From Actinomyces radicidentis (GTDB lineage: Bacteria > Actinomycetota > Actinomycetes > Actinomycetales > Actinomycetaceae): a stretch of DNA of 64,000 nt. Position numbers and translations under genes: made by a program. Position 1 is the stretch's first letter; every line of letters starts with the position of its first letter. The DNA is taken from the NCBI RefSeq assembly GCF_001553565.1, contig NZ_CP014228.1, forward strand, positions 2,170,001 to 2,234,000, read 5' to 3'. This document shows, piece after piece, positions 1 through 64,000 of this stretch. The notes under the pieces are model-generated. The model saw only the letters and a list, made by a program, of their open reading frames with translations, did no database searches and had not been told where the DNA came from.

Positions 1-17
1 GCTAACGCGCCCCTCCG

Positions 18-137
18 ACAGGAATCTGAAGGCCTTAGGGCTGTGACGCAGAACGTACAGGTTCCTGTCATACCTGCTTGACAAGGTTCGACAGGAACCT
101 GTAACTTCGTCTCCATCAAAAACCGACAGGTACCCGT
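18..137 (+). promoter_or_regulatory. Four operator-like ACAGG-NN-CCTGT palindromes and promoter of the MarR-type gene
   Basis: Four 12-bp elements of the form ACAGG-NN-CCTGT lie upstream of the MarR-type gene: ACAGGAATCTGA (18-29), ACAGGTTCCTGT (57-68), ACAGGAACCTGT (91-102) and ACAGGTACCCGT (126-137). The two central copies have perfect arms and the outer two are degenerate. Centre spacing is about 39, 34 and 35 bp. A promoter TTGACA (78-83) - 18 bp - TAACTT (102-107) is overlapped by the third copy, and the fourth lies just before the ribosome site. Autorepression by the adjacent regulator is the simplest inference. Confidence 0.7.
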
Positions 138-170
138 AGAAAGGTGCCCAGCACGACCCAGGAGAACCCC

Positions 171-1154
171 ATGACGACCATGGACCCGAACCAGAACACC
201 AACGCCCACCCCGACGACGCCACCGCCGACGCCACTGCTGCCGCTCAGGGGCAGCGTCCGGACCGCTCCGGCGTCGAGACCCGCCTCCACCGCCTCCAGC
301 GCCTCGTGCGCCGTCGCCGCCACGAGCAGCGCGGCCCCCGCGGCGCGGGCCCCTTCGGCGACGCCACCCGCGGTCGCGGCCGCGTCATCGCCGCCCTCCA
401 GATGCAGAGCCCCATCCCCACCCGCGAGCTGGCCTACCTGCTCGACATCCGCCAGCAGTCCCTCAACGAGCTCCTCAAGAAGCTCGAGGGCGACGGCCTC
501 GTCGAGCGCACCCCCTCCGAGAAGGACAAGCGCGTCATGCTCGTCTCCCTCACCGACGCCGGTCGCGCCGCCGAGGTCGGGCGCGGGCGAGCCGACTACC
601 TCACCGTCCTCACCGACGAGGAGGCCGCCCAGCTCGCCGGCCTCCTCGACAAGATCATCGACTCCCTCGAGGCCGAGCTCGGCGTCGCCGCCGACGAGGA
701 CCCCGCCGACTGGCAGGCCGAGGCCCGCCGCCGCATGGGCGACGATCGCTTCGAGGCCATGATGCGGATGCGCGAGGAGGGCTTCGGGCCCCGTCGCTTC
801 GGTCCCGGCCCCTTCGGTCGCGACGGCGGACCCGACGGCGGCCCTCACGGCCACCACGACGGCCCCCACGGCCACCATGGCCGCCACGGTGAGCGTGATG
901 ATCACGAGGGCGGCCCGCGCGGCGGTCGCGGCGCGCACCGCGGCTCCTGGGAGCCCGACGGCGGCCCCCTCGGCGAGGGCGGGGCGCACGACGGGCGGCG
1001 TCGCGGCCAGCTCGGCCCCGGCTTGCCCGGCGGCGAGATCCCGGAGCGCGGCGCCCGAGAGTTCCGCGGCGGACGCCGAGGTCGCGGCGATCGCGGGCGC
1101 GGCTTCGGCCGCCAGGGCCGCTCCGGCCTCGAGGGCTGGGGCGAGCGCGCCTGA
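171..1154 (+). CDS. MarR-family transcriptional regulator with Gly/His/Arg-rich tail
   Basis: This is a DNA-binding repressor of the MarR winged-helix family. The helix-turn-helix spans the segment PIPTRELAYLLDIRQQSLNE and is followed by a wing (KKLEGDGLVERTPSEKDKRV) and a DAGR motif. The ATG at 171 is preferred over an upstream GTG at 144 because AGGAG (160-164) sits 6 nt before it. The N-terminal ~45 residues are low complexity. After the MarR domain and a helix with MGDDRFEAMMRMREEGFGPRRFG, the last ~110 residues are a Gly/Arg/His-rich tail with several HGHH clusters, unlike typical ~150-residue MarR proteins. The tail could bind metal or nucleic acid, but that is inference. The gene stands alone, and the operators upstream suggest autoregulation. 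Confidence 0.85.
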   Translation: MTTMDPNQNTNAHPDDATADATAAAQGQRPDRSGVETRLHRLQRLVRRRRHEQRGPRGAGPFGDATRGRGRVIAALQMQSPIPTRELAYLLDIRQQSLNELLKKLEGDGLVERTPSEKDKRVMLVSLTDAGRAAEVGRGRADYLTVLTDEEAAQLAGLLDKIIDSLEAELGVAADEDPADWQAEARRRMGDDRFEAMMRMREEGFGPRRFGPGPFGRDGGPDGGPHGHHDGPHGHHGRHGERDDHEGGPRGGRGAHRGSWEPDGGPLGEGGAHDGRRRGQLGPGLPGGEIPERGAREFRGGRRGRGDRGRGFGRQGRSGLEGWGERA

Positions 1155-1193
1155 CGCCGCCGGGCCCGGCGGGCCCACGCCGTCCCACCATCG

Positions 1194-1254
1194 GCCAGAC
1201 CTCCCTGGACCAGCACGACGCCGACGGCGCCCGGCTCGTCCAGGGAGGTCTGGC
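1194..1254. terminator. Perfect 17-bp inverted repeat after the MarR-type gene
   Basis: GCCAGACCTCCCTGGAC (1194-1210) is repeated exactly in inverse orientation at 1238-1254 with a 27-nt loop. It starts 40 bp after the marR-like stop codon. There is no T-tract, so it may act as a Rho-aided terminator or as a protein-binding dyad. Confidence 0.55.
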
Positions 1255-1340
1255 TCGTCCGCGCTCAACGGCGTGCGGCCATGACCGAACCCCGCCCTCG
1301 CCGCGCCCTGTCTCGCTCCGCGGGAGCGTCGCGCCGTGAC

Positions 1341-1371
1341 TTGCGACGCACCCGCCGTCGGCGGTTATGCT
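1341..1371 (+). promoter_or_regulatory. Candidate promoter before the SAM riboswitch
   Basis: TTGCGA (1341-1346) and TATGCT (1366-1371) are 19 bp apart and end about 10 bp before the riboswitch P1 helix, so transcription would start at the aptamer. Confidence 0.5.
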
Positions 1372-1379
1372 CCGCCCAT

Positions 1380-1466
1380 CACCATCCCGAGCGGCCGAGA
1401 GACCTGGCTCCCCGACGCCGCAGCAACCACGCCGTCCGGCGGGGTGCTCCAGCCAGGAACGATGGA
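1380..1466 (+). promoter_or_regulatory. SAM-clan riboswitch (SAM-I or SAM-I/IV variant)
   Basis: The segment carries the S-box core in order: P1 strand CCATC (1382-1386), GAGCGGCCGAGAGACC, CTGGCTC, GACGCCGCAGCAACC, a CGCCG/CGGCG hairpin, GGTGCTCC, and the closing P1 strand GATGG (1461-1465). CCTGGCT (1403-1409) is complementary to AGCCAGG (1451-1457), fitting the pseudoknot of this riboswitch clan. The P4 hairpin of classical SAM-I is not obvious, so a SAM-I/IV variant is possible. The closing P1 strand runs into a ribosome site, GGAAGG (1464-1469), which suggests translational control. Location upstream of methionine synthase-like genes supports the call. Confidence 0.8.
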
Positions 1467-1474
1467 AGGCGACC

Positions 1475-1588
1475 ATGCAGACCACCCGATGCGAGGCCGA
1501 CGCCCCCGGCGCCTGTCCCCGTACCGCGAGGACGGAGCTTCCCCTGCCCGCGCAGCCGCGCGTCGCAGGGGCGGTCATGCCCCGCTGA
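1475..1588 (+). CDS. Small ORF (37 aa) directly behind the riboswitch, possible leader peptide
   Basis: The ATG follows a good ribosome site, GGAAGG (1464-1469), which overlaps the last two bases of the riboswitch P1 helix. The product starts MQTTRCEADAPGACP, with cysteines at positions 6 and 14, and ends in a Pro/Arg-rich stretch. It ends 107 nt before the first metE-like start. No family is recognised. It could be a leader peptide that couples the riboswitch to downstream expression, or a chance ORF. Confidence 0.35.
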   Translation: MQTTRCEADAPGACPRTARTELPLPAQPRVAGAVMPR

Positions 1589-1695
1589 GGCGCCCGGTCG
1601 TCTCAGCCCCAAGCCGCACGCGCCCGACGAGGGCGGCGCGGCGCCGGTCCCCACCGCCAGCCCGCGGCACCGCCGCAGCCACGAACAGGACCACC

Positions 1696-2958
1696 ATGAC
1701 CACGCGAATCCGCACCACCCACGTCGGCTCCCTCCCTCGCACCCAGGCCCTCACCGACGCCAAGGACAGCTACCTCGCCGGCTCCCTCGGCCGAGCCTCC
1801 CTCGACGAGGTCGTCGCCACCGAGACCGCCGGCGTCGTCAAGCGCCAGATCGACCTCGGCCTCGACGTCGTCAATGACGGCGAGTACGGCCACATCGCCG
1901 TCGGCGGCGACTACACCGCCTGGATGCTCTACGCCTACCGGCGCGTCTCCGGCGTCACCCCGCAGGACCCCGCCCACCCCGACTACGTCCCCGCGACCAT
2001 CCGCCCCTCGCGCTCGCGCACCACCTCGATCCACCTGGCCGAGTGGACGCAGCACCGCGACTGGCTCGCCTTCGACGAGGCCTACGGCGACCCGGGCTCC
2101 GGCACCCTCTTCGGCGGCGCGGAGGACGTCTCCGCCGCCTTCTTCAAGGGCGAGGGCGGCCCGCTCCTGCCCGCCGTCACCTCCGCGGTCACCTACACCG
2201 GCGCCGACGACGTCGCCCGCGACCTCGCGGCCACCCGCGCCGCCCTCGAGGCGAACGGCCTCACGCCCGGCTCCGCCTTCATCTCCGCCCTCTCACCAGG
2301 CTCCGCCGGGCGGCTCGACGACGGCTTCTACGAGTACGACGACGACCAGGTCAACGCCTTCGCCGACGCCCTGCACCATGAGTACAAGGCGATCACCGAC
2401 GCCGGCTTCACCCTCCAGCTCGACGCCCCCGACCTCGCCGACACCTGGGACCTGTTCAACCCCCAGCCGAGCCTGGCCGACTACCGCGCCTTCACCCAGG
2501 TGCGCATCGACGCCATCAACCGGGCACTCGAGGGGATCGACCCCGCCCAGGTCCGCCTCCACGTGTGCTGGGGCTCGTGGCACGGCCCGCACTCCACGGA
2601 CATCCCCTTCCGCGACATCGTCGACCTCGCCCTCCAGGTCAACGCCAACGGGCTCTCCTTCGAGGCCGCCAACGTCCGCCACGAGCACGAGTGGAAGATA
2701 TGGAAGGACATCGTCGACAACGGCCAGCTTCCGGAGGAGAGGTACCTCGTCCCCGGCTGCGTCTCCCACGTGACCAACGTGCTCGAGCACCCCGAGCTCG
2801 TCGCGGACCGCATCACCCGCTTTGCGGAGGTCGTCGGCCCCGAGCGCGTCGTCGCCTCCACCGACTGCGGGCTCGGTGGTCGCGTCCACGGCCAGATCGC
2901 CTGGGCCAAGCTCGCCTCCCTCACCGAGGGCGCCCGCATCGCCTCCGAGCGCTTCTGA
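1696..2958 (+). CDS. Cobalamin-independent methionine synthase-like protein, copy 1
   Basis: The protein (420 aa) belongs to the MetE C-terminal/YxjG-like family, which transfers a methyl group to a thiol such as homocysteine with a catalytic zinc. It opens with the family signature TTHVGSLPRT. Zinc ligands expected from MetE are visible: H289 and C291 in HVCWGSWHGPH, E323 in FEAAN, and C391 in STDCGLGG. The N-terminal half of full MetE is absent, as is normal for this subfamily. The start is the ATG after AGGA (1687-1690), just before MTTRIRTTHVG; longer in-frame upstream extension is riboswitch sequence. It is the first of three tandem paralogs and is likely under SAM control. Methyl donor and exact thiol substrate are not known from sequence. 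Confidence 0.85.
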   Translation: MTTRIRTTHVGSLPRTQALTDAKDSYLAGSLGRASLDEVVATETAGVVKRQIDLGLDVVNDGEYGHIAVGGDYTAWMLYAYRRVSGVTPQDPAHPDYVPATIRPSRSRTTSIHLAEWTQHRDWLAFDEAYGDPGSGTLFGGAEDVSAAFFKGEGGPLLPAVTSAVTYTGADDVARDLAATRAALEANGLTPGSAFISALSPGSAGRLDDGFYEYDDDQVNAFADALHHEYKAITDAGFTLQLDAPDLADTWDLFNPQPSLADYRAFTQVRIDAINRALEGIDPAQVRLHVCWGSWHGPHSTDIPFRDIVDLALQVNANGLSFEAANVRHEHEWKIWKDIVDNGQLPEERYLVPGCVSHVTNVLEHPELVADRITRFAEVVGPERVVASTDCGLGGRVHGQIAWAKLASLTEGARIASERF

Positions 2959-3119
2959 GCGCGCGCCCCGGCGCCCGCGGGCGCGCTCCACGGGGCAGCG
3001 TCCCCGATCGAACCGGCGCCCCATCGCCGCACCAGCACCGACACGACCACCCGCACCACGACCTCCGCCCGGCCCCGCTCCCGCGGCCCGGCGCCCTGCA
3101 GCACCACCAGGAGAAGACC

Positions 3120-4325
3120 ATGACCACCATCCGCACCACCCACGTCGGCTCCCTGCCCCGCACCGACACCCTGCTCAAGGCCAACGCCGACCACGCCGCC
3201 GGCACCCTGACCGACGCCGAGCTCGCCGACGTCGTCACCGAGGAGACCGACGCCGTCGTCGCCCGCCAGGCCGAGATCGGCCTCGACGTCGTCAACGACG
3301 GCGAGTACGGCCACACCATGACCGAGAAGGTCGACTACGGCGGCTGGTGGGCCTACTCCTTCGAGCGCTTCACCGGCCTCGAGATCCTCCACGAGCTCCC
3401 CGAGCACAAGCCCACCCCCGCCGGCAAGCTCGAGCTCGACGCCATGGGCGACCGCCGCGACTGGGTCGCCTTCGCCGACGCCTACTCCGACCCCACCAGC
3501 GGCATCCACCTCGCCACCCAGGGCGTTCCCGTGTGGCCCACCGTCACCGGTGAGATCCGCTACACCGGCCACGCCATCGTCGAGCGCGACGTCAAGGCCC
3601 TCACCGCTGCCCTCGAGAAGGCCGGCAAGCCCGTCTCCGACGGCTTCATCGCCTCCATCTCCCCGGCCGCCGCCGCCCGCATCGGCAACCAGTACTACGA
3701 GGACGACGAGGCCGCCGTCTGGGCCTGGGCCGAGGGCCTGCGCGAGGAGTACAAGGCGATCACCGACGCCGGGCTCACCGTCCAGATCGACGCCCCCGAC
3801 CTCGCCGAGTCCTGGGACCAGTTCAAGGTCGCCCCATCCGTCGAGGACTACCGCCGCTTCTCCGCCGTGCGCATCGAGGCCCTCAACCACGCCCTGACGG
3901 GCATCGACCCCGACCAGGTCCGCTACCACATCTGCTGGGGCTCCTGGCACGGTCCGCACTCCACCGACCTCGGTCTCGAGAACATCGCCGACCTCGCCCT
4001 GTCCGTCAACGCCAACGGCTTCACCTTCGAGGCCGCCAACGCCCGCCACGAGCACGAGTGGCGCGTGTGGAAGGAGCTCGTCGAGGACGGGGGCCTCGCC
4101 GACGGCAAGTACCTCATCCCCGGCGTCGTCTCCCACGCCACGAACGTCCTCGAGCACCCCGAGCTCGTCGCCGAGCGCATCGAGCGCTTCGCGAGCGTCG
4201 TCGGCCCCGAGCGCGTCGTCGCCTCCACCGACTGCGGGCTGGGCGGCCGCGTCCACTCCCACATCGCCTGGGCCAAGCTCGAGTCCCTCGTCGAGGGCGC
4301 CCGCATCGCGAGCGAGCGACTCTGA
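3120..4325 (+). CDS. Cobalamin-independent methionine synthase-like protein, copy 2
   Basis: This is the second paralog (401 aa) of the MetE-like family, starting MTTIRTTHVGSLPRT after a GGAGAAG ribosome site. The zinc ligand set is intact: H270 and C272 in HICWGSWHGPH, C372 in STDCGLGG. It lies 161 nt after copy 1 and 30 nt before copy 3. A 58-bp stretch (3743-3800) is identical to 4988-5045 in copy 3, which points to recent duplication or gene conversion. It differs from copy 1 mainly in the first 150 residues (EKVDYGGWWAYSF). A split in substrate or methyl donor between copies is possible but unproven. Confidence 0.85.
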   Translation: MTTIRTTHVGSLPRTDTLLKANADHAAGTLTDAELADVVTEETDAVVARQAEIGLDVVNDGEYGHTMTEKVDYGGWWAYSFERFTGLEILHELPEHKPTPAGKLELDAMGDRRDWVAFADAYSDPTSGIHLATQGVPVWPTVTGEIRYTGHAIVERDVKALTAALEKAGKPVSDGFIASISPAAAARIGNQYYEDDEAAVWAWAEGLREEYKAITDAGLTVQIDAPDLAESWDQFKVAPSVEDYRRFSAVRIEALNHALTGIDPDQVRYHICWGSWHGPHSTDLGLENIADLALSVNANGFTFEAANARHEHEWRVWKELVEDGGLADGKYLIPGVVSHATNVLEHPELVAERIERFASVVGPERVVASTDCGLGGRVHSHIAWAKLESLVEGARIASERL

Positions 4326-4355
4326 GCGGCGCCGACCAGCGAGAGGATCACCTGC

Positions 4356-5558
4356 ATGACTGACATCCGCACCACGCACGTCGGCTCCCTGCCCCGCACC
4401 CCGGAGCTGCTCGCCGCCAACGACCGCCGCACCGAGGGCACCATCAGCGACGAGGAGTTCGCCTCCGTCCTGTCCGCCTCCGTCGACGGCGTCGTCAAGC
4501 GCCAGCACGACCTCGGGCTCTCGATCGTCAACGAGGGCGAGTACGGGCACATCACCTCCGGCGCCGTCGACTACGGCGCCTGGTGGAACTACTCCTTCTC
4601 CCGCCTCGGCGGCCTCACCATGACCGACGAGGACCGCTGGGCCAACCCCGAGCGCGTCCGCTCCACGCCCGGCAACCCGCGGCTCACCTCCTTCCCGGAC
4701 CGCCGCGACCGCGTCCGCTTCAACGAGGCCTACGAGGACCCGACCTCCGGGATCCTCACCGGCCGCAACAAGGTCGGCAACCCCAAGATCACCGGGCCCC
4801 TCACCTACATCGGCGGCGACGCCGTCCAGGCCGACGTCGACCTCCTCCTCGCCGGCCTCAAGGCCAACGGCCTCACCCCGGCCGACGGCTTCGTCGCCGC
4901 CCTCTCCCCGGGCTCGGCCGCCCGCATGAAGAACGAGTACTACGAGGACGACGAGAGCCTCCTCGCCGCCTGCGCCGACGCCATGCACGAGGAGTACAAG
5001 GCGATCACCGACGCCGGGCTCACCGTCCAGATCGACGCCCCCGACGTCGCCGAGTCCTGGGACCAGATCAACCCCGAGCCGTCGCTGGCCGACTACCGCG
5101 AGTTCATCGGCAAGCGCATCGCCGCCGTCAACCGGGCGCTGACGGGCATCCCGGAGGACCAGGTCCGCTTCCACGTGTGCTGGGGCTCCTGGCACGGTCC
5201 GCACACGACCGACATCCCCTTCAAGGACATCGTCGACCTCGTCCTCACCGTCAAGGCGCACGGCTACACCTTCGAGGCCGCCGGCGCCCGCCACGAGCAC
5301 GAGTGGCGCCTGTGGGAGGACACCGCCCTGCCCGAGGACAAGGTGATCATCCCCGGCGTCGTCGCGCACTCGACCAACGTCGTCGAGCATCCCGAGCTCG
5401 TCGCCGAGCGCATCGAGCGCTTCGCCCGCCTCGTCGGCCCCGAGCGCGTCATCGCCTCGACGGACTGCGGCCTGGGCGGACGCGTCCACCCGCTCATCGC
5501 GTGGGCGAAGCTCGAGTCCCTCACCGAGGGCGCCCGCCTCGCCTCGAAGCGCTTCTGA
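4356..5558 (+). CDS. Cobalamin-independent methionine synthase-like protein, copy 3
   Basis: This third tandem paralog (400 aa) starts MTDIRTTHVGSLPRT after GAGAGGATC. Putative zinc ligands are H273 and C275 (HVCWGSWHGPH) and C371 (STDCGLGG). It is 30 nt downstream of copy 2 and is followed by a strong hairpin at 5618-5653, so it is the last gene of the unit. All three copies keep the metal site and none looks degraded, so each is probably active. Confidence 0.85.
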   Translation: MTDIRTTHVGSLPRTPELLAANDRRTEGTISDEEFASVLSASVDGVVKRQHDLGLSIVNEGEYGHITSGAVDYGAWWNYSFSRLGGLTMTDEDRWANPERVRSTPGNPRLTSFPDRRDRVRFNEAYEDPTSGILTGRNKVGNPKITGPLTYIGGDAVQADVDLLLAGLKANGLTPADGFVAALSPGSAARMKNEYYEDDESLLAACADAMHEEYKAITDAGLTVQIDAPDVAESWDQINPEPSLADYREFIGKRIAAVNRALTGIPEDQVRFHVCWGSWHGPHTTDIPFKDIVDLVLTVKAHGYTFEAAGARHEHEWRLWEDTALPEDKVIIPGVVAHSTNVVEHPELVAERIERFARLVGPERVIASTDCGLGGRVHPLIAWAKLESLTEGARLASKRF

Positions 5559-5617
5559 GCGCTGAGGCGTCGGGCGCTCTGAGGCGTCGGGCCCGCCGCG
5601 GCCCGACTGCTCGCCGC

Positions 5618-5653
5618 GCCGCCCCGTCGTCGGACACCCGACGGCGGGGCGGC
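5618..5653 (+). terminator. Hairpin terminator after the metE-like genes
   Basis: A 16-bp stem (GCCGCCCCGTCGTCGG / CCGACGGCGGGGCGGC, one mismatch) with a 4-nt loop lies 60 bp after the last metE-like stop. Its 3' side is identical over 19 nt to the terminator at 11895-11928. Confidence 0.65.
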
Positions 5654-5837
5654 GCTGCGCCAGGGGCGGGGTCGACGGTGCTGCCCAGGCAAACCACGAC
5701 GTCGGCGGCAGAGCGTGGCGGGGACGACACAGACGGCGACGACGTCATGGATTGCCGTGGGCGTCATGGGTTGGCCGGTGGGGAGCGGCAGGTGACGGTT
5801 CCGGTACGACCCCGCTCGAGGGACTGCGTCGTCGGCG

Positions 5838-5866
5838 TTGACAGGACTTCAGTCTCCCCGTAGTGT
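5838..5866 (+). promoter_or_regulatory. Promoter of the GlpP-controlled catabolic operon
   Basis: TTGACA (5838-5843), 17-bp spacer, TAGTGT (5861-5866). It gives a leader of about 95 nt that contains a full intrinsic terminator before the first gene at 5970. The rest of the 5559-5969 gap holds the terminator at 5618 and no convincing gene. Confidence 0.7.
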
Positions 5867-5906
5867 GTGCAGGACCACAACAAAAGACTCCGAGTTTGCA
5901 CAAGAG

Positions 5907-5944
5907 ACGCTCACGACTGCCAGACGGCAGTAGTGGGCGTTTTT
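5907..5944 (+). terminator. Leader terminator (attenuator) of the catabolic operon
   Basis: ACGCTCACGACTGCC (5907-5921) pairs with GGCAGTAGTGGGCGT (5926-5940) around an AGAC loop, with one A-C mismatch and a G-U pair, and is followed directly by TTTT. It is one of the few hairpins in this window with a true U-tract. It lies between the operon promoter and the first start codon, so transcripts must read through it. The operon's own GlpP-family protein is the obvious candidate antiterminator. Confidence 0.8.
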
Positions 5945-5969
5945 CTGTGCCCGAGATTTTGGAGAAGAC

Positions 5970-6764
5970 ATGACAATCGGTGCCTCGACGCGGCGACTTC
6001 ATCGGCTCTTTGACGATGACGGCCGCAGTTTCATGCTGGCGCTCGACGCCCACAGCTTCAGCCCGGCCCCGCAGAACGTGGACCGCGCGCTGAGCCTGGT
6101 GCCGCAGATGGCCCCGCTCGGCCTCGATGCCGCACTGGTGCCGTACGGCATCGCATCGCGACGACCCGAGCTGCTGGACGGGGTGGGCCTTGTTCTCAGG
6201 TGCGACGCGTCACGTAACGTCCTCGACCCGTCGGTCCCAGGCACGAGGATGGTGAATGACGCGGGTGACGCCGTCCGTGTCGGTGCAGACGCAGTCGTGG
6301 CCATGACCTTCCTCGGTGCGGCCGACGACGGACAGGACGCCGTGCAGGTCCTCGCCGCTCAGGCTCACGCCCAGGGGCTTCCCGTCATCGTCGAGTCTCT
6401 GCCGTACAGCTTCAGTGGCAAGGGCACACCGGGGCTCGCGCCCGAGACGGTGTCCGTTGCTGCGCGGCTCGCCGAGGAGCTCGGGGCCGACCTGGTCAAG
6501 ACCCGTCTGACGGGGACGGACGACGACAAGGCTATCTTCGACGCGGTGACGGTTCCGGTCGTCGCTCTCGGTGGTCCCAAGACGGGTCTCAAGGAGTACC
6601 TCGAGTACCTCTCGCGCTGCCTGGATCTCGGAGCCTCGGGCGTCGCCGTGGGCCGCAACATCGTGGATGATCCTGAGCCGTTGGCCAAGGTTGCGGCCAT
6701 GGCCGGGATCATCCACGACGGCAAGTCGGTCACGGACGCACTGGCCGTTTACGAGGCTCGCTGA
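5970..6764 (+). CDS. DhnA/LacD/LsrF-type class I aldolase
   Basis: The protein (264 aa) is a TIM-barrel class I (Schiff-base) aldolase of the DeoC/FbaB/LacD/LsrF superfamily. The likely Schiff-base lysine is in GADLVKTRLTG. A phosphate-binding segment (VVALGGPKTG, then GASGVAVGRNIV) closes the barrel. It opens the operon, 26 nt after the leader terminator, with a TTGGAGAAG ribosome site. Next to a sugar kinase and two dehydrogenases it probably cleaves a phosphorylated keto-sugar into C3 (or smaller) units. LsrF-like thiolase activity is an alternative. Codon use is more A/T-rich than in the flanking housekeeping genes. Confidence 0.75.
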   Translation: MTIGASTRRLHRLFDDDGRSFMLALDAHSFSPAPQNVDRALSLVPQMAPLGLDAALVPYGIASRRPELLDGVGLVLRCDASRNVLDPSVPGTRMVNDAGDAVRVGADAVVAMTFLGAADDGQDAVQVLAAQAHAQGLPVIVESLPYSFSGKGTPGLAPETVSVAARLAEELGADLVKTRLTGTDDDKAIFDAVTVPVVALGGPKTGLKEYLEYLSRCLDLGASGVAVGRNIVDDPEPLAKVAAMAGIIHDGKSVTDALAVYEAR

Positions 6765-6768
6765 CGCC

Positions 6769-7350
6769 GTGGCCGTCTCATCCGTCTGGCGCGTGATCCC
6801 CTCGGTGCGCAATCCCAGACAGCTGGAGCAGGCCCTCGCCAGTCCATCTGACGAGGTGCTCCTCACCGGGGTCCACATCGGCAACCTGGCGGCTCTCGCC
6901 CGCCGCGCCCGCGAGTCCGGCAAGGAGGTCATGGTCCATTCGGACCTCGTAGGCGGATTTCGAGCGGACACCGAGGGCATCCGGCTCCTGGCCAACGAGT
7001 TCCACGTCGATACCGTCTTCTCCTCCTCGCTCTCGACGCTCGCCGCAGCGAAGCGAACGCCGCTCAAGCGGTACCTACGCATCTTCCTGGTCGACTCGCG
7101 ATCCCTCGACAAGGCTGTCGAGTCCATCAGCGGATTCGACGGCGACGGGGTCGAGCTCCTCCCCGGGCCGGTCGCGGGTTATGTCCTCGACGAGTTCCGG
7201 AGCCTGCTTCCCGGGCGCCAGATCCTGGCCGGCGGCTTCGTCCGCTCGCGCCAGACCCTCGCACAGCTCAAGGCCGTCGGCTTCGACGGTGTCACAACAA
7301 GTTGCAACTCAATGTGGAGTGATCTTGATGAAGTACATCCTTGGAATTGA
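6769..7350 (+). CDS. GlpP-family transcription antiterminator
   Basis: The protein (193 aa) matches the family of GlpP, the glycerol-3-phosphate-responsive mRNA antiterminator of Bacillus: VIPSVRN at the start, then EVLLTGVHIGNLAAL, MVHSDLVGGFRAD, VELLPGPVAG and ILAGGFVRS. GlpP binds a phosphorylated ligand and acts on a terminator in the leader RNA of its target. Here the gene lies in an operon whose leader holds such a terminator (5907-5944). The start is GTG 6769, 4 nt after the aldolase stop. The 3' end overlaps the kinase start by 23 nt. The ligand is probably the phosphorylated intermediate of this pathway (inference). Confidence 0.8.
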   Translation: MAVSSVWRVIPSVRNPRQLEQALASPSDEVLLTGVHIGNLAALARRARESGKEVMVHSDLVGGFRADTEGIRLLANEFHVDTVFSSSLSTLAAAKRTPLKRYLRIFLVDSRSLDKAVESISGFDGDGVELLPGPVAGYVLDEFRSLLPGRQILAGGFVRSRQTLAQLKAVGFDGVTTSCNSMWSDLDEVHPWN

Positions 7351-8857
7351 TGATGGTGGCAGCGTCACGAAGGCTGCGCTGTTCGCCATGGACGGCACCC
7401 TCGTCGCGATGAAGGGTGGTCCCGCCGTCCAGATGATCTCGCCAGGGCCCGGCCAGACGGAGCGCGACATGGAGTCCCTCTGGCGAGCCAACGTGGAGGC
7501 CATCCGGAGCGTCATCGCAGAGTCCGGCGTCAGTCCGGACGACATCGCCGCCGTCTCCGCGACAGGGCACGGGAACGGCCTCTACCTCGTGGACGCCGAG
7601 GGCGACCCGACGTTCGGAGCCGTCATCTCTACGGATGAGCGCGCTGAGGCCCGTGTGTCCCAGTGGGTCTCTGATCCGGGGTTCGAGAGCGAGATCCTCC
7701 CGAGGACCGCCCAGTCGCTGTGGCCCGGTCAGCCGCCCGCGCTGCTGGCGTGGATCAAGAGCGAGCGCCCCGAGGTACTTGAGAGGACGCGCTGGGCCCT
7801 CCTGGCCTCAGGCTTCGTCCGCATGCGTCTGACAGGCGAGGCGACCGTGAACCTCTCCGACGTCTCGGGCACCAGCCTGTTCAACGTGGGGGAGCGACGG
7901 TACGACCGGACGATCCTCGACTTCTTCGGGATCCCGGAGCTCGCGGAAAAGCTCCCTCGCGTGGTCGGTGCGACCGAGCTCGCCGGCCGCGTCACGCGCA
8001 GAGCCGCCGAGGAGACCGGCCTCCGCGAGGGAACCCCCGTCGCCGGCGGAGTCTTCGACATCGCGGCGTCCGCGCTGGCATCGGGACTGGTCACCAAGAA
8101 CCGGCTCGCCGTCGTGACCGGGACGTGGTCCATCAACGAGTTCGTCTCCGATGAGCCGGTCATCGACAAGGACCTGTTCATGACCTCGATCTACCCGACG
8201 GAGCACGCCTGGCTGGTGACCGAGGGATCCCCGACGTCGGCGGGCGCCTTCGAGTGGTTTATCAACGCGGTGCTCGCTCCTGCAGCACGGCTCGGGGGCG
8301 GTAACGTCGACGACCGCGGCCGCCTGTACGACGCCGTGGACGAGCTCGTGTTCTCCCAGGAGGTTGAGAACGGAGACGTGCCCGTCTACCTCCCGTTCGT
8401 CTTCGGCACCTCCAAGCACCCGATGACCCGTGGTGCGTGGACGCGGCTCGTGTCTGACAGCGGGCTCGGGGCGATCATCCGCTCGGTCTACGAGGGCGTG
8501 GTCTTCTCACACATGGAGCACATCGCGCAGCTCGAGAAGTACGCGGTCCTTCCGCAGGAGGCGATCTTCACTGGTGGGATCGCCAACAGCGCAAGGTGGA
8601 CTCAGCTGTTCGCCGACGCCTCCCAACGTCAGCTCCACGTGACCCAGGTCAAGGAGGCGGGTGCTCTCGGCACGGCCATGGCAGGGGCGGTCCTCGCGGG
8701 CGAGTACGGGAGCATCGACGAGGCGGCAGCCGCGATGCACCCGGGCTATCGCGTCGTGGACCCCGACCCGACGAAGGCAACGAGGTACGCCGAGCGGTTC
8801 GGCGCCTGGAAGGCCGCCGTTAGCCGTCTCGAGGGAGGTCACGGCGATGACCGCTAA
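7328..8857 (+). CDS. FGGY-family carbohydrate kinase (LyxK-like)
   Basis: The protein (509 aa) is an FGGY sugar kinase with both actin-like ATPase domains. The N-terminal phosphate motif is LGIDDGGSVTKA. Segments such as VAGGVFDIAASALASGL, EGSPTSAGAFEWF and YEGVVFSHMEHI recall L-xylulose kinase LyxK; the C-terminal TGGIANSARWTQLFAD and GALGTAMAGAV are the adenosine motifs. It probably phosphorylates a pentulose or tetrulose made by the operon's dehydrogenases. The start is ATG 7328 (MKYILGIDDGG), with GGAG at 7316-7319; a GTG at 7319 is less likely. It overlaps the next gene by 11 nt. Confidence 0.85.
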   Translation: MKYILGIDDGGSVTKAALFAMDGTLVAMKGGPAVQMISPGPGQTERDMESLWRANVEAIRSVIAESGVSPDDIAAVSATGHGNGLYLVDAEGDPTFGAVISTDERAEARVSQWVSDPGFESEILPRTAQSLWPGQPPALLAWIKSERPEVLERTRWALLASGFVRMRLTGEATVNLSDVSGTSLFNVGERRYDRTILDFFGIPELAEKLPRVVGATELAGRVTRRAAEETGLREGTPVAGGVFDIAASALASGLVTKNRLAVVTGTWSINEFVSDEPVIDKDLFMTSIYPTEHAWLVTEGSPTSAGAFEWFINAVLAPAARLGGGNVDDRGRLYDAVDELVFSQEVENGDVPVYLPFVFGTSKHPMTRGAWTRLVSDSGLGAIIRSVYEGVVFSHMEHIAQLEKYAVLPQEAIFTGGIANSARWTQLFADASQRQLHVTQVKEAGALGTAMAGAVLAGEYGSIDEAAAAMHPGYRVVDPDPTKATRYAERFGAWKAAVSRLEGGHGDDR

Positions 8858-9596
8858 TGAGGGCTTCCGCGGACGCCGCGCGCTCGTCACCGGGGGAGCG
8901 ACGGGACTCGGACTGGCGGTCAGCCGCGCGCTGCTCGCCGGCGGGGCCGAGGTCGCCGCTACGTATCGACCCGGCGGTCACACTGAGGGGATCGAGGCGC
9001 TGGTGGCCAAGTACGGCGACCGCGTGCACCCCTGCCAGTGCGATCTCGCGGACTCAGGCTCCGTCGACCGGGCGTTCGACGAGGCGGCAGGCGCCATGTC
9101 GGGCGTCGACCTCCTGGTCAACAACGCAGGGATCTGGCTCAGCAACCCGTTCGAAGACATCGCGGTGAGGGACTGGGACCGGACCTTTGCCGTCAACGTC
9201 CGCGCCCCCTTCATCCTGTGCCAACGATTCATCCGGCAGGGAGTGCCCGGAAAGATCGTCAACGTAACCTCGCAGGCGGCCTTTCACGGTTCGACGAGCG
9301 GGCACGCGGACTATGCGGCGTCGAAGGCCGCACTCGTGACGATGACGATCTCGCTGGCGCGCGAGGTGGCGCGCAAGGGCGTGAATGCCAACTGCGTAGC
9401 CGTTGGAATGATGCGGAGCAACATGGTCAGGGAGGCACTCGAGAAGAACGAGGAGTCGTACCTGGCGAGAATCCCGAAGGGACGTGTCGCGGAATCCGAG
9501 GACATCACGGGCACCGTGCTGTTCCTGCTGGGACCGGACAGTGACTACATCACCGGGGCGACGATCGACGCCACCGGGGGAATGCTGATGAGGTGA
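8847..9596 (+). CDS. SDR-family oxidoreductase
   Basis: This short-chain dehydrogenase (249 aa) has the Rossmann motif TGGATGLG near residue 16, NNAG at about residue 90, and the catalytic Ser-Tyr-Lys set in VNVTSQAAFHGS...YAASKAAL. It ends with the normal SDR tail DYITGATIDATGGMLM. The start is ATG 8847 after GGGAGG (8833-8838). In context it probably oxidises a polyol to a ketose, or reduces a keto-sugar, ahead of the FGGY kinase. Substrate is not readable from sequence. Confidence 0.85.
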   Translation: MTANEGFRGRRALVTGGATGLGLAVSRALLAGGAEVAATYRPGGHTEGIEALVAKYGDRVHPCQCDLADSGSVDRAFDEAAGAMSGVDLLVNNAGIWLSNPFEDIAVRDWDRTFAVNVRAPFILCQRFIRQGVPGKIVNVTSQAAFHGSTSGHADYAASKAALVTMTISLAREVARKGVNANCVAVGMMRSNMVREALEKNEESYLARIPKGRVAESEDITGTVLFLLGPDSDYITGATIDATGGMLMR

Positions 9597-9602
9597 CATA
9601 AA

Positions 9603-10607
9603 ATGAAGATTCTGGCGATCGCGGACGGTTTCATTCCCGCGGACTACATCCTGGAGGGTTTCAAGGGGCATCCCGAGATGTCCGACGAGCTCGAGGTCCG
9701 TACCTGGGTCCACGAGTCAATCGAGGCCCTGCAGGCTGACAACCTCGCCGTCGAGCATGGCGGGCCGGAGTCCGTCGAGGTGCCGGCCGAGCTGTTCGAG
9801 GGCGTCGAGGACGTTGAGGTCATCGTCACCCAGTTCTGCCCCGTTCCGCGGAGCATCCTGGAACGCGCGGTGCGTCTTCGCGCCGTCGGAGTGATGCGAG
9901 GCGGCGCTGAGAACGTCGATGTCGATGCCGCTGCGGAGCGCGGCGTCAAGGTGCTCAACACGCCCGGACGCAACGCCGAGGCGGTGGCCGAGTTCACTCT
10001 CGGACTGATGCTCACTGAGATGCGCAACATCTCGCGGTCCGAGGCGCGCCTTCGCAAGGGGAGCTGGGATCGCGACTTTCCCGATGCCGCTGCCATCCCT
10101 GAGATCGAGGGCAAGACTGTGGGCGTCATCGGGTACGGCCAGATCGGGCGCCGGGTCTCGCGGTTCGTGCGCGCCATGGGGGCCTCGGTCCTCGCGTACG
10201 ACCCGTGGGCGACGGAGGTTGAGGATGGTGTGGAGCTTTTGGGGGACCTCCTCGACCTTGCGAGCCGGAGTGACATCGTGACGATCCACGCCCGGCTGAC
10301 GGCGGAGACGCACCACCTGGTCTCGAAGGAGGTGCTCGCGGCCATGCGGCCGGGCGCGTTCCTCATCAACTCGGCGCGTTCCGGGCTGGTGGATGAGCAG
10401 GCGCTCCTCGAGGCGTTGCGCTCCCGCTCGATCATGGGGGCCGCGATCGACACCTTCGACCATGAGCCGCTGCCCCTCGATAGTGGCTTTCAGGATCTGG
10501 AGAACGTGACCATCACTGGTCACCTCGCCGGCTCGACGGTCGATGCGTTCAAGAAGACGCCCAGTCTGTTGGCGGACCGGATTGTGCGAGAGCTCGCGGG
10601 GAGGTGA
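9603..10607 (+). CDS. D-isomer-specific 2-hydroxyacid dehydrogenase
   Basis: The protein (334 aa) is an NAD-dependent 2-hydroxyacid dehydrogenase. The dinucleotide fold is marked by GVIGYGQIGRRVSRF. Catalytic residues appear as Arg in NSARSGLVDE, Glu in DTFDHEPLP and His in TGHLAGST. It lies 6 nt after the SDR gene and 7 nt before the PTS gene, so it is in the same transcript. It may act on a sugar-acid or on a 2-keto acid made by the aldolase. Precise substrate unknown. Confidence 0.8.
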   Translation: MKILAIADGFIPADYILEGFKGHPEMSDELEVRTWVHESIEALQADNLAVEHGGPESVEVPAELFEGVEDVEVIVTQFCPVPRSILERAVRLRAVGVMRGGAENVDVDAAAERGVKVLNTPGRNAEAVAEFTLGLMLTEMRNISRSEARLRKGSWDRDFPDAAAIPEIEGKTVGVIGYGQIGRRVSRFVRAMGASVLAYDPWATEVEDGVELLGDLLDLASRSDIVTIHARLTAETHHLVSKEVLAAMRPGAFLINSARSGLVDEQALLEALRSRSIMGAAIDTFDHEPLPLDSGFQDLENVTITGHLAGSTVDAFKKTPSLLADRIVRELAGR

Positions 10608-10614
10608 GATACCC

Positions 10615-11871
10615 ATGAGCGTTATTAACGCGGTCGTGGGCCTTGGGGCTCCCGTCATGATGCCGATCCTCTTCCTCGTCATGGGGCTGGTTTTCGGACT
10701 TGGATTTGGGAAGTCGTTCAAAGCAGGAATGCTCGTTGGTATTGGGTTCGTTGGAGTGAGCCTGGTAATCAACTACCTTCTCGACGCGCTGGGCTCGGCG
10801 ACTCAGGCGATGGTTGACCGGCTGGGTCTTCATCTGACTGTGCTCGATGTGGGATGGGGTACTGCGTCGACAATTGGGTGGGGGTCTCCGCTTGTTCCGG
10901 TCGTGGTCGTCACCCTGCTCGTGGTGAACGCTTTACTTCTTGTCGTAGGTCTCACCAAGACGATTGATATTGACATTTTCAACTATTGGATCTTTCTGCT
11001 TGTGGGGGCCGTCGCCTATGCTGCGAGCGGACGTTTCTGGATCGGCGTCGCCGCTTGTGTCATTGCTTTCGTCCTCTCGCTCGTCGTCGGTGACCTCATC
11101 GCACCATTCGTTCAGAAGCAGTACGACCTGCGTGGCATCTCCTTTCCGCACTTCACATGTCTAAACTTCGTGCCTATCGGCATCGTCGTCAATTGGGCTG
11201 TCGAGCACACGCCTGGTTTGCGCAAGGTCGATATCAATCCGGAAAAGATTGCGAAGCGCTTCGGAGTGCTCGGTGACCCGATTGTCATCGGACTCTTGCT
11301 CGGCCTCCTCATGGGGATGGGTGGTGGTATCGGTGTGGACGACACTGTTCTTCTCGGAGTTAAGGTGGCGGCCTCGATGTACATCCTTCCCAAGATGATC
11401 GATATTCTCGTCGAGGGACTGACGACCGTCCGTGATGGTGCTGAGATTCGCCTCAAGAAGTGGTTCCCGAATCGCGAGTTCTACTTCGGAATGGATACGG
11501 CGCTCCTTATTGGCGAGCCTGCCGTCCTCGCCACGGGCGTACTCCTAATCCCGATCGCTCTGGTGTTGGCGTTCATCCTCCCCGGGAACAAGGTGTTGCC
11601 CTTTGTGGATCTGCCGTCACTCATGTTCCTCATGGCGCTGGTGACGCCCTTCTGCAAGCGCAATATGTTCCGCATGCTCCTAACCGGCACCGTGGCGCTT
11701 GTTCTGATCATGTACGCCGGCTCCGACCTAGGTGTGTGGTTCGCGCAGTCGGCGGGACAGTCGGGGATTGAAGTTCCCAGCGGTACACCGGAGATCACGA
11801 ATCTCGTGGGTGGCGCTACCACACCCGTCGGCTGGCTCCTGATCCGCCTCGCGGCAATCTTCGGAGCTTGA
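10615..11871 (+). CDS. GatC-type PTS IIC membrane component
   Basis: The protein (418 aa) is a polytopic membrane protein of the galactitol (GatC/SgcC) PTS IIC family, with roughly ten or more hydrophobic helices. Family segments include VINAVVGLGAPVMMPILF at the start, the KTIDIDIFNYWIF loop, GDPIVIGLLLGLLMG, and TPFCKRNMFRML near the end. No IIA or IIB gene is present, which is unusual since IIC normally receives phosphate through IIB. It may use distant IIA/IIB proteins or act as a facilitator, which would explain why the operon has a kinase. Codon use is clearly more A/T-rich than in neighbours such as the antiporters. Confidence 0.85.
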   Translation: MSVINAVVGLGAPVMMPILFLVMGLVFGLGFGKSFKAGMLVGIGFVGVSLVINYLLDALGSATQAMVDRLGLHLTVLDVGWGTASTIGWGSPLVPVVVVTLLVVNALLLVVGLTKTIDIDIFNYWIFLLVGAVAYAASGRFWIGVAACVIAFVLSLVVGDLIAPFVQKQYDLRGISFPHFTCLNFVPIGIVVNWAVEHTPGLRKVDINPEKIAKRFGVLGDPIVIGLLLGLLMGMGGGIGVDDTVLLGVKVAASMYILPKMIDILVEGLTTVRDGAEIRLKKWFPNREFYFGMDTALLIGEPAVLATGVLLIPIALVLAFILPGNKVLPFVDLPSLMFLMALVTPFCKRNMFRMLLTGTVALVLIMYAGSDLGVWFAQSAGQSGIEVPSGTPEITNLVGGATTPVGWLLIRLAAIFGA

Positions 11872-11894
11872 TCTCGGCTCTCGAGAGTGAGTAC

Positions 11895-11928
11895 CCGCCC
11901 CGCCGTCGGCCCCCCGACGGCGGGGCGG
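11895..11928 (+). terminator. Terminator after the catabolic operon
   Basis: A perfect 15-bp stem, CCGCCCCGCCGTCGG (11895-11909) and CCGACGGCGGGGCGG (11914-11928), with a CCCC loop, lies 24 bp after the PTS gene. Its 3' part shares cccgacggcggggcggcgc with the terminator at 5618-5653 on the other side of the operon. Confidence 0.65.
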
Positions 11929-12001
11929 CGCCGTGCTCAGGCCGGCCGGCGCTCGCGGGCACCGACGCCACCCGCGCCGTCGCACTGGCTAACCTGGACG
12001 C

Positions 12002-13990
12002 GTGGAGACCCTCGTCATCGCGGTGCTCGGCCTGCTCGTCATCGCCGCCTGCAACCAGCTCGCGCCCAAGGTCGGCGTCGCCTCGCCGCTCATCCTCCTG
12101 GCGGTCGGCGTCCTCGTCGGCTTCCTGCCCTGGGTCGGCACCGTCGACGTCGACCCCGACATCATCCTCGAGGTCCTCCTTCCGCCCCTCCTCTTCGGCG
12201 CCGCCGTCGGCATGCCCGTCATGGACTTCCGACGCGAGCTGCGCAGCGTCGCCGGCCTCGCCATCGGCCTCGTCGTCGTCTCCGCCCTCGCCATCGGCTT
12301 CGTCGTCCACGCCCTCGTCCCGGTGGTCTCCCTCGCGTGGGCGATCGCGCTCGGCGCCGTGCTCAGCCCCACCGACGCCGTCGCCGTCTCCATCGCTCGC
12401 GGGGCCGGCGTCAATCACCGCATCATCACGATCCTCGAGGGCGAGGGACTCTTCAACGACGCGACCGCGCTCGTGCTCCTCTCCGCCGCCGTCTCGGCCG
12501 GACAGGCCGGGGGAGAGGGGGTCACCGCCTGGGGCGTGGCCGGGGAGTTCGTCCTCGCCCTCGGCGTCGCCGTCGTCATCGGCCTCGTCGTCGGCGAGCT
12601 CGGTGTCCGCGTGCGCGGCCGCATCACCGACCCCGCCGCGGACACCGTCTTCTCCTTCGTCATGCCCTTCCTCGCCTCGGTGCCCGCGGAGCACCTCGGC
12701 GGGTCCGGCCTCGTCGCCGCGGTCGTCGCCGGGCTCGTCGTCTCGCGCCGCCGCGTCTCCGTCATGGGCGCCCAGAACCGGCGCTTCGCCCAGCAGAACT
12801 GGAAGACCGTCGAGCTCGTCCTCGAGGGCGGCATCTTCCTGTTCATGGGGCTGCAGGCCTACGGGATCTACCACGAGGTCGACGTCCTGCCCGACGGGCC
12901 CGGCGTCGGCCGCGCCGTCCTCGTCTCCGTCGTCGCCGGGGCGCTCACCGTCCTCGTGCGGGCCCTCTTCGTCGCGCCCCTGCTGGCCTGGCTGGCCTCG
13001 GCCCGACGCCGCAACGCGCGCCGCGTCTCTCAGGGAACCGAGCGCCTCACCCAGTTCGAGGAGCGCCTCTCCCACGCCTGCGACGTCGACGACGAGATGC
13101 TCGCCGCCCGCAACCTCACCCAGGCCGACTGGGAGCGCGCCCTGGACCGCTGGCGCCACCGCCTCGACCGCAGCCACCGCAAGCACGCCCGCGTCTCCAA
13201 CGACCTCGCCTACTGGACCCAGACCCCGCTCGGCCCCCGCGAGGGCGCGGTCATCGTCTGGGCCGGGATGCGCGGAGCCGTGACCCTCGCCGCCGCCCAG
13301 ACCCTCCCGCTCACGGCGCCGATGCGGCCCCTCCTCCTGCTCGTCGCCCTGCTCGTGGCCGGCGGCTCCCTCGTCATCCAGGGCCTCACGCTCATCCCGC
13401 TCATCGCCCGGGTGAAGCCGCAGACCGCCGACCCGGCCGAGGAGGTCGCGGAGCAGAAGCGCCTCCTCAAGCTCCTCGGCCACGCCGTCAAGGACACCGC
13501 GCTGGCCCGCGCGATGCAGGAGCAGTACGAGGCCGGCAACACCGCCACGCGCGACGCCGGCCGCTCCCTCTCGCTCATCGGCCGCACCGGCATGGCGCAG
13601 CAGCGGGCGCGGCGCAGCGGGGCCGACGACGCCGCCGTCCAGGAGCCGCTCGCCCTGACGGCCGGTCCCATCAGAACGGCCCCGGTCGACGACCGTCCTG
13701 CCGTCGCCGCCGGGGACGCCTCAGGCGCCGATGCCGCCCCTGCCCCGGTCCTCTCCGCCGACCCGTCGGTCGAGGACGACCGCGTCATCGGCGCCGACGA
13801 GCTCGAGCAGGCCGAGCAGTCCATCGAGCCCCTGACCCGTGAGCAGGTCCGCGACCTCGCCATCGAGGCGATCCACACGCAGCGCGACGCCCTCGTCGAG
13901 GCCCGCGACGAGGGACTCTTCCACTCCTCGACCCTCGAGCTCGCCCTCGAGCGCCTCGACGCCGAGGAGATCATGCTGTCGGGGCACTGA
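12002..13990 (+). CDS. CPA1-family Na+/H+ antiporter, copy 1
   Basis: The protein (662 aa) is a monovalent cation/proton antiporter of the NhaP/NHE type. About 12 membrane helices span residues 1-330. Ion-path motifs are visible: SPTDAVAVS and EGEGLFNDATALVLL, the latter holding the Asn-Asp pair. A cytoplasmic insert (DDEMLAARNLTQ...) interrupts before the last membrane segments, and a long C-terminal tail ends in helices with QRDALVEARDEGLFHSSTLE. Start is GTG 12002; a -10 hexamer TAACCT (11990-11995) lies 6 nt before it and there is no ribosome site, so the mRNA is probably leaderless. Confidence 0.85.
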   Translation: METLVIAVLGLLVIAACNQLAPKVGVASPLILLAVGVLVGFLPWVGTVDVDPDIILEVLLPPLLFGAAVGMPVMDFRRELRSVAGLAIGLVVVSALAIGFVVHALVPVVSLAWAIALGAVLSPTDAVAVSIARGAGVNHRIITILEGEGLFNDATALVLLSAAVSAGQAGGEGVTAWGVAGEFVLALGVAVVIGLVVGELGVRVRGRITDPAADTVFSFVMPFLASVPAEHLGGSGLVAAVVAGLVVSRRRVSVMGAQNRRFAQQNWKTVELVLEGGIFLFMGLQAYGIYHEVDVLPDGPGVGRAVLVSVVAGALTVLVRALFVAPLLAWLASARRRNARRVSQGTERLTQFEERLSHACDVDDEMLAARNLTQADWERALDRWRHRLDRSHRKHARVSNDLAYWTQTPLGPREGAVIVWAGMRGAVTLAAAQTLPLTAPMRPLLLLVALLVAGGSLVIQGLTLIPLIARVKPQTADPAEEVAEQKRLLKLLGHAVKDTALARAMQEQYEAGNTATRDAGRSLSLIGRTGMAQQRARRSGADDAAVQEPLALTAGPIRTAPVDDRPAVAAGDASGADAAPAPVLSADPSVEDDRVIGADELEQAEQSIEPLTREQVRDLAIEAIHTQRDALVEARDEGLFHSSTLELALERLDAEEIMLSGH

Positions 13991-14032
13991 GCCCACCTCG
14001 CGCCCCGGCACCGGCGCGCCTAGGGTGAGCGG

Positions 14033-16024
14033 GTGCAGACCCTCGTCTTCGCGGTCGCCGGGATCCTGGCCGTCGTCGCCTCGAACCAGCTCGCGCCGTG
14101 CGTCGGCGTCGCCTCGCCGCTCCTCCTCCTGGCCCTCGGGATCGCCGCCGGCCTCACCCCGTGGGGGAGCGGTCTCACGGTCGACCCCGAGGTCATCCTC
14201 GAGGTCGTCCTTCCGGCGCTCCTCTTCTCCACCGCAGCCTCGCTGCCCGTCATGGACTTCCGGCGGGAGGTCGTCGCCGTATCAGGGCTCGCGATCGGCC
14301 TCGTCCTGGCCACCGCCGTCCTCCTCGGCCTCGTCCTCGACGCCCTCGTCCCCGCCCTCACCCTGCCGTGGGCGATCGCGCTCGCGGCCGTCATCAGCCC
14401 CACCGACGCCGTCGCGGTCTCGATCGCGCGGGGCTCGGGCGTCGGCCGCCGCGTCATCACGGTCCTCGAGGGCGAGGGCCTGTTCAACGACGCCACCGCG
14501 CTCGTGCTCCTCTCCAGCGCGACGACGGCGGGCCTCGCCCACGACGCCGGCGAGCTCAGCCCCGCGAGCCTCCTGCCCGACTTCCTCCTCGCGCTGCTCG
14601 TCGCCGTCGTCATCGGCTGGGCCGTCGGGGAGCTCGCCGTCCGCGCCCGCTCCCGCGTCCTGCGCGCCCCGATGGACACGGCCCTGACCTTCACCGTCCC
14701 CTTCCTCGCCTCCGTGCCCGCCGAGCACCTCGGCGGATCGGGGCTCGTGGCCGCGGTCGTCGCAGGCCTCGTCATGTCCTACCGGGGGCCGCGGCTCCTC
14801 CCGCCCTCCTACCGGCAGGCCGGGGACCGCAACTGGCAGACGATCGAGCTCCTGCTGGAGGGCCTCGTCTTCCTCACCATGGGCGTCCAGGCCCACGGGA
14901 TCCTCATCGAGGTCGAGCACGAAGGGCTCGGGGCGGGCACGGCCGCGCTCGTCGCCGTGGTCGCCGCCGTCGTCACCATCGCCGTGCGGGCGGTCTTCGT
15001 CGCGGGCCTCATCCCCGGGCTCCGCCTCGTCGGCCGCGGACGCCGGCGCCGTCACGCGGTCCACGCCGACTCCGTCGCCCGGATGGAGGAGCGGCTGGCG
15101 GCGCTCTCCTCCGACGCCCCGGAGGACGCCGAGGGCGCTGAGGGCGCCGACGGCGGCGAGGCTCCCGAGGAACCCGCCGCCCCGACAGACGGGGAGGAGC
15201 CCGCGCCCGCGCACGCCGCCACGGAGCCGGCCGGTGCGACCGGCACGGATCCGCTGGGACGGGACCTGCGCCGCGAGCGGCGCCGCAAGCGCAGGCTGGG
15301 CGCCGACCTGGAGTACTTCCGCAACGAGCCGCTGCGGTGGCGCGAGGGCACCGTCATCGTCTGGGCGGGCATGAGGGGCGCCATCACCCTGGCCGCCGCG
15401 CAGACCCTCCCGACCGCGACGCCGGAGCGCCCCTTCCTCATGCTGGTCGCCCTCGTCGTCGCCGCGGGCTCGCTCACCCTCCAGGGGCTCACGCTCCCGT
15501 GGGTCATCGCCCGCGTGCGCCCCGCCATGGCGTCGTCGGAGACGGACCGCGAGGAGCGCGACCGGCTCGTGCGCCTGCTCGCCTCCGCCGCCAAGTCGAC
15601 GGCGCTGTCCGACGCCATCGCCGAGCACGCCTCCGACGAGGACGGCCCGCAGCGCGTCACGGGCGTCATGACCGGCTGGTCCACCGTCGGGCGCGTCCTG
15701 CACCACCACCACGGGGTCGGGGACCCCGCCGAGGCGGCTGAGGCGACCCTCGCGGAACCGGGATCCTCGGGCCACGACGCCGCCGCCGAGCAGACGGTCG
15801 ACGAGGAGCTGGAGGCCGATCGCGAGGCCGCGCGCTCCGGGTCCGGGAAGGCGGCCGGAGCCCTCGACGCCGCACACGTGCGCGAGCTCGCGATCGACGC
15901 GATCCGGGAGCAGCGCGACGCGATCCTCGACGCCCGCGACGAGGGCGTGTTCTCCTCGGACACGCTCGCCTACGCCCTGGCGCGCCTCGACGCCGAGCAG
16001 ATCATGCTCGAGACGCACCGCTGA
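14033..16024 (+). CDS. CPA1-family Na+/H+ antiporter, copy 2
   Basis: This tandem paralog (663 aa) of the preceding antiporter has the same motifs (SPTDAVAVS, EGEGLFNDATALVLL, VPAEHLGGSGLVAAVVAGLV) and a C-terminal tail ending QRDAILDARDEGVFSSDTL. The cytoplasmic insert is longer and Glu/Ala-rich (EDAEGAEGADGGEAPEEP). It starts 42 nt after copy 1 at GTG 14033, 6 nt after a TAGGGT -10 hexamer (14021-14026), so it seems to have its own leaderless promoter. Confidence 0.85.
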   Translation: MQTLVFAVAGILAVVASNQLAPCVGVASPLLLLALGIAAGLTPWGSGLTVDPEVILEVVLPALLFSTAASLPVMDFRREVVAVSGLAIGLVLATAVLLGLVLDALVPALTLPWAIALAAVISPTDAVAVSIARGSGVGRRVITVLEGEGLFNDATALVLLSSATTAGLAHDAGELSPASLLPDFLLALLVAVVIGWAVGELAVRARSRVLRAPMDTALTFTVPFLASVPAEHLGGSGLVAAVVAGLVMSYRGPRLLPPSYRQAGDRNWQTIELLLEGLVFLTMGVQAHGILIEVEHEGLGAGTAALVAVVAAVVTIAVRAVFVAGLIPGLRLVGRGRRRRHAVHADSVARMEERLAALSSDAPEDAEGAEGADGGEAPEEPAAPTDGEEPAPAHAATEPAGATGTDPLGRDLRRERRRKRRLGADLEYFRNEPLRWREGTVIVWAGMRGAITLAAAQTLPTATPERPFLMLVALVVAAGSLTLQGLTLPWVIARVRPAMASSETDREERDRLVRLLASAAKSTALSDAIAEHASDEDGPQRVTGVMTGWSTVGRVLHHHHGVGDPAEAAEATLAEPGSSGHDAAAEQTVDEELEADREAARSGSGKAAGALDAAHVRELAIDAIREQRDAILDARDEGVFSSDTLAYALARLDAEQIMLETHR

Positions 16025-16158
16025 GCGGGGCGGCCGCCGGCACCCGGAACGGCGCCCCTGGCCGGCGTGGCGTCCCGGCGGCTCGACGGGCCACGGACGG
16101 GCCGCCAGCACCCGGACCGGCGCCCGCCGCGTGCACCGCCGCCCGTAGACTCCCGGCC

Positions 16159-17304
16159 GTGAGCACCCTTCCTCTGCGACCCGGGCTCGAGGGCGAGACG
16201 CCCTACGGCGCCCCCGAGCTCGACGTCCCCGTCCGCCTCAACGTCAACGAGAACCCCTACGCGCCCTCCGAGGCCGTCGTCGCCTCGATCCGCGACGCCG
16301 TCGCCCAGGCCGCCACCGGCCTCAACCGCTACCCGGACCGCGACTTCCCGGCCCTGCGGGCCGCGCTCGCGGACTACCTCGACGTCGAGTCCGGCGTGCG
16401 CGTCGCCCCCGAGCAGGTCTGGGCCGCCAACGGCTCCAACGAGGTCATGCTCCACGTGCTCCAGGCCTTCGGCGGCCCCGGGCGCACCTGCCTCACCTTC
16501 ACGCCCACGTACTCGATGTATTCCGAGTACGCGCGCGACACCCTCACCGAGTACGTCACCGAGCGGCGCGCCGTCGACTTCACCCTCGACCTCGACGTCG
16601 TCCGCGAGGCCATCGCCCGCACCCGCCCCGCCGTCATCATCCTCGCCAGCCCCAACAACCCCACGGGCACGGCGCTCCCGCTCGACGACGTCCGCGCCGT
16701 CCTCGACGCCGCCCGCGGCACCGGCCCGCTCGCGGCCGACGGCGCCCGCACCGACGCCGTCGTCGTGATAGACGAGGCCTACGGGGAGTTCCGCCGCCCC
16801 GGCGTCCCCAGCGCCCTCGAGCTCCTCTCCGACAACCCCCACCTGGCCGTCTCGCGCACGATGAGCAAGGCCTTCGGCATGGCCGGCCTGCGGCTGGGCT
16901 ACCTGGCGGCGTCGCGCGAGCTCGTCGACTGCCTGCGCGTCGTCCGCCTGCCCTACCACCTCTCCGCCGTCACCCAGGCCGCGGCCCTGGCGGCTCTCTC
17001 GCATCGCGAGGAGCTCATGAGCCAGGTCGCCTCCCTGCGCGGCGAGCGCGACGACCTCGTCACCTGGCTGCGCGAGCAGGGCTGGAACGCCCACGAGTCC
17101 GACTCCAACTTCGTCCTCTTCGGACCCTTCGAGGACCGCGACGCCGTCTTCAAGGCACTCCTCGAGCGCGGCGTCCTCATCCGCGTCGTGGGCCCGGACG
17201 GGTACCTTCGGGTCTGCATCGGCACGCCCGAGGAGATGGGGGCCTTCCGCACCGCCCTCACGGCCGTCGCCGGCGCCCCCAGCAGCGAGGAGAGGAACGC
17301 ATGA
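16159..17304 (+). CDS. hisC: Histidinol-phosphate aminotransferase
   Basis: This PLP-dependent fold-type I aminotransferase (381 aa) converts imidazole-acetol phosphate to histidinol phosphate. The PLP lysine is K237 in [23 protein letters not shown] near the start and SPNNPTGT mark the HisC family. The start GTG 16159 is 7 nt after TAGACT (16146-16151) and lacks a ribosome site, so the transcript is probably leaderless. It overlaps hisB by 4 nt. hisD, normally just upstream in actinobacteria, is missing here. Confidence 0.93.
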
Positions 17305-17900
17305 GCCGCACCGCCCGCATCGAGCGGACCACGAGCGAGTCCAGCGTCGTCGTCGAGATCGACCTCGACGGCACCGGCAGGACGGACATCGAGACGACCG
17401 TCCCCTTCTACAACCACATGCTCACGGCCCTGGGCAAGCACTCGCTCATCGACCTCACCGTGCGTGCCAGCGGTGACACGGACATCGACGTCCACCACAC
17501 CGTGGAGGACACCGCCATCTGCATCGGCGAGGCCCTCAAGGAGGCCCTGGGGGACAAGCGCGGCATCCGCCGCTTCGGCGACGCCACCGTCCCGCTCGAC
17601 GAGGCCCTCGCGCAGGCGGTCGTCGACGTCTCCGGCCGCCCGTACCTGGTCCACGACGGCGAGTCCGAGGCCTTCGTCCACCACCTCATCGGCGGGCACT
17701 TCACCGGCTCGATGGTGCGCCACGTCCTCGAGGCCATCGCCTACCACGCCGGCATCTGCCTCCACGTCCGCGTCATCTCCGGCCGGGACCCGCACCACGT
17801 TGCCGAGGCCGAGTTCAAGGCCCTCGCCCGCGCCCTGCGCGCCGCCGTCGAGCCCGACCCGCGCGTCGACGGCATCCCGTCCACGAAGGGATCCCTGTGA
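17301..17900 (+). CDS. hisB: Imidazoleglycerol-phosphate dehydratase
   Basis: The protein (199 aa) is the monofunctional dehydratase that makes imidazole-acetol phosphate. Manganese-binding His-rich motifs are present: [41 protein letters not shown] and [18 protein letters not shown]. It overlaps hisC by 4 nt (ATGA) and the next gene by 1 nt (TGATG), so the three are translationally coupled. Confidence 0.95.
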
Positions 17901-18874
17901 TGCACGACGGGAACGGAGCGGGACCCACGGGCGCCGACGGCGCGGAGGAGCCCGAGGAGAACCAGGGCGGCCACGACATCGACGCCGAGTTCGCCGCCAT
18001 GATGGAGGGCCTCGAGCTCCCCGCTGAGATGCAGGCCGACCTCGCCGCGCTCGACGAGGCGCAGCCCTCCGACGGCGCCGACCGCGACCGCGCGGACGAG
18101 GGCGCCGAGGACACGGACGCCGCGGACGACCCCGAGCCCAAGGAGACCGGCGGCGCCGTCCACACGGTCTCCGCCGACGACGTCCCGCACAACACCTACC
18201 GCGCGCCGGGGGAGGAGCGCGGCTCCGGCCTGAGCGCCGAGCAGGAGGCCGAGATCGCGGCCCTCGCGGCCGCCCTCGACGCCGCGCCCACCGCGAGCGA
18301 GGACGCCGACGGCGAGTCCGGCACGGCGACCGACCCGACGGCCGGCGCCAAGGCCGTCAAGGTCGCCGTCGTCCTCACCCCGCTCGCCTCCGCCGACGCC
18401 CTGGCGGCCCTGTGCGCGATGAGCGAGCTCGAGTGCGTCGTCGTCCCCGCCCGTTCGGGCGCCTTCGCCGTCAAGGAGTTCGTCTCCGCCCACGCCGAGT
18501 GGGACGTCACCGAGCTCCTCGGCGGCGAGGACTCCGAGCCGGCCGAGGCCGCCGAGCTCGCGAGCTCCCTGTCCCGCCTCTCACGGGCCGGCGTCGTGCT
18601 CCTCACCGCGGACCTCGCCACCGACGTCGGCATCGAGTCCGGCCTGTCCGGCACGATCACGGCCCGCCGCTACCAGAACACCGAGGCGGGGGAGGAGGCC
18701 TCCGCCGGCCTCATCCTCGCCGCGGTCGACCAGGTCGTCGAGGACGTCCTCCTCGGCGTCACCCGTGCCGAGGAGGCCCCCGGCGCCATCCGCACGCAGG
18801 ACGTCAAGCCCGGTCGCGCCATGCGCCTGTTCGGGCGCGGCCTGCGCCGCCCCAAGGGCGGTTCCGAGGACTGA
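17900..18874 (+). CDS. Unrecognised acidic protein in the his operon
   Basis: I do not recognise this protein (324 aa). The first ~150 residues are acidic and low in complexity (GADGAEEPEENQGG, DRDRADEGAEDTDAADD). Residues ~155-300 look like a folded alpha/beta domain (VKVAVVLTPLASADALAALC, VVLLTADLATDVG). The end is basic (RLFGRGLRRPKGG). Start may be ATG 17900 or GTG 17897; it overlaps hisB. Its place between hisB and hisH suggests a role linked to histidine synthesis or simple co-transcription, but no catalytic motif is visible. Confidence 0.7.
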   Translation: MHDGNGAGPTGADGAEEPEENQGGHDIDAEFAAMMEGLELPAEMQADLAALDEAQPSDGADRDRADEGAEDTDAADDPEPKETGGAVHTVSADDVPHNTYRAPGEERGSGLSAEQEAEIAALAAALDAAPTASEDADGESGTATDPTAGAKAVKVAVVLTPLASADALAALCAMSELECVVVPARSGAFAVKEFVSAHAEWDVTELLGGEDSEPAEAAELASSLSRLSRAGVVLLTADLATDVGIESGLSGTITARRYQNTEAGEEASAGLILAAVDQVVEDVLLGVTRAEEAPGAIRTQDVKPGRAMRLFGRGLRRPKGGSED

Positions 18875-19053
18875 CGCCCGAGCGCCGCCCTGTCCTCCGC
18901 CGCCGAACGCGTCCCTTCCGACTCCAGGTCCGTGGTGCGGGCGCCGCGCTCGACGCGAAAGGCACGCGCTCGGCGCGCACGTGCGCCGCAGGGGCGCGCC
19001 CGGGTCGCGGACCGTCACGGTTCCGTGTCGCACCCCGGCGGTAGGCTGCCCGC

Positions 19054-19722
19054 ATGAGTCAGCCACGCGTCGTCGTCCTGGGCTACGGATCCGGCAACGT
19101 CCGCTCGGCGGTGCGCGCCCTCGAGCGCGTCGGCGCCGAGGTCGAGCTCACGGCAGACGCCGCCGCCGTCGAGGCCGCCGACGGCCTCGTCGTCCCCGGC
19201 GTCGGCGCCTTCGGAGCCGTCATGGACCAGCTCCGCGCCGTCGACGCCCCCCGCCTCATCGAGCGCCGCCTCGCCGGTGGCCGACCGGTCCTCGGCATCT
19301 GCGTCGGCATGCAGGTCATGTTCGAGGACTCCACCGAGTACGCCGAGGACTCGGGCGCCGAGGCGGCCGAGGGCTCCCGCGTCCCGGGCCTCGGCGAGTG
19401 GGCCGGCACCGTCTCCCGCCTCGAGGCCGACGTCGTCCCGCACATGGGCTGGTCCGAGGTCCGTCCGCCGGCCGGCTCCGCCCTGTTCGACGGCGTCGAG
19501 TCCGAGCGCTTCTACTTCGTCCACTCCTACGCCGCCAAGACGGACCCGGCCGCGGGCCTGGCCCAGTCCGCCACCCGCCTGCCCCAGGCCACGTGGGCCA
19601 CGCACGGCGAGGACTTCGTCGCCGCCGTCGAGAACGGCCCGCTCTCGGCCACGCAGTTCCACCCGGAGAAGTCCGGCGACGCCGGCGCGCAGCTCCTTCG
19701 CAACTGGCTCGCCACCCTCTGA
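19054..19722 (+). CDS. hisH: Imidazole glycerol phosphate synthase, glutaminase subunit
   Basis: This class I glutamine amidotransferase (222 aa) supplies ammonia to HisF. The catalytic triad is visible as C83 in [11 protein letters not shown], and H203 and E205 in TQFHPEKSG. The ATG lies 6 nt after TAGGCT (19042-19047) with no ribosome site, so a second, leaderless promoter serves hisH-priA-sseB. HisF is not in the window. Confidence 0.93.
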
Positions 19723-19788
19723 GCCAGCGCCGTCCCCCCCCAGCCCATCGCGCCCGGCGCCCGCCGGGAACCGACCGAAGGACACCCC

Positions 19789-20541
19789 ATGCTCACGCTT
19801 TTGCCCGCCGTCGACGTCGCCGACGGCAAGGCCGTCCGCCTCCTCCAGGGCGAGGCCGGCTCCGAGACGGACTACGGCAGCCCCGTCGACGCCGCCCGCG
19901 ACTGGGTGGAGGCGGGCGCCGAGTGGATCCACCTCGTCGACCTCGACGCCGCCTTCGGCCGCGGCTCCAACGCCGCCCTGCTGTCACGGATCGTCGGCGA
20001 GGTCGGCATCAAGGTCGAGCTCTCCGGCGGCATCCGCGACGACGCCTCCCTCGAGCGGGCCCTCGCCGCCGGCGCGGCGCGCGTCAACATCGGCACCGCC
20101 GCCCTGGAGGACCCCGACTGGACCGAGCGCGTCATCCGCGAGCACGGGGACAGGGTCGCCGTCGGCCTCGACGTGCGCGGCACGACGCTCGCCGCCCGCG
20201 GCTGGACCAAGGAGGGCGGCGACCTCTGGGAGACCCTCGACCGCCTCAACGCGGCCGGCTGCTCCCGTTACGTCGTCACCGACGTCACCAAGGACGGCAC
20301 CCTCGCCGGCCCCAACACCGAGCTGCTCCGCCAGGTCGCCTCACGCACCGACGCCCCGGTCGTCGCCTCCGGCGGCATCGCCCACCTCGCGGACATCGCG
20401 GCTCTCGCCGCGCTCGTGGACGAGGGCGTCGACTCCGCGATCGTCGGCAAGGCGCTCTACAACGGCAACTTCACGCTCCAGGACGCGCTGCGCGTCGCCC
20501 GCGGTGAGGAGCACCTGGCCGCCGACGGGCTGGCGCGCTGA
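19789..20541 (+). CDS. priA: PriA: bifunctional HisA/TrpF isomerase
   Basis: This TIM-barrel isomerase (250 aa) acts on ProFAR in histidine synthesis. Actinobacterial homologs also perform the TrpF step and are named PriA. Seen: catalytic Asp in [22 protein letters not shown], and the PriA-type stretch [19 protein letters not shown] with its Arg, followed by [11 protein letters not shown]. Dual activity is inferred from this PriA-like loop and lineage. The ATG follows GAAGGA. It overlaps the next gene by 1 nt. Confidence 0.9.
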
Positions 20542-21416
20542 TGGTCGGGCAGGACGCACCCGTCCCCGGCGGGCTCGGGGCTGTGGCGGCCGACGCCGGC
20601 GCTGCGAACGCCGACGCCGACCCGCAGGTCCAGGCGGTCCTCGCCGCGCGCGCCAAGATGGCGCGGCTCCTCGCCGCCCCGACGCCCTTCGCCTCCGACG
20701 ACGGCTCCGCCGACCCCGCCGTCACCGCCGCCCTCGAGGCCACCGGCCTCCCGCGCCACGAGTACCTCGACAGTCTGTGGTCGGCGCTCGCCTTCTCCCG
20801 CGTCATCGTGCCGGTGGCCGCCCACGCCGTCCACGGCGCCGGCGCCCCGGGCCAGGGTCCCGCCGTCGCCGAGCACGAGGTCGGCGGCGCCACCGTCCCC
20901 GCGCACGAGGTGCACACGGCCGACGCCGCCCAGGACGCCGCCACCCTCGCCGTCGACCTGCCCGACGGGCACGTCGCCCTGCCCGTCTTCACCTCCGCTG
21001 CCGCCATGAGCGCGTGGCGCGGCGACGTCCGCCCGGTCCCCGTCGAGCCCGCGCGCGCCGCCCGGGTCGCCGTCGAGCACACCGACCAGCTCTGGGTCCT
21101 CGACCCCGGCACCCGCGACCTGCGCCTGCCGCGCCCCGCCGTCGTCGCCCTCGCCGGGGGAGAGGACTGGGTTCCCTCATGGCGCAGCGAGGCCATCCAG
21201 GACGAGGTCACCGCCCAGCTCCTCGCCGTCGACCGCGTCACCGGCGTCGCCTTCGAGCCGGGGGAGAGCGCCGAGCTGCGCGTCTTCATCCGCATCGACG
21301 CCTCGGGCGGCATGCCCGCCGTCGCCGCGAGCCTCGAGACCTGCCAGCACGTCATGGTCAATCCGGCCTGGGGCGACCTCATCGACACCGTCGAGCTCTG
21401 CCCCGTCCCCGCCTGA
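20541..21416 (+). CDS. SseB-family protein
   Basis: The protein (291 aa) carries an SseB N-terminal-like domain: LPDGHVALPVFTSAAAMSAW is the core signature. The N-terminal ~50 residues are Ala-rich. Actinobacterial genomes commonly place an sseB-like gene between the his genes and infC, as here. Its function in these bacteria is unknown. It overlaps priA by 1 nt, so it is co-translated. Confidence 0.75.
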   Translation: MVGQDAPVPGGLGAVAADAGAANADADPQVQAVLAARAKMARLLAAPTPFASDDGSADPAVTAALEATGLPRHEYLDSLWSALAFSRVIVPVAAHAVHGAGAPGQGPAVAEHEVGGATVPAHEVHTADAAQDAATLAVDLPDGHVALPVFTSAAAMSAWRGDVRPVPVEPARAARVAVEHTDQLWVLDPGTRDLRLPRPAVVALAGGEDWVPSWRSEAIQDEVTAQLLAVDRVTGVAFEPGESAELRVFIRIDASGGMPAVAASLETCQHVMVNPAWGDLIDTVELCPVPA

Positions 21417-21673
21417 CCGGTGCGGGCGGTCGCGCTTCACGCCGCTCCCGACGACGTCGGCGTGGTCAGCCTCACGGGCCACGGCACCGTACGGGCCTGG
21501 GAGGATCCTGGACGACCTGGTAGCCTTCACAGCGACCGGCCGGAGTCCGTCTCCGGCACGCAAGCGGAGCAATCCCACCTGGGTTCCCCACGGGAACCGG
21601 GTCAGACGAGGAGAGATCCTCGTGGTCCCCGCGCCTCGGCGCTGCGGGACCGCGTCCCCATCGGACGCGTGAC

Positions 21674-21712
21674 AGGGCCTTCGCGCGCGGTAAGCGGCGA
21701 GGGCCTTTCTCG
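21674..21712 (+). terminator. Attenuator-like terminator in the infC leader
   Basis: AGGGCCTTCGC (21674-21684) pairs with GCGAGGGCCTT (21697-21707), including two G-U pairs, and runs into TTTCTCGTT. It lies 37-75 nt before infC. The ~330-nt gap after sseB also holds a candidate -10 TAGCCT (21521-21526) and further hairpins (about 21634-21661), typical of IF3/L20 operon leaders. Confidence 0.6.
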
Positions 21713-21748
21713 TTGCTCGGTCATCGTCACCAGGAGTGAGGAACAGCC

Positions 21749-22390
21749 ATCAGCGAGCCCCGTATCAACGAACGGATCCGCGTCCCCGAGGTGCGCCTCG
21801 TCGGCCCCAGCGGTGAGCAGGTCGGCGTCGTCCGCGTCGAGGACGCCCTGCGCCTGGCCGAGGAGGCCAACCTCGACCTCGTCGAGGTCGCGCCCGACGC
21901 ACGCCCCCCGGTGTGCAAGCTCATGGACTACGGCAAGTTCAAGTACGAGTCGGCCATGAAGGCGCGCGACGCCCGGCGCAACCAGGCGAACACGCAGCTC
22001 AAGGAGATCCAGTTCCGGCCCAAGATCGACGAGCACGACTACGCGACCAAGATGGGTCACGTGAAGCGCTTCCTCGAGGGCGGGGACAAGGTCAAGTGCA
22101 TCTGCCGCTTCCGCGGCCGTGAGCAGTCCCGACCGGAGCTCGGCGTCCGCCTGCTCCAGAAGGTCTCCGAGGAGGTCGCCGACCTCGCGACCATCGAGTC
22201 GCACCCCCGTCAGGACGGCCGCCAGATGGTCATGGTGCTCGCCCCCACGCGCAAGAAGGCGGAGGTCAAGTCCGACCAGCGCCGTCGTCGCGAGGAGGCC
22301 CGCGCCAACCGCCGCGCCGAGAAGCACGCCGCCAAGAACGCCAAGGCCGCCGCGCAGGCGGACCAGGCCCCGGCCCCCGAGCAGGCCTGA
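21749..22390 (+). CDS. infC: Translation initiation factor IF-3, ATC start
   Basis: IF-3 (213 aa) controls start-codon choice and subunit joining. The frame reads (M)[23 protein letters not shown], then MDYGKFKYE and the C-domain [15 protein letters not shown]. The conserved N-terminus [10 protein letters not shown] begins at ATC 21749, with GAGG (21738-21741) at good distance; no ATG/GTG/TTG precedes it in frame. Rare start codons in infC are a known basis for IF-3 autoregulation. The nearest normal start, GTG 21791, would remove conserved sequence. Confidence 0.9.
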
Positions 22391-22477
22391 CACAGACCAC
22401 AGACCCACCCCAGCGGCAGACCGCCTGGGGTACGCAGCCGGCGGGCCACCGCCCACCGGCCGAGAAGAGGAAACACA

Positions 22478-22672
22478 ATGCCGAAGAACAAGACGCACTC
22501 CGGTGCCAAGAAGCGCTTCCGGGTCACCGGCAGCGGCAAGATCATGCGCGAGCAGGCCAACAAGCGCCACCTCCTCGAGGTCAAGTCCTCGCGTCGCAAG
22601 CGTCGCCTGTCCCAGGACCAGGTCCTGGACCCGTCGAACGTCCGCGAGGTCAAGAAGCTGCTCGGCCGCTGA
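22478..22672 (+). CDS. rpmI: Ribosomal protein L35
   Basis: This basic 64-residue protein has the L35 signature [21 protein letters not shown]. It sits between infC and rplT in the standard order, with AGAGGAAA as ribosome site. Full length. Confidence 0.97.
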
Positions 22673-22700
22673 CCGGCCCCACCACTGAAGGAGTCATCAC

Positions 22701-23081
22701 ATGGCACGTGTGAAGCGGGCTGTCAACGCCCAGAAGAAGCGTCGTACCGTTCTCGAGAAGGCCTCGGGCTACCGCGGCCAGCGCTCGCGTCTCTACCGCA
22801 AGGCCAAGGAGCAGGTCACCCACTCCGGCGTCTACGCGTTCCGCGACCGCCGCGCGAAGAAGGGCGACTTCCGTCGCCTGTGGATCCAGCGCATCAACGC
22901 CGCGGCGCGCGCTGAGGGCCTCACCTACAACCGGTTCATCCAGGGCCTCGGCCTCGCCGGTGTCGAGATCGACCGCAAGATGCTGGCCGAGCTGGCCGTC
23001 AACGAGCCGGCCGCCTTCAAGGCCCTCGTTGAGACCGCCAAGGCCGCCCTCCCCGAGGACGTCAACGCCCCCAAGGCCTGA
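22701..23081 (+). CDS. rplT: Ribosomal protein L20
   Basis: This basic protein (126 aa) of the 50S subunit is full length: [19 protein letters not shown] at the start, then [17 protein letters not shown] and [15 protein letters not shown]20 represses its own operon in other bacteria by binding the leader mRNA. It is followed by a strong hairpin at 23133-23168. Confidence 0.97.
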
Positions 23082-23132
23082 GCCTCCGGTCCTCACCGGC
23101 CCCGCGCGAGCGGAGGCCGGCTGACCACCACC

Positions 23133-23168
23133 GACGGCGCCGCCTCCCACCCGGGAGGCGGCGCCGTC
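23133..23168 (+). terminator. Terminator after rplT
   Basis: A perfect 16-bp stem (GACGGCGCCGCCTCCC / GGGAGGCGGCGCCGTC) with an ACCC loop lies between the convergent rplT and the nuclease-like gene and could serve both. Confidence 0.8.
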
Positions 23169-23195
23169 GTCGTGGCGGTGTCCGTCAGGACCGGC

Positions 23196-24323
23196 TCAGG
23201 CGCCCGGCTCGAGCGCGGCCACGACCTCGTCGGCCAGTGCCGAGAGCTCGCGGAGGAAGACGGTGATCTCGTCGAGCGTGGCCGACATCGGCAGCGCCTT
23301 AGTCCTCACGCCGTACTCGACGAACTGACCGTCGATGCGGTAGCCCTGGCCCGCGTGGCGCGGCAGGGTGCTCGATGCCCACAGGCGGTGGAGCTCCTCC
23401 ATCTCGGACGGCGGACGCTTGTCGCCGGGCTTCGGCTTGCTCCCCGACCAGGCCATGGAAGAGGCCTCGAGCACCGGCCAGGCGCGCACGAGCGGCTCCC
23501 AGTCGAAGGGCTGCCGTGGATCGTCCGCTGTCAGGTCCTGCCGGATGGAGATGAGGGCCCGGAGCCCCTTGCCCCCGGTGATCTCGCCCTGCTCTGAGAC
23601 CTGAGGCCGCATCGACCTACCCTTGGCGTCCTCCACCTCGACGTGGAGGAAGCTGCCCGGCCAGCTCGGCAGCGCCGTCGTGAGGCAGATGAGGGGCTTC
23701 GCGCTGGCGCTCGAGTCTCCGAGGTAGAAGTCGTGCCCGGGCTGCTGAAGGAGGTAGTCCGTCTTGACCTGGAGGTCGTGGAGCCCGTTCCGCGAGGGGA
23801 CCACGAGCGAGTTCCACCGCGTGGAGCCGCTCAGCTGCTGCACCGCGGCGAGGTGTTCCGTCCAGGCGCGGGCCGTCATCCTGGCCCAGGCGTTGGTGCT
23901 TCTGGTGAAGGGGCCGATGATGGTGGGCCAGGTCATCTGCTCCCATCCCTTGGGAAGGTCCTTGTCGAGGTGCACGTGGGGCAGAGTCAGAACGATCTTG
24001 GCCGGCGCGCCGTGAGTGTCCGTGTACCGGAGCAGCTGCCGAGGTCCGAGACCCGAGAGCACCTTGCACTCGATGGCGAGCAGTGGGGCGCCGTCGTCGG
24101 CCGCCACGACCTTGAGGTCGATCCGGTCAAGACCGCCGCCCTCGCGGTTCGCGCTCACCTCCCGCACCACGCGGATCCCGGTCGCGCAGGCCTCCCTCGT
24201 GAGGAGACCGAGCTCGACCAAGGGGGAGGGATCCGCGGTGATCATCGTCGCGAGCACATCCGACCACCGATTCTCGTTCGAGTAGGGGATGAGAAGCGAG
24301 ATGTCGACGCCGCTGTCTGTCAT
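23196..24323 (-). CDS. PD-(D/E)XK nuclease-like protein
   Basis: The protein (375 aa) has a likely PD-(D/E)XK nuclease core in residues 60-105: D69 in LDRIDLKVV and E85-x-K87 in LLAIECKVLSG, followed by QLLRYTD, the Gln-Tyr pattern of restriction-like nucleases that resemble the PDDEXK_4 family. The rest is not recognised. The start is set to MTDSGVDIS (ATG at 24323) because a -10 TACGCT, on the minus strand at 24335-24330, lies exactly 6 nt before it; an upstream in-frame ATG at 24386 is alternative. It sits alone on the minus strand between rplT and a TrmH-type gene that are often neighbours. Nuclease activity and a defence role are inferences. Confidence 0.65.
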   Translation of the reverse strand: MTDSGVDISLLIPYSNENRWSDVLATMITADPSPLVELGLLTREACATGIRVVREVSANREGGGLDRIDLKVVAADDGAPLLAIECKVLSGLGPRQLLRYTDTHGAPAKIVLTLPHVHLDKDLPKGWEQMTWPTIIGPFTRSTNAWARMTARAWTEHLAAVQQLSGSTRWNSLVVPSRNGLHDLQVKTDYLLQQPGHDFYLGDSSASAKPLICLTTALPSWPGSFLHVEVEDAKGRSMRPQVSEQGEITGGKGLRALISIRQDLTADDPRQPFDWEPLVRAWPVLEASSMAWSGSKPKPGDKRPPSEMEELHRLWASSTLPRHAGQGYRIDGQFVEYGVRTKALPMSATLDEITVFLRELSALADEVVAALEPGA

Positions 24324-24481
24324 GTCCGCAGCGTACGCTCCGACCATAGGCGTCTCGGGGCCGAACGCGTTGCGACTCGGCCGCACCGCGTCGTGGTGGA
24401 ACCGCAGCGGACGATCCTCGCCGACGCATCCTCCCGGCGGCCCTGCTCGGCCCCGCCCACCCCTGCCGTAGGCTGCCCCGC

Positions 24482-25393
24482 GTGAGCAAGCGCAAGGACC
24501 ACTGGCACCCCGGCACCCCGATCGAGACCGAGGACGGAGCCCCCGTCGTCGGCACCTCCATGGGCTTCCTCGACAACCCGGGGGCCCAGCGCGTCAGCCG
24601 CGTCGCCGCCCTCGCCTCCCGCCGCGCCCGCACCAAGCACGGCCGCTTCCTCGTCGAGGGTCCCCAGGGCGTGCGCGAGGCCGTCGTCCACCAGCCCGCC
24701 CGTGTCCAGGACCTCTACCTCACCCAGGCCGCCCTCGAGCGCCACTCCGACGTGCTCGCCGCCGCCCAGGACGCTGGCGTCTACGTCCACCTCGTCACCG
24801 AGCAGGTGATGTCCGCGATGAGCACCGACGCCCAGGGCGTCCTCGCCGTCGTCGCCACCGCCGCGGGCGCCGACGCTGCCACGGGTGTCGAGGCCCTCAC
24901 CGCGGTCCTCGAGCGGGGCGCCCGCCTCGTCGCCGTCCTCACCGAGACCCAGGACCCCGGCAACGCCGGCACCATCATCCGCGCCGCCGACGCCGCGGGC
25001 GCCGACGCCGTCGTCCTCGCCCGCGGCTCCGTCGACCCCACGAACCCCAAGGTCGTGCGCTCCACCGCTGGCAGCCTCTTCCACCTGCCCGTCGTCTCCG
25101 ACCTCACCCTCGACGAGGCCGTCACCGCTCTCAAGGCCGCGGGGCTGTCCGTCCTGGCCGCCGACGGCGCGGGGGAGACCGGCCTGTACTCGCCGGCCGC
25201 CGACGAGCTCCTCGCCGCGCCGAGCGCCTGGCTGCTCGGCAACGAGGCCCGCGGCTTCGCCCCGGCCACCCTCGCCGCCGCCGACGCCGTCGTCTCCATC
25301 CCCGTCTACGGCGAGGCCGAGTCCCTCAACGTCGCCACCGCCGCCGCGATCTGCCTCTACGCCTCCGCCCGCGCCCATCACGCGGGGGAGTGA
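24482..25393 (+). CDS. TrmH/SpoU-family RNA 2'-O-methyltransferase
   Basis: The protein (303 aa) is a SPOUT-fold rRNA or tRNA methyltransferase. An N-terminal substrate-binding domain (RFLVEGPQGVREAV) precedes the SPOUT domain with its three motifs: ETQDPGNAGTIIRAADAAGAD, LLGNEARGF, and IPVYGEAESLNVATAAAICLY. GTG 24482 lies 7 nt after TAGGCT (24469-24474) with no ribosome site: probably leaderless. The first ~30 residues are not conserved. The exact nucleotide target is not known. Confidence 0.88.
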   Translation: MSKRKDHWHPGTPIETEDGAPVVGTSMGFLDNPGAQRVSRVAALASRRARTKHGRFLVEGPQGVREAVVHQPARVQDLYLTQAALERHSDVLAAAQDAGVYVHLVTEQVMSAMSTDAQGVLAVVATAAGADAATGVEALTAVLERGARLVAVLTETQDPGNAGTIIRAADAAGADAVVLARGSVDPTNPKVVRSTAGSLFHLPVVSDLTLDEAVTALKAAGLSVLAADGAGETGLYSPAADELLAAPSAWLLGNEARGFAPATLAAADAVVSIPVYGEAESLNVATAAAICLYASARAHHAGE

Positions 25394-25502
25394 CCCGAGA
25401 GACTGGCCCGTCCCGCAGCGCCTAGCGGGTCCGGGAGGTCGGGCGCCCGGACCCGAGGCGACCCGCCTACGGACGTGTGTCGGGCAGATCACGCGACGGT
25501 GC

Positions 25503-25508
25503 TAGCCT
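25503..25508 (+). promoter_or_regulatory. Candidate -10 of the sugar ABC operon
   Basis: TAGCCT, about 190 bp before the first permease. No clear -35. The leader behind it contains hairpin CCGTCC/GGACGG and the Cys-rich leader peptide. Confidence 0.4.
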
Positions 25509-25598
25509 GCGGGAGCCGTCCGAGGCCGGACGGCGGTGAGCGGGCCCCGTGGCACCGCCGCCGCAATCAGGGGCTGACCGCCCGGGAAGAGGGACATC

Positions 25599-25634
25599 GT
25601 GCCGATGGGGATGCACTGTCGCTGCTGTCGCTGA
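25599..25634 (+). CDS. Leader peptide MPMGMHCRCCR upstream of the sugar ABC transporter
   Basis: GTG 25599 follows GAGGGA (25589-25594) and encodes an 11-residue peptide MPMGMHCRCCR, with three Cys codons among the last five. ATG 25611 would give MHCRCCR. The stop is 64 nt before the permease start. Short Cys-rich ORFs act as cysteine-responsive attenuators in mycobacteria (established), and this ORF fits that class. A matching arrangement precedes the amino-acid transporter at 32505. Confidence 0.5.
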   Translation: MPMGMHCRCCR

Positions 25635-25677
25635 GACGCAGCCACTGCTCCCCCGTCCCTCTGAGGCCCAGCCTCCC

Positions 25678-25694
25678 GAACCCGCACGAGGTTC
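25678..25694 (+). promoter_or_regulatory. Hairpin over the ribosome site of the first permease
   Basis: GAACC (25678-25682) can pair with GGTTC (25690-25694). The GAGG ribosome site (25688-25691) lies in the loop and stem, 6 nt before the TTG start. The same GAACC-loop-GAGGTTC layout recurs at 32640-32655. Confidence 0.5.
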
Positions 25695-25697
25695 TCA

Positions 25698-26630
25698 TTG
25701 CCCGCACACCACACCGCCAGAACCGCCCCGCCGGCAGCCGTGCCGCGCCGTGGAGGACAGCGCGCAGCCCGCGTCCGCGAGGCGGTCACCGGCTACGCCT
25801 TCCTGGCCCCGAGCGTCCTCGGTGTCCTGCTCTTCATGGTCGTGCCCGTCGGCGTCATCGTCTGGCTGGCCTTCCACAAGTGGGACCTCATCTCCTCCCC
25901 GGAGTTCGTCGGCCTCAGTCAGATCACCGACACACTCGGTGACCCCGAGTTCAGGTCCTCCATCGGCATCACGCTCGGGCTCGTCGTCCTCGTCGTGCCG
26001 GTGCAGATCGTCCTCGGCCTGGCACTGGCCAACATGCTGACGAAGGGCGTGCGCGGCACCAACGTGCTGCGAGCGCTCATCGTCATCCCGTGGATCTCCT
26101 CGCCGCTCGCCCTCGGGGTCGTGTGGTCCTGGCTCCTGGCGCCCACGGGAGGCGTGCTCTCGACGATCGCCGGGCACCGGCTCGAGATCCTGGTGTCGGA
26201 CACCTGGGCGCTTCCGGCCGTCGCCTTCGTCGTCATCTGGAACCAGGTGGGCTACACCTCCCTCTTCTTCATCGCGGGACTCCTGTCCATCCCGTCCGAG
26301 CTCATCGAGGCGGCCTGGGTCGACGGCGCCAGCCCCTCCCAGATCTTCTGGCGCATCAAGGTGCCGCTGCTGCGCCCGACCTTCTTCTTCGTCTCCGTCA
26401 CCTCGGTCATCGCGGCGTTCAACGTCTTCGACCAGGTCTACGCCCTCACCGGCGGCGGGCCCGACGGGAAGACCTCCGTGCTGGCTTACCAGATCTACTC
26501 GACGGCCTTCGTCGACTGGAACATCGGCAAGGCCTCCGTCATGGCCCTGGTCATGTTCCTCATCCTGCTGGCCATCACGCTCGCCCAGAACCTCTACTTC
26601 CGCAGGAGGACGACCTATGAGCTCGTCTGA
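25698..26630 (+). CDS. Sugar ABC transporter permease (MalF/UgpA type)
   Basis: This inner-membrane permease (310 aa) has six predicted helices and the EAA loop IEAAWVDGASPSQIFWRIKVPLLRP, which contacts the ATPase. It pairs with the MalG-type gene that overlaps by 14 nt. The start is taken as TTG 25698 after GAGG; GTG 25740 is an alternative. The CUT1 operon (permease, permease, binding protein) has no ATPase gene, so a shared MsmK/MsiK-type ATPase elsewhere is needed. Confidence 0.85.
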   Translation: MPAHHTARTAPPAAVPRRGGQRAARVREAVTGYAFLAPSVLGVLLFMVVPVGVIVWLAFHKWDLISSPEFVGLSQITDTLGDPEFRSSIGITLGLVVLVVPVQIVLGLALANMLTKGVRGTNVLRALIVIPWISSPLALGVVWSWLLAPTGGVLSTIAGHRLEILVSDTWALPAVAFVVIWNQVGYTSLFFIAGLLSIPSELIEAAWVDGASPSQIFWRIKVPLLRPTFFFVSVTSVIAAFNVFDQVYALTGGGPDGKTSVLAYQIYSTAFVDWNIGKASVMALVMFLILLAITLAQNLYFRRRTTYELV

Positions 26631-27507
26631 GACCGTCCTGCCGAACCCCGTCTCCGCCCGCCGTCCGCGCGCCCGCGCCGTCGACCGGCGCGGTCCGCTG
26701 GCCACGGTCGGGATCTACCTGGGCCTGGGCCTGGCCGCCGCGATCATGGTGCTGCCCTTCGCGTTCTCCTTCGTGACGGCCTTCAAGTCCCCCCAGGACT
26801 TCGCCTCCCACTCCCCGCTGTCCCTGCCGACGACGTGGACCCTGGAGTCCTTCGAGGAGGTGCTGAACGGGCGGATCGCCATGATCGCCTCCATCGGCAC
26901 GACCCTAGCGATGGTCGTGGTCATGGTCCTCGTCCAGGTCTCCTCATCGGTCCTGGCGGCCTACGCCTTCGCGCGTCTGCGGTTCCCGGGCCGCGACGCG
27001 ATCTTCTGGTTGTTCCTCTCGACGATGATGATCCCGTCGACCGTCCTCGTTATCCCGCTCTACCTCATGATGTCGAAGGCCGGTCTCGCGAACACCTTCT
27101 GGGGCCTCGTCATTCCCTTCATGCTGGCCTCGCCGTACGCCGTCTTCCTCCTGCGGGAGAACTTCAAGGCGATCCCGCAGGAGCTCATCGACGCCGCCCG
27201 CGTCGACGGCGCCGGCAGCCTGCGCACCCTCCTGCAGATCGTCCTGCCGATCTCCCGACCGATCCTCGCGACGCTCACGCTCATCACCGTGGTGAGCCAG
27301 TGGAACTCCTTCATGTGGCCCCGGATCATCGCCAACCAGGACCCGAAGGTCATCACCGTGGCGACCGCCGCCATGCAGTCCCAGTACACGTCCAACTGGA
27401 CCTACGTCATGGCCGCCACGACCCTCGCCCTGGTCCCCCTCATCATCCTGTTCGTCCTGTTCCAGAAGCAGATCGTCGCCTCGATCGTGCTCACCGGACT
27501 CAAGTAG
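26617..27507 (+). CDS. Sugar ABC transporter permease (MalG/UgpE type)
   Basis: This second permease (296 aa) has six predicted membrane helices and the EAA loop IDAARVDGAGSLRTLLQIVLPISRP. Translation is coupled with the upstream permease. The MalG-type C-terminus ends GLK, as usual. Substrate specificity is set by the binding protein that follows. Confidence 0.88.
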   Translation: MSSSETVLPNPVSARRPRARAVDRRGPLATVGIYLGLGLAAAIMVLPFAFSFVTAFKSPQDFASHSPLSLPTTWTLESFEEVLNGRIAMIASIGTTLAMVVVMVLVQVSSSVLAAYAFARLRFPGRDAIFWLFLSTMMIPSTVLVIPLYLMMSKAGLANTFWGLVIPFMLASPYAVFLLRENFKAIPQELIDAARVDGAGSLRTLLQIVLPISRPILATLTLITVVSQWNSFMWPRIIANQDPKVITVATAAMQSQYTSNWTYVMAATTLALVPLIILFVLFQKQIVASIVLTGLK

Positions 27508-27554
27508 GCCGCCCCGCCGGGCGCGCCGAGCCCCACCAAGGAAAGAGAGAACCC

Positions 27555-28925
27555 ATGTCCCTCAGCGCATCCTCAGTCTCCCGCCGTTCCCTCCTGCGCG
27601 CGGGCGGCATGACCGTCTCCGCCGGCGCCATCGCCTCCGTCCTCGCCGCGTGCACCTCCACGCGCACCGACGACTCCTCCTCGTCGTCGTCCTCCGGCGG
27701 CTCCCTCACCTTCCGCCTGTGGGACGAGGGCGCGGCCTCCGCCTACGAGGAGGCGCTCACGTCCTTCACCGAGGACACCGGCATCGAGGTCAAGATCGAG
27801 CAGGTCGCCTGGTCCGACTACTTCACGACCCTGCGCAACGACATCGCCGCCGGCAGCGCCCCCGACGTCTTCTGGGTGAACGCCTCCAACTACGTCGACT
27901 ACGCCGCCGCGGGCAAGCTCCTCGACATCGAGAAGACCTTCCCCGAGTCGGAGCGCACGGGCTGGCTCGAGGCCGCCATGGACCAGTACACGGTGGACGG
28001 CAACCTCTGGGGCGTTCCCGCGATGACGGACCCGAACATCGCGGTCTACTACAACAAGGAGCTCCTCGACGCCGCCGGCGTGTCCGTCGAGGACCTCGCC
28101 GACCTCGCCTGGGATCCCACTGCTGAGTCGGACACCCTCCGAGAGATCGCCACGAAGCTCACCCTGGACAAGGCCGGGAAGACGCCTGCCGACGACGGTT
28201 TCGACTCCGGTAATATCGTCCAGTTCGGCTACAACGCCGCTTCCGACCTCCAGGCGATCTACCTTCCGTGGCTCGGTGCCAACGGAGCCACCTACCAGGA
28301 CGACGACGGTCAGATGTCCTTCGCCTCCGACGCGGGCATCGAGACCTTCCAGTACATCGTCGACCTCATCAACGAGGACCACGTCTCCCCGTCCGCAGCG
28401 GACACGAACACCAACGGCGACTTCAGCCGGGACCAGTTCATCCAGGGGAAGATGGGCCTCTTCCAGTCGGGTGCCTACAACCTCGCCAACATCAAGGACG
28501 GCGCCGACTTCGAGTGGGGCATCGTCGAGCTCCCGCAGGGCCCGAAGGGTCGCGGAGGCGTGGTCTCCGCCGTCGCCGCCGTCGGCTCCGCCGCCTCCAC
28601 GAGCACTGACGCCCAGAAGAAGCTCCTCGCCTGGATCGGCTCCGCCGACGGGTCGAAGGTCCTCGGGGAGAAGGGCGTGGGTCTGCCGGGCAACACCGAC
28701 GCCCAGGACTCCTGGAAGACGTACTGGACGGACCAGGACGTCGACGTCACGCCGATGATGACGATCGACCCGGACACGTCCCTGCCCGGTCCCTGGGGCG
28801 CCAAGATCCAGGCGGCCATGGACGCGACGAACAAGGTGCTGCCCTCGGTCTTCCTCGGCAAGAAGGACGTCGCCGAGGGCCTCAAGGAGGCCCAGGACGC
28901 CGGCAACGCCGCCATCGACGGCTGA
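27555..28925 (+). CDS. Sugar ABC transporter substrate-binding lipoprotein
   Basis: This extracellular solute-binding protein family 1 member (456 aa) begins with a twin-arginine type signal (SVSRRSLLRAGG) and a lipobox LAAC, so it is a lipid-anchored protein exported folded. The mature part starts with a Ser-rich linker and has WDEGAASAYEEALTSF, DVFWVNASNYVDYAA and VPAMTDPNIAVYYNKELLDAAGV, typical of CUT1 binding proteins. RBS AAGGA precedes the ATG. Sugar is unknown; the nearby GH4 and PfkB genes suggest an oligosaccharide or glycoside. Confidence 0.88.
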   Translation: MSLSASSVSRRSLLRAGGMTVSAGAIASVLAACTSTRTDDSSSSSSSGGSLTFRLWDEGAASAYEEALTSFTEDTGIEVKIEQVAWSDYFTTLRNDIAAGSAPDVFWVNASNYVDYAAAGKLLDIEKTFPESERTGWLEAAMDQYTVDGNLWGVPAMTDPNIAVYYNKELLDAAGVSVEDLADLAWDPTAESDTLREIATKLTLDKAGKTPADDGFDSGNIVQFGYNAASDLQAIYLPWLGANGATYQDDDGQMSFASDAGIETFQYIVDLINEDHVSPSAADTNTNGDFSRDQFIQGKMGLFQSGAYNLANIKDGADFEWGIVELPQGPKGRGGVVSAVAAVGSAASTSTDAQKKLLAWIGSADGSKVLGEKGVGLPGNTDAQDSWKTYWTDQDVDVTPMMTIDPDTSLPGPWGAKIQAAMDATNKVLPSVFLGKKDVAEGLKEAQDAGNAAIDG

Positions 28926-29025
28926 CCTCGGCTCCGTCCCGGACCCGCCCAGGACCACGACCAGCCGGGGCGGGGCGCGCACCCGCGCCCCGCCCCCGGC
29001 GCACCCACCGCTCGAGAGGAGCACC

Positions 29026-29814
29026 ATGCCCGCCCTCGTCCCCGCGCAGGCCCTCGACCCGGCTGAGGACCCCGCTCCTGGTCTCCCGAGCGTCCTCGCC
29101 GTCTACGCGCATCCCGACGACGCCGACGTGGGCGCCGGCGGAACGCTCGCGCGCCTGGCCCGGACCGGTCACGACGTGGCGCTCGTGCTGGTCACCTCGG
29201 GGGACGTAGGCGGGTTCGAGAACGCGGGGCAGGACCGCATGAGCGAGCGACGTCGGGGCGAGCAGCGCGAGGCCGCAGCCGCGCTGGGCATCACCGACGT
29301 CACCTTCCTCACCGGGTATCGGGACGGGCACGTGCGCGAGGGCATGGGCACGGAGCAGGCGGGGCTCGTGCGCGACGTCGTCGCCGCGGTCCGCCTCCAC
29401 CGCGCCGACCTCATCCTCACCACCTCGCCCGAGTACAACTTCGGCTCCACGGCCGCCAACCACCCCGATCACCGCGCCGTCGGCCGCGCGGTGGTCGAGG
29501 CCGCCTACCCGGCCGCCGGCAACCCCTTCGACTACTGCGAGCTCGGGGCCCAGGGGCTCGAGGCCCACGACCCCCTCGAGGTCTGGTTCCAGGGGCACAG
29601 GGAGGTCAACCACGTCGTCGCCCTCGCCCCGGAGGACCTCGACGCCAAGGTCTCGGCGGTGCGCTCGCACCCGAGCCAGTTCCAGGACCTCGACGGCATC
29701 GAGACCTTCGTACGCTCCCGCGCTGCGGAGGAGGTGGCGGGCACCGGGGACGCGGAGGCGGGGGAGCGCTTCTACCGCTGGGTCATCCGCGGCCTCGACG
29801 GTTCACTCGGCTGA
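29026..29814 (+). CDS. PIG-L (LmbE)-family zinc deacetylase
   Basis: The protein (262 aa) belongs to the PIG-L/LmbE family of zinc-dependent N-deacetylases, which act on GlcNAc-type substrates, including mycothiol and bacillithiol precursors. Zinc and catalytic residues appear in AHPDDAD (H29, D31, D32) and NHPDHRAV (H146, H149). RBS AGGAG precedes ATG 29026. It is 100 nt after the binding protein and may be in the same operon, so an amino-sugar released from the imported molecule is a plausible substrate. Confidence 0.8.
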   Translation: MPALVPAQALDPAEDPAPGLPSVLAVYAHPDDADVGAGGTLARLARTGHDVALVLVTSGDVGGFENAGQDRMSERRRGEQREAAAALGITDVTFLTGYRDGHVREGMGTEQAGLVRDVVAAVRLHRADLILTTSPEYNFGSTAANHPDHRAVGRAVVEAAYPAAGNPFDYCELGAQGLEAHDPLEVWFQGHREVNHVVALAPEDLDAKVSAVRSHPSQFQDLDGIETFVRSRAAEEVAGTGDAEAGERFYRWVIRGLDGSLG

Positions 29815-29824
29815 GTCCTGGGAC

Positions 29825-29840
29825 GGTGCGCTCGCGCACC
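29825..29840. terminator. Short hairpin between convergent genes
   Basis: GGTGCGC-TC-GCGCACC, a perfect 7-bp inverted repeat between the convergent deacetylase and PfkB genes, without a T-tract. Confidence 0.4.
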
Positions 29841-29881
29841 GGGACCGCGGATTGTACGCGGCTCAGGCCCGGCCCCGGCTC

Positions 29882-30862
29882 TCAGCCGGGAAGGTCGGTG
29901 AAGGACAGGTCGAAGCCGCTCGGCCCCGTCGGCAGGCCCGCTGCGAGGGCCCACCCGGCGGCCTCCGCGAGGCTCGGGGCACCGAGCGAGCCGCCTGGGC
30001 GCCCAACCGCCAGGCCGCCGGTCACCGAGGCGAGGCTGAGCGACGCCCGCAGACCCAGTCCGGCTGCGAGGCCCGCGACGAGCCCCGCCGTGAAGTCGTC
30101 GCCCGCTCCGGTCGTGTCGATCGCATCCACGGGAGCCGCCGGCAGCACGACCTCCTCGTCGCCGGAGCAGGCGACGACGCCGTCGGCGCCGCAGGTGACG
30201 ACGGCGAGCGGGACCCGTCGTGCGAGTGCCCGCGCCGCGTCCCGCGGTGAGTCGGTCCGCGTGTACCGCTGCGCCTCCGCGTCGCTGGGAGTGAAGACGT
30301 CGATGAGCTCCAGCGGCTCCAGGTCCGCCGCGCTCCACCGGCCGCTCGCGTCCCAGCCGACGTCGCCGACGACGGCGGTCGGGGCCGCGCCCGAGCGCCA
30401 TCCGCGCACGGGTTCCTCGTTGCGGGCCACGTGCCGCAGGTCGGTGACGAGGACGGACGGTGAGATCTCCCAGCCCGCGAGGCGGACGGCGGTGTCCGAG
30501 CCGGCCGTCGTCATGGCGCGGTCGCCGTCGTAGGCGAGGGAGACGGTCACGTTCTGCGCGGGTGCGCTCACGCACCCGGACAGGTCGAGTCCTGCATCAG
30601 CGAGCGCTGCGCGGACGAGTCCGCCGGTCTCGTCCTGGCCGAGCTCGGTTCTCAGCGCCACGGGCAGTCCCAGACGGGCGAGCGAGACGGCCTGGTTCGC
30701 CCACCCGCCGGGCGTCATCGTGCACGACGCCCCCCACTGCTCCTCGCCGAGGCGCGGGGCGTGCTCGAGGCCTGTCATGATGACGTCGAGGAAGACGGGG
30801 CCGGCCACCGCGATCGGGTGGTCGTGGGACGGCCGGACGGGCACGAGCGAGCGGGTGGGCAC
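29882..30862 (-). CDS. PfkB-family carbohydrate kinase
   Basis: This ribokinase-type sugar kinase (326 aa) has the first PfkB signature in GGWANQAVSLARLG and the ATP/catalytic motif DTTGAGDDFTAG near residue 230. It starts at GTG 30862 on the minus strand with GGAGG 4 nt before it. It is divergent from the GH4 gene across 116 bp, so the pair may share control. It probably phosphorylates a sugar released by the nearby hydrolase or deacetylase. Confidence 0.85.
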   Translation of the reverse strand: MPTRSLVPVRPSHDHPIAVAGPVFLDVIMTGLEHAPRLGEEQWGASCTMTPGGWANQAVSLARLGLPVALRTELGQDETGGLVRAALADAGLDLSGCVSAPAQNVTVSLAYDGDRAMTTAGSDTAVRLAGWEISPSVLVTDLRHVARNEEPVRGWRSGAAPTAVVGDVGWDASGRWSAADLEPLELIDVFTPSDAEAQRYTRTDSPRDAARALARRVPLAVVTCGADGVVACSGDEEVVLPAAPVDAIDTTGAGDDFTAGLVAGLAAGLGLRASLSLASVTGGLAVGRPGGSLGAPSLAEAAGWALAAGLPTGPSGFDLSFTDLPG

Positions 30863-30978
30863 AGGACCTCCGTGGGCGGGGTTGGGAAGAGCGAACGGAA
30901 CATCGCCCCGACTCTAGGGCCCCGTGCGATAGCCTGCCCGCGGCGCGCAACTGGTGCGTCGCACGGAGGTTACCGTTC

Positions 30979-32403
30979 ATGAAGCTGCTCATCGTCGGAG
31001 GCGGAGGCTTCCGCGTCCCCCAGGTCGTCGAGGTCCTCGCGGCCGCCCGCGCCGGCTCCGGGCTGTACCCGGGCCTCGAGGTGGACGAGGTCTGCCTGTA
31101 CGACACCTCGGCCGCGCGCCTGGACGTCATGCGCGCCGTCCTGCGGGACCTAAACTACCCGCAGGCTCCGATCATCACCTCGACCACCGACGTGCGCGAG
31201 GCCGTGGCCGGCTCGGACTTCATCTTCTCCGCGCTGCGCGAGGGCGGTACCCACGGGCGCGTCATCGACGAGCTCGTGGCCCTCAGAGAGGGCGTCCTCG
31301 GCCAGGAGACGGTGGGAGTCGGCGGATACGCCTACGCCTTCCGCACGGTCCCGGCCGCGATGGAGCTGGCCCGGGCGGTGCGGGACCTGGCGCCGGAGGC
31401 CTGGGTCATCAACTTCACCAACCCGGCGGGCATCATCACGCAGGCGATGCGCTCCGTGCTCGGCGACCGCGTCGTGGGCATCTGCGACACCCCGATCGGC
31501 CTGGTGCGCCGTGCGACGGCGGCCGTCGGCGGGGACGCGGCGCGCGTCTCGCAGGTGGCGCAGGGCTCGGACGTGGACTTCGACTACGTGGGTCTCAACC
31601 ACCTGGGTTGGCTGCGGAGCCTGACCGTGGCCGGCGAGGACCGCCTCCCGGCTCTGCTCGCGGACGACGAGGCGCTGGACCACATGGAGGAGGCCCGCAC
31701 GATCGGCGCCGACTGGCTGCGCACGATCGGGATGCTGCCCAACGAGTACCTCTTCTACTACTACCTGAACAGAGAGTCGGTGGCCCGCATCCGCGAGGAG
31801 GCGGAGACCCGCGGTCAGTTCCTCGAGCGCCAGCAGGGCGCCTTCTACGACGCCGTCGCGGCCGAGCCGGGTCGTGCGGGCGAGCTGTGGACCCGCACGC
31901 ACGACGAGCGCGAGGCGACCTACATGGCGGAGTCGCGCGAGGAGTCGGAGCGCGCCGGCCGCCGTGCGGAGGACATCGCGGGCGGCGGCTACCAGCAGGT
32001 GGCGCTCGACCTCATGACGGCGCTGCGCACGGGCGCGCCGGCCCGCATGGTGCTCGACGTCGGCAACGCCGACGCCCACGCCGGGGACGGCCAGGGGCTC
32101 GTGGTGCCGCAGCTGCGCGAGGACGCGGTCATCGAGGTGCCCTGCGTCGTGGACGCGGACGGCGTGCACCCGCAGCGCGTGGGCGCCCTGGGCGGCCCGG
32201 AGCTGGGCCTGGTCGCGAGCGTCAAGGGCTGCGAGGAGCTCGTCATCGAGGCGGCTCTGTCCGGCGACGAGCGCCTCGCGTGGCGAGCACTGGCCTCGCA
32301 CCCGCTGGTCGACTCGGTCAACGTGGCGCGTCGCGTGCTGGACGGCTACCTGGAGAGGAACCCCGGCGTGGCGCGCACCTTCGGGCACCGCGTCAGGCAC
32401 TGA
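30979..32403 (+). CDS. GH4-family 6-phospho-beta-glucosidase-like hydrolase
   Basis: The enzyme (474 aa) is a family 4 glycosidase, which uses NAD+ and a divalent metal. The N-terminal NAD fold starts LLIVGGGGFRVPQVV. The conserved set is present: NFTNPAG (145-151), C169 in ICDTP and H208 in NHLGW, the metal ligands. Family members cleave 6-phospho-glycosides; the exact linkage is not readable. GGAGG precedes ATG 30979, and a -10-like TAGCCT lies about 45 bp upstream. No PTS for a phospho-glycoside is nearby, so the substrate may be phosphorylated by the PfkB kinase. Confidence 0.88.
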   Translation: MKLLIVGGGGFRVPQVVEVLAAARAGSGLYPGLEVDEVCLYDTSAARLDVMRAVLRDLNYPQAPIITSTTDVREAVAGSDFIFSALREGGTHGRVIDELVALREGVLGQETVGVGGYAYAFRTVPAAMELARAVRDLAPEAWVINFTNPAGIITQAMRSVLGDRVVGICDTPIGLVRRATAAVGGDAARVSQVAQGSDVDFDYVGLNHLGWLRSLTVAGEDRLPALLADDEALDHMEEARTIGADWLRTIGMLPNEYLFYYYLNRESVARIREEAETRGQFLERQQGAFYDAVAAEPGRAGELWTRTHDEREATYMAESREESERAGRRAEDIAGGGYQQVALDLMTALRTGAPARMVLDVGNADAHAGDGQGLVVPQLREDAVIEVPCVVDADGVHPQRVGALGGPELGLVASVKGCEELVIEAALSGDERLAWRALASHPLVDSVNVARRVLDGYLERNPGVARTFGHRVRH

Positions 32404-32435
32404 GACGCGTGGGCGGCGGTGGTCGCCGTCGGTGC

Positions 32436-32441
32436 TATCGT
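32436..32441 (+). promoter_or_regulatory. Candidate -10 of the gluABCD-type operon
   Basis: TATCGT, 64 bp before the leader peptide. GTCCCG/CGGGAC and GTCCG/CGGAC hairpins follow in the leader. Confidence 0.4.
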
Positions 32442-32504
32442 CACGAGCACGCCCGTCCCGGCCCTCGGGACGCAGGCGTCCGTTTCCGGACAGGAGGGAG
32501 CGTC

Positions 32505-32552
32505 ATGAGCGCGCTGACCCGTCGCTGTCGTGGCTGTCGACTCCACCACTGA
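32505..32552 (+). CDS. Leader peptide [15 protein letters not shown] upstream of the gluABCD-type operon
   Basis: ATG 32505 follows a strong GGAGGGA site and encodes [15 protein letters not shown], with a CRGCR core. It ends 107 nt before the ATPase start. A hairpin (CCCGAG/CTCGGG outer, GGGCC/GGCCC inner; 32558-32597) begins 6 nt after its stop. The CRxCR core matches the peptide at 25599. It is probably a regulatory leader peptide that senses charged tRNA-Cys or tRNA-Arg. Confidence 0.6.
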
Positions 32553-32557
32553 GCGCC

Positions 32558-32597
32558 CCCGAGCAACCAGGGGCCGCCGTCGGAGGCCCTCCTCGGG
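32558..32597 (+). promoter_or_regulatory. Attenuator-like hairpin behind the leader peptide
   Basis: CCCGAG (32558-32563) pairs with CTCGGG (32592-32597), and GGGCC (32571-32575) with GGCCC (32585-32589). A ribosome stalled on the two Cys codons (32526-32537) would sit just ahead of it. Confidence 0.45.
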
Positions 32598-32639
32598 CTC
32601 CGCACCAGCCACCACCCGTCCGCGAGGCCACGGCCTCCT

Positions 32640-32655
32640 GAACCCAGCGAGGTTC
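32640..32655 (+). promoter_or_regulatory. Hairpin over the ribosome site of the ATPase gene
   Basis: GAACC (32640-32644) can pair with GGTTC (32651-32655); the GAGG site (32649-32652) is partly inside and lies 6 nt before the GTG start. It is nearly the same element as 25678-25694. Confidence 0.5.
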
Positions 32656-32658
32656 ACC

Positions 32659-33438
<780 letters not shown>

Positions 33439-33520
33439 CACCGTCCCACCGCCGCGCCCGGCGGCGCCGCCCGTCCTCACGGGCGACGGCCCGGGCGCAC
33501 CCCACGAAAGGTTCACTCCC

Positions 33521-34519
33521 ATGACCACGTTCTCGCGTCGCACCCTCCTCTCCGTCACCGGCGCCGCCGGCGTCGCCGCGGTCCTCGCCGCCTGCTCCGA
33601 CACGGGCGCCGACGGCAAGTCCGTCTCAGAGTCCTCCGCCTCCTCGAGCGCCTCGGGCGGCGCGGAGTCCTACGACACGATCATCAACTCCGGCCCGGTC
33701 GCCTCCGACGACGAGGTCTCGGCCTCCACGTGGGCCAGCGCCGTCAAGAAGGCCGGCACCTTCAAGATCGGCGGCACGAAGACGAACCAGGTCTTCAGCC
33801 TCGAGGACCCGACGACCGGCAAGGTCACCGGCTTCGACGCCGCCATCTCCCAGCTCCTCGCCCGCTACATCCTCGGCGGCGACGACGCCTCCTCCCTCGT
33901 CGAGATCACGCAGGCCACCTCCGACACCCGCGAGACCCTCCTCGAGAACGGCTCCGTCGAGGCGGTCTTCGCGACCTACACCATCACGCCGGAGCGCGCG
34001 GAGAAGATCACCTTCGCGGGCCCCTACTACGAGTCCGGCCAGACCGTCCTCGTCAAGGCCGACAACGACAAGATCACCGGCGTCACGTCGCTCACGAGCG
34101 GCGTCAAGGTGGCCGTCCAGGCCAACTCGACCTCCGTCCAGGCCGTCACGGAGCACGCCCCCGACGCCGAGCAGGTCCAGTTCGAGACGGACTCCGACTG
34201 CGTCGCCGCGGTCGAGGCGGGGCAGGTCGACGCCTACGTCCTCGACGAGGCCGTCCTGCTCGCCACGGTCGCCTCCAACGACAACGTCAAGCTCGTCGGC
34301 GAGCCCTTCACCACCGAGCCCTACGGCATCGGCCTGCCCAAGGACTCCGACGGTCAGGCCTTCGTCAACGCCTTCCTCGCCAAGATCGACGAGGACGGCA
34401 CCTGGACCAAGGTCTGGGAGAACACGATCGGCTCCATCACCCACGGCACCGCCCCCGAGCCGCCCGTCATCGGCTCCGTCGAGGGCGCGGCCACCGCCTC
34501 CGCCACCCCCACCGCCTGA
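33521..34519 (+). CDS. gluB: Amino-acid ABC transporter binding lipoprotein (GluB type)
   Basis: This family 3 solute-binding protein (332 aa) has an FSRRTLLSVTGAAG signal with two arginines and lipobox LAAC, so it is a lipoprotein, probably Tat-exported. A Ser-rich linker follows. The binding-protein core is seen in GKVTGFDAAISQLLARYI, SVEAVFATYTITPERAEKITFAGPYY and VEAGQVDAYVLDEAVLL. AAAGG precedes the ATG. Confidence 0.87.
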   Translation: MTTFSRRTLLSVTGAAGVAAVLAACSDTGADGKSVSESSASSSASGGAESYDTIINSGPVASDDEVSASTWASAVKKAGTFKIGGTKTNQVFSLEDPTTGKVTGFDAAISQLLARYILGGDDASSLVEITQATSDTRETLLENGSVEAVFATYTITPERAEKITFAGPYYESGQTVLVKADNDKITGVTSLTSGVKVAVQANSTSVQAVTEHAPDAEQVQFETDSDCVAAVEAGQVDAYVLDEAVLLATVASNDNVKLVGEPFTTEPYGIGLPKDSDGQAFVNAFLAKIDEDGTWTKVWENTIGSITHGTAPEPPVIGSVEGAATASATPTA

Positions 34520-34618
34520 CGGGCGCAGCCGGACGACGCCGGGTGCGGTGACGCCGGCCGTGGGAGCCCCCACCGGCCGGCGTCACCGCCGGGCAGCCGC
34601 CCACGAGGAAGGGAATCC

Positions 34619-35275
34619 GTGAACGTCATCACCGAGAACCTGGGCCTGCTCGGCTCGGGACTGCTCACGACGCTCCTGCTGGCCGTGACGGGCTACGTCG
34701 GCGCGCTCGTCGTCGGGACCCTCGTCGCCGTCTGCCGTGTCAGCCCGGTGCCGCCGCTGCGCTGGTTCGCCTCGGCCTGGGTCGCCGTCGCCTGCAACGT
34801 CCCGCTCCTGTGCCTCATGATCCTGCTCGCCTTCGGCGTGCCGAGGATCGGTCTGCCGGTCACCCTCATGCGGGCCGCCGTCATCGGGATCGTGTTCTCG
34901 GCGTCCGGCTTCGTGTGCGAGACCGTGCGCTCGGGCATCAACTCCGTCTCGAAGGGGCAGATCGAGGCCGCCCGCGCGCTGGGCATGCCCTTCGGCCTCA
35001 TCATCGGCAAGGTCGTCCTCCCTCAGGCCCTCGTCCGCACCATCCAGCCACTGGTCAACATCTTCATCTCCTGCCTCATCGGCTCCTCCCTCGCCGCCGC
35101 CATCGGCGTGCCCGAGCTCACCAACGTCACCCAGCAGCTCAACCTCCGCTACGCCGAGGCCGTCATCACCTTCCTCGTCTCGGGCCTGACCTACCTCGTC
35201 ATCGCCTTCCTCGCCACTCGGGTCGGCGGGGGCCTCGAGAGACGCGCCGCCGCCAGGACGGAGGCCCGCGCATGA
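34619..35275 (+). CDS. gluC: Amino-acid ABC transporter permease (GluC type)
   Basis: This membrane permease (218 aa) belongs to the HisM/GlnP family with about five helices and the EAA-like loop EAARALGMPFGLIIGKVVLPQAL. GTG 34619 follows GAGGAAGGGA. It overlaps the next permease by 4 nt. Confidence 0.87.
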   Translation: MNVITENLGLLGSGLLTTLLLAVTGYVGALVVGTLVAVCRVSPVPPLRWFASAWVAVACNVPLLCLMILLAFGVPRIGLPVTLMRAAVIGIVFSASGFVCETVRSGINSVSKGQIEAARALGMPFGLIIGKVVLPQALVRTIQPLVNIFISCLIGSSLAAAIGVPELTNVTQQLNLRYAEAVITFLVSGLTYLVIAFLATRVGGGLERRAAARTEARA

Positions 35276-36165
35276 GCGCCCCCACCCAGGCGGCCGTCAC
35301 CGCCACCCTCGGGACCCGGCTCGGACGCCGCCCCCTGAGGACGCGCCGACCGCGGGCCACCGACGCCGACCTCCTCTTCGACGCGCCCGGCCCCCGCGGG
35401 CGACGCCGGATCCTCGTCGCCTCCGTGATCGCGACGCTCGTCATCGTCGGGATCGTCGCGCTCGTCCTGCACCAGGCCGCGGCCGCGGGCCAGCTCGCCT
35501 ACCCCAAGTGGCGGTACTTCGCCGGCGCCTCCATCGTCCGGTTCTTCGGCCGCGCCTTGGGCGACACCCTCGTCGCCACCGGCGTCAGCGCCCTCATCGC
35601 CTTCCCGCTCGGCGTCCTGCTCGGCTGGGTGAGGCTCGGGGCGAGCCGCGCGGTGCGCGGCGTCGTGGGCCTGTGGATCGACGCGATGCGCGCCGTGCCG
35701 ATGCTGCTCCTCGTGTACTTCTTCCTCCTGGCCGTGCCACGGATGGGGCTGACGCTCCCGTACTTCTGGATGCTCGTCATCCCGATCGTCATGTGCTCCT
35801 CGGCGACGACCGCGGAGGTCTTCCGCTCCGGCGTGCTCGCCCTGGACCGCGGTCAGACGGAGGCGGCCCAGGCCCTCGGCATGCGCCACGGGCTCACGAT
35901 GCGACTCGTCCTCGCCCCGCAGGCGCTGCGCCTCATGCTGCCGACGCTCATCACCCAGCTGGTGACGATCCTCAAGGACACGTCGCTCGGCTACGTCGTG
36001 GCGTACACCGAGCTCATGTACGCCGGGCGCCTCATCGTGCAGGCCGCGCGCGTCCAGCAGCTCGACGTCTACCTGCCGGCCTACGTCATCATCGCGGTCA
36101 TCTACGTCGTCCTGAACTGGCTGCTGGGCGCTCTCGCGCGCCTCGTGGAGGCCCGCACGCGCTGA
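35272..36165 (+). CDS. gluD: Amino-acid ABC transporter permease (GluD type)
   Basis: This second permease (297 aa) has a cytoplasmic N-terminus with LLFDAPGPRGRRR, characteristic of corynebacterial GluD, and the EAA loop EAAQALGMRHGLTMRLVLAPQAL. The ATG at 35272 overlaps gluC by ATGA. It ends the operon; pheS starts 92 nt later with its own promoter. Confidence 0.85.
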   Translation: MSAPTQAAVTATLGTRLGRRPLRTRRPRATDADLLFDAPGPRGRRRILVASVIATLVIVGIVALVLHQAAAAGQLAYPKWRYFAGASIVRFFGRALGDTLVATGVSALIAFPLGVLLGWVRLGASRAVRGVVGLWIDAMRAVPMLLLVYFFLLAVPRMGLTLPYFWMLVIPIVMCSSATTAEVFRSGVLALDRGQTEAAQALGMRHGLTMRLVLAPQALRLMLPTLITQLVTILKDTSLGYVVAYTELMYAGRLIVQAARVQQLDVYLPAYVIIAVIYVVLNWLLGALARLVEARTR

Positions 36166-36218
36166 GCCCCCCGGTCTCGCCTTCGCGCCCACGATTTCAG
36201 CGGCCCGACCGCTCGGAC

Positions 36219-36224
36219 TACCCT
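36219..36224 (+). promoter_or_regulatory. Candidate -10 of pheST
   Basis: TACCCT, 33 nt before pheS, with GGAAGG as ribosome site. No T-box or His/Phe-rich leader peptide is visible. Confidence 0.4.
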
Positions 36225-36257
36225 GGGCCCGATCCACGAAGACCGGAAGGCACCCAG

Positions 36258-37343
36258 ATGACTGACGCACCCGGCGCGCTGTCGCCGCTGGACGAGGAGG
36301 GCGTCGGCGCCCTCGTCGAGGAGGGGCTCGCCGCCATCGCAGCGGCAGACTCCCTGCCCGCCCTCAAGGAGGTGCGCCTGGCCTACACGGGTGACGCCTC
36401 CGTCCTCGCCCTCACCAACCGCGGCATCGGCAAGCTCGACAAGGCCGACAAGCCCGCCGCCGGCAAGCTCCTCGGCGGCGCCCGCGGCCGCCTCAACAAG
36501 GCCCTCGCCGAGCGGCAGGCCGTCCTCGAGGCCGAGGCCGAGGCCACCATGCTCGCCACCGAGGCCGTCGACGTCACCGTCCCCACGGACCGCGTCCCCG
36601 CCGGGGCCCGCCACCCCCTCGACGTCCTCGTCGACGAGGTCTCCGACTTCTTCACCTCCATGGGCTGGTCCATCGCCGAGGGGCCCGAGGTCGAGCACGA
36701 GTGGTTCGACTTCGACGCCCTCAACTTCGACGCCGACCACCCCGCCCGTCAGATGCAGGACACCTTCTACGTCGACGGCGCCTCCGTCGGCGCCGCGGAG
36801 GGGCAGCCGGCGAACCTCGTCATGCGCACCCACACCTCCCCGGTGCAGGCGCACGTCATGCTCGACAGCGAGCCCCCGATCTACATCGCCTGCCCCGGCA
36901 AGGTCTTCCGCTCCGACGAGCTCGACGCCACCCACACGCCCGTCTTCCACCAGGTCGAGGGCCTCGCCGTCGACAAGGGTCTCACGATGGGCCACCTCAA
37001 GGGCGTCCTCGACCACTTCGCGAAGTCGATGTTCGGCCCCGAGGCCCGCACCCGCCTGCGCCCGTCCTTCTTCCCCTTCACCGAGCCCAGCGCCGAGATG
37101 GACCTGTGGTTCCCGCAGAAGAAGGGCGGCCCCGGCTGGATCGAGTGGGGTGGCTGCGGCATGGTCAACCCCAACGTGCTCACCGCCTGCGGCATCGACC
37201 CCGAGGTCTCCACGGGCTTCGCCTTCGGCATGGGCCTGGAGCGCACCCTCATGCTCCGCCACGGCATCGCCGACATGCACGACATCGTCGAGGGCGACAT
37301 CCGCTTCTCCCAGCAGTTCGGCACCACCGGAAAGGGGAACTGA
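36258..37343 (+). CDS. pheS: Phenylalanyl-tRNA synthetase alpha subunit
   Basis: The catalytic subunit (361 aa) of the heterotetramer has the N-terminal coiled-coil (residues ~1-95), then class II motifs: HPLDVLVDEVSDFFTSMGW, MQDTFYVD, MRTHTSPVQ (motif 2 area), FRSDELDATHTPVFHQVEG and the motif 3 stretch GFAFGMGLERTLMLRHGI. The start is ATG 36258 after GGAAGG. pheT follows after 1 nt. Confidence 0.96.
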   Translation: MTDAPGALSPLDEEGVGALVEEGLAAIAAADSLPALKEVRLAYTGDASVLALTNRGIGKLDKADKPAAGKLLGGARGRLNKALAERQAVLEAEAEATMLATEAVDVTVPTDRVPAGARHPLDVLVDEVSDFFTSMGWSIAEGPEVEHEWFDFDALNFDADHPARQMQDTFYVDGASVGAAEGQPANLVMRTHTSPVQAHVMLDSEPPIYIACPGKVFRSDELDATHTPVFHQVEGLAVDKGLTMGHLKGVLDHFAKSMFGPEARTRLRPSFFPFTEPSAEMDLWFPQKKGGPGWIEWGGCGMVNPNVLTACGIDPEVSTGFAFGMGLERTLMLRHGIADMHDIVEGDIRFSQQFGTTGKGN

Positions 37344-37344
37344 C

Positions 37345-40008
37345 ATGCCTTACGTCCCGATCGAGTGGCTCCGCGAGCACGTCGACGTCCCCTCCGGCAC
37401 CACGGCCGAGCAGCTGGCCGCCGACCTCGTCAAGGTCGGCCTCGAGGAGGAGCAGATCGTTCCCCCGGCCGTCACCGGCCCCCTCGTCGTCGGCCGGGTC
37501 CTGACCCGCGACGCCAAGGAGCAGTCCAACGGCAAGGTCATCAACTACTGCCGCGTCGACGTCGGCGCCGAGCACAACGACGCCCCGGGCACGGGCAAGG
37601 AGCCGAGCGAGCTGCCCAGCCGCGGCATCGTCTGCGGCGCCCACAACTTCGAGGTCGGGGACTCCGTCGTCGTCTCCCTGCCCGGGGCCGTCCTGCCCGG
37701 TGACTTCGCCATCGCCGCCCGCAAGACCTACGGGCACACCTCCGACGGCATGATCTGCTCCGCGAAGGAACTAGGGGTCGGCGAGGGCCCCGATGCAGCA
37801 ACCGGCATCATCGTGCTCGACCAGTGGCTCCCCGAGCACGGCCACGACGGCGAGGAGCTCCCCGCCCCCGGCACGAACGCCATCCCGCTCCTCGGTCTGG
37901 GCGACGAGGTCCTCGAGATCAACATCACCCCGGACCGCGGCTACGCGTTCTCCATGCGCGGCGTCGCCCGCGAGTACTCCCACTCCACCGGCGCCCGCTT
38001 CACCGACCCCGCCGACGGCGCCAACACGGGGCTCTTCCCGAACGGCGTCGCCGAGGGGCGCGAGGACGGCTTCCCCATCCGCTTCGCCGAGGACGCGAGC
38101 CCCATCCACGGCCGGCCCGGCGTCGACCGCTACGTCGCCCGCGTCGTGCGCGGCGTCGACCCGGCCGCCCCGAGCCCGCAGTGGATGCACGACCGCCTCA
38201 CCGCGGCCGGCATGCGCCCCATCTCGCTCGCCGTCGACGTCACCAACTACGTCATGCTCGACCTCGGCCAGCCGCTGCACGCCTTCGACCTCGGCAAGCT
38301 GAGCGCCCCGATCGTCGTGCGCCGCGCCCAGCCGGGTGAGACGCTCGCCTTCCTTGACGAGGTCACCCGCGCCCTCGATCCCGAGGACCTCGTCATCGCC
38401 GACTCCCCGGCCGGCGAGGGCTCCCGCGCCCTCGTCCTGGCCGGCGTCTTCGGCGGCGCCGAGACCGAGATCGACGAGTCGACCACGGACGTCCTCATCG
38501 AGGCCGCCCACTTCGACGCCGTCTCCATCGCCCGCTCCGCCCGCCGCCACAAGCTCCCCACGGAGTCCTCCAAGCGCAACGAGCGCGGCGTGGACACCCG
38601 CCTCCAGGCCGTCGCCGCCCAGCGCGCCGTCGACCTCCTCGTCGAGTACGGCGGCGGCACCGCGGACGACGCCGTCACCGACGTCGACCGCACCGTCGCC
38701 CCGGAGCCGATCGTCATCCGCGCCGACGCCGCCGAGCGCCTCACCGGCGTCGCCTACGGGACGCCCCGCGTCACCGAGCTCCTCACCGCCGTCGGCTGCA
38801 CCGTCGAGCCCGCTGGGACGGACTCCGAGGGCCACGAGCTCCTCTCCGTCACCGCCCCGACCTGGAGGCCCGACCTCGTGGGCGCCGCCCACTTCGCCGA
38901 GGAGGTCGCCCGTCTCGACGGCTACGACGCCATCCCCGTCGTCGTCCCGCAGGCCCCCGCCGGCACGGGGCTGACCGTGCGCCAGAAGGCCCGCCGCGAC
39001 GTCGTGCGCGCCCTCGCCGACGCCGGCCTCACGCAGGTCCTGTCCTACCCCTTCGTCGGCGACGTCCACGACCGCCTCGGCCTGCCCGAGGACGACCCGC
39101 GTCGCAAGGCCCTGCGGCTGGCGAACCCGCTCGCCGAGGACGCCCCGCTCCTGCGCACGAGCGTCCTCGACTCCCTCGTCGAGATCGCGCGCCGCAACGT
39201 CTCGCGCGGCCTGCCGGACGTCGCCGTCTACGAGCTCGGCGCCGTCACCCTCCCCGAGGGCACCGTCCCCGCCTGCATCGTGGGCGTCGACCACCGACCG
39301 AGCGCCGAGGAGGTCGCCGCCCTCGAGGCCGGCATCCCGAACCAGCCCACGCACGTCGGAGCCGTCCTCGCCGGCGAGCGGGTCCGCTCCGGCGTCCTCG
39401 GCGCCGGGCGCCCCTGGGACTGGGCCGACGCCGTCCAGGTCGTCCGCACCGTCGCCTCCGCCCTCGGCGTCGCCGTCGAGGTGAGCGCTCCCGAGGAGCC
39501 CGTCGCCCCGTGGCACCCGGGCCGCACCGCCGAGGTGCGCCTCGCCTCGGTGCGCGAGGGCAAGGACCTCGTGCCGGGAGCCCTCGTGGCCCACGCGGGT
39601 GAGCTTCACCCGCGCGTCGCCAAGGAGCTCGGCCTTCCCGCCCGGGCCTGCGCCGTCGAGATCGACCTCGAGCTGCTGCTCGACGCCGTCGAGGCCGCGG
39701 GCGTCCTCCAGGTCAGAGCGATCCCGACCTTCCCGGCCGCCAAGGAGGACGTCGCCCTCGTCGTCGACGAGTCCGTCACCGCGGCCGCCGTCGAGGCCGT
39801 CGTCCGCGAGGCCGCCGGGGAGCTCGGCGAGGAGGTTCGCCTCTTCGACGTCTTCCGCGGCGAGCAGCTCGGCGAGGGCAGGAAGTCGCTCGCCTTCTCC
39901 CTGCGCCTGCGCGGCGACCACACGCTCACCGCGGAGGAGACCGCGGGGGTGCGCAAGCGCATCGTCAAGCGAGCCGCCAAGCGTCTCGGCGCCGAGCTGC
40001 GCGGCTGA
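37345..40008 (+). CDS. pheT: Phenylalanyl-tRNA synthetase beta subunit
   Basis: The beta subunit (887 aa) is slightly longer than usual. In order: MPYVPIEWLREHVDVP, the tRNA-binding OB domain (residues ~40-165), the B5/B3-4 editing region (LEINITPDRGYAFSMRGVA, LAVDVTNYVMLDLGQPLHAFDL) and the C-terminal anticodon-binding FDX-ACB domain (FPAAKEDVALVVDESV... SLAFSLRLRGDHTLTAEE). Start ATG 37345 is 1 nt after the pheS stop. Confidence 0.96.
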   Translation: MPYVPIEWLREHVDVPSGTTAEQLAADLVKVGLEEEQIVPPAVTGPLVVGRVLTRDAKEQSNGKVINYCRVDVGAEHNDAPGTGKEPSELPSRGIVCGAHNFEVGDSVVVSLPGAVLPGDFAIAARKTYGHTSDGMICSAKELGVGEGPDAATGIIVLDQWLPEHGHDGEELPAPGTNAIPLLGLGDEVLEINITPDRGYAFSMRGVAREYSHSTGARFTDPADGANTGLFPNGVAEGREDGFPIRFAEDASPIHGRPGVDRYVARVVRGVDPAAPSPQWMHDRLTAAGMRPISLAVDVTNYVMLDLGQPLHAFDLGKLSAPIVVRRAQPGETLAFLDEVTRALDPEDLVIADSPAGEGSRALVLAGVFGGAETEIDESTTDVLIEAAHFDAVSIARSARRHKLPTESSKRNERGVDTRLQAVAAQRAVDLLVEYGGGTADDAVTDVDRTVAPEPIVIRADAAERLTGVAYGTPRVTELLTAVGCTVEPAGTDSEGHELLSVTAPTWRPDLVGAAHFAEEVARLDGYDAIPVVVPQAPAGTGLTVRQKARRDVVRALADAGLTQVLSYPFVGDVHDRLGLPEDDPRRKALRLANPLAEDAPLLRTSVLDSLVEIARRNVSRGLPDVAVYELGAVTLPEGTVPACIVGVDHRPSAEEVAALEAGIPNQPTHVGAVLAGERVRSGVLGAGRPWDWADAVQVVRTVASALGVAVEVSAPEEPVAPWHPGRTAEVRLASVREGKDLVPGALVAHAGELHPRVAKELGLPARACAVEIDLELLLDAVEAAGVLQVRAIPTFPAAKEDVALVVDESVTAAAVEAVVREAAGELGEEVRLFDVFRGEQLGEGRKSLAFSLRLRGDHTLTAEETAGVRKRIVKRAAKRLGAELRG

Positions 40009-40069
40009 GCCTCCGGCCCCCTGCGCCGAGTCCGGTCGCGGGAGACCTCGCGGCCGAGCCTCGCGTTCT

Positions 40070-40134
40070 GCGATCACACGACGGTCCGCCCGGCCCCGCT
40101 GCAAGCGGGGCCGGGCGGACCGTCGTGTGATCGC
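40070..40134. terminator. 31-bp perfect palindrome between pheT and the reductase pseudogene
   Basis: A perfect 31-bp inverted repeat with only a GCA loop: the left arm runs GCGATCACACGACGGTCC... to 40100 and the right arm from 40104 to 40134. It lies between convergent genes and probably terminates both. Its length is far above a normal terminator. Confidence 0.8.
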
Positions 40135-40202
40135 TGGGGCCGCACCGAGCGGCGCCCGGGCGTCGGCGACCCCGCCCGCCGCTCAGCGCCCCGCGGAGGG
40201 AC

Positions 40203-41070
40203 TCACTTGCCGGAGAACACCGGGAAGCGGCTGTCCTCGCCGTAGTCGGCGAAGCGCAGGGCCGACAGCGCCGCCATGTCCTCCTCGGAGATCTCGAAGT
40301 CGACGGCCGCGTTGTCCCGCATGTGCTCCGGGGCCGGCGGTCTTCGGCAGCGGCACGAGTCCGCGTTGGAGGAGGTAGCGGACGCACAGCGCCGGGACGC
40401 TCGCCCCGTAGCGGGCCGCGACCTCCGCGACCGTGCGCTCGCCCAGGATCGCGCCGTGGGCGACGGGGGAGTAGCCCTCGACGAGGATCCCATGGGACTC
40501 GCAGTAGGCGATGAGCCCGTCGGGGGTGTTGCCGACGTGCGCGAGGAGCTGGTTGACCTGCGGGACGACCGCGCCGTGCTCGATGAGGTTGTCGAGGTCG
40601 TGCTCGCGGAAGTTGGACACGCCGATGGCGCGGATCTTCCCCGCCGCCTGCGCCTCCTCGAGCGCCGTCCACGCGGCGAGGTTCCCCTCGTCGTAGGAGC
40701 CGCCGCGGAAGTCCGCCCAGGGCTCGGGGGAGTGGATGAGCATGAGGTCGAGGTGGTCCAGTCCCATCCGCTCGAGGGACTCGTCGATGGCCGCGGCCGC
40801 GGCGTCGTGGTCCTTGACCTCGGCGGCGAGCTTCGTGGTGACGAAGATCTGCTCGCGGGGCACGGCGGCGCTGCGGACGCCCTCGCCGACGCCGCGCTCG
40901 TTGCCGTAGGCCTGGGCGGTGTCGACGTGGCGGTAGCCGATCTCGACGGCGTCGCGGACCGCCTGGGCGGCGTCGGCGTCGTCGATGAACCAGGTGCCGA
41001 GCCCCAGGACGGGGATCTCGACGCCGTTCGCCAGCATGCGCGTCTGAGTGAGGGCGGTGGTCTCGGTCAT
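40203..41070 (-). pseudogene. Aldo/keto reductase with a single-base frameshift
   Basis: The gene encodes a ~288-residue AKR family reductase (NADPH-dependent). The first ~245 residues are intact: GLGTWFIDDA, the active-site Asp and Tyr in HVDTAQAYGNE, Lys in VTTKL, and His in LMLIHSPEPW. After LVPLPKTAGP the frame breaks; reading one base differently resumes with PEHMRDNAAVDFEISEEDM and ends DSRFPVFSGK at 40203. The extra base lies in the run GGGG at 40330-40333 (plus strand). Without correction the frame runs to 40183 with a basic nonsense tail. It may be a sequencing error, a phase-variable tract or a recent pseudogene. Confidence 0.8.
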
Positions 41071-41270
41071 TCCTCGGTTCCTTCCGGCCGGGTGAGGGGC
41101 CGCTCGCCGTCGGTGCCCGACGGCGCGGGGCGCGACCCGAGCCTACGGCTGGGCGTCGCAGGGGGACACGGGCGCCGCTCGCCTCAGCGGGGTCCCAGCA
41201 GGACCCCCGTCCGCCGCACCTGGGACCTCGGACTCGCTCGCGATGTGGTCCAGACCGCAATACTTGGGGC

Positions 41271-41765
41271 ATGAACATCCTTCTCGTCTCCTCATCACGT
41301 CACGGCTCCACCGACGAGGTCGCGGACGTCATCGCGGAGCGCCTCCGGGAGGCCGGGCTCACCGTCGAGCAGGCCCACCCCGAGGACGTCACCGACGTCT
41401 CCGGCTACGACGCCTTCGTCATCGGCAGCGCCATCTACATGACCCACTGGACCGACGAGGCCGTCGAGTTCACGTGGCGCTTCCACGACGAGCTCCGCGA
41501 GAAGCCCGTGTGGGCCTTCTCCGTGGGCCTGTCCGGTCTGCCCAAGGGGCAGATCTCAGACCCGCACCGCATCGGCCCCGTCCTGCTCAACCTCGACCCC
41601 GAGGACCACATCACCTTCCCCGGGCGCCTCGACCCGAGCAGCCTCACCCTGCGCGAGCGCACCATCGCCCGGATGGGCGGCGCGAGCGAGGGCGACTTCC
41701 GCGACATGGACGCGGTGCGCGACTGGGCCGGCGCCATCGCCACCACCCTCACTTCGCTGTCCTGA
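41271..41765 (+). CDS. Flavodoxin-domain protein
   Basis: The protein (164 aa) begins with the FMN phosphate-binding loop MNILLVSSSRHGSTDEVADVI and continues with YDAFVIGSAIYMTHW and FSVGLSGLPK, the pattern of HemG-like and other flavodoxin-domain proteins. Electron-transfer or quinone/protoporphyrinogen oxidase function is possible but unresolved. AATACT (41259-41264) lies 6 nt before the ATG with no ribosome site, so it may be leaderless. Confidence 0.8.
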   Translation: MNILLVSSSRHGSTDEVADVIAERLREAGLTVEQAHPEDVTDVSGYDAFVIGSAIYMTHWTDEAVEFTWRFHDELREKPVWAFSVGLSGLPKGQISDPHRIGPVLLNLDPEDHITFPGRLDPSSLTLRERTIARMGGASEGDFRDMDAVRDWAGAIATTLTSLS

Positions 41766-41771
41766 CCGGCA

Positions 41772-41794
41772 CGGTCGGCCCTCCGGCCCGACCG
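41772..41794 (+). terminator. Hairpin after the flavodoxin gene
   Basis: CGGTCGG (41772-41778) and CCGACCG (41788-41794) form a 7-bp stem extended by G-C pairs, immediately after the stop codon. Confidence 0.5.
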
Positions 41795-41929
41795 ACGAGT
41801 CCGCACGCTGACGGCCGTCCGCCGCGCCCGCCGGGGCGCAGCTGACGGCCGTTGAGCGGGGCGGGCGCGCTCGCGCGCTACCCTGTGAGCAAGGCGACGA
41901 CGAGCAAGGCTCCTCACGGTTTCGTATTT

Positions 41930-41950
41930 GTATGCATGCGGACGTATGGT
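41930..41950 (+). promoter_or_regulatory. ARG box overlapping the argC -10
   Basis: GTATGCATGCGGACGTATGG (41930-41949) resembles the Streptomyces argC ARG box (half sites like ATGCAT and its imperfect inverse). It covers TATGGT (41945-41950), the probable -10, which is 6 nt before argC ATG. ArgR bound here would block the promoter. ArgR is encoded in the same operon. Confidence 0.6.
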
Positions 41951-41956
41951 TTCTGC

Positions 41957-43075
41957 ATGACCTGGACAGCAGCAGTCGCCGGAGCCACCGGCTACGCCGG
42001 AGGGGAGGCGCTCCGCCTCCTCGCCGCCCACCCGAGCATCGAGGTCGGCGCCGTCACCGGCTCCTCCAGCGTCGGGAGCCTCCTCGGCACCCACCACCCC
42101 CACCTCCTCTCCCTGGCCGGCCGCGTGGTCGAGCCCACCGACGTCGAGCACCTCCGCGGTCACGACGTCGTCCTCCTCGCACTCCCGCACGGCGCCTCCG
42201 GCGCGGTGACCGCCGCCATCGAGGCCGACGTCGCCGCCGGCACCTGGGGCGGGCCGGACCCCGTCATCCTCGACTGCGGTGCCGACCACCGCCTCACCGA
42301 CCCCGCCGCCTGGGCCGCCTTCTACGGCACCGAGCACGCCGGCGCCTGGACCTACGGCATGCCCGAGCTCCTCCACGCCGGGGAGACCGCCGCCGCCGCC
42401 CAGCGCGCCGAGCTCGCCGCCACCCACCGCGTCGCCGTCCCCGGATGCAACGTCACCGCCGTGACGCTCGCCGCCCAGCCCGGCGTCGCCGCCGGCCTCA
42501 TCGACCCGAGCTCCGTCACCGCCGTGCTCGCCGTCGGCTACTCCGGCGCCGGCAAGTCCCTCAAGCCGCACCTCACCGCCGCCGAGGCCCTCGGCTCCGC
42601 CCAGCCCTACGGCGTCGGCGGCACCCACCGGCACATCCCCGAGATCATCCAGAACCTCGAGGTCGCCGGCGCCGCGGCCGGCAGCGTGCACCTGTCCTTC
42701 ACGCCCGTCCTCGTGCCCATGAGCCGCGGCGTCCTCGCCACGGTCACCGCCCCCGTCACCGACGCCGTCGCCTCCGCCGCCGACCCGCAGGCCGCCCTGC
42801 GCGAGGCGTGGGAGGCCGCCTACGGCGCGCCCGGCAGCGGCGAGGGCGTCGTCTCCATCCTGCCCGAGGGCGTCTGGCCCACCACCGGCGCCGTCGCCGG
42901 ATCCGGCCTGGCCACCGTCCAGGTCGCCTACGACGCCGCCGCCGGCGTCGCCACGATGCTCTGCGCCATCGACAACCTCGGCAAGGGCACCGCCTCCGCG
43001 GCCGTCCAGTCCCTCAACCTCGCCCTCGGCCTGCCCGAGACCACCGGCGTCGTCACGGAAGGAGTCGCGCCGTGA
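41957..43075 (+). CDS. argC: N-acetyl-gamma-glutamyl-phosphate reductase
   Basis: The enzyme (372 aa) is the third step of arginine synthesis. The NADP fold starts AAVAGATGYAGGEALRLL, and the catalytic Cys is C164 in VAVPGCNVTAVT. The ATG 41957 (MTWTAAVAGATGYAGG) is chosen because TATGGT lies 6 nt before it; in-frame ATG 41936 is inside the ARG box. It overlaps argJ by 4 nt. Confidence 0.94.
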   Translation: MTWTAAVAGATGYAGGEALRLLAAHPSIEVGAVTGSSSVGSLLGTHHPHLLSLAGRVVEPTDVEHLRGHDVVLLALPHGASGAVTAAIEADVAAGTWGGPDPVILDCGADHRLTDPAAWAAFYGTEHAGAWTYGMPELLHAGETAAAAQRAELAATHRVAVPGCNVTAVTLAAQPGVAAGLIDPSSVTAVLAVGYSGAGKSLKPHLTAAEALGSAQPYGVGGTHRHIPEIIQNLEVAGAAAGSVHLSFTPVLVPMSRGVLATVTAPVTDAVASAADPQAALREAWEAAYGAPGSGEGVVSILPEGVWPTTGAVAGSGLATVQVAYDAAAGVATMLCAIDNLGKGTASAAVQSLNLALGLPETTGVVTEGVAP

Positions 43076-44271
43076 GCGTCACCGCCGCCAAGGGCTTCCG
43101 CGCCGCCGGCGTCGTCGCCGGCCTCAAGGAGTCCGGCAAGCCCGACCTGGCCCTCGTCGTCAACGACGGTCCCCTCGACGTCGCCGCCGGCGTCTTCACC
43201 ACCAACCGCGTCGTCGCCGCCCCCGTCGTCTGGTCCCGGAACGCCGTCGCCGACGGCACCGCCCGCGCCGTCATCCTCAACTCCGGCTCCGCCAACGCCT
43301 GCACCGGGGAGCGAGGTGCCACCGACGCCCGCGCCACCGCCGAGTACCTCGCCGGCGTCCTCTCCTCCCAGCCGGGCGCCGCGCCCGTCGACGGCACCGA
43401 CGTCCTCGTGTGCTCCACCGGCGTCATCGGCGCGCCGATCGACATGCCGGTCCTCCTGGCCGGGGCCTCGGCCGCCGTCGCAGCGCTCGACGCCTCGGCC
43501 GAGGCCGCCCACAGAGCCGCCACCGCCATCATGACGACCGACACCGTCTCCAAGGAGGACGCCCTCAGCCTCGAGGGGCCCGCCGGCACCTGGAGCCTCG
43601 GCGGCATGATCAAGGGCGTCGGCATGCTCGCCCCCGGCATGGCCACCATGCTCTGCGTCCTCACCACCGACGCCGTCGTCACCGCCGACGACGCGCGCGC
43701 CGCCCTCGTCGCGGCCGCCGCCCGCACCGTCAACCGCATCAACTCCGACGGCTGCATGTCCACCAACGACACCGTCCTCCTCCTCGCCTCCGGCGGCTCC
43801 GGCGTCGCTCCCGAGCAGGAGGAGCTCGACGACGCCGTCGCCGAGGTCCTCGGACGGCTCGGCCGCCGCCTCGTCGCCGACGCCGAGGGTGCCACCCACG
43901 ACATCGCCATCACCGTCTCCGGCGCCGTCTCTGAGGAGGCCGCCGAGGCCGCCGCCCGCACGGTCTCCGCCTCCAACCTCCTCAAGTGCGCCGTGGCCGG
44001 CAACGACCCCAACTGGGGTCGCGTCCTGTCCCAGCTCGGTACCGTCCCCGAGGAGGTCTGCCCCTTCGACGCCGAGGAGGTCGACGTCGCCGTCAACGGG
44101 GTGACGATCTTCCGCCACGGCGGCCTCGGCGAGGACCGGGGCCTCGTCGACATGACCCCGCGCGAGACCCGCATCGACATCGCCCTCCACCACGGCGCGG
44201 CCGAGGCCACCGTCTGGACCAACGACCTCACCCACGGCTACGTCACCATCAACGCGGACTACACGACATGA
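43072..44271 (+). CDS. argJ: Bifunctional ornithine acetyltransferase/N-acetylglutamate synthase
   Basis: This self-cleaving enzyme (399 aa) recycles the acetyl group. The cleavage/catalytic Thr is T192 in [17 protein letters not shown]. Other family segments are [28 protein letters not shown], and [20 protein letters not shown] 43072 overlaps argC (GTGA). ArgJ may also serve as the NAGS; no argA is nearby. Confidence 0.94.
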
Positions 44272-45215
44272 GCACGAGCACCGACACCGCCCCGGGCCCC
44301 CGGATCACCCCGGCGCAGAAGGCCTCCGTCCTCCTGGAGGCCATGCCCTGGCTGCGCGCCTACAGGGGCGCCACGATCGTCATCAAGTACGGCGGCAACG
44401 CCATGGTCGACGAGTCCCTCAAGCGCGCCTTCGCCGAGGACGTCCTCTTCCTCCACCAGGTCGGCCTGCGGCCCGTCGTCGTCCACGGCGGCGGCCCCCA
44501 GATCAACGCCATGCTGGGGCGCCTCGGCATCGAGTCCGAGTTCCGCGGCGGCCTGCGCGTCACCACCCCCGAGGTCATGGACGTCGTCCGGATGGTCCTC
44601 ACCGGCTCCGTCCAGCGCGAGCTCGTCAGCCTCCTCAACGTCCACGGCTCCCCGGCCGTCGGCATCTCCGGCGAGGACGGCGGCCTCCTGTCCGCCCGCC
44701 AGCGCCTGGCCACCGTCGACGGCGAGAGCGTCGACGTCGGCCTGGTCGGCGACGTCGTCCGCGTCGACCCCCGCACCGTCACCGAGCTGCTCGACCAGGG
44801 GCGCATCCCCGTCATCTCCTCGGTCGCGCCGCTCATGGCCGACCCGACGACCGTCCTCAACATCAACGCGGACACGGCCGCGGCGGCGATCGCCATCGCC
44901 CTCAAGGCCCAGAAGCTCATCATGCTCACCGACGTCGAGGGCCTCTACTCCAACTGGCCGGACCGCACGTCCCTCGTCTCCCGCATCGGTGTGGACGCCC
45001 TCGAGGCGCTCCTGCCGGAGCTCGAGTCCGGGATGATCCCCAAGATGGAGGCCTGCCTGCGGGCCGTGCAGGGGGGAGTGGGGCAGGCCCACGTCGTCGA
45101 CGGTCGCGAGCCCCACTCCATGCTCCTCGAGATCGTCACGGACGACGGCGTCGGCACCGTCGTCTACCCCGAGCACACCAGCCAGTCGCGTACGAAGGGA
45201 GGACCGACGCTGTGA
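44268..45215 (+). CDS. argB: Acetylglutamate kinase
   Basis: The kinase (315 aa) has [16 protein letters not shown] and [14 protein letters not shown] for phosphate and substrate binding, [30 protein letters not shown] for ATP, and [14 protein letters not shown]. It overlaps argJ by 4 nt. The N-terminal helix ([17 protein letters not shown]) is the type found in arginine-inhibited hexameric forms, so feedback control is likely. Confidence 0.95.
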
Positions 45216-46480
45216 GCGGCACCCAGAGCACCACCGGATCGAACGAGGCCTGGGGGCAGCGCTACGCCGCCGCCGTCATGAACACCTTCGGGGCGCCGCA
45301 GCGCGTCCTCGTGCGCGGCGAGGGCGCCCACGTCACGGACGCCGACGGCACGGAGTACACCGACCTCCTCGCCGGCATCGCGGTCAACATCCTCGGCCAC
45401 GCCCACCCGGCCGTCGTCGCCGCCGTCACCGAGCAGATCAGCACCCTCGGCCACGTCTCCAACTTCTTCGCGACCCCCGCCCAGATCAGCCTCGCCGAGG
45501 AGCTCGACGCCCTCGTCTTCCCGGGCACGCCCGCCGGCTCCTCGAAGGTCTTCCTCGCCAACTCCGGCACCGAGGCCAACGAGGCCGCCTTCAAGATCGC
45601 CCGCCGCCACGGCGGCGCCGACCGCCCGCGGATCCTCGCCCTCGAGAACGCCTTCCACGGCCGCACCATGGGCGCCCTCGCCCTCACCCACAAGGCCGCC
45701 TACCGCGAGCCCTTCGCGCCCCTGCCCGGCGGCGTCGAGTTCCTCCCCGCCGGTGATGTCGGGGCTCTCCGCGCCGCGATGGGACCGGACGTCGCCGCCG
45801 TCGTCCTCGAGCCGATCCAGGGCGAGGCGGGCGTCAAGCCCCTTCCCGCCGGCTACGTCGAGGCCGCCCGTGAGGCGACCAGCGCGGCCGGCGCCCTCCT
45901 CATCATCGACGAGGTCCAGACCGGCATGGGGCGCACGGGCGCCTGGATGGCCCACCACCTCCTCGCCCCCGGCGTCATCCCCGACGTCGTCACCCTGGCC
46001 AAGGGGCTGGGCGGCGGCATGCCCATCGGCGCCGCCGTCGCCACCGGCGAGGCGGCGGCGCTCCTCGGCCCCGGCCAGCACGGCACGACCTTCGGCGGCA
46101 ACCCCGTCGCCTGCGCCGCCGCCCTCGCCGTCATCAGCACGGTCCGCGAGGAGGACCTCCTTCAGCGCACTGCCGACCTCGGCGAGCGCTGGGCGGCCGC
46201 CCTCGCCGCCGTCCCCGGCGTCACCGAGGTGCGCGGGGCCGGTCTCCTGCGGGGCGTCGCCCTCGCCGACGGCCTCCCGCCCGCCGCGCGGATCGCCGCC
46301 GAGCTCATGGAGCGCGGCTTCATCGTCAACGCGCCCCGGCCGGACACGCTGCGCCTCGCGCCGCCCCTCATCCTGTCCGACGCCGACGCCGACGCCTTCA
46401 CCGCCACCCTCACGGACGTCCTGACCGAGGCCCTTCAGACCCGTGCGGACGCCCCCACCACCCAGGAAGGAGCAGCATGA
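45212..46480 (+). CDS. argD: Acetylornithine aminotransferase
   Basis: This class III PLP aminotransferase (422 aa) has [14 protein letters not shown]-type sequence ([18 protein letters not shown]), [18 protein letters not shown], and the PLP lysine in [18 protein letters not shown] 45212 overlaps argB by 4 nt. It could also act in lysine synthesis, as known for many ArgD enzymes. Confidence 0.94.
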
Positions 46481-47052
46481 CCGAGCAGCAGGCCGCCCCC
46501 CGGTCCGCCGCCAGCCCCGCCAGCGCGGGCGCCCCTCAGACGAAGACCGCCCGCCACGCCCTCATCGCCCAGGTCCTCGGCCGCGAGCGGATCCGCTCCC
46601 AGGCCGAGCTGCGCGACGCCCTCGCCGAGCGCGGCGTCACCACCACCCAGGCCACGCTCTCGCGCGACCTCGTCGAGCTTCGGGCCACGAAGGTCCGCTC
46701 CGCCGACGGCGTCCAGGTCTACGCGATCCCCGAGGCCGGCGCCCCCGGCCAGCAGCCCGCGCCCGTCCCCGGCGGTGAGGGCGCCATGAGCGAGCACGTG
46801 AGCGCCCGGCTGGCCCGCTGGTGCGCCGACCTCCTCGTCACCGCCGAGTGGGCCGGCCAGCAGCTCGTCCTGCGGACGCCCGCCGGCGCCGCCCAGCTCC
46901 TGGCCAGCGCCGTCGACGACGCCATGCTCCCTGGCGTGCTCGGCTGCATCGCCGGGGACGACACCGTCCTCGTCATCACCCGCGGCGAGCAGGTCTGCGC
47001 CGACGTCGCGGCCCACCTGCTGTCCCTCGCGGACCCCGGCTCGCGACGATGA
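46477..47052 (+). CDS. argR: Arginine repressor
   Basis: ArgR (191 aa) senses arginine and binds ARG boxes. The winged-helix domain includes RIRSQAELRDALAERGVTTTQATLSRDLVELRATKV, and the C-terminal oligomerisation domain contains GCIAGDDTVLVI with the Asp-Asp arginine-binding pair. The N-terminal ~25 residues are an Ala/Ser extension. argR follows argD directly, whereas argF usually lies between them in actinobacteria. Confidence 0.94.
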   Translation: MTEQQAAPRSAASPASAGAPQTKTARHALIAQVLGRERIRSQAELRDALAERGVTTTQATLSRDLVELRATKVRSADGVQVYAIPEAGAPGQQPAPVPGGEGAMSEHVSARLARWCADLLVTAEWAGQQLVLRTPAGAAQLLASAVDDAMLPGVLGCIAGDDTVLVITRGEQVCADVAAHLLSLADPGSRR

Positions 47053-47214
47053 CCGCCCGGTGGGCGAGCCGCCACGACGCCGCGTCCCCCGGGCGCACCA
47101 CGATGGGCGCAGCACCCTGCGCCCGCCCCCCAGCAACCCCCTGAGAACACCCGAACCCGCTCACGTCCCCGACGGGCACCGCCCGCGGGGTGAGGAACCA
47201 GAAGAGAGAGAAGC

Positions 47215-51478
<4,264 letters not shown>

Positions 51479-51480
51479 AC

Positions 51481-52140
51481 GTGAGCACCCGCCCCATGAC
51501 CCTGCGTGAGCTCCAGGCCGCGCTCCGCGCCGTCGTTGGCGAGGTCGGGCCCTGGCCCGCTGAGTCGGACACCGAGTACGTCTGCGGCGCGATCCTCGTC
51601 CAGAACACCGCGTGGACGAACGTCGAGCGCTCGCTGGCCGCCCTGAGGGAGGCGACCGCCTTCGATCCGGAGCGCCTCCTCGAGCTCGCGGACGAGGAGC
51701 TCACCGCCCTCATCCGCCCCTCGGGATTCATGACCGCCAAGGCTCGCGGCATCCGGGCCTGGTGCCGGTGGCGCCTCTCGGAGCCCGGCGTCGGCGCCGA
51801 GGGTCTCGACGACGAGGCCCTGCGCGCGGCGCTCCTCTCCCTGCCCGGGATCGGTCCTGAGACCGCGGACGTCATCGCCCTCATGGTCTTCGGCCGGCGT
51901 CGCTTCATCTTCGACGCCTACGGCCGTCGCGCCCTGCGCCAGGCCGGTTACGAGCCCGACCGCCAGTACGAGCGCACCCGCCGCGAGCTCGAGGCGCGTC
52001 TCGACGCCGCGGGACTTAGCCACGCCGAGCTCGTCGAGCTCCACGGCCTCCTCCTCGAGGCCGGCAAGCGCGCCCGCGCCGCTGGCGGTTGGGAGGTCTT
52101 CGGCCCAGCCGTCGGCATCGTGCCCGTCGTCGCCCACTGA
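51481..52140 (+). CDS. HhH-GPD DNA glycosylase (MagIII/endonuclease III-like)
   Basis: The protein (219 aa) has an HhH-GPD fold: ILVQNTAWTNVERSLAAL, then the helix-hairpin-helix LPGIGPETADVIALMVFG and the catalytic Asp D145 in FIFDAYGRR. The Lys of endonuclease III is replaced by E127 and no 4Fe-4S cysteine cluster is present at the C-terminus, so it should be a monofunctional base-removing enzyme, like MagIII. GTG 51481 has AAGGA (51467-51471). With the AAG-type domain just upstream, two alkylation-repair glycosylases lie within 1.3 kb. Confidence 0.8.
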   Translation: MSTRPMTLRELQAALRAVVGEVGPWPAESDTEYVCGAILVQNTAWTNVERSLAALREATAFDPERLLELADEELTALIRPSGFMTAKARGIRAWCRWRLSEPGVGAEGLDDEALRAALLSLPGIGPETADVIALMVFGRRRFIFDAYGRRALRQAGYEPDRQYERTRRELEARLDAAGLSHAELVELHGLLLEAGKRARAAGGWEVFGPAVGIVPVVAH

Positions 52141-52216
52141 CGCCGGGCGGAGGCGGCCGTCCGCGTCCGGCTCACGGGGCCGGCGCGCGGTCCCGGCACC
52201 CGGTCGAGGGCACGGC

Positions 52217-52232
52217 CCCGGACCGATCCGGG
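52217..52232 (+). terminator. Hairpin upstream of tyrS
   Basis: CCCGGA-CCGA-TCCGGG, a perfect 6-bp stem about 80 bp after the glycosylase stop. Confidence 0.45.
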
Positions 52233-52344
52233 CCCCGGCAACCCGGCATGGCAGACTAGCGGCGCCGGGGCGCTGCCCCGGACCCGAGGCTCAGCGGGAG
52301 ACTGAGACGACCCGGCGGCCCGCGAGGCGCCGTCGGAGAACCCC

Positions 52345-53625
52345 ATGGAAGGCAACAGGACAGTGACCGACATCCTGGACGAGCTGCAGTGGCGGGGCCT
52401 CATCGCCCAGCACACCGACATCGACGCGCTGCGCAGCGCGCTGAGCGATGGCGAGCTCACCTTCTATTGCGGCTTCGACCCGACCGCCCCGAGCCTCCAC
52501 CACGGCCACCTCGTCGCCGTCAAGGTCATGCGGCACCTCCAGATGGCGGGTCACCACCCGCTCGCCCTCGTCGGCGGCGCCACCGGCCTCATCGGGGACC
52601 CGCGCGCCAAGGGCGAGCGCAGCCTCAACACGAAGGACGTCGTCGCCGGCTGGGCCAAGGGCCTGCAGGCCCAGCTCGAGAACCTCCTCGACTTCGAGGG
52701 AGAGAACCCCGCCCGGATCGTCAACAACCTCGACTGGACCGGCGAGATGAGCGCCGTCGACTTCCTGCGGGACCTCGGCAAGCACTTCCGTATGGGCACC
52801 ATGCTCTCCAAGGACATCGTGGCCCGCCGCCTGGCCAGCGAGGAGGGCATCTCCTTCACGGAGTTCAGCTACCAGATCCTCCAGGCCAACGACTACCTCG
52901 AGCTCTACCGCCGCTACGGCTGCACGCTCGAGGTCGGCGGCAACGACCAGTGGGGCAACCTCGTGGGCGGCATGGACCTCATCCACAAGGTCGAGGGCGA
53001 GTCCGTGCACGTCATGACGAACCCCCTCATCACGAAGGCCGACGGCACGAAGTTCGGCAAGACCGAGGGCGGGGCGATCTGGCTCAACCCCGAGATGCTC
53101 AGCGCCTACGCCTTCTACCAGTTCTGGCTGCAGGTCGATGACGTCGACGTCGTCCGCTTCCTCAAGGTCTTCACCTTCCTGCCCCGTGAGGAGATCGAGC
53201 GCCTCGAGGCGGCGACGGCGGAGAACCCCCGTGCGCGGGAGGCGCAGCGCGTCCTCGCCCACGAGGTCACGACCTGGGTCCACGGCGCGGAGGCCACCGC
53301 CCAGGCGGAGGCCGCGACCGGTGCCCTCTGGGGTCGCGGCGAGCTCACGGGCCTGGACGAGGCGACGGTCCTCGCGGCGACGGCGGACCTCCCGACGGCG
53401 GAGCTGACGGTGGGGGAGTCGACGATCGTCGACCTCCTCGTGGCCACCGGGTTGGAGAAGGGGCGTAACGCGGCCCGCAAGACGGTGGCCGCCGGCGGCG
53501 CCTACCTCAACAACGTCAAGGTGACCGACGAGGACGCCCCGATCACCGCGGACGACCTCCTCGCCGGCGGCACCGTCCTCGTGCGCAAGGGGCGTCGCAA
53601 CCTCGCGGCGGCCCGACGGGCCTGA
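52345..53625 (+). CDS. tyrS: Tyrosyl-tRNA synthetase
   Basis: This class I synthetase (426 aa) has the HIGH-type motif PSLHHGHLVAVKV, the KMSKS-type motif KFGKTEGG, and a C-terminal S4 domain (NAARKTVAAGGAYLNNVKV). ATG 52345 follows GGAG; GTG 52363 (MTDILDELQWRGL) also fits. A 200-nt leader has hairpins but no T-box signature. Confidence 0.95.
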   Translation: MEGNRTVTDILDELQWRGLIAQHTDIDALRSALSDGELTFYCGFDPTAPSLHHGHLVAVKVMRHLQMAGHHPLALVGGATGLIGDPRAKGERSLNTKDVVAGWAKGLQAQLENLLDFEGENPARIVNNLDWTGEMSAVDFLRDLGKHFRMGTMLSKDIVARRLASEEGISFTEFSYQILQANDYLELYRRYGCTLEVGGNDQWGNLVGGMDLIHKVEGESVHVMTNPLITKADGTKFGKTEGGAIWLNPEMLSAYAFYQFWLQVDDVDVVRFLKVFTFLPREEIERLEAATAENPRAREAQRVLAHEVTTWVHGAEATAQAEAATGALWGRGELTGLDEATVLAATADLPTAELTVGESTIVDLLVATGLEKGRNAARKTVAAGGAYLNNVKVTDEDAPITADDLLAGGTVLVRKGRRNLAAARRA

Positions 53626-53644
53626 GCTTCAGCCTGACCAGCAC

Positions 53645-53668
53645 ATGTCGGCGCCATGACGCCGACAT
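53645..53668 (+). terminator. Hairpin after tyrS
   Basis: ATGTCGGCG-CCATGA-CGCCGACAT, a perfect 9-bp stem just ahead of the stronger terminator at 53670. Confidence 0.5.
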
Positions 53669-53669
53669 C

Positions 53670-53705
53670 GGCGGTGGCCCTGCGCTTGTGCGCAGGGTCA
53701 CCGCC
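53670..53705 (+). terminator. Terminator between tyrS and the rrn operon
   Basis: GGCGGTGGCCCTGCGC / GCGCAGGGTCACCGCC (one G-U) with a TTGT loop, followed by ATTTCATTT. Confidence 0.8.
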
Positions 53706-53840
53706 ATTTCATTTGACCGTCACCGGGGCTCTGCATAATGTTCTCTGCGGCCCGAAACGGGGCGGAGAGATCCGCAAGCCGTTCGGGAGCCGAGAACTGA
53801 AGAGAGTCGCTCAGCGAGATCGGGATCACGGATCCTCGAT

Positions 53841-53869
53841 TTGACCTCCTGAAAACGACTCGCTAAAGT
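53841..53869 (+). promoter_or_regulatory. rrn operon promoter
   Basis: TTGACC (53841-53846), 17-bp spacer, TAAAGT (53864-53869): a near-consensus promoter about 320 bp before 16S. The leader then holds TTTGAGAACTCGATAGTGTG (53939-53958), typical of actinobacterial rRNA leader antitermination/processing boxes, and a G/T-only run (54007-54055). Confidence 0.8.
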
Positions 53870-54190
53870 TGATCGGGCGCTTCCGGAAAGAAGCGGTTCG
53901 CAGGAAGTGCGAGCAACAGAATTCCGGTGGGTGTGTTGTTTGAGAACTCGATAGTGTGTCATGTTTTTTATGCCATAGTGAGCATTCTGGATGGCTGGTG
54001 CTGCCCTGTTGTGGGGTGGTTTGGTTGTTTGGTTTGTTTGTTTTGTTTTGGTTTGCTCACCCCGGCTTCCTCGTCGGTTGCGGGGTGGGTTGAGCCTGGA
54101 GATGTTTTTTCTCTGAATTGTTTATTGTTTGGCTTCCTGCATGATCGCTCCTTGTGGGCCTTGGTCATTGTGGGTTGTTCTTGACAAGTT

Positions 54191-59279
<5,089 letters not shown>

Positions 59280-59479
59280 CGCCCCCCGGCCACGTTCGTG
59301 GCAGGGGGATGAAATGATCTTTTGCGCTTGCGTCCACTGTGCGGTTCACGACCAACCCACCAACCCCGAACAACAACAGGGGGGGGCCGGCCGGTCACGG
59401 CTCGAGCCTCACCTGGCGGGGTTGTGTGACATGTTGGATAGTGGTTTTTCCGACGACCGTGTGTTGCCTGCTTGGTCGT

Positions 59480-59598
59480 CTCGGTGGTCATAGCGGGAGG
59501 GTTCACGCCCGGTCCCATTCCGAACCCGGAAGCTAAGACTCCCAGCGCCGATGGTACTGCACTCGCTAGGGTGTGGGAGAGTAGGACACCGCCGAGCA
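59480..59598 (+). rRNA. rrf: 5S ribosomal RNA
   Basis: TCGGTGGTCATAGCGGGAGG at the start pairs with ACACCGCCGAGCA at the end; CCGAACCCGGAAGCTAAG and GCCGATGGTACTGC are typical 5S segments. It lies about 200 nt after 23S. Confidence 0.93.
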
Positions 59599-59609
59599 CA
59601 CACGTGAAT

Positions 59610-59682
59610 GGTGAAGGCCGTTCCACGCCGACGCGGACCCGGTTTCCGGGTGACCGCGAGGGCGTCGGGGCGGCCTTCATCG
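59610..59682 (+). terminator. Long stem-loop after 5S rRNA
   Basis: GAAGGCCG near 59618 pairs with CGGCCTTC near 59675, with a nested CCCGG-TTT-CCGGG hairpin and ACGCC/GGCGT, giving a long interrupted stem. The rest of the gap to 59907 has only a candidate -10 TAGGGT (59847-59852). Confidence 0.6.
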
Positions 59683-59907
59683 TGTTCTCCTCGCTCGGTC
59701 GGTCGGCCCCGGGCGGACGGACGACCGCCCTGCGCAGAGGGCGTTGGACGTCCGTCTGCCCGCCGGCGCTGATCGGGCGGTGCGCGCCGTCGGCGGACCG
59801 GCACGACAGACGCGGCTCCAACCTCTATGAGCGGGACCCTCGCAGGTAGGGTTGCCCTCGGATCCACGGCGTCACGAGGCGCCGTTCGGCTTAGAAAGGC
59901 ATGCTGC

Positions 59908-61422
59908 ATGGCTCAGGATAGGCGCGGGGACTCCCGCCGCAACGGTGACGCCCGCGGACGCGGGGGAGACCGCCACGGTTTCGGAGGCCGCTCCTCGGGT
60001 GGGCGGGGCGGCGACGCCCGGAGCGGCGGTGGTCGCGACCATCAGGAACGATCGGGATACGGACGCGGCGACCGCGACGGCGGTGGCCGCTCCGGGTACG
60101 GCCGGTCGGAGGAGCGCTCCGGCTACCGACGCCACGACCGCGACGGGGAGCGCCGCTCCGGATTCGGACGCGGCGACGGGAAGCAGCGCTCCGAGGAGCG
60201 CCGCAACGACGGTCCGCGCCGTCACCACGACGGCGAGTCCCGTCGTGGCGGGTCCTACGGCGGCCGTGGGCGCGACGAGCGCCGCGGCGGTCAGCGTGGA
60301 CGCCAGCAGGGCGGTCGCGGGCGCTTCGGGCGGGACGACCGTCGCGACTCACGTCCCCCGCAGCGCACCCGCGTCCCCGAGCCCGCCGTGCCCGAGAACG
60401 TGACGCCGCAGGACCTCGAGGCCGGCGCGCGCCGTGCGCTGCGCGCCCTCGGGCGCTCCAACGCGGAGAACGTCGCCCGGCACCTCGTCATGGTGCAGCG
60501 GCTCCTGGACGACGACGCCGAGCTCGCCTACCAGCACGCGCGCTACGCCGCCTCCCACGCCGGCCGTATCGCCGTCGTCCGCGAGTCCGCCGGCATCGCC
60601 GCCTACCTCTCCGGCCACTACAACGAGGCCCTCCGGGACATCCGCGCCGCCCGGCGCCTGTCCGGCCTCGACCTGCACCGCGCCATCGAGGCCGACTGCG
60701 AGCGCGCCCTCGGGCACCTCGACCGCGCCCTCAAGGCCGCGCAGGACGCCGACCCCCGCCAGCTCGACGACGCGGAGGAGGCCGAGATCGCCATGGTCGT
60801 CTCCGGCGTCCGCCACGAGATGGGGCAGACCGAGCTCGGCCTCGTCGTCGTCGAGGAGGCCATCATGATGTTCCGCGGGGACCGCGAGACCCTGCGCCGC
60901 CTCCACTCCGTGCGCGCCGACCGGCTCGAGGAGCTCGGCCGCACCGACGAGGCTGCCAAGATCCGCGAACGGATCGGCGAGGGCCCCGAGGCCGAGCAGG
61001 AGGACGACGAGGTCGAGGTCTACGACATCGAGGAGGAGTACGACGACGAGACCGCCGAGGCGGCCGGCGGCTCCGACGAGGACGCGGAGTTCCCCGCCGA
61101 CGCTGAGGCAGTGGCGCCCGTTGTCGCCGAGCAGTCCGAGACCCCCATCGACGAGGACGCCCGCGTCGCCGAGGTCGTCGAGGAGGGCCTCACCAGCGTC
61201 GAGGGCGAGGGCGTCGCCGACGACGAGGACGCCGAGTGGTCCGGCTCCTTCGCCCAGCGCGTCGAGGCTGAGATGGCCGAGCTCCTCGGCGCGGACGACC
61301 CCGACGCGCCCCTCGCCGTCGGCTCCGACGACGCCGAGCCCGACGCCGACGACGCGACCGGGGCCCTCGCCGCGGCCGACGCCGAGGCGACCGCCCGGCC
61401 CGAGAGCGACGAGGAGGCCTGA
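59908..61422 (+). CDS. RGG-rich, TPR-like, acidic-tailed protein
   Basis: I recognise no named function. The protein (504 aa) has three zones. Residues ~1-150 are Arg/Gly/Asp-rich, with repeated RSGYGR/RSGFGR and GGRG units resembling RGG RNA-binding tails. Residues ~165-345 are helical repeats of TPR type (HLVMVQRLLDDDAELAYQHARYAAS, YLSGHYNEALRDIRAARRL, EELGRTDEAAKIRERIG). Residues ~350-504 are strongly acidic (EDDEVEVYDIEEEYDDE). ATG 59908 follows AAAGG (59895-59899). It is followed by the HAD gene after 1 nt. Location directly after an rrn operon and near tlyA suggests, but does not prove, an RNA or ribosome role. Confidence 0.75.
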   Translation: MAQDRRGDSRRNGDARGRGGDRHGFGGRSSGGRGGDARSGGGRDHQERSGYGRGDRDGGGRSGYGRSEERSGYRRHDRDGERRSGFGRGDGKQRSEERRNDGPRRHHDGESRRGGSYGGRGRDERRGGQRGRQQGGRGRFGRDDRRDSRPPQRTRVPEPAVPENVTPQDLEAGARRALRALGRSNAENVARHLVMVQRLLDDDAELAYQHARYAASHAGRIAVVRESAGIAAYLSGHYNEALRDIRAARRLSGLDLHRAIEADCERALGHLDRALKAAQDADPRQLDDAEEAEIAMVVSGVRHEMGQTELGLVVVEEAIMMFRGDRETLRRLHSVRADRLEELGRTDEAAKIRERIGEGPEAEQEDDEVEVYDIEEEYDDETAEAAGGSDEDAEFPADAEAVAPVVAEQSETPIDEDARVAEVVEEGLTSVEGEGVADDEDAEWSGSFAQRVEAEMAELLGADDPDAPLAVGSDDAEPDADDATGALAAADAEATARPESDEEA

Positions 61423-61423
61423 G

Positions 61424-62518
61424 ATGACTCAGCCCGCCGACGTCTCGCCGCTCACCACCCCGCTCCTCGGCTCACGCAAGCCGCTTGCCGAGACCTACGA
61501 CGTCGCCCTCCTCGACCTGGACGGCGTCTGCTTCGCGGGCGACGCCCGCATCGAGCACGCCGCTGAGGGCGTCAACGGCGCCCGCGCCCGCGGTATGCGC
61601 CTCTCCTTCGTCACGAACAACGCCTCGCGCGCCCCGCAGGCCGTCGTCGACAAGCTCGCCCGCAACGACATCGAGGGCCACCCCTCCGAGGTCTTCTCCG
61701 CCGCCATGGACGGCGCCACCATCCTCGCTGAGCGCGTCCCCGCCGGCTCGCCCGTCTACGTCATCGGTGGAGCGGGCCTGCGCGAGGCCGTCATCGACGC
61801 CGGACTGAGCGTCGTCGACTCCGCGGAGGACCACCCGGTCGCCGTCATCCAGGGCTGGGACCCCTCCGTCGACTGGGCGATGATGTCCGAGGGCGTCTAC
61901 GCCATCAACGACGGCGCCCTCTTCGTCGCCACCAACACCGACGCGACCCTGCCCACCGAGCGCGGCTTCGCGCTGGGCAACGGCAGCCTCGTCGTCGCCG
62001 TCGCCCACGCCTCCGGCGTCGAGCCGATCGCCGGCGGAAAGCCCTTCCCCGGCATCTACGAGCGAGCCCTCGCCCGCTCCGGCGGCAGCCACCCGCTCGC
62101 CGTCGGCGACCGCCTCAACACCGACCAGGTCGGCGCCCGAGCCGCCGGCATCCCGGGCCTCCACGTCCTCACCGGCGTGTCCACCGCCCGCGACGTCCTC
62201 ACCGCCCCGGTCGAGGAGCGTCCCAGCTACCTCCACACCGACCTGCGCGGCCTCATCGAGGCCCACCCCGAGCCCGAGCGTGTCCTGTGTGACCAGGCCA
62301 TCTGGTGGCGCGTCGGCCGCACCCGCGTCCGCGTCGACGCCGGGCTGCTCGACTGGCACGGCCACGGCGTCCTCGCGCAGGTCCCCACCGAGGAGCCCGT
62401 CGAGGTCAGCCTCGACGCCTACCGCGGCTTCGCCTGCGCTGCGTGGGAGTACGCGGACGACCACGACGGCGACACCTCGCGCCTCACCATCCCGCCGCTG
62501 CGCGTCGTCGCCGACTGA
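61424..62518 (+). CDS. HAD-IIA family phosphatase (NagD-like)
   Basis: This haloacid dehalogenase-type hydrolase (364 aa) has the nucleophile D31 and acid D33 in VALLDLDGVCF, motif II in SFVTNNASR, motif III Lys in GGKPFPGIYE, and motif IV in AVGDRLNTDQVGA. The C2A cap is typical of NagD/phosphoglycolate phosphatase. The last ~90 residues after TDLRGLIE are an extension seen in actinobacterial members. Substrate unknown. Confidence 0.85.
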   Translation: MTQPADVSPLTTPLLGSRKPLAETYDVALLDLDGVCFAGDARIEHAAEGVNGARARGMRLSFVTNNASRAPQAVVDKLARNDIEGHPSEVFSAAMDGATILAERVPAGSPVYVIGGAGLREAVIDAGLSVVDSAEDHPVAVIQGWDPSVDWAMMSEGVYAINDGALFVATNTDATLPTERGFALGNGSLVVAVAHASGVEPIAGGKPFPGIYERALARSGGSHPLAVGDRLNTDQVGARAAGIPGLHVLTGVSTARDVLTAPVEERPSYLHTDLRGLIEAHPEPERVLCDQAIWWRVGRTRVRVDAGLLDWHGHGVLAQVPTEEPVEVSLDAYRGFACAAWEYADDHDGDTSRLTIPPLRVVAD

Positions 62519-62525
62519 GCAGGCC

Positions 62526-62768
62526 ATGAGCGAGCAGCAGGCACCCGCGCCCGCCCCGTCCCGGCCCGTTCCCGGGCCGGCGGCGGGCGGGGCACGGCCC
62601 GTGCCCGCCCCGCCCCGCGCCCAGGCCGCCGCCGAGCGCGCCGCCCACCTGCCCGACCACACCGCCCGGCTCGACGGCCTCGACGAGCTCCCGATCGAGG
62701 AACGCGCCGCCGTCCTTGTCGGCGTCCACGACGACCTCGCCTCGCTCCTGCGCGACGCCGAGGACTGA
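62526..62768 (+). CDS. Small Pro/Ala-rich protein
   Basis: This 80-residue protein has a Pro/Ala-rich first half (PAPAPSRPVPGPAAGG) and a helical end (DELPIEERAAVLVGVHDDLASLLRD). It lies 7 nt after the HAD gene, upstream of tlyA. No known function is recognised. Confidence 0.65.
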   Translation: MSEQQAPAPAPSRPVPGPAAGGARPVPAPPRAQAAAERAAHLPDHTARLDGLDELPIEERAAVLVGVHDDLASLLRDAED

Positions 62769-62805
62769 CCGGGCGACCGTCCCACGGCCGCCCGGCGACC
62801 GCTCG

Positions 62806-62817
62806 CCCCCCCCCCCC
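62806..62817. repeat. Run of twelve C
   Basis: A 12-nt C homopolymer in the 104-nt gap between the small Pro-rich gene and tlyA, about 55 bp before the tlyA start. Confidence 0.95.
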
Positions 62818-62872
62818 GGGCGGAGTCCGGCACCCCACACCACCGACCCAAAGGCACCCCGAAGCACCCGAC

Positions 62873-63736
62873 ATGGCACGCCTCATCCGCATCGACTCCG
62901 AGCTCGTCCGCCGGGGGCTCGCGCGCTCGCGCACCCACGCGGCACAGCTCGTCACCGACGGCCACGTCACCCTCGACGGGGCCGTCGTCACCAAGCCGGC
63001 GCGCCAGGTCGACCCCGCCCAGGCCATCGAGGTCATCACACCGTCGGGCGACGACTACGTCTCCCGCGGCGCCCACAAGCTCGCCGGCGCCCTCGACGCC
63101 CTCACCGAGCGCGGTCTCGCGCCCCGCGTCGAGGGACGCCGCTGCCTCGACGCCGGCGCCTCCACCGGCGGCTTCACCGACGTCCTCCTGCGCCGCGGCG
63201 CCGATCACGTCGTCTCCGTCGACGTCGGCTACGGCCAGCTCGCCTGGTCCCTCCAGTCCGACGCGCGCGTCACCGTCCTCGACCGCACCAACGTGCGCAC
63301 CCTCGACCCCGCCGCCGTCGCCCCCGCGCCCGGCCTCGTCGTCGGGGACCTCTCCTTCATCTCGCTCACCCTCGTCCTGCCGGCCCTCGTCGCCGCGGCC
63401 GCCGACGACGCCGACCTCCTCCTCATGGTCAAGCCGCAGTTCGAGGTCGGCAAGGAGCGCCTCGGGCACGGGGGAGTCGTCCGGGACCCCGCGCTCCACG
63501 TCGAGACCGTGCTCGACGTGGCCGCGGCCGCTCACGGGCTCGGCCTCGGTGTCGACGCCGTCACGGCCTCGCCCCTGCCCGGGCCGGCCGGCAACGTCGA
63601 GTACTTCCTCAACATGCACGCGGGCCTCGCCGGGGCCGCCACCGACCTCGCCGGGGAGGACCTCGCCGCCGAGGCGCGCCGCGCCGTCGACGAGGGGCCG
63701 GCGGGAGCCGACGCCGGAAGGAGACGCCGCCGATGA
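62873..63736 (+). CDS. tlyA: TlyA-type rRNA 2'-O-methyltransferase
   Basis: The protein (287 aa) has an N-terminal S4 RNA-binding domain (LIRIDSELVRRGLARSRTHAAQLV, GHVTLDG) and an FtsJ-type methyltransferase domain with the SAM motif GRRCLDAGASTGGFTDVLLRRGA. Family members methylate 16S and 23S rRNA and are needed for capreomycin sensitivity (established for mycobacteria). The conserved actinobacterial order tlyA then NAD kinase is kept. It overlaps the next gene by 4 nt. Confidence 0.93.
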   Translation: MARLIRIDSELVRRGLARSRTHAAQLVTDGHVTLDGAVVTKPARQVDPAQAIEVITPSGDDYVSRGAHKLAGALDALTERGLAPRVEGRRCLDAGASTGGFTDVLLRRGADHVVSVDVGYGQLAWSLQSDARVTVLDRTNVRTLDPAAVAPAPGLVVGDLSFISLTLVLPALVAAAADDADLLLMVKPQFEVGKERLGHGGVVRDPALHVETVLDVAAAAHGLGLGVDAVTASPLPGPAGNVEYFLNMHAGLAGAATDLAGEDLAAEARRAVDEGPAGADAGRRRRR

Positions 63737-64000
63737 GCGAGACCCCCATCGCCCCGGAGAAGAACGATCCCGAGCCGACGGCGACGGGCGCCGCCGTTCG
63801 CGACGGGGCCCGCTGCGGCCGCCCCGTGCGGCGCGTCATGGTGCTCCAGCGCGACCTCAACGACAAGCCGGTTCCGCCCCACCGCAAGGCCGCCCCGACC
63901 GCGCAGACGGTCGCCCGGGCCGAGGCCGCCCTGCGCGCCCAGGGCGTCGAGGTCGTCGGTCAGGGCAGCGACGAGGACGTCGACTTCGTCCTCGTCATCG
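63733..64000 (+). CDS. Probable NAD kinase, 5' part only
   Basis: The frame is open to the window edge (89 codons). It starts ATG 63733, overlapping tlyA (ATGA). After a ~30-residue non-conserved head comes VRRVMVLQRDLNDKP and a segment ending DVDFVLVI, where NAD kinases place VVLGGDGT next. The GGDG motif itself lies beyond the window. The call rests on this pattern and on the tlyA-nadK neighbourhood. Confidence 0.65.
   Translation, partial: MSETPIAPEKNDPEPTATGAAVRDGARCGRPVRRVMVLQRDLNDKPVPPHRKAAPTAQTVARAEAALRAQGVEVVGQGSDEDVDFVLVI

Follow-up and report, generated by a model that had tools for sequence, protein, structure and literature searches.

The window analysed here, a stretch of 64,000 nucleotides from Actinomyces radicidentis, contains two ABC transporter operons that are each preceded by a very short open reading frame with cysteine codons (Table 1). 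The first, leader 1, starts with GTG, has three Cys codons and lies upstream of a uspABC-type sugar transporter and a PIG-L family de-N-acetylase; the second, leader 2, starts with ATG, has two Cys codons and lies upstream of a polar amino-acid transporter. A putative ribosome site, AGAGGG, is located five nt 5' of the GTG of leader 1, and GGAGG precedes the ATG of leader 2. Downstream of the stop codons, after 43 nt in leader 1 and 87 nt in leader 2, a GAACC/GGTTC hairpin encloses a GAGG ribosome site, and six nt behind that site is the start codon of the first transporter gene, TTG and GTG, respectively. All of these short ORFs, ribosome sites, hairpins and non-ATG starts were re-located where a first-pass annotation of the sequence had placed them, and its assignment of the downstream genes to one sugar and one amino-acid ABC transporter agrees with the gene identities found here. 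The UspC-like protein matched the solved chains 5k2x (best) and 5k2y (second, and named UspC) with nearly equal scores (6e-107 and 1.2e-106).

Table 1. Positions of the leader features and of the genes behind them, in window coordinates.
Feature	Position	Strand	Basis or remark
-10-like hexamer TGCTAG, 99 nt 5' of leader 1	25500..25505	+	TGYTAN pattern; sigma-70 scan without promoter there
Leader peptide 1, VPMGMHCRCCR, 11 codons, member of the Actinomyces family	25599..25634	+	R2 E 3.1e-10; itself an R2 training sequence
GATGGGG within leader 1, 5' strand of helix A	25604..25610	+	Fold from uORF start; with more 5' sequence GGGGA/TCCCC instead
Hairpin GCTGC...GCAGC spanning leader 1 stop codon	25621..25642	+	Folds; counterpart 89% paired in 26 genus leaders
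Helix A 3' strand CCCCGTC	25651..25657	+	Fold from uORF start; shifted register in longer fold
Hairpin GAGGC-CCA-GCCTC, leader 1	25663..25675	+	Folds
GAACC-N7-GGTTC enclosing GAGG ribosome site	25678..25694	+	Sequence; GAACC 25678-25682, GAGG 25688-25691; within 33-nt stretch common to both leaders
uspA-like (UgpA/UspA-like) sugar ABC permease, TTG start	25698..26630	+	Family searches
uspB-like permease	26617..27507	+	Family searches
UspC-like family-1 solute-binding protein	27555..28925	+	Best solved chains 5k2x, 5k2y
PIG-L family de-N-acetylase	29026..29814	+	Adjoins usp in 5/5 Actinomyces usp clusters seen
-10-like hexamer TGCTAT, 72 nt 5' of leader 2	32433..32438	+	TGYTAN pattern; sigma-70 scan without promoter there
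Leader peptide 2	32505..32552	+	ORF read; counterpart in G011
GTGGCTG within leader 2, which may correspond to the 5' strand of helix A	32530..32536	+	Pairs with CAGCCAC in window fold, not in G011 fold
CAGCCAC, which may be the 3' strand for leader 2	32606..32612	+	Window fold; within block identical in G011
Hairpin GAGGCC-AC-GGCCTC, leader 2	32624..32637	+	Folds
GAACC-N6-GGTTC enclosing GAGG ribosome site, leader 2	32640..32655	+	Sequence; GAACC 32640-32644, GAGG 32649-32652
Polar amino-acid ABC ATPase, GTG start	32659..33438	+	Family searches
Amino-acid solute-binding protein	33521..34519	+	E<=1e-40 matches in 41/49 genus genomes
Two permeases	34619..36165	+	First: best model cystine permease NF011680, 132 bits, below cut-off 300

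A sigma-70 promoter scan found none at either window leader, and a search of Rfam at gathering score returned no riboswitch or T-box for either leader. The scan for intrinsic-terminator-like sites, which covered these two leaders, returned none, and over their whole length they did not fold better than shuffled sequence (z -0.8 and -0.9).

Leader 1 belongs to a family of leaders that is dispersed across the genus. A profile of the 11-codon leader (R2), which typically reads VRMRMCCCCCR or MTKRMCCCCCR, has matches in 42 of 49 Actinomyces genomes. Of the 60 matches at E<=1e-9, 45 belong to the training set and 15 do not. They comprise 35 at an orthologous cystine-like ABC operon, 24 (of which 18 were inspected) of a peptide-transporter type and the usp leader of the window, the targets being called cystine-like and GsiB-like from best matches that are both below cut-off. 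The leader is present at 26 of 30 fetched amino-acid-transporter loci and, by eye from the translations, leaders of the M..RMCCC.CR type precede Opp-like permease frames in 18 of 20 fetched stretches of the second group. By family search, the peptide-transporter operon of this genome encodes permeases of the Opp/Gsi type together with two binding proteins that are GsiB-like. Alignments A1, A2 and A4 leave out loci L061 and L062, which carry leaders of the leader 2 type, and L082 and L089, which have no Cys leader; L138 and L139, second-group stretches without a leader, were also left out of the alignments. Eleven further genomes have the amino-acid transporter, and judged by coordinates nine of these have R1 and R2 matches just 5' of it, while G008 and G042 have neither just upstream.

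The aligned leaders are of almost constant length, with 11 codons in 44 of 45, and carry between three and six Cys codons, none of them before position 6, among which TGT outnumbers TGC by 118 to 72, compared with 0 to 19 in eleven window genes. Each is preceded by a ribosome-site-like stretch of its own, and a TGYTAN motif lies 20-150 nt 5' of the ORF in 43 of 46 leaders against 9% of shuffles; in the six leaders looked at individually the -10-like hexamers are 58-148 nt upstream. The signature common to the family reads RM-CCC-x-CR over 11 codons. Actinobacterial cysteine leader-peptide attenuators are characterised by a small ORF that has multiple Cys codons close to its stop, lies 5' of a cysteine-related operon and is conserved across species, and these features are found here, the conservation amounting to the 42 of 49 genomes matched by R2 and, for leader 2, to two genomes only. 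Genus-wide conservation puts leader 1's family beyond chance, and its assignment to the cysteine leader peptides is well supported. The first-pass annotation had named a lack of conservation of the peptides or hairpins in related species as a refuting result; peptide conservation is strong for leader 1's family and extends to a single relative for leader 2.

Beyond the genus, R2 matched 14 of the 396 genomes of the order that were searched (E 3e-5 to 0.002). Three of these, from another family of the order, have a short MTKRMCC-like Cys frame 5' of a metY-type gene that is O-acetylhomoserine/O-acetylserine sulfhydrylase-like (one of three by family search); the other 11 matches, mostly within long reading frames and including the short frame MTTRMCCC of G420, were rejected. 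Three matches of R1 outside the genus, among 200 family genomes (E 2e-4 to 1e-3), were inspected and rejected, as were the six fetched of eight weak R2 matches within the genus (E 7e-5 to 0.02), inspection covering all but G026 and G040. The signature ATGNNNARGCGNATGTGYTGY had no match in 394 genomes of the class, a result that limits this exact form only: the signature also misses the copy in the genome of the window, where codon 5 is GTG, and because of this, and because G000 is the only genome of the genus in the sample, the search had no positive control.

Two elements that the first-pass annotation regarded as shared control features, the matched ribosome-site hairpin and the CRxCR ending of the peptides, did not hold up. 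The pattern GAACC-N2-8-GAGGTTC-N2-6-DTG matches 32 times in the 49 genomes, several of these being same-site repeats among relatives, and its reversed control 10 times. Among the 32, the hairpin stands beside a Cys leader in the window (twice) and in G011 (once, behind the leader 2 counterpart) only; the remaining 29, all inspected, include eight with short frames of at least two Cys under a loose criterion, none like these leaders. On this count the GAACC/GGTTC hairpin is outside the leader family and is no general element. It is included in a similar stretch of 33 nt that the two window leaders have in common and that probably arose by duplication. As for CRxCR, a pattern of this type with a ribosome site and a stop occurs in 56 of 213 family genomes, nearly all by chance as judged by eye; besides window leader 2, the peptide-transporter leader of G003 was the only case recognised as real in this unsystematic reading, and the pattern misses G011 because the ORF start there is too far from the ribosome site.

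What does accompany the family is a pairing, here called helix A, between codons 3-5 of the uORF (GCGAATG or GCGGATG) and a CATTCGC or CATCCGC strand about 20 nt past the stop. It is paired in 92.4% of 315 cells, compared with 28-48% in slid controls, and 13 cells are changed on both sides, a value reached by none of 500 shuffles, with these changes confined to one base pair and clustered in related genomes. The counts of pairs with both-sided changes and of pair types are not above shuffles (464 and 488 of 500 reach the values), and the covariation score is reached by six of 500; one of the strands doubles as coding sequence. Both strands are altered in the usp leader (GATGGGG/CCCCGTC) yet pair; in a longer fold these G and C runs pair in a shifted register.

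Thermodynamic tests of the leaders were less favourable. RNAalifold on A2 predicted the stop-codon hairpin only and not helix A, and in a duplex test the leaders' own downstream strands gave -11.7 kcal/mol against -10.9 for foreign ones, own pairing being no better than with shuffled strands in most of 27 rows. When the RNA beneath a halted ribosome was kept from pairing, the mean openness of the ribosome site went from 0.33 to 0.28/0.32 in 26 amino-acid leaders and from 0.19 to 0.19/0.20 in 18 peptide-transporter leaders, and that of the start codon from 0.34 to 0.40/0.40 and from 0.25 to 0.23/0.23, respectively. These folds thus reveal no systematic release of the ribosome site, with the proviso that thermodynamic folding leaves out tertiary and kinetic effects. 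A four-segment, trp-like scheme drawn by eye for the peptide-transporter leaders, in which GAGCGC/GCGCTC competes with a helix A strand, was dropped as the competing pairing is short.

We favour the interpretation, at a probability of roughly three in four, that each of the two ORFs encodes a leader peptide which senses cysteine and, through pausing of the ribosome, controls an import operon. According to this model, when Cys-tRNA is scarce the ribosome would halt once a Cys codon occupies its A site, covering codons 3-5 and preventing helix A from closing; with ample cysteine it would proceed to the stop codon, leaving codons 3-5 bare, so that helix A could form and expression of the importer would be lowered. 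The last step might be either a block to ribosome loading at the nearby start or the action of Rho on the C-rich leader. In trp-type transcription attenuators the ribosome likewise pauses on codons of the regulated amino acid and the coding RNA of the leader pairs; the Actinomyces leaders would resemble them in both respects, but the two window leaders, which were scanned for this, lack a terminator and T run.

Rho as effector, with the same sensor, is possible although we rate it below even odds: departure of the ribosome would open the C-rich leader to Rho, and a ribosome stalled at Cys codons would prevent this. The lack of intrinsic-terminator-like sites in both window leaders fits such a scheme, as does an excess of C over G between the stop and the region just before the start in 46 of 46 leader stretches (mean C/G 0.42/0.19 in one main group and 0.44/0.24 in the other), and Rho has been proposed for mycobacterial cys leaders in a study that termed its own prediction weak (Seliverstov et al., 2005; PMC1262725). 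However, C richness is a weak sign in a GC-rich genome and was counted without control regions, and helix A would mask part of the C-rich strand just when Rho should act.

In that study, candidate cys leader peptides are described from Mycobacterium, P. acnes and B. longum cbs, with no conserved terminator hairpin beside them and a mode of action termed unknown (Seliverstov et al., 2005); the Actinomyces leaders differ from these in having a counted conserved pairing and transporters as target genes. In mycobacteria, polycysteine leader ORFs are reported to be attenuators that respond to cysteine (Canestrari et al., 2020; doi 10.1111/mmi.14498), and they share with the Actinomyces leaders a short Cys-run ORF 5' of a cysteine-supply operon in an actinobacterium. 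The mycobacterial ORFs are described as leaderless, whereas those of Actinomyces have a ribosome-site-like stretch and a -10-like hexamer upstream, which speaks against leaderless transcripts; their targets are importers, and a conserved pairing between uORF and downstream RNA was counted. What survives of the first-pass proposal is a probable cysteine leader of a known actinobacterial kind, conserved in related species, without the CRxCR signature, the matched hairpin or the layout of paired transporters. To the cys leaders predicted since 2005 the Actinomyces family adds this counted pairing, an ORF of near-fixed length and two sets of target operons, and the switch is therefore testable by exact mutations. 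The helix A pairing suggests how such switches could work, and the family predicts which Actinomyces importers serve cysteine supply.

The usp operon is a case of a cysteine leader before a different operon. As a rule the family targets two transporters, a cystine-like one and a GsiB/Opp-like one for peptides, and the pairing of two unrelated transporters seen in the window is not its usual layout. The uspABC-PIG-L block sits between spoU and the amino-acid transporter in this genome and is absent from the corresponding place in G011; since a family leader stands 5' of it, control of this operon by cysteine is predicted. No other genome has the leader at any of the usp operons examined: the four further Actinomyces usp clusters have no leader 5' of uspA and no R2 match, and none was seen at the other uspABC loci in a scan of named genomes. 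This isolation is what would be expected if an ancestral spoU-leader stretch had been left or duplicated when the usp block arrived and no longer served usp, an explanation that we regard as unlikely. It is in keeping with the position of spoU 5' of the amino-acid operon in nine of 30 loci (within the fetched flank), with the 33-nt stretch and with the reduction of the usp leader to three Cys codons, but the helix A pairing was kept there despite change in both strands, albeit with a shifted register in the longer fold, and the leader still has 11 codons and its ribosome site.

It is a speculative and rather improbable idea that uspABC-PIG-L imports and deacylates a cysteine-bearing amino sugar, for example mycothiol or its fragments from neighbours, and was for this placed under the cysteine leader of the genus. 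Hints in this direction are the UspC-like binding protein, the PIG-L neighbour, which is beside usp in all five Actinomyces clusters (in one in two pieces) and also in Ancrocorticia, Pauljensenia and Schaalia, and the absence of MshC above cut-off from 49 of 49 Actinomyces genomes, because of which a role of the deacetylase in mycothiol synthesis is unlikely. Against it, no further usp operon examined has a leader, and the usp loci of Brachybacterium, Cryobacterium and Pseudonocardia are without a PIG-L match.

That the short ORFs instead encode a functional small thiol- or metal-binding peptide is very unlikely; the conserved CCC.C residues would fit it, but the fixed place 5' of importer genes, Cys positions that vary while the RNA pairing stays, the TGT bias and the like frames elsewhere 5' of a cysteine/methionine gene all argue otherwise. 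Chance ORFs in a GC-rich genome, suggested by the frequency of CRxCR patterns and by the restriction of leader 2 to this genome and one close relative, G011, are extremely improbable given that leader 1's family is kept genus-wide at orthologous places. Leader 2 itself is outside the 11-codon family and is taken, on thinner evidence, to work in the same way; its ORF is kept in G011 while the spacer diverges.

Both short reading frames singled out in the first-pass annotation are present in the window sequence where it had placed them, each with a ribosome site, a GAACC/GGTTC pair and a non-ATG start for the gene behind it. The start codon of the first frame is GTG, so that the peptide, previously read with an initial methionine, becomes VPMGMHCRCCR. 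The genome itself is a single contig of 3.05 Mb.

Features of the window and the second-type leader elsewhere in the same genome (G000)
Feature	Coordinates	Strand	Remark
SAM riboswitch RF00162	1379-1468	+	46.6 bits
Leader 1 (usp leader)	25599-25634	+	before uspA-like permease
PIG-L de-N-acetylase	29026-29814		
Leader 2	32505-32552	+	before polar amino-acid ABC ATPase
Complete rRNA operon (16S, 23S, 5S)	54191-59597	+	
Second-type leader	G000:C1:903787-903866	minus	before OppC- and OppB-like permeases

At E<=1e-40, the solute-binding protein of the amino-acid operon is matched in 41 of the 49 genus genomes. We fetched 30 amino-acid loci, the window included, and 26 of them carry a leader like VRMRMCCCCCR or VRMWMCCCCCR 5' of the ATPase gene and behind a GGAGG-like site. 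The divergent TRRCRGCR type is found, among these 30 loci, in the window and in one other genome, G011. At two loci (L082 and L089, from G006 and G016) no Cys leader was seen at the amino-acid transporter, although spoU adjoins the transporter there, and the leader was therefore lost or never present. The usp leader is equal in length to the amino-acid-operon leaders and can be aligned with them.

A profile, R1, built from the 26 amino-acid loci and the window usp leader, returned a second set of matches beyond the expected places; many further weak matches in the same list were taken as noise. Eighteen of the 20 stretches fetched from this second set carry an 11-codon leader like MTKRMCCCCCR before Opp-like ABC permease frames, the genes being judged by eye. 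The A. radicidentis example is followed by two binding proteins in addition to the permeases, and both have the glutathione-binding protein GsiB as best NCBIfam match (92 and 108 bits, far under the cut-off of 594). Because leaders are found before both operon types, cystine-like and peptide or glutathione-like importers seem to be the usual targets. That relatives would keep the family of the first leader is borne out by a further profile, R2, which at E<=1e-9 finds 60 leaders in 42 of the 49 genomes: 35 belong to the amino-acid operon (26 were read and nine assigned by coordinates relative to binding-protein matches), 24 to the second kind, of which 18 were inspected, and one is the usp leader. 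Forty-five of these strong matches are training sequences and 15 lie outside the training set.

The 45 aligned leaders (26 amino-acid, 18 second group and the usp leader) are 11 codons long in 44 cases and nine in one, with three to six Cys codons starting at position 6 or later. TGT outnumbers TGC among these codons (118 to 72); by contrast, eleven window genes (24482-37343) encode Cys by TGC in 19 of 19 cases and never by TGT. Of 46 leaders, 43 have a promoter-like hexamer, TGYTAN, 20-150 nt on their 5' side, compared with 9% of shuffles; a sigma-70 scan of the two window leaders found no promoter.

In the alignment of all 45 leaders (A4), uORF codons 3-5 (GCGAATG or GCGGATG) can pair with CATTCGC or CATCCGC after the stop, a pairing we call helix A. 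Of 315 cells, 92.4% are paired, against 28-48% in slid controls. Thirteen cells are changed on both sides (0 of 500 shuffles), these changes being confined to one pair and common to related genomes; the covariation score of 0.208 was reached by six of 500 shuffles, and neither the number of changed pairs nor that of pair types is higher than in shuffles. Helix A was not predicted by RNAalifold on the alignment A2, and a duplex test of own against foreign or shuffled strands gave a weak result. In the usp leader both strands are changed with pairing kept (GATGGGG/CCCCGTC), and folding with extra 5' sequence shifts the pairing of these runs to a different register, GGGGA/TCCCC. The hairpin that spans the stop codon shows 89% pairing and a C-G to G-C exchange in five sequences, and the four-pair part of a local hairpin over the ribosome site, ACGAG-N3-CTCGT, is 76% paired in the 26 amino-acid leaders.

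Given typical ribosome footprint sizes, a ribosome whose A site holds any codon from 6 to 10 would cover codons 3-5, and one at the stop codon would leave them uncovered. When the stalled footprint was kept unpaired in the folds, the ribosome site was not released: its openness went from 0.33 to 0.28/0.32 in the amino-acid group, from 0.19 to 0.19/0.20 in the second group, from 0.32 to 0.36 in the usp leader and from 0.03 to 0.11/0.08 in leader 2. Openness of the start codon rose slightly, from 0.34 to 0.40 in the amino-acid leaders and from 0.69 to 0.87 in the usp leader, and did not rise in the second-group leaders (0.25 to 0.23). Neither window leader contains a terminator-like site. Rho may be the effector of the leaders, since they are C-rich.

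The matched hairpin around the ribosome site, proposed as a control element shared by such leaders, does not hold as one: across the 49 genomes searched it accompanies them at two sites of the window and one of G011 and nowhere else, the pattern having 32 matches in these genomes against 10 in the control. As the two window copies sit inside a 33-nt stretch with 82% identity to each other, they are best read, from sequence comparison, as one module present twice. The gene order in G011 is spoU, then leader 2 ahead of the amino-acid transporter; the window has leader 1 and a block of usp, PIG-L, pfkB and GH4 between spoU and leader 2. G007 and G044 have usp, PIG-L and pheS behind spoU; no leader was seen there, and the search at E<=1e-40 gave no amino-acid binding protein. 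A gene starting MDITVVGRNAE, presumably hpf/raiA-like, likewise has its ribosome site covered by a GAACC-GAGGTTC pair in stretches L045, L035 and L053 near 1500 (own genome, G012 and G038).

The closest PDB entries to the usp binding protein are two chains (6e-107 and 1.2e-106), one named UspC, both of which we take to be M. tuberculosis UspC. UspC of M. tuberculosis is reported to be specific for amino sugars. Five of the 49 genus genomes have an orthologue of the usp binding protein at E<=1e-60, and PIG-L adjoins usp in all five, split into two pieces in G028. Among 25 named usp loci, three of them the same Actinomyces clusters, uspA was located in 23, and inspection of up to 450 nt upstream of it revealed no leader of the Actinomyces family; at two Brachybacterium loci a short ORF with Cys codons but of dissimilar sequence lies 255-389 nt 5' of uspA. 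The PIG-L de-N-acetylase is clustered with uspABC in Actinomycetaceae, and no MshC over the cut-off was found in the 49 genus genomes. Sub-cut-off MshC matches in the genus look to us like cysteinyl-tRNA synthetase, which would presumably also account for the matches in all 14 control genomes.

Cys-run leader peptides lacking conserved terminator hairpins were predicted in Actinobacteria (Seliverstov et al., 2005; PMC1262725), and polycysteine leader ORFs are reported to be cysteine-responsive in mycobacteria (Canestrari et al., 2020; doi 10.1111/mmi.14498). A literature search on cysteine leader peptides, with subscription papers mostly outside its scope, gave no description in Actinomyces among the matches listed. 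What is fresh is the structural handle, the second importer class and the single leader that stands before a different operon. The frames MTKRMCC (L197), MNKRMCC (L199) and MIRRMCCPTDHC (L193), all very short and Cys-containing, precede O-acetylhomoserine/O-acetylserine sulfhydrylase-like genes in three genomes from a different family of the order; the gene of L197 was checked by family search.
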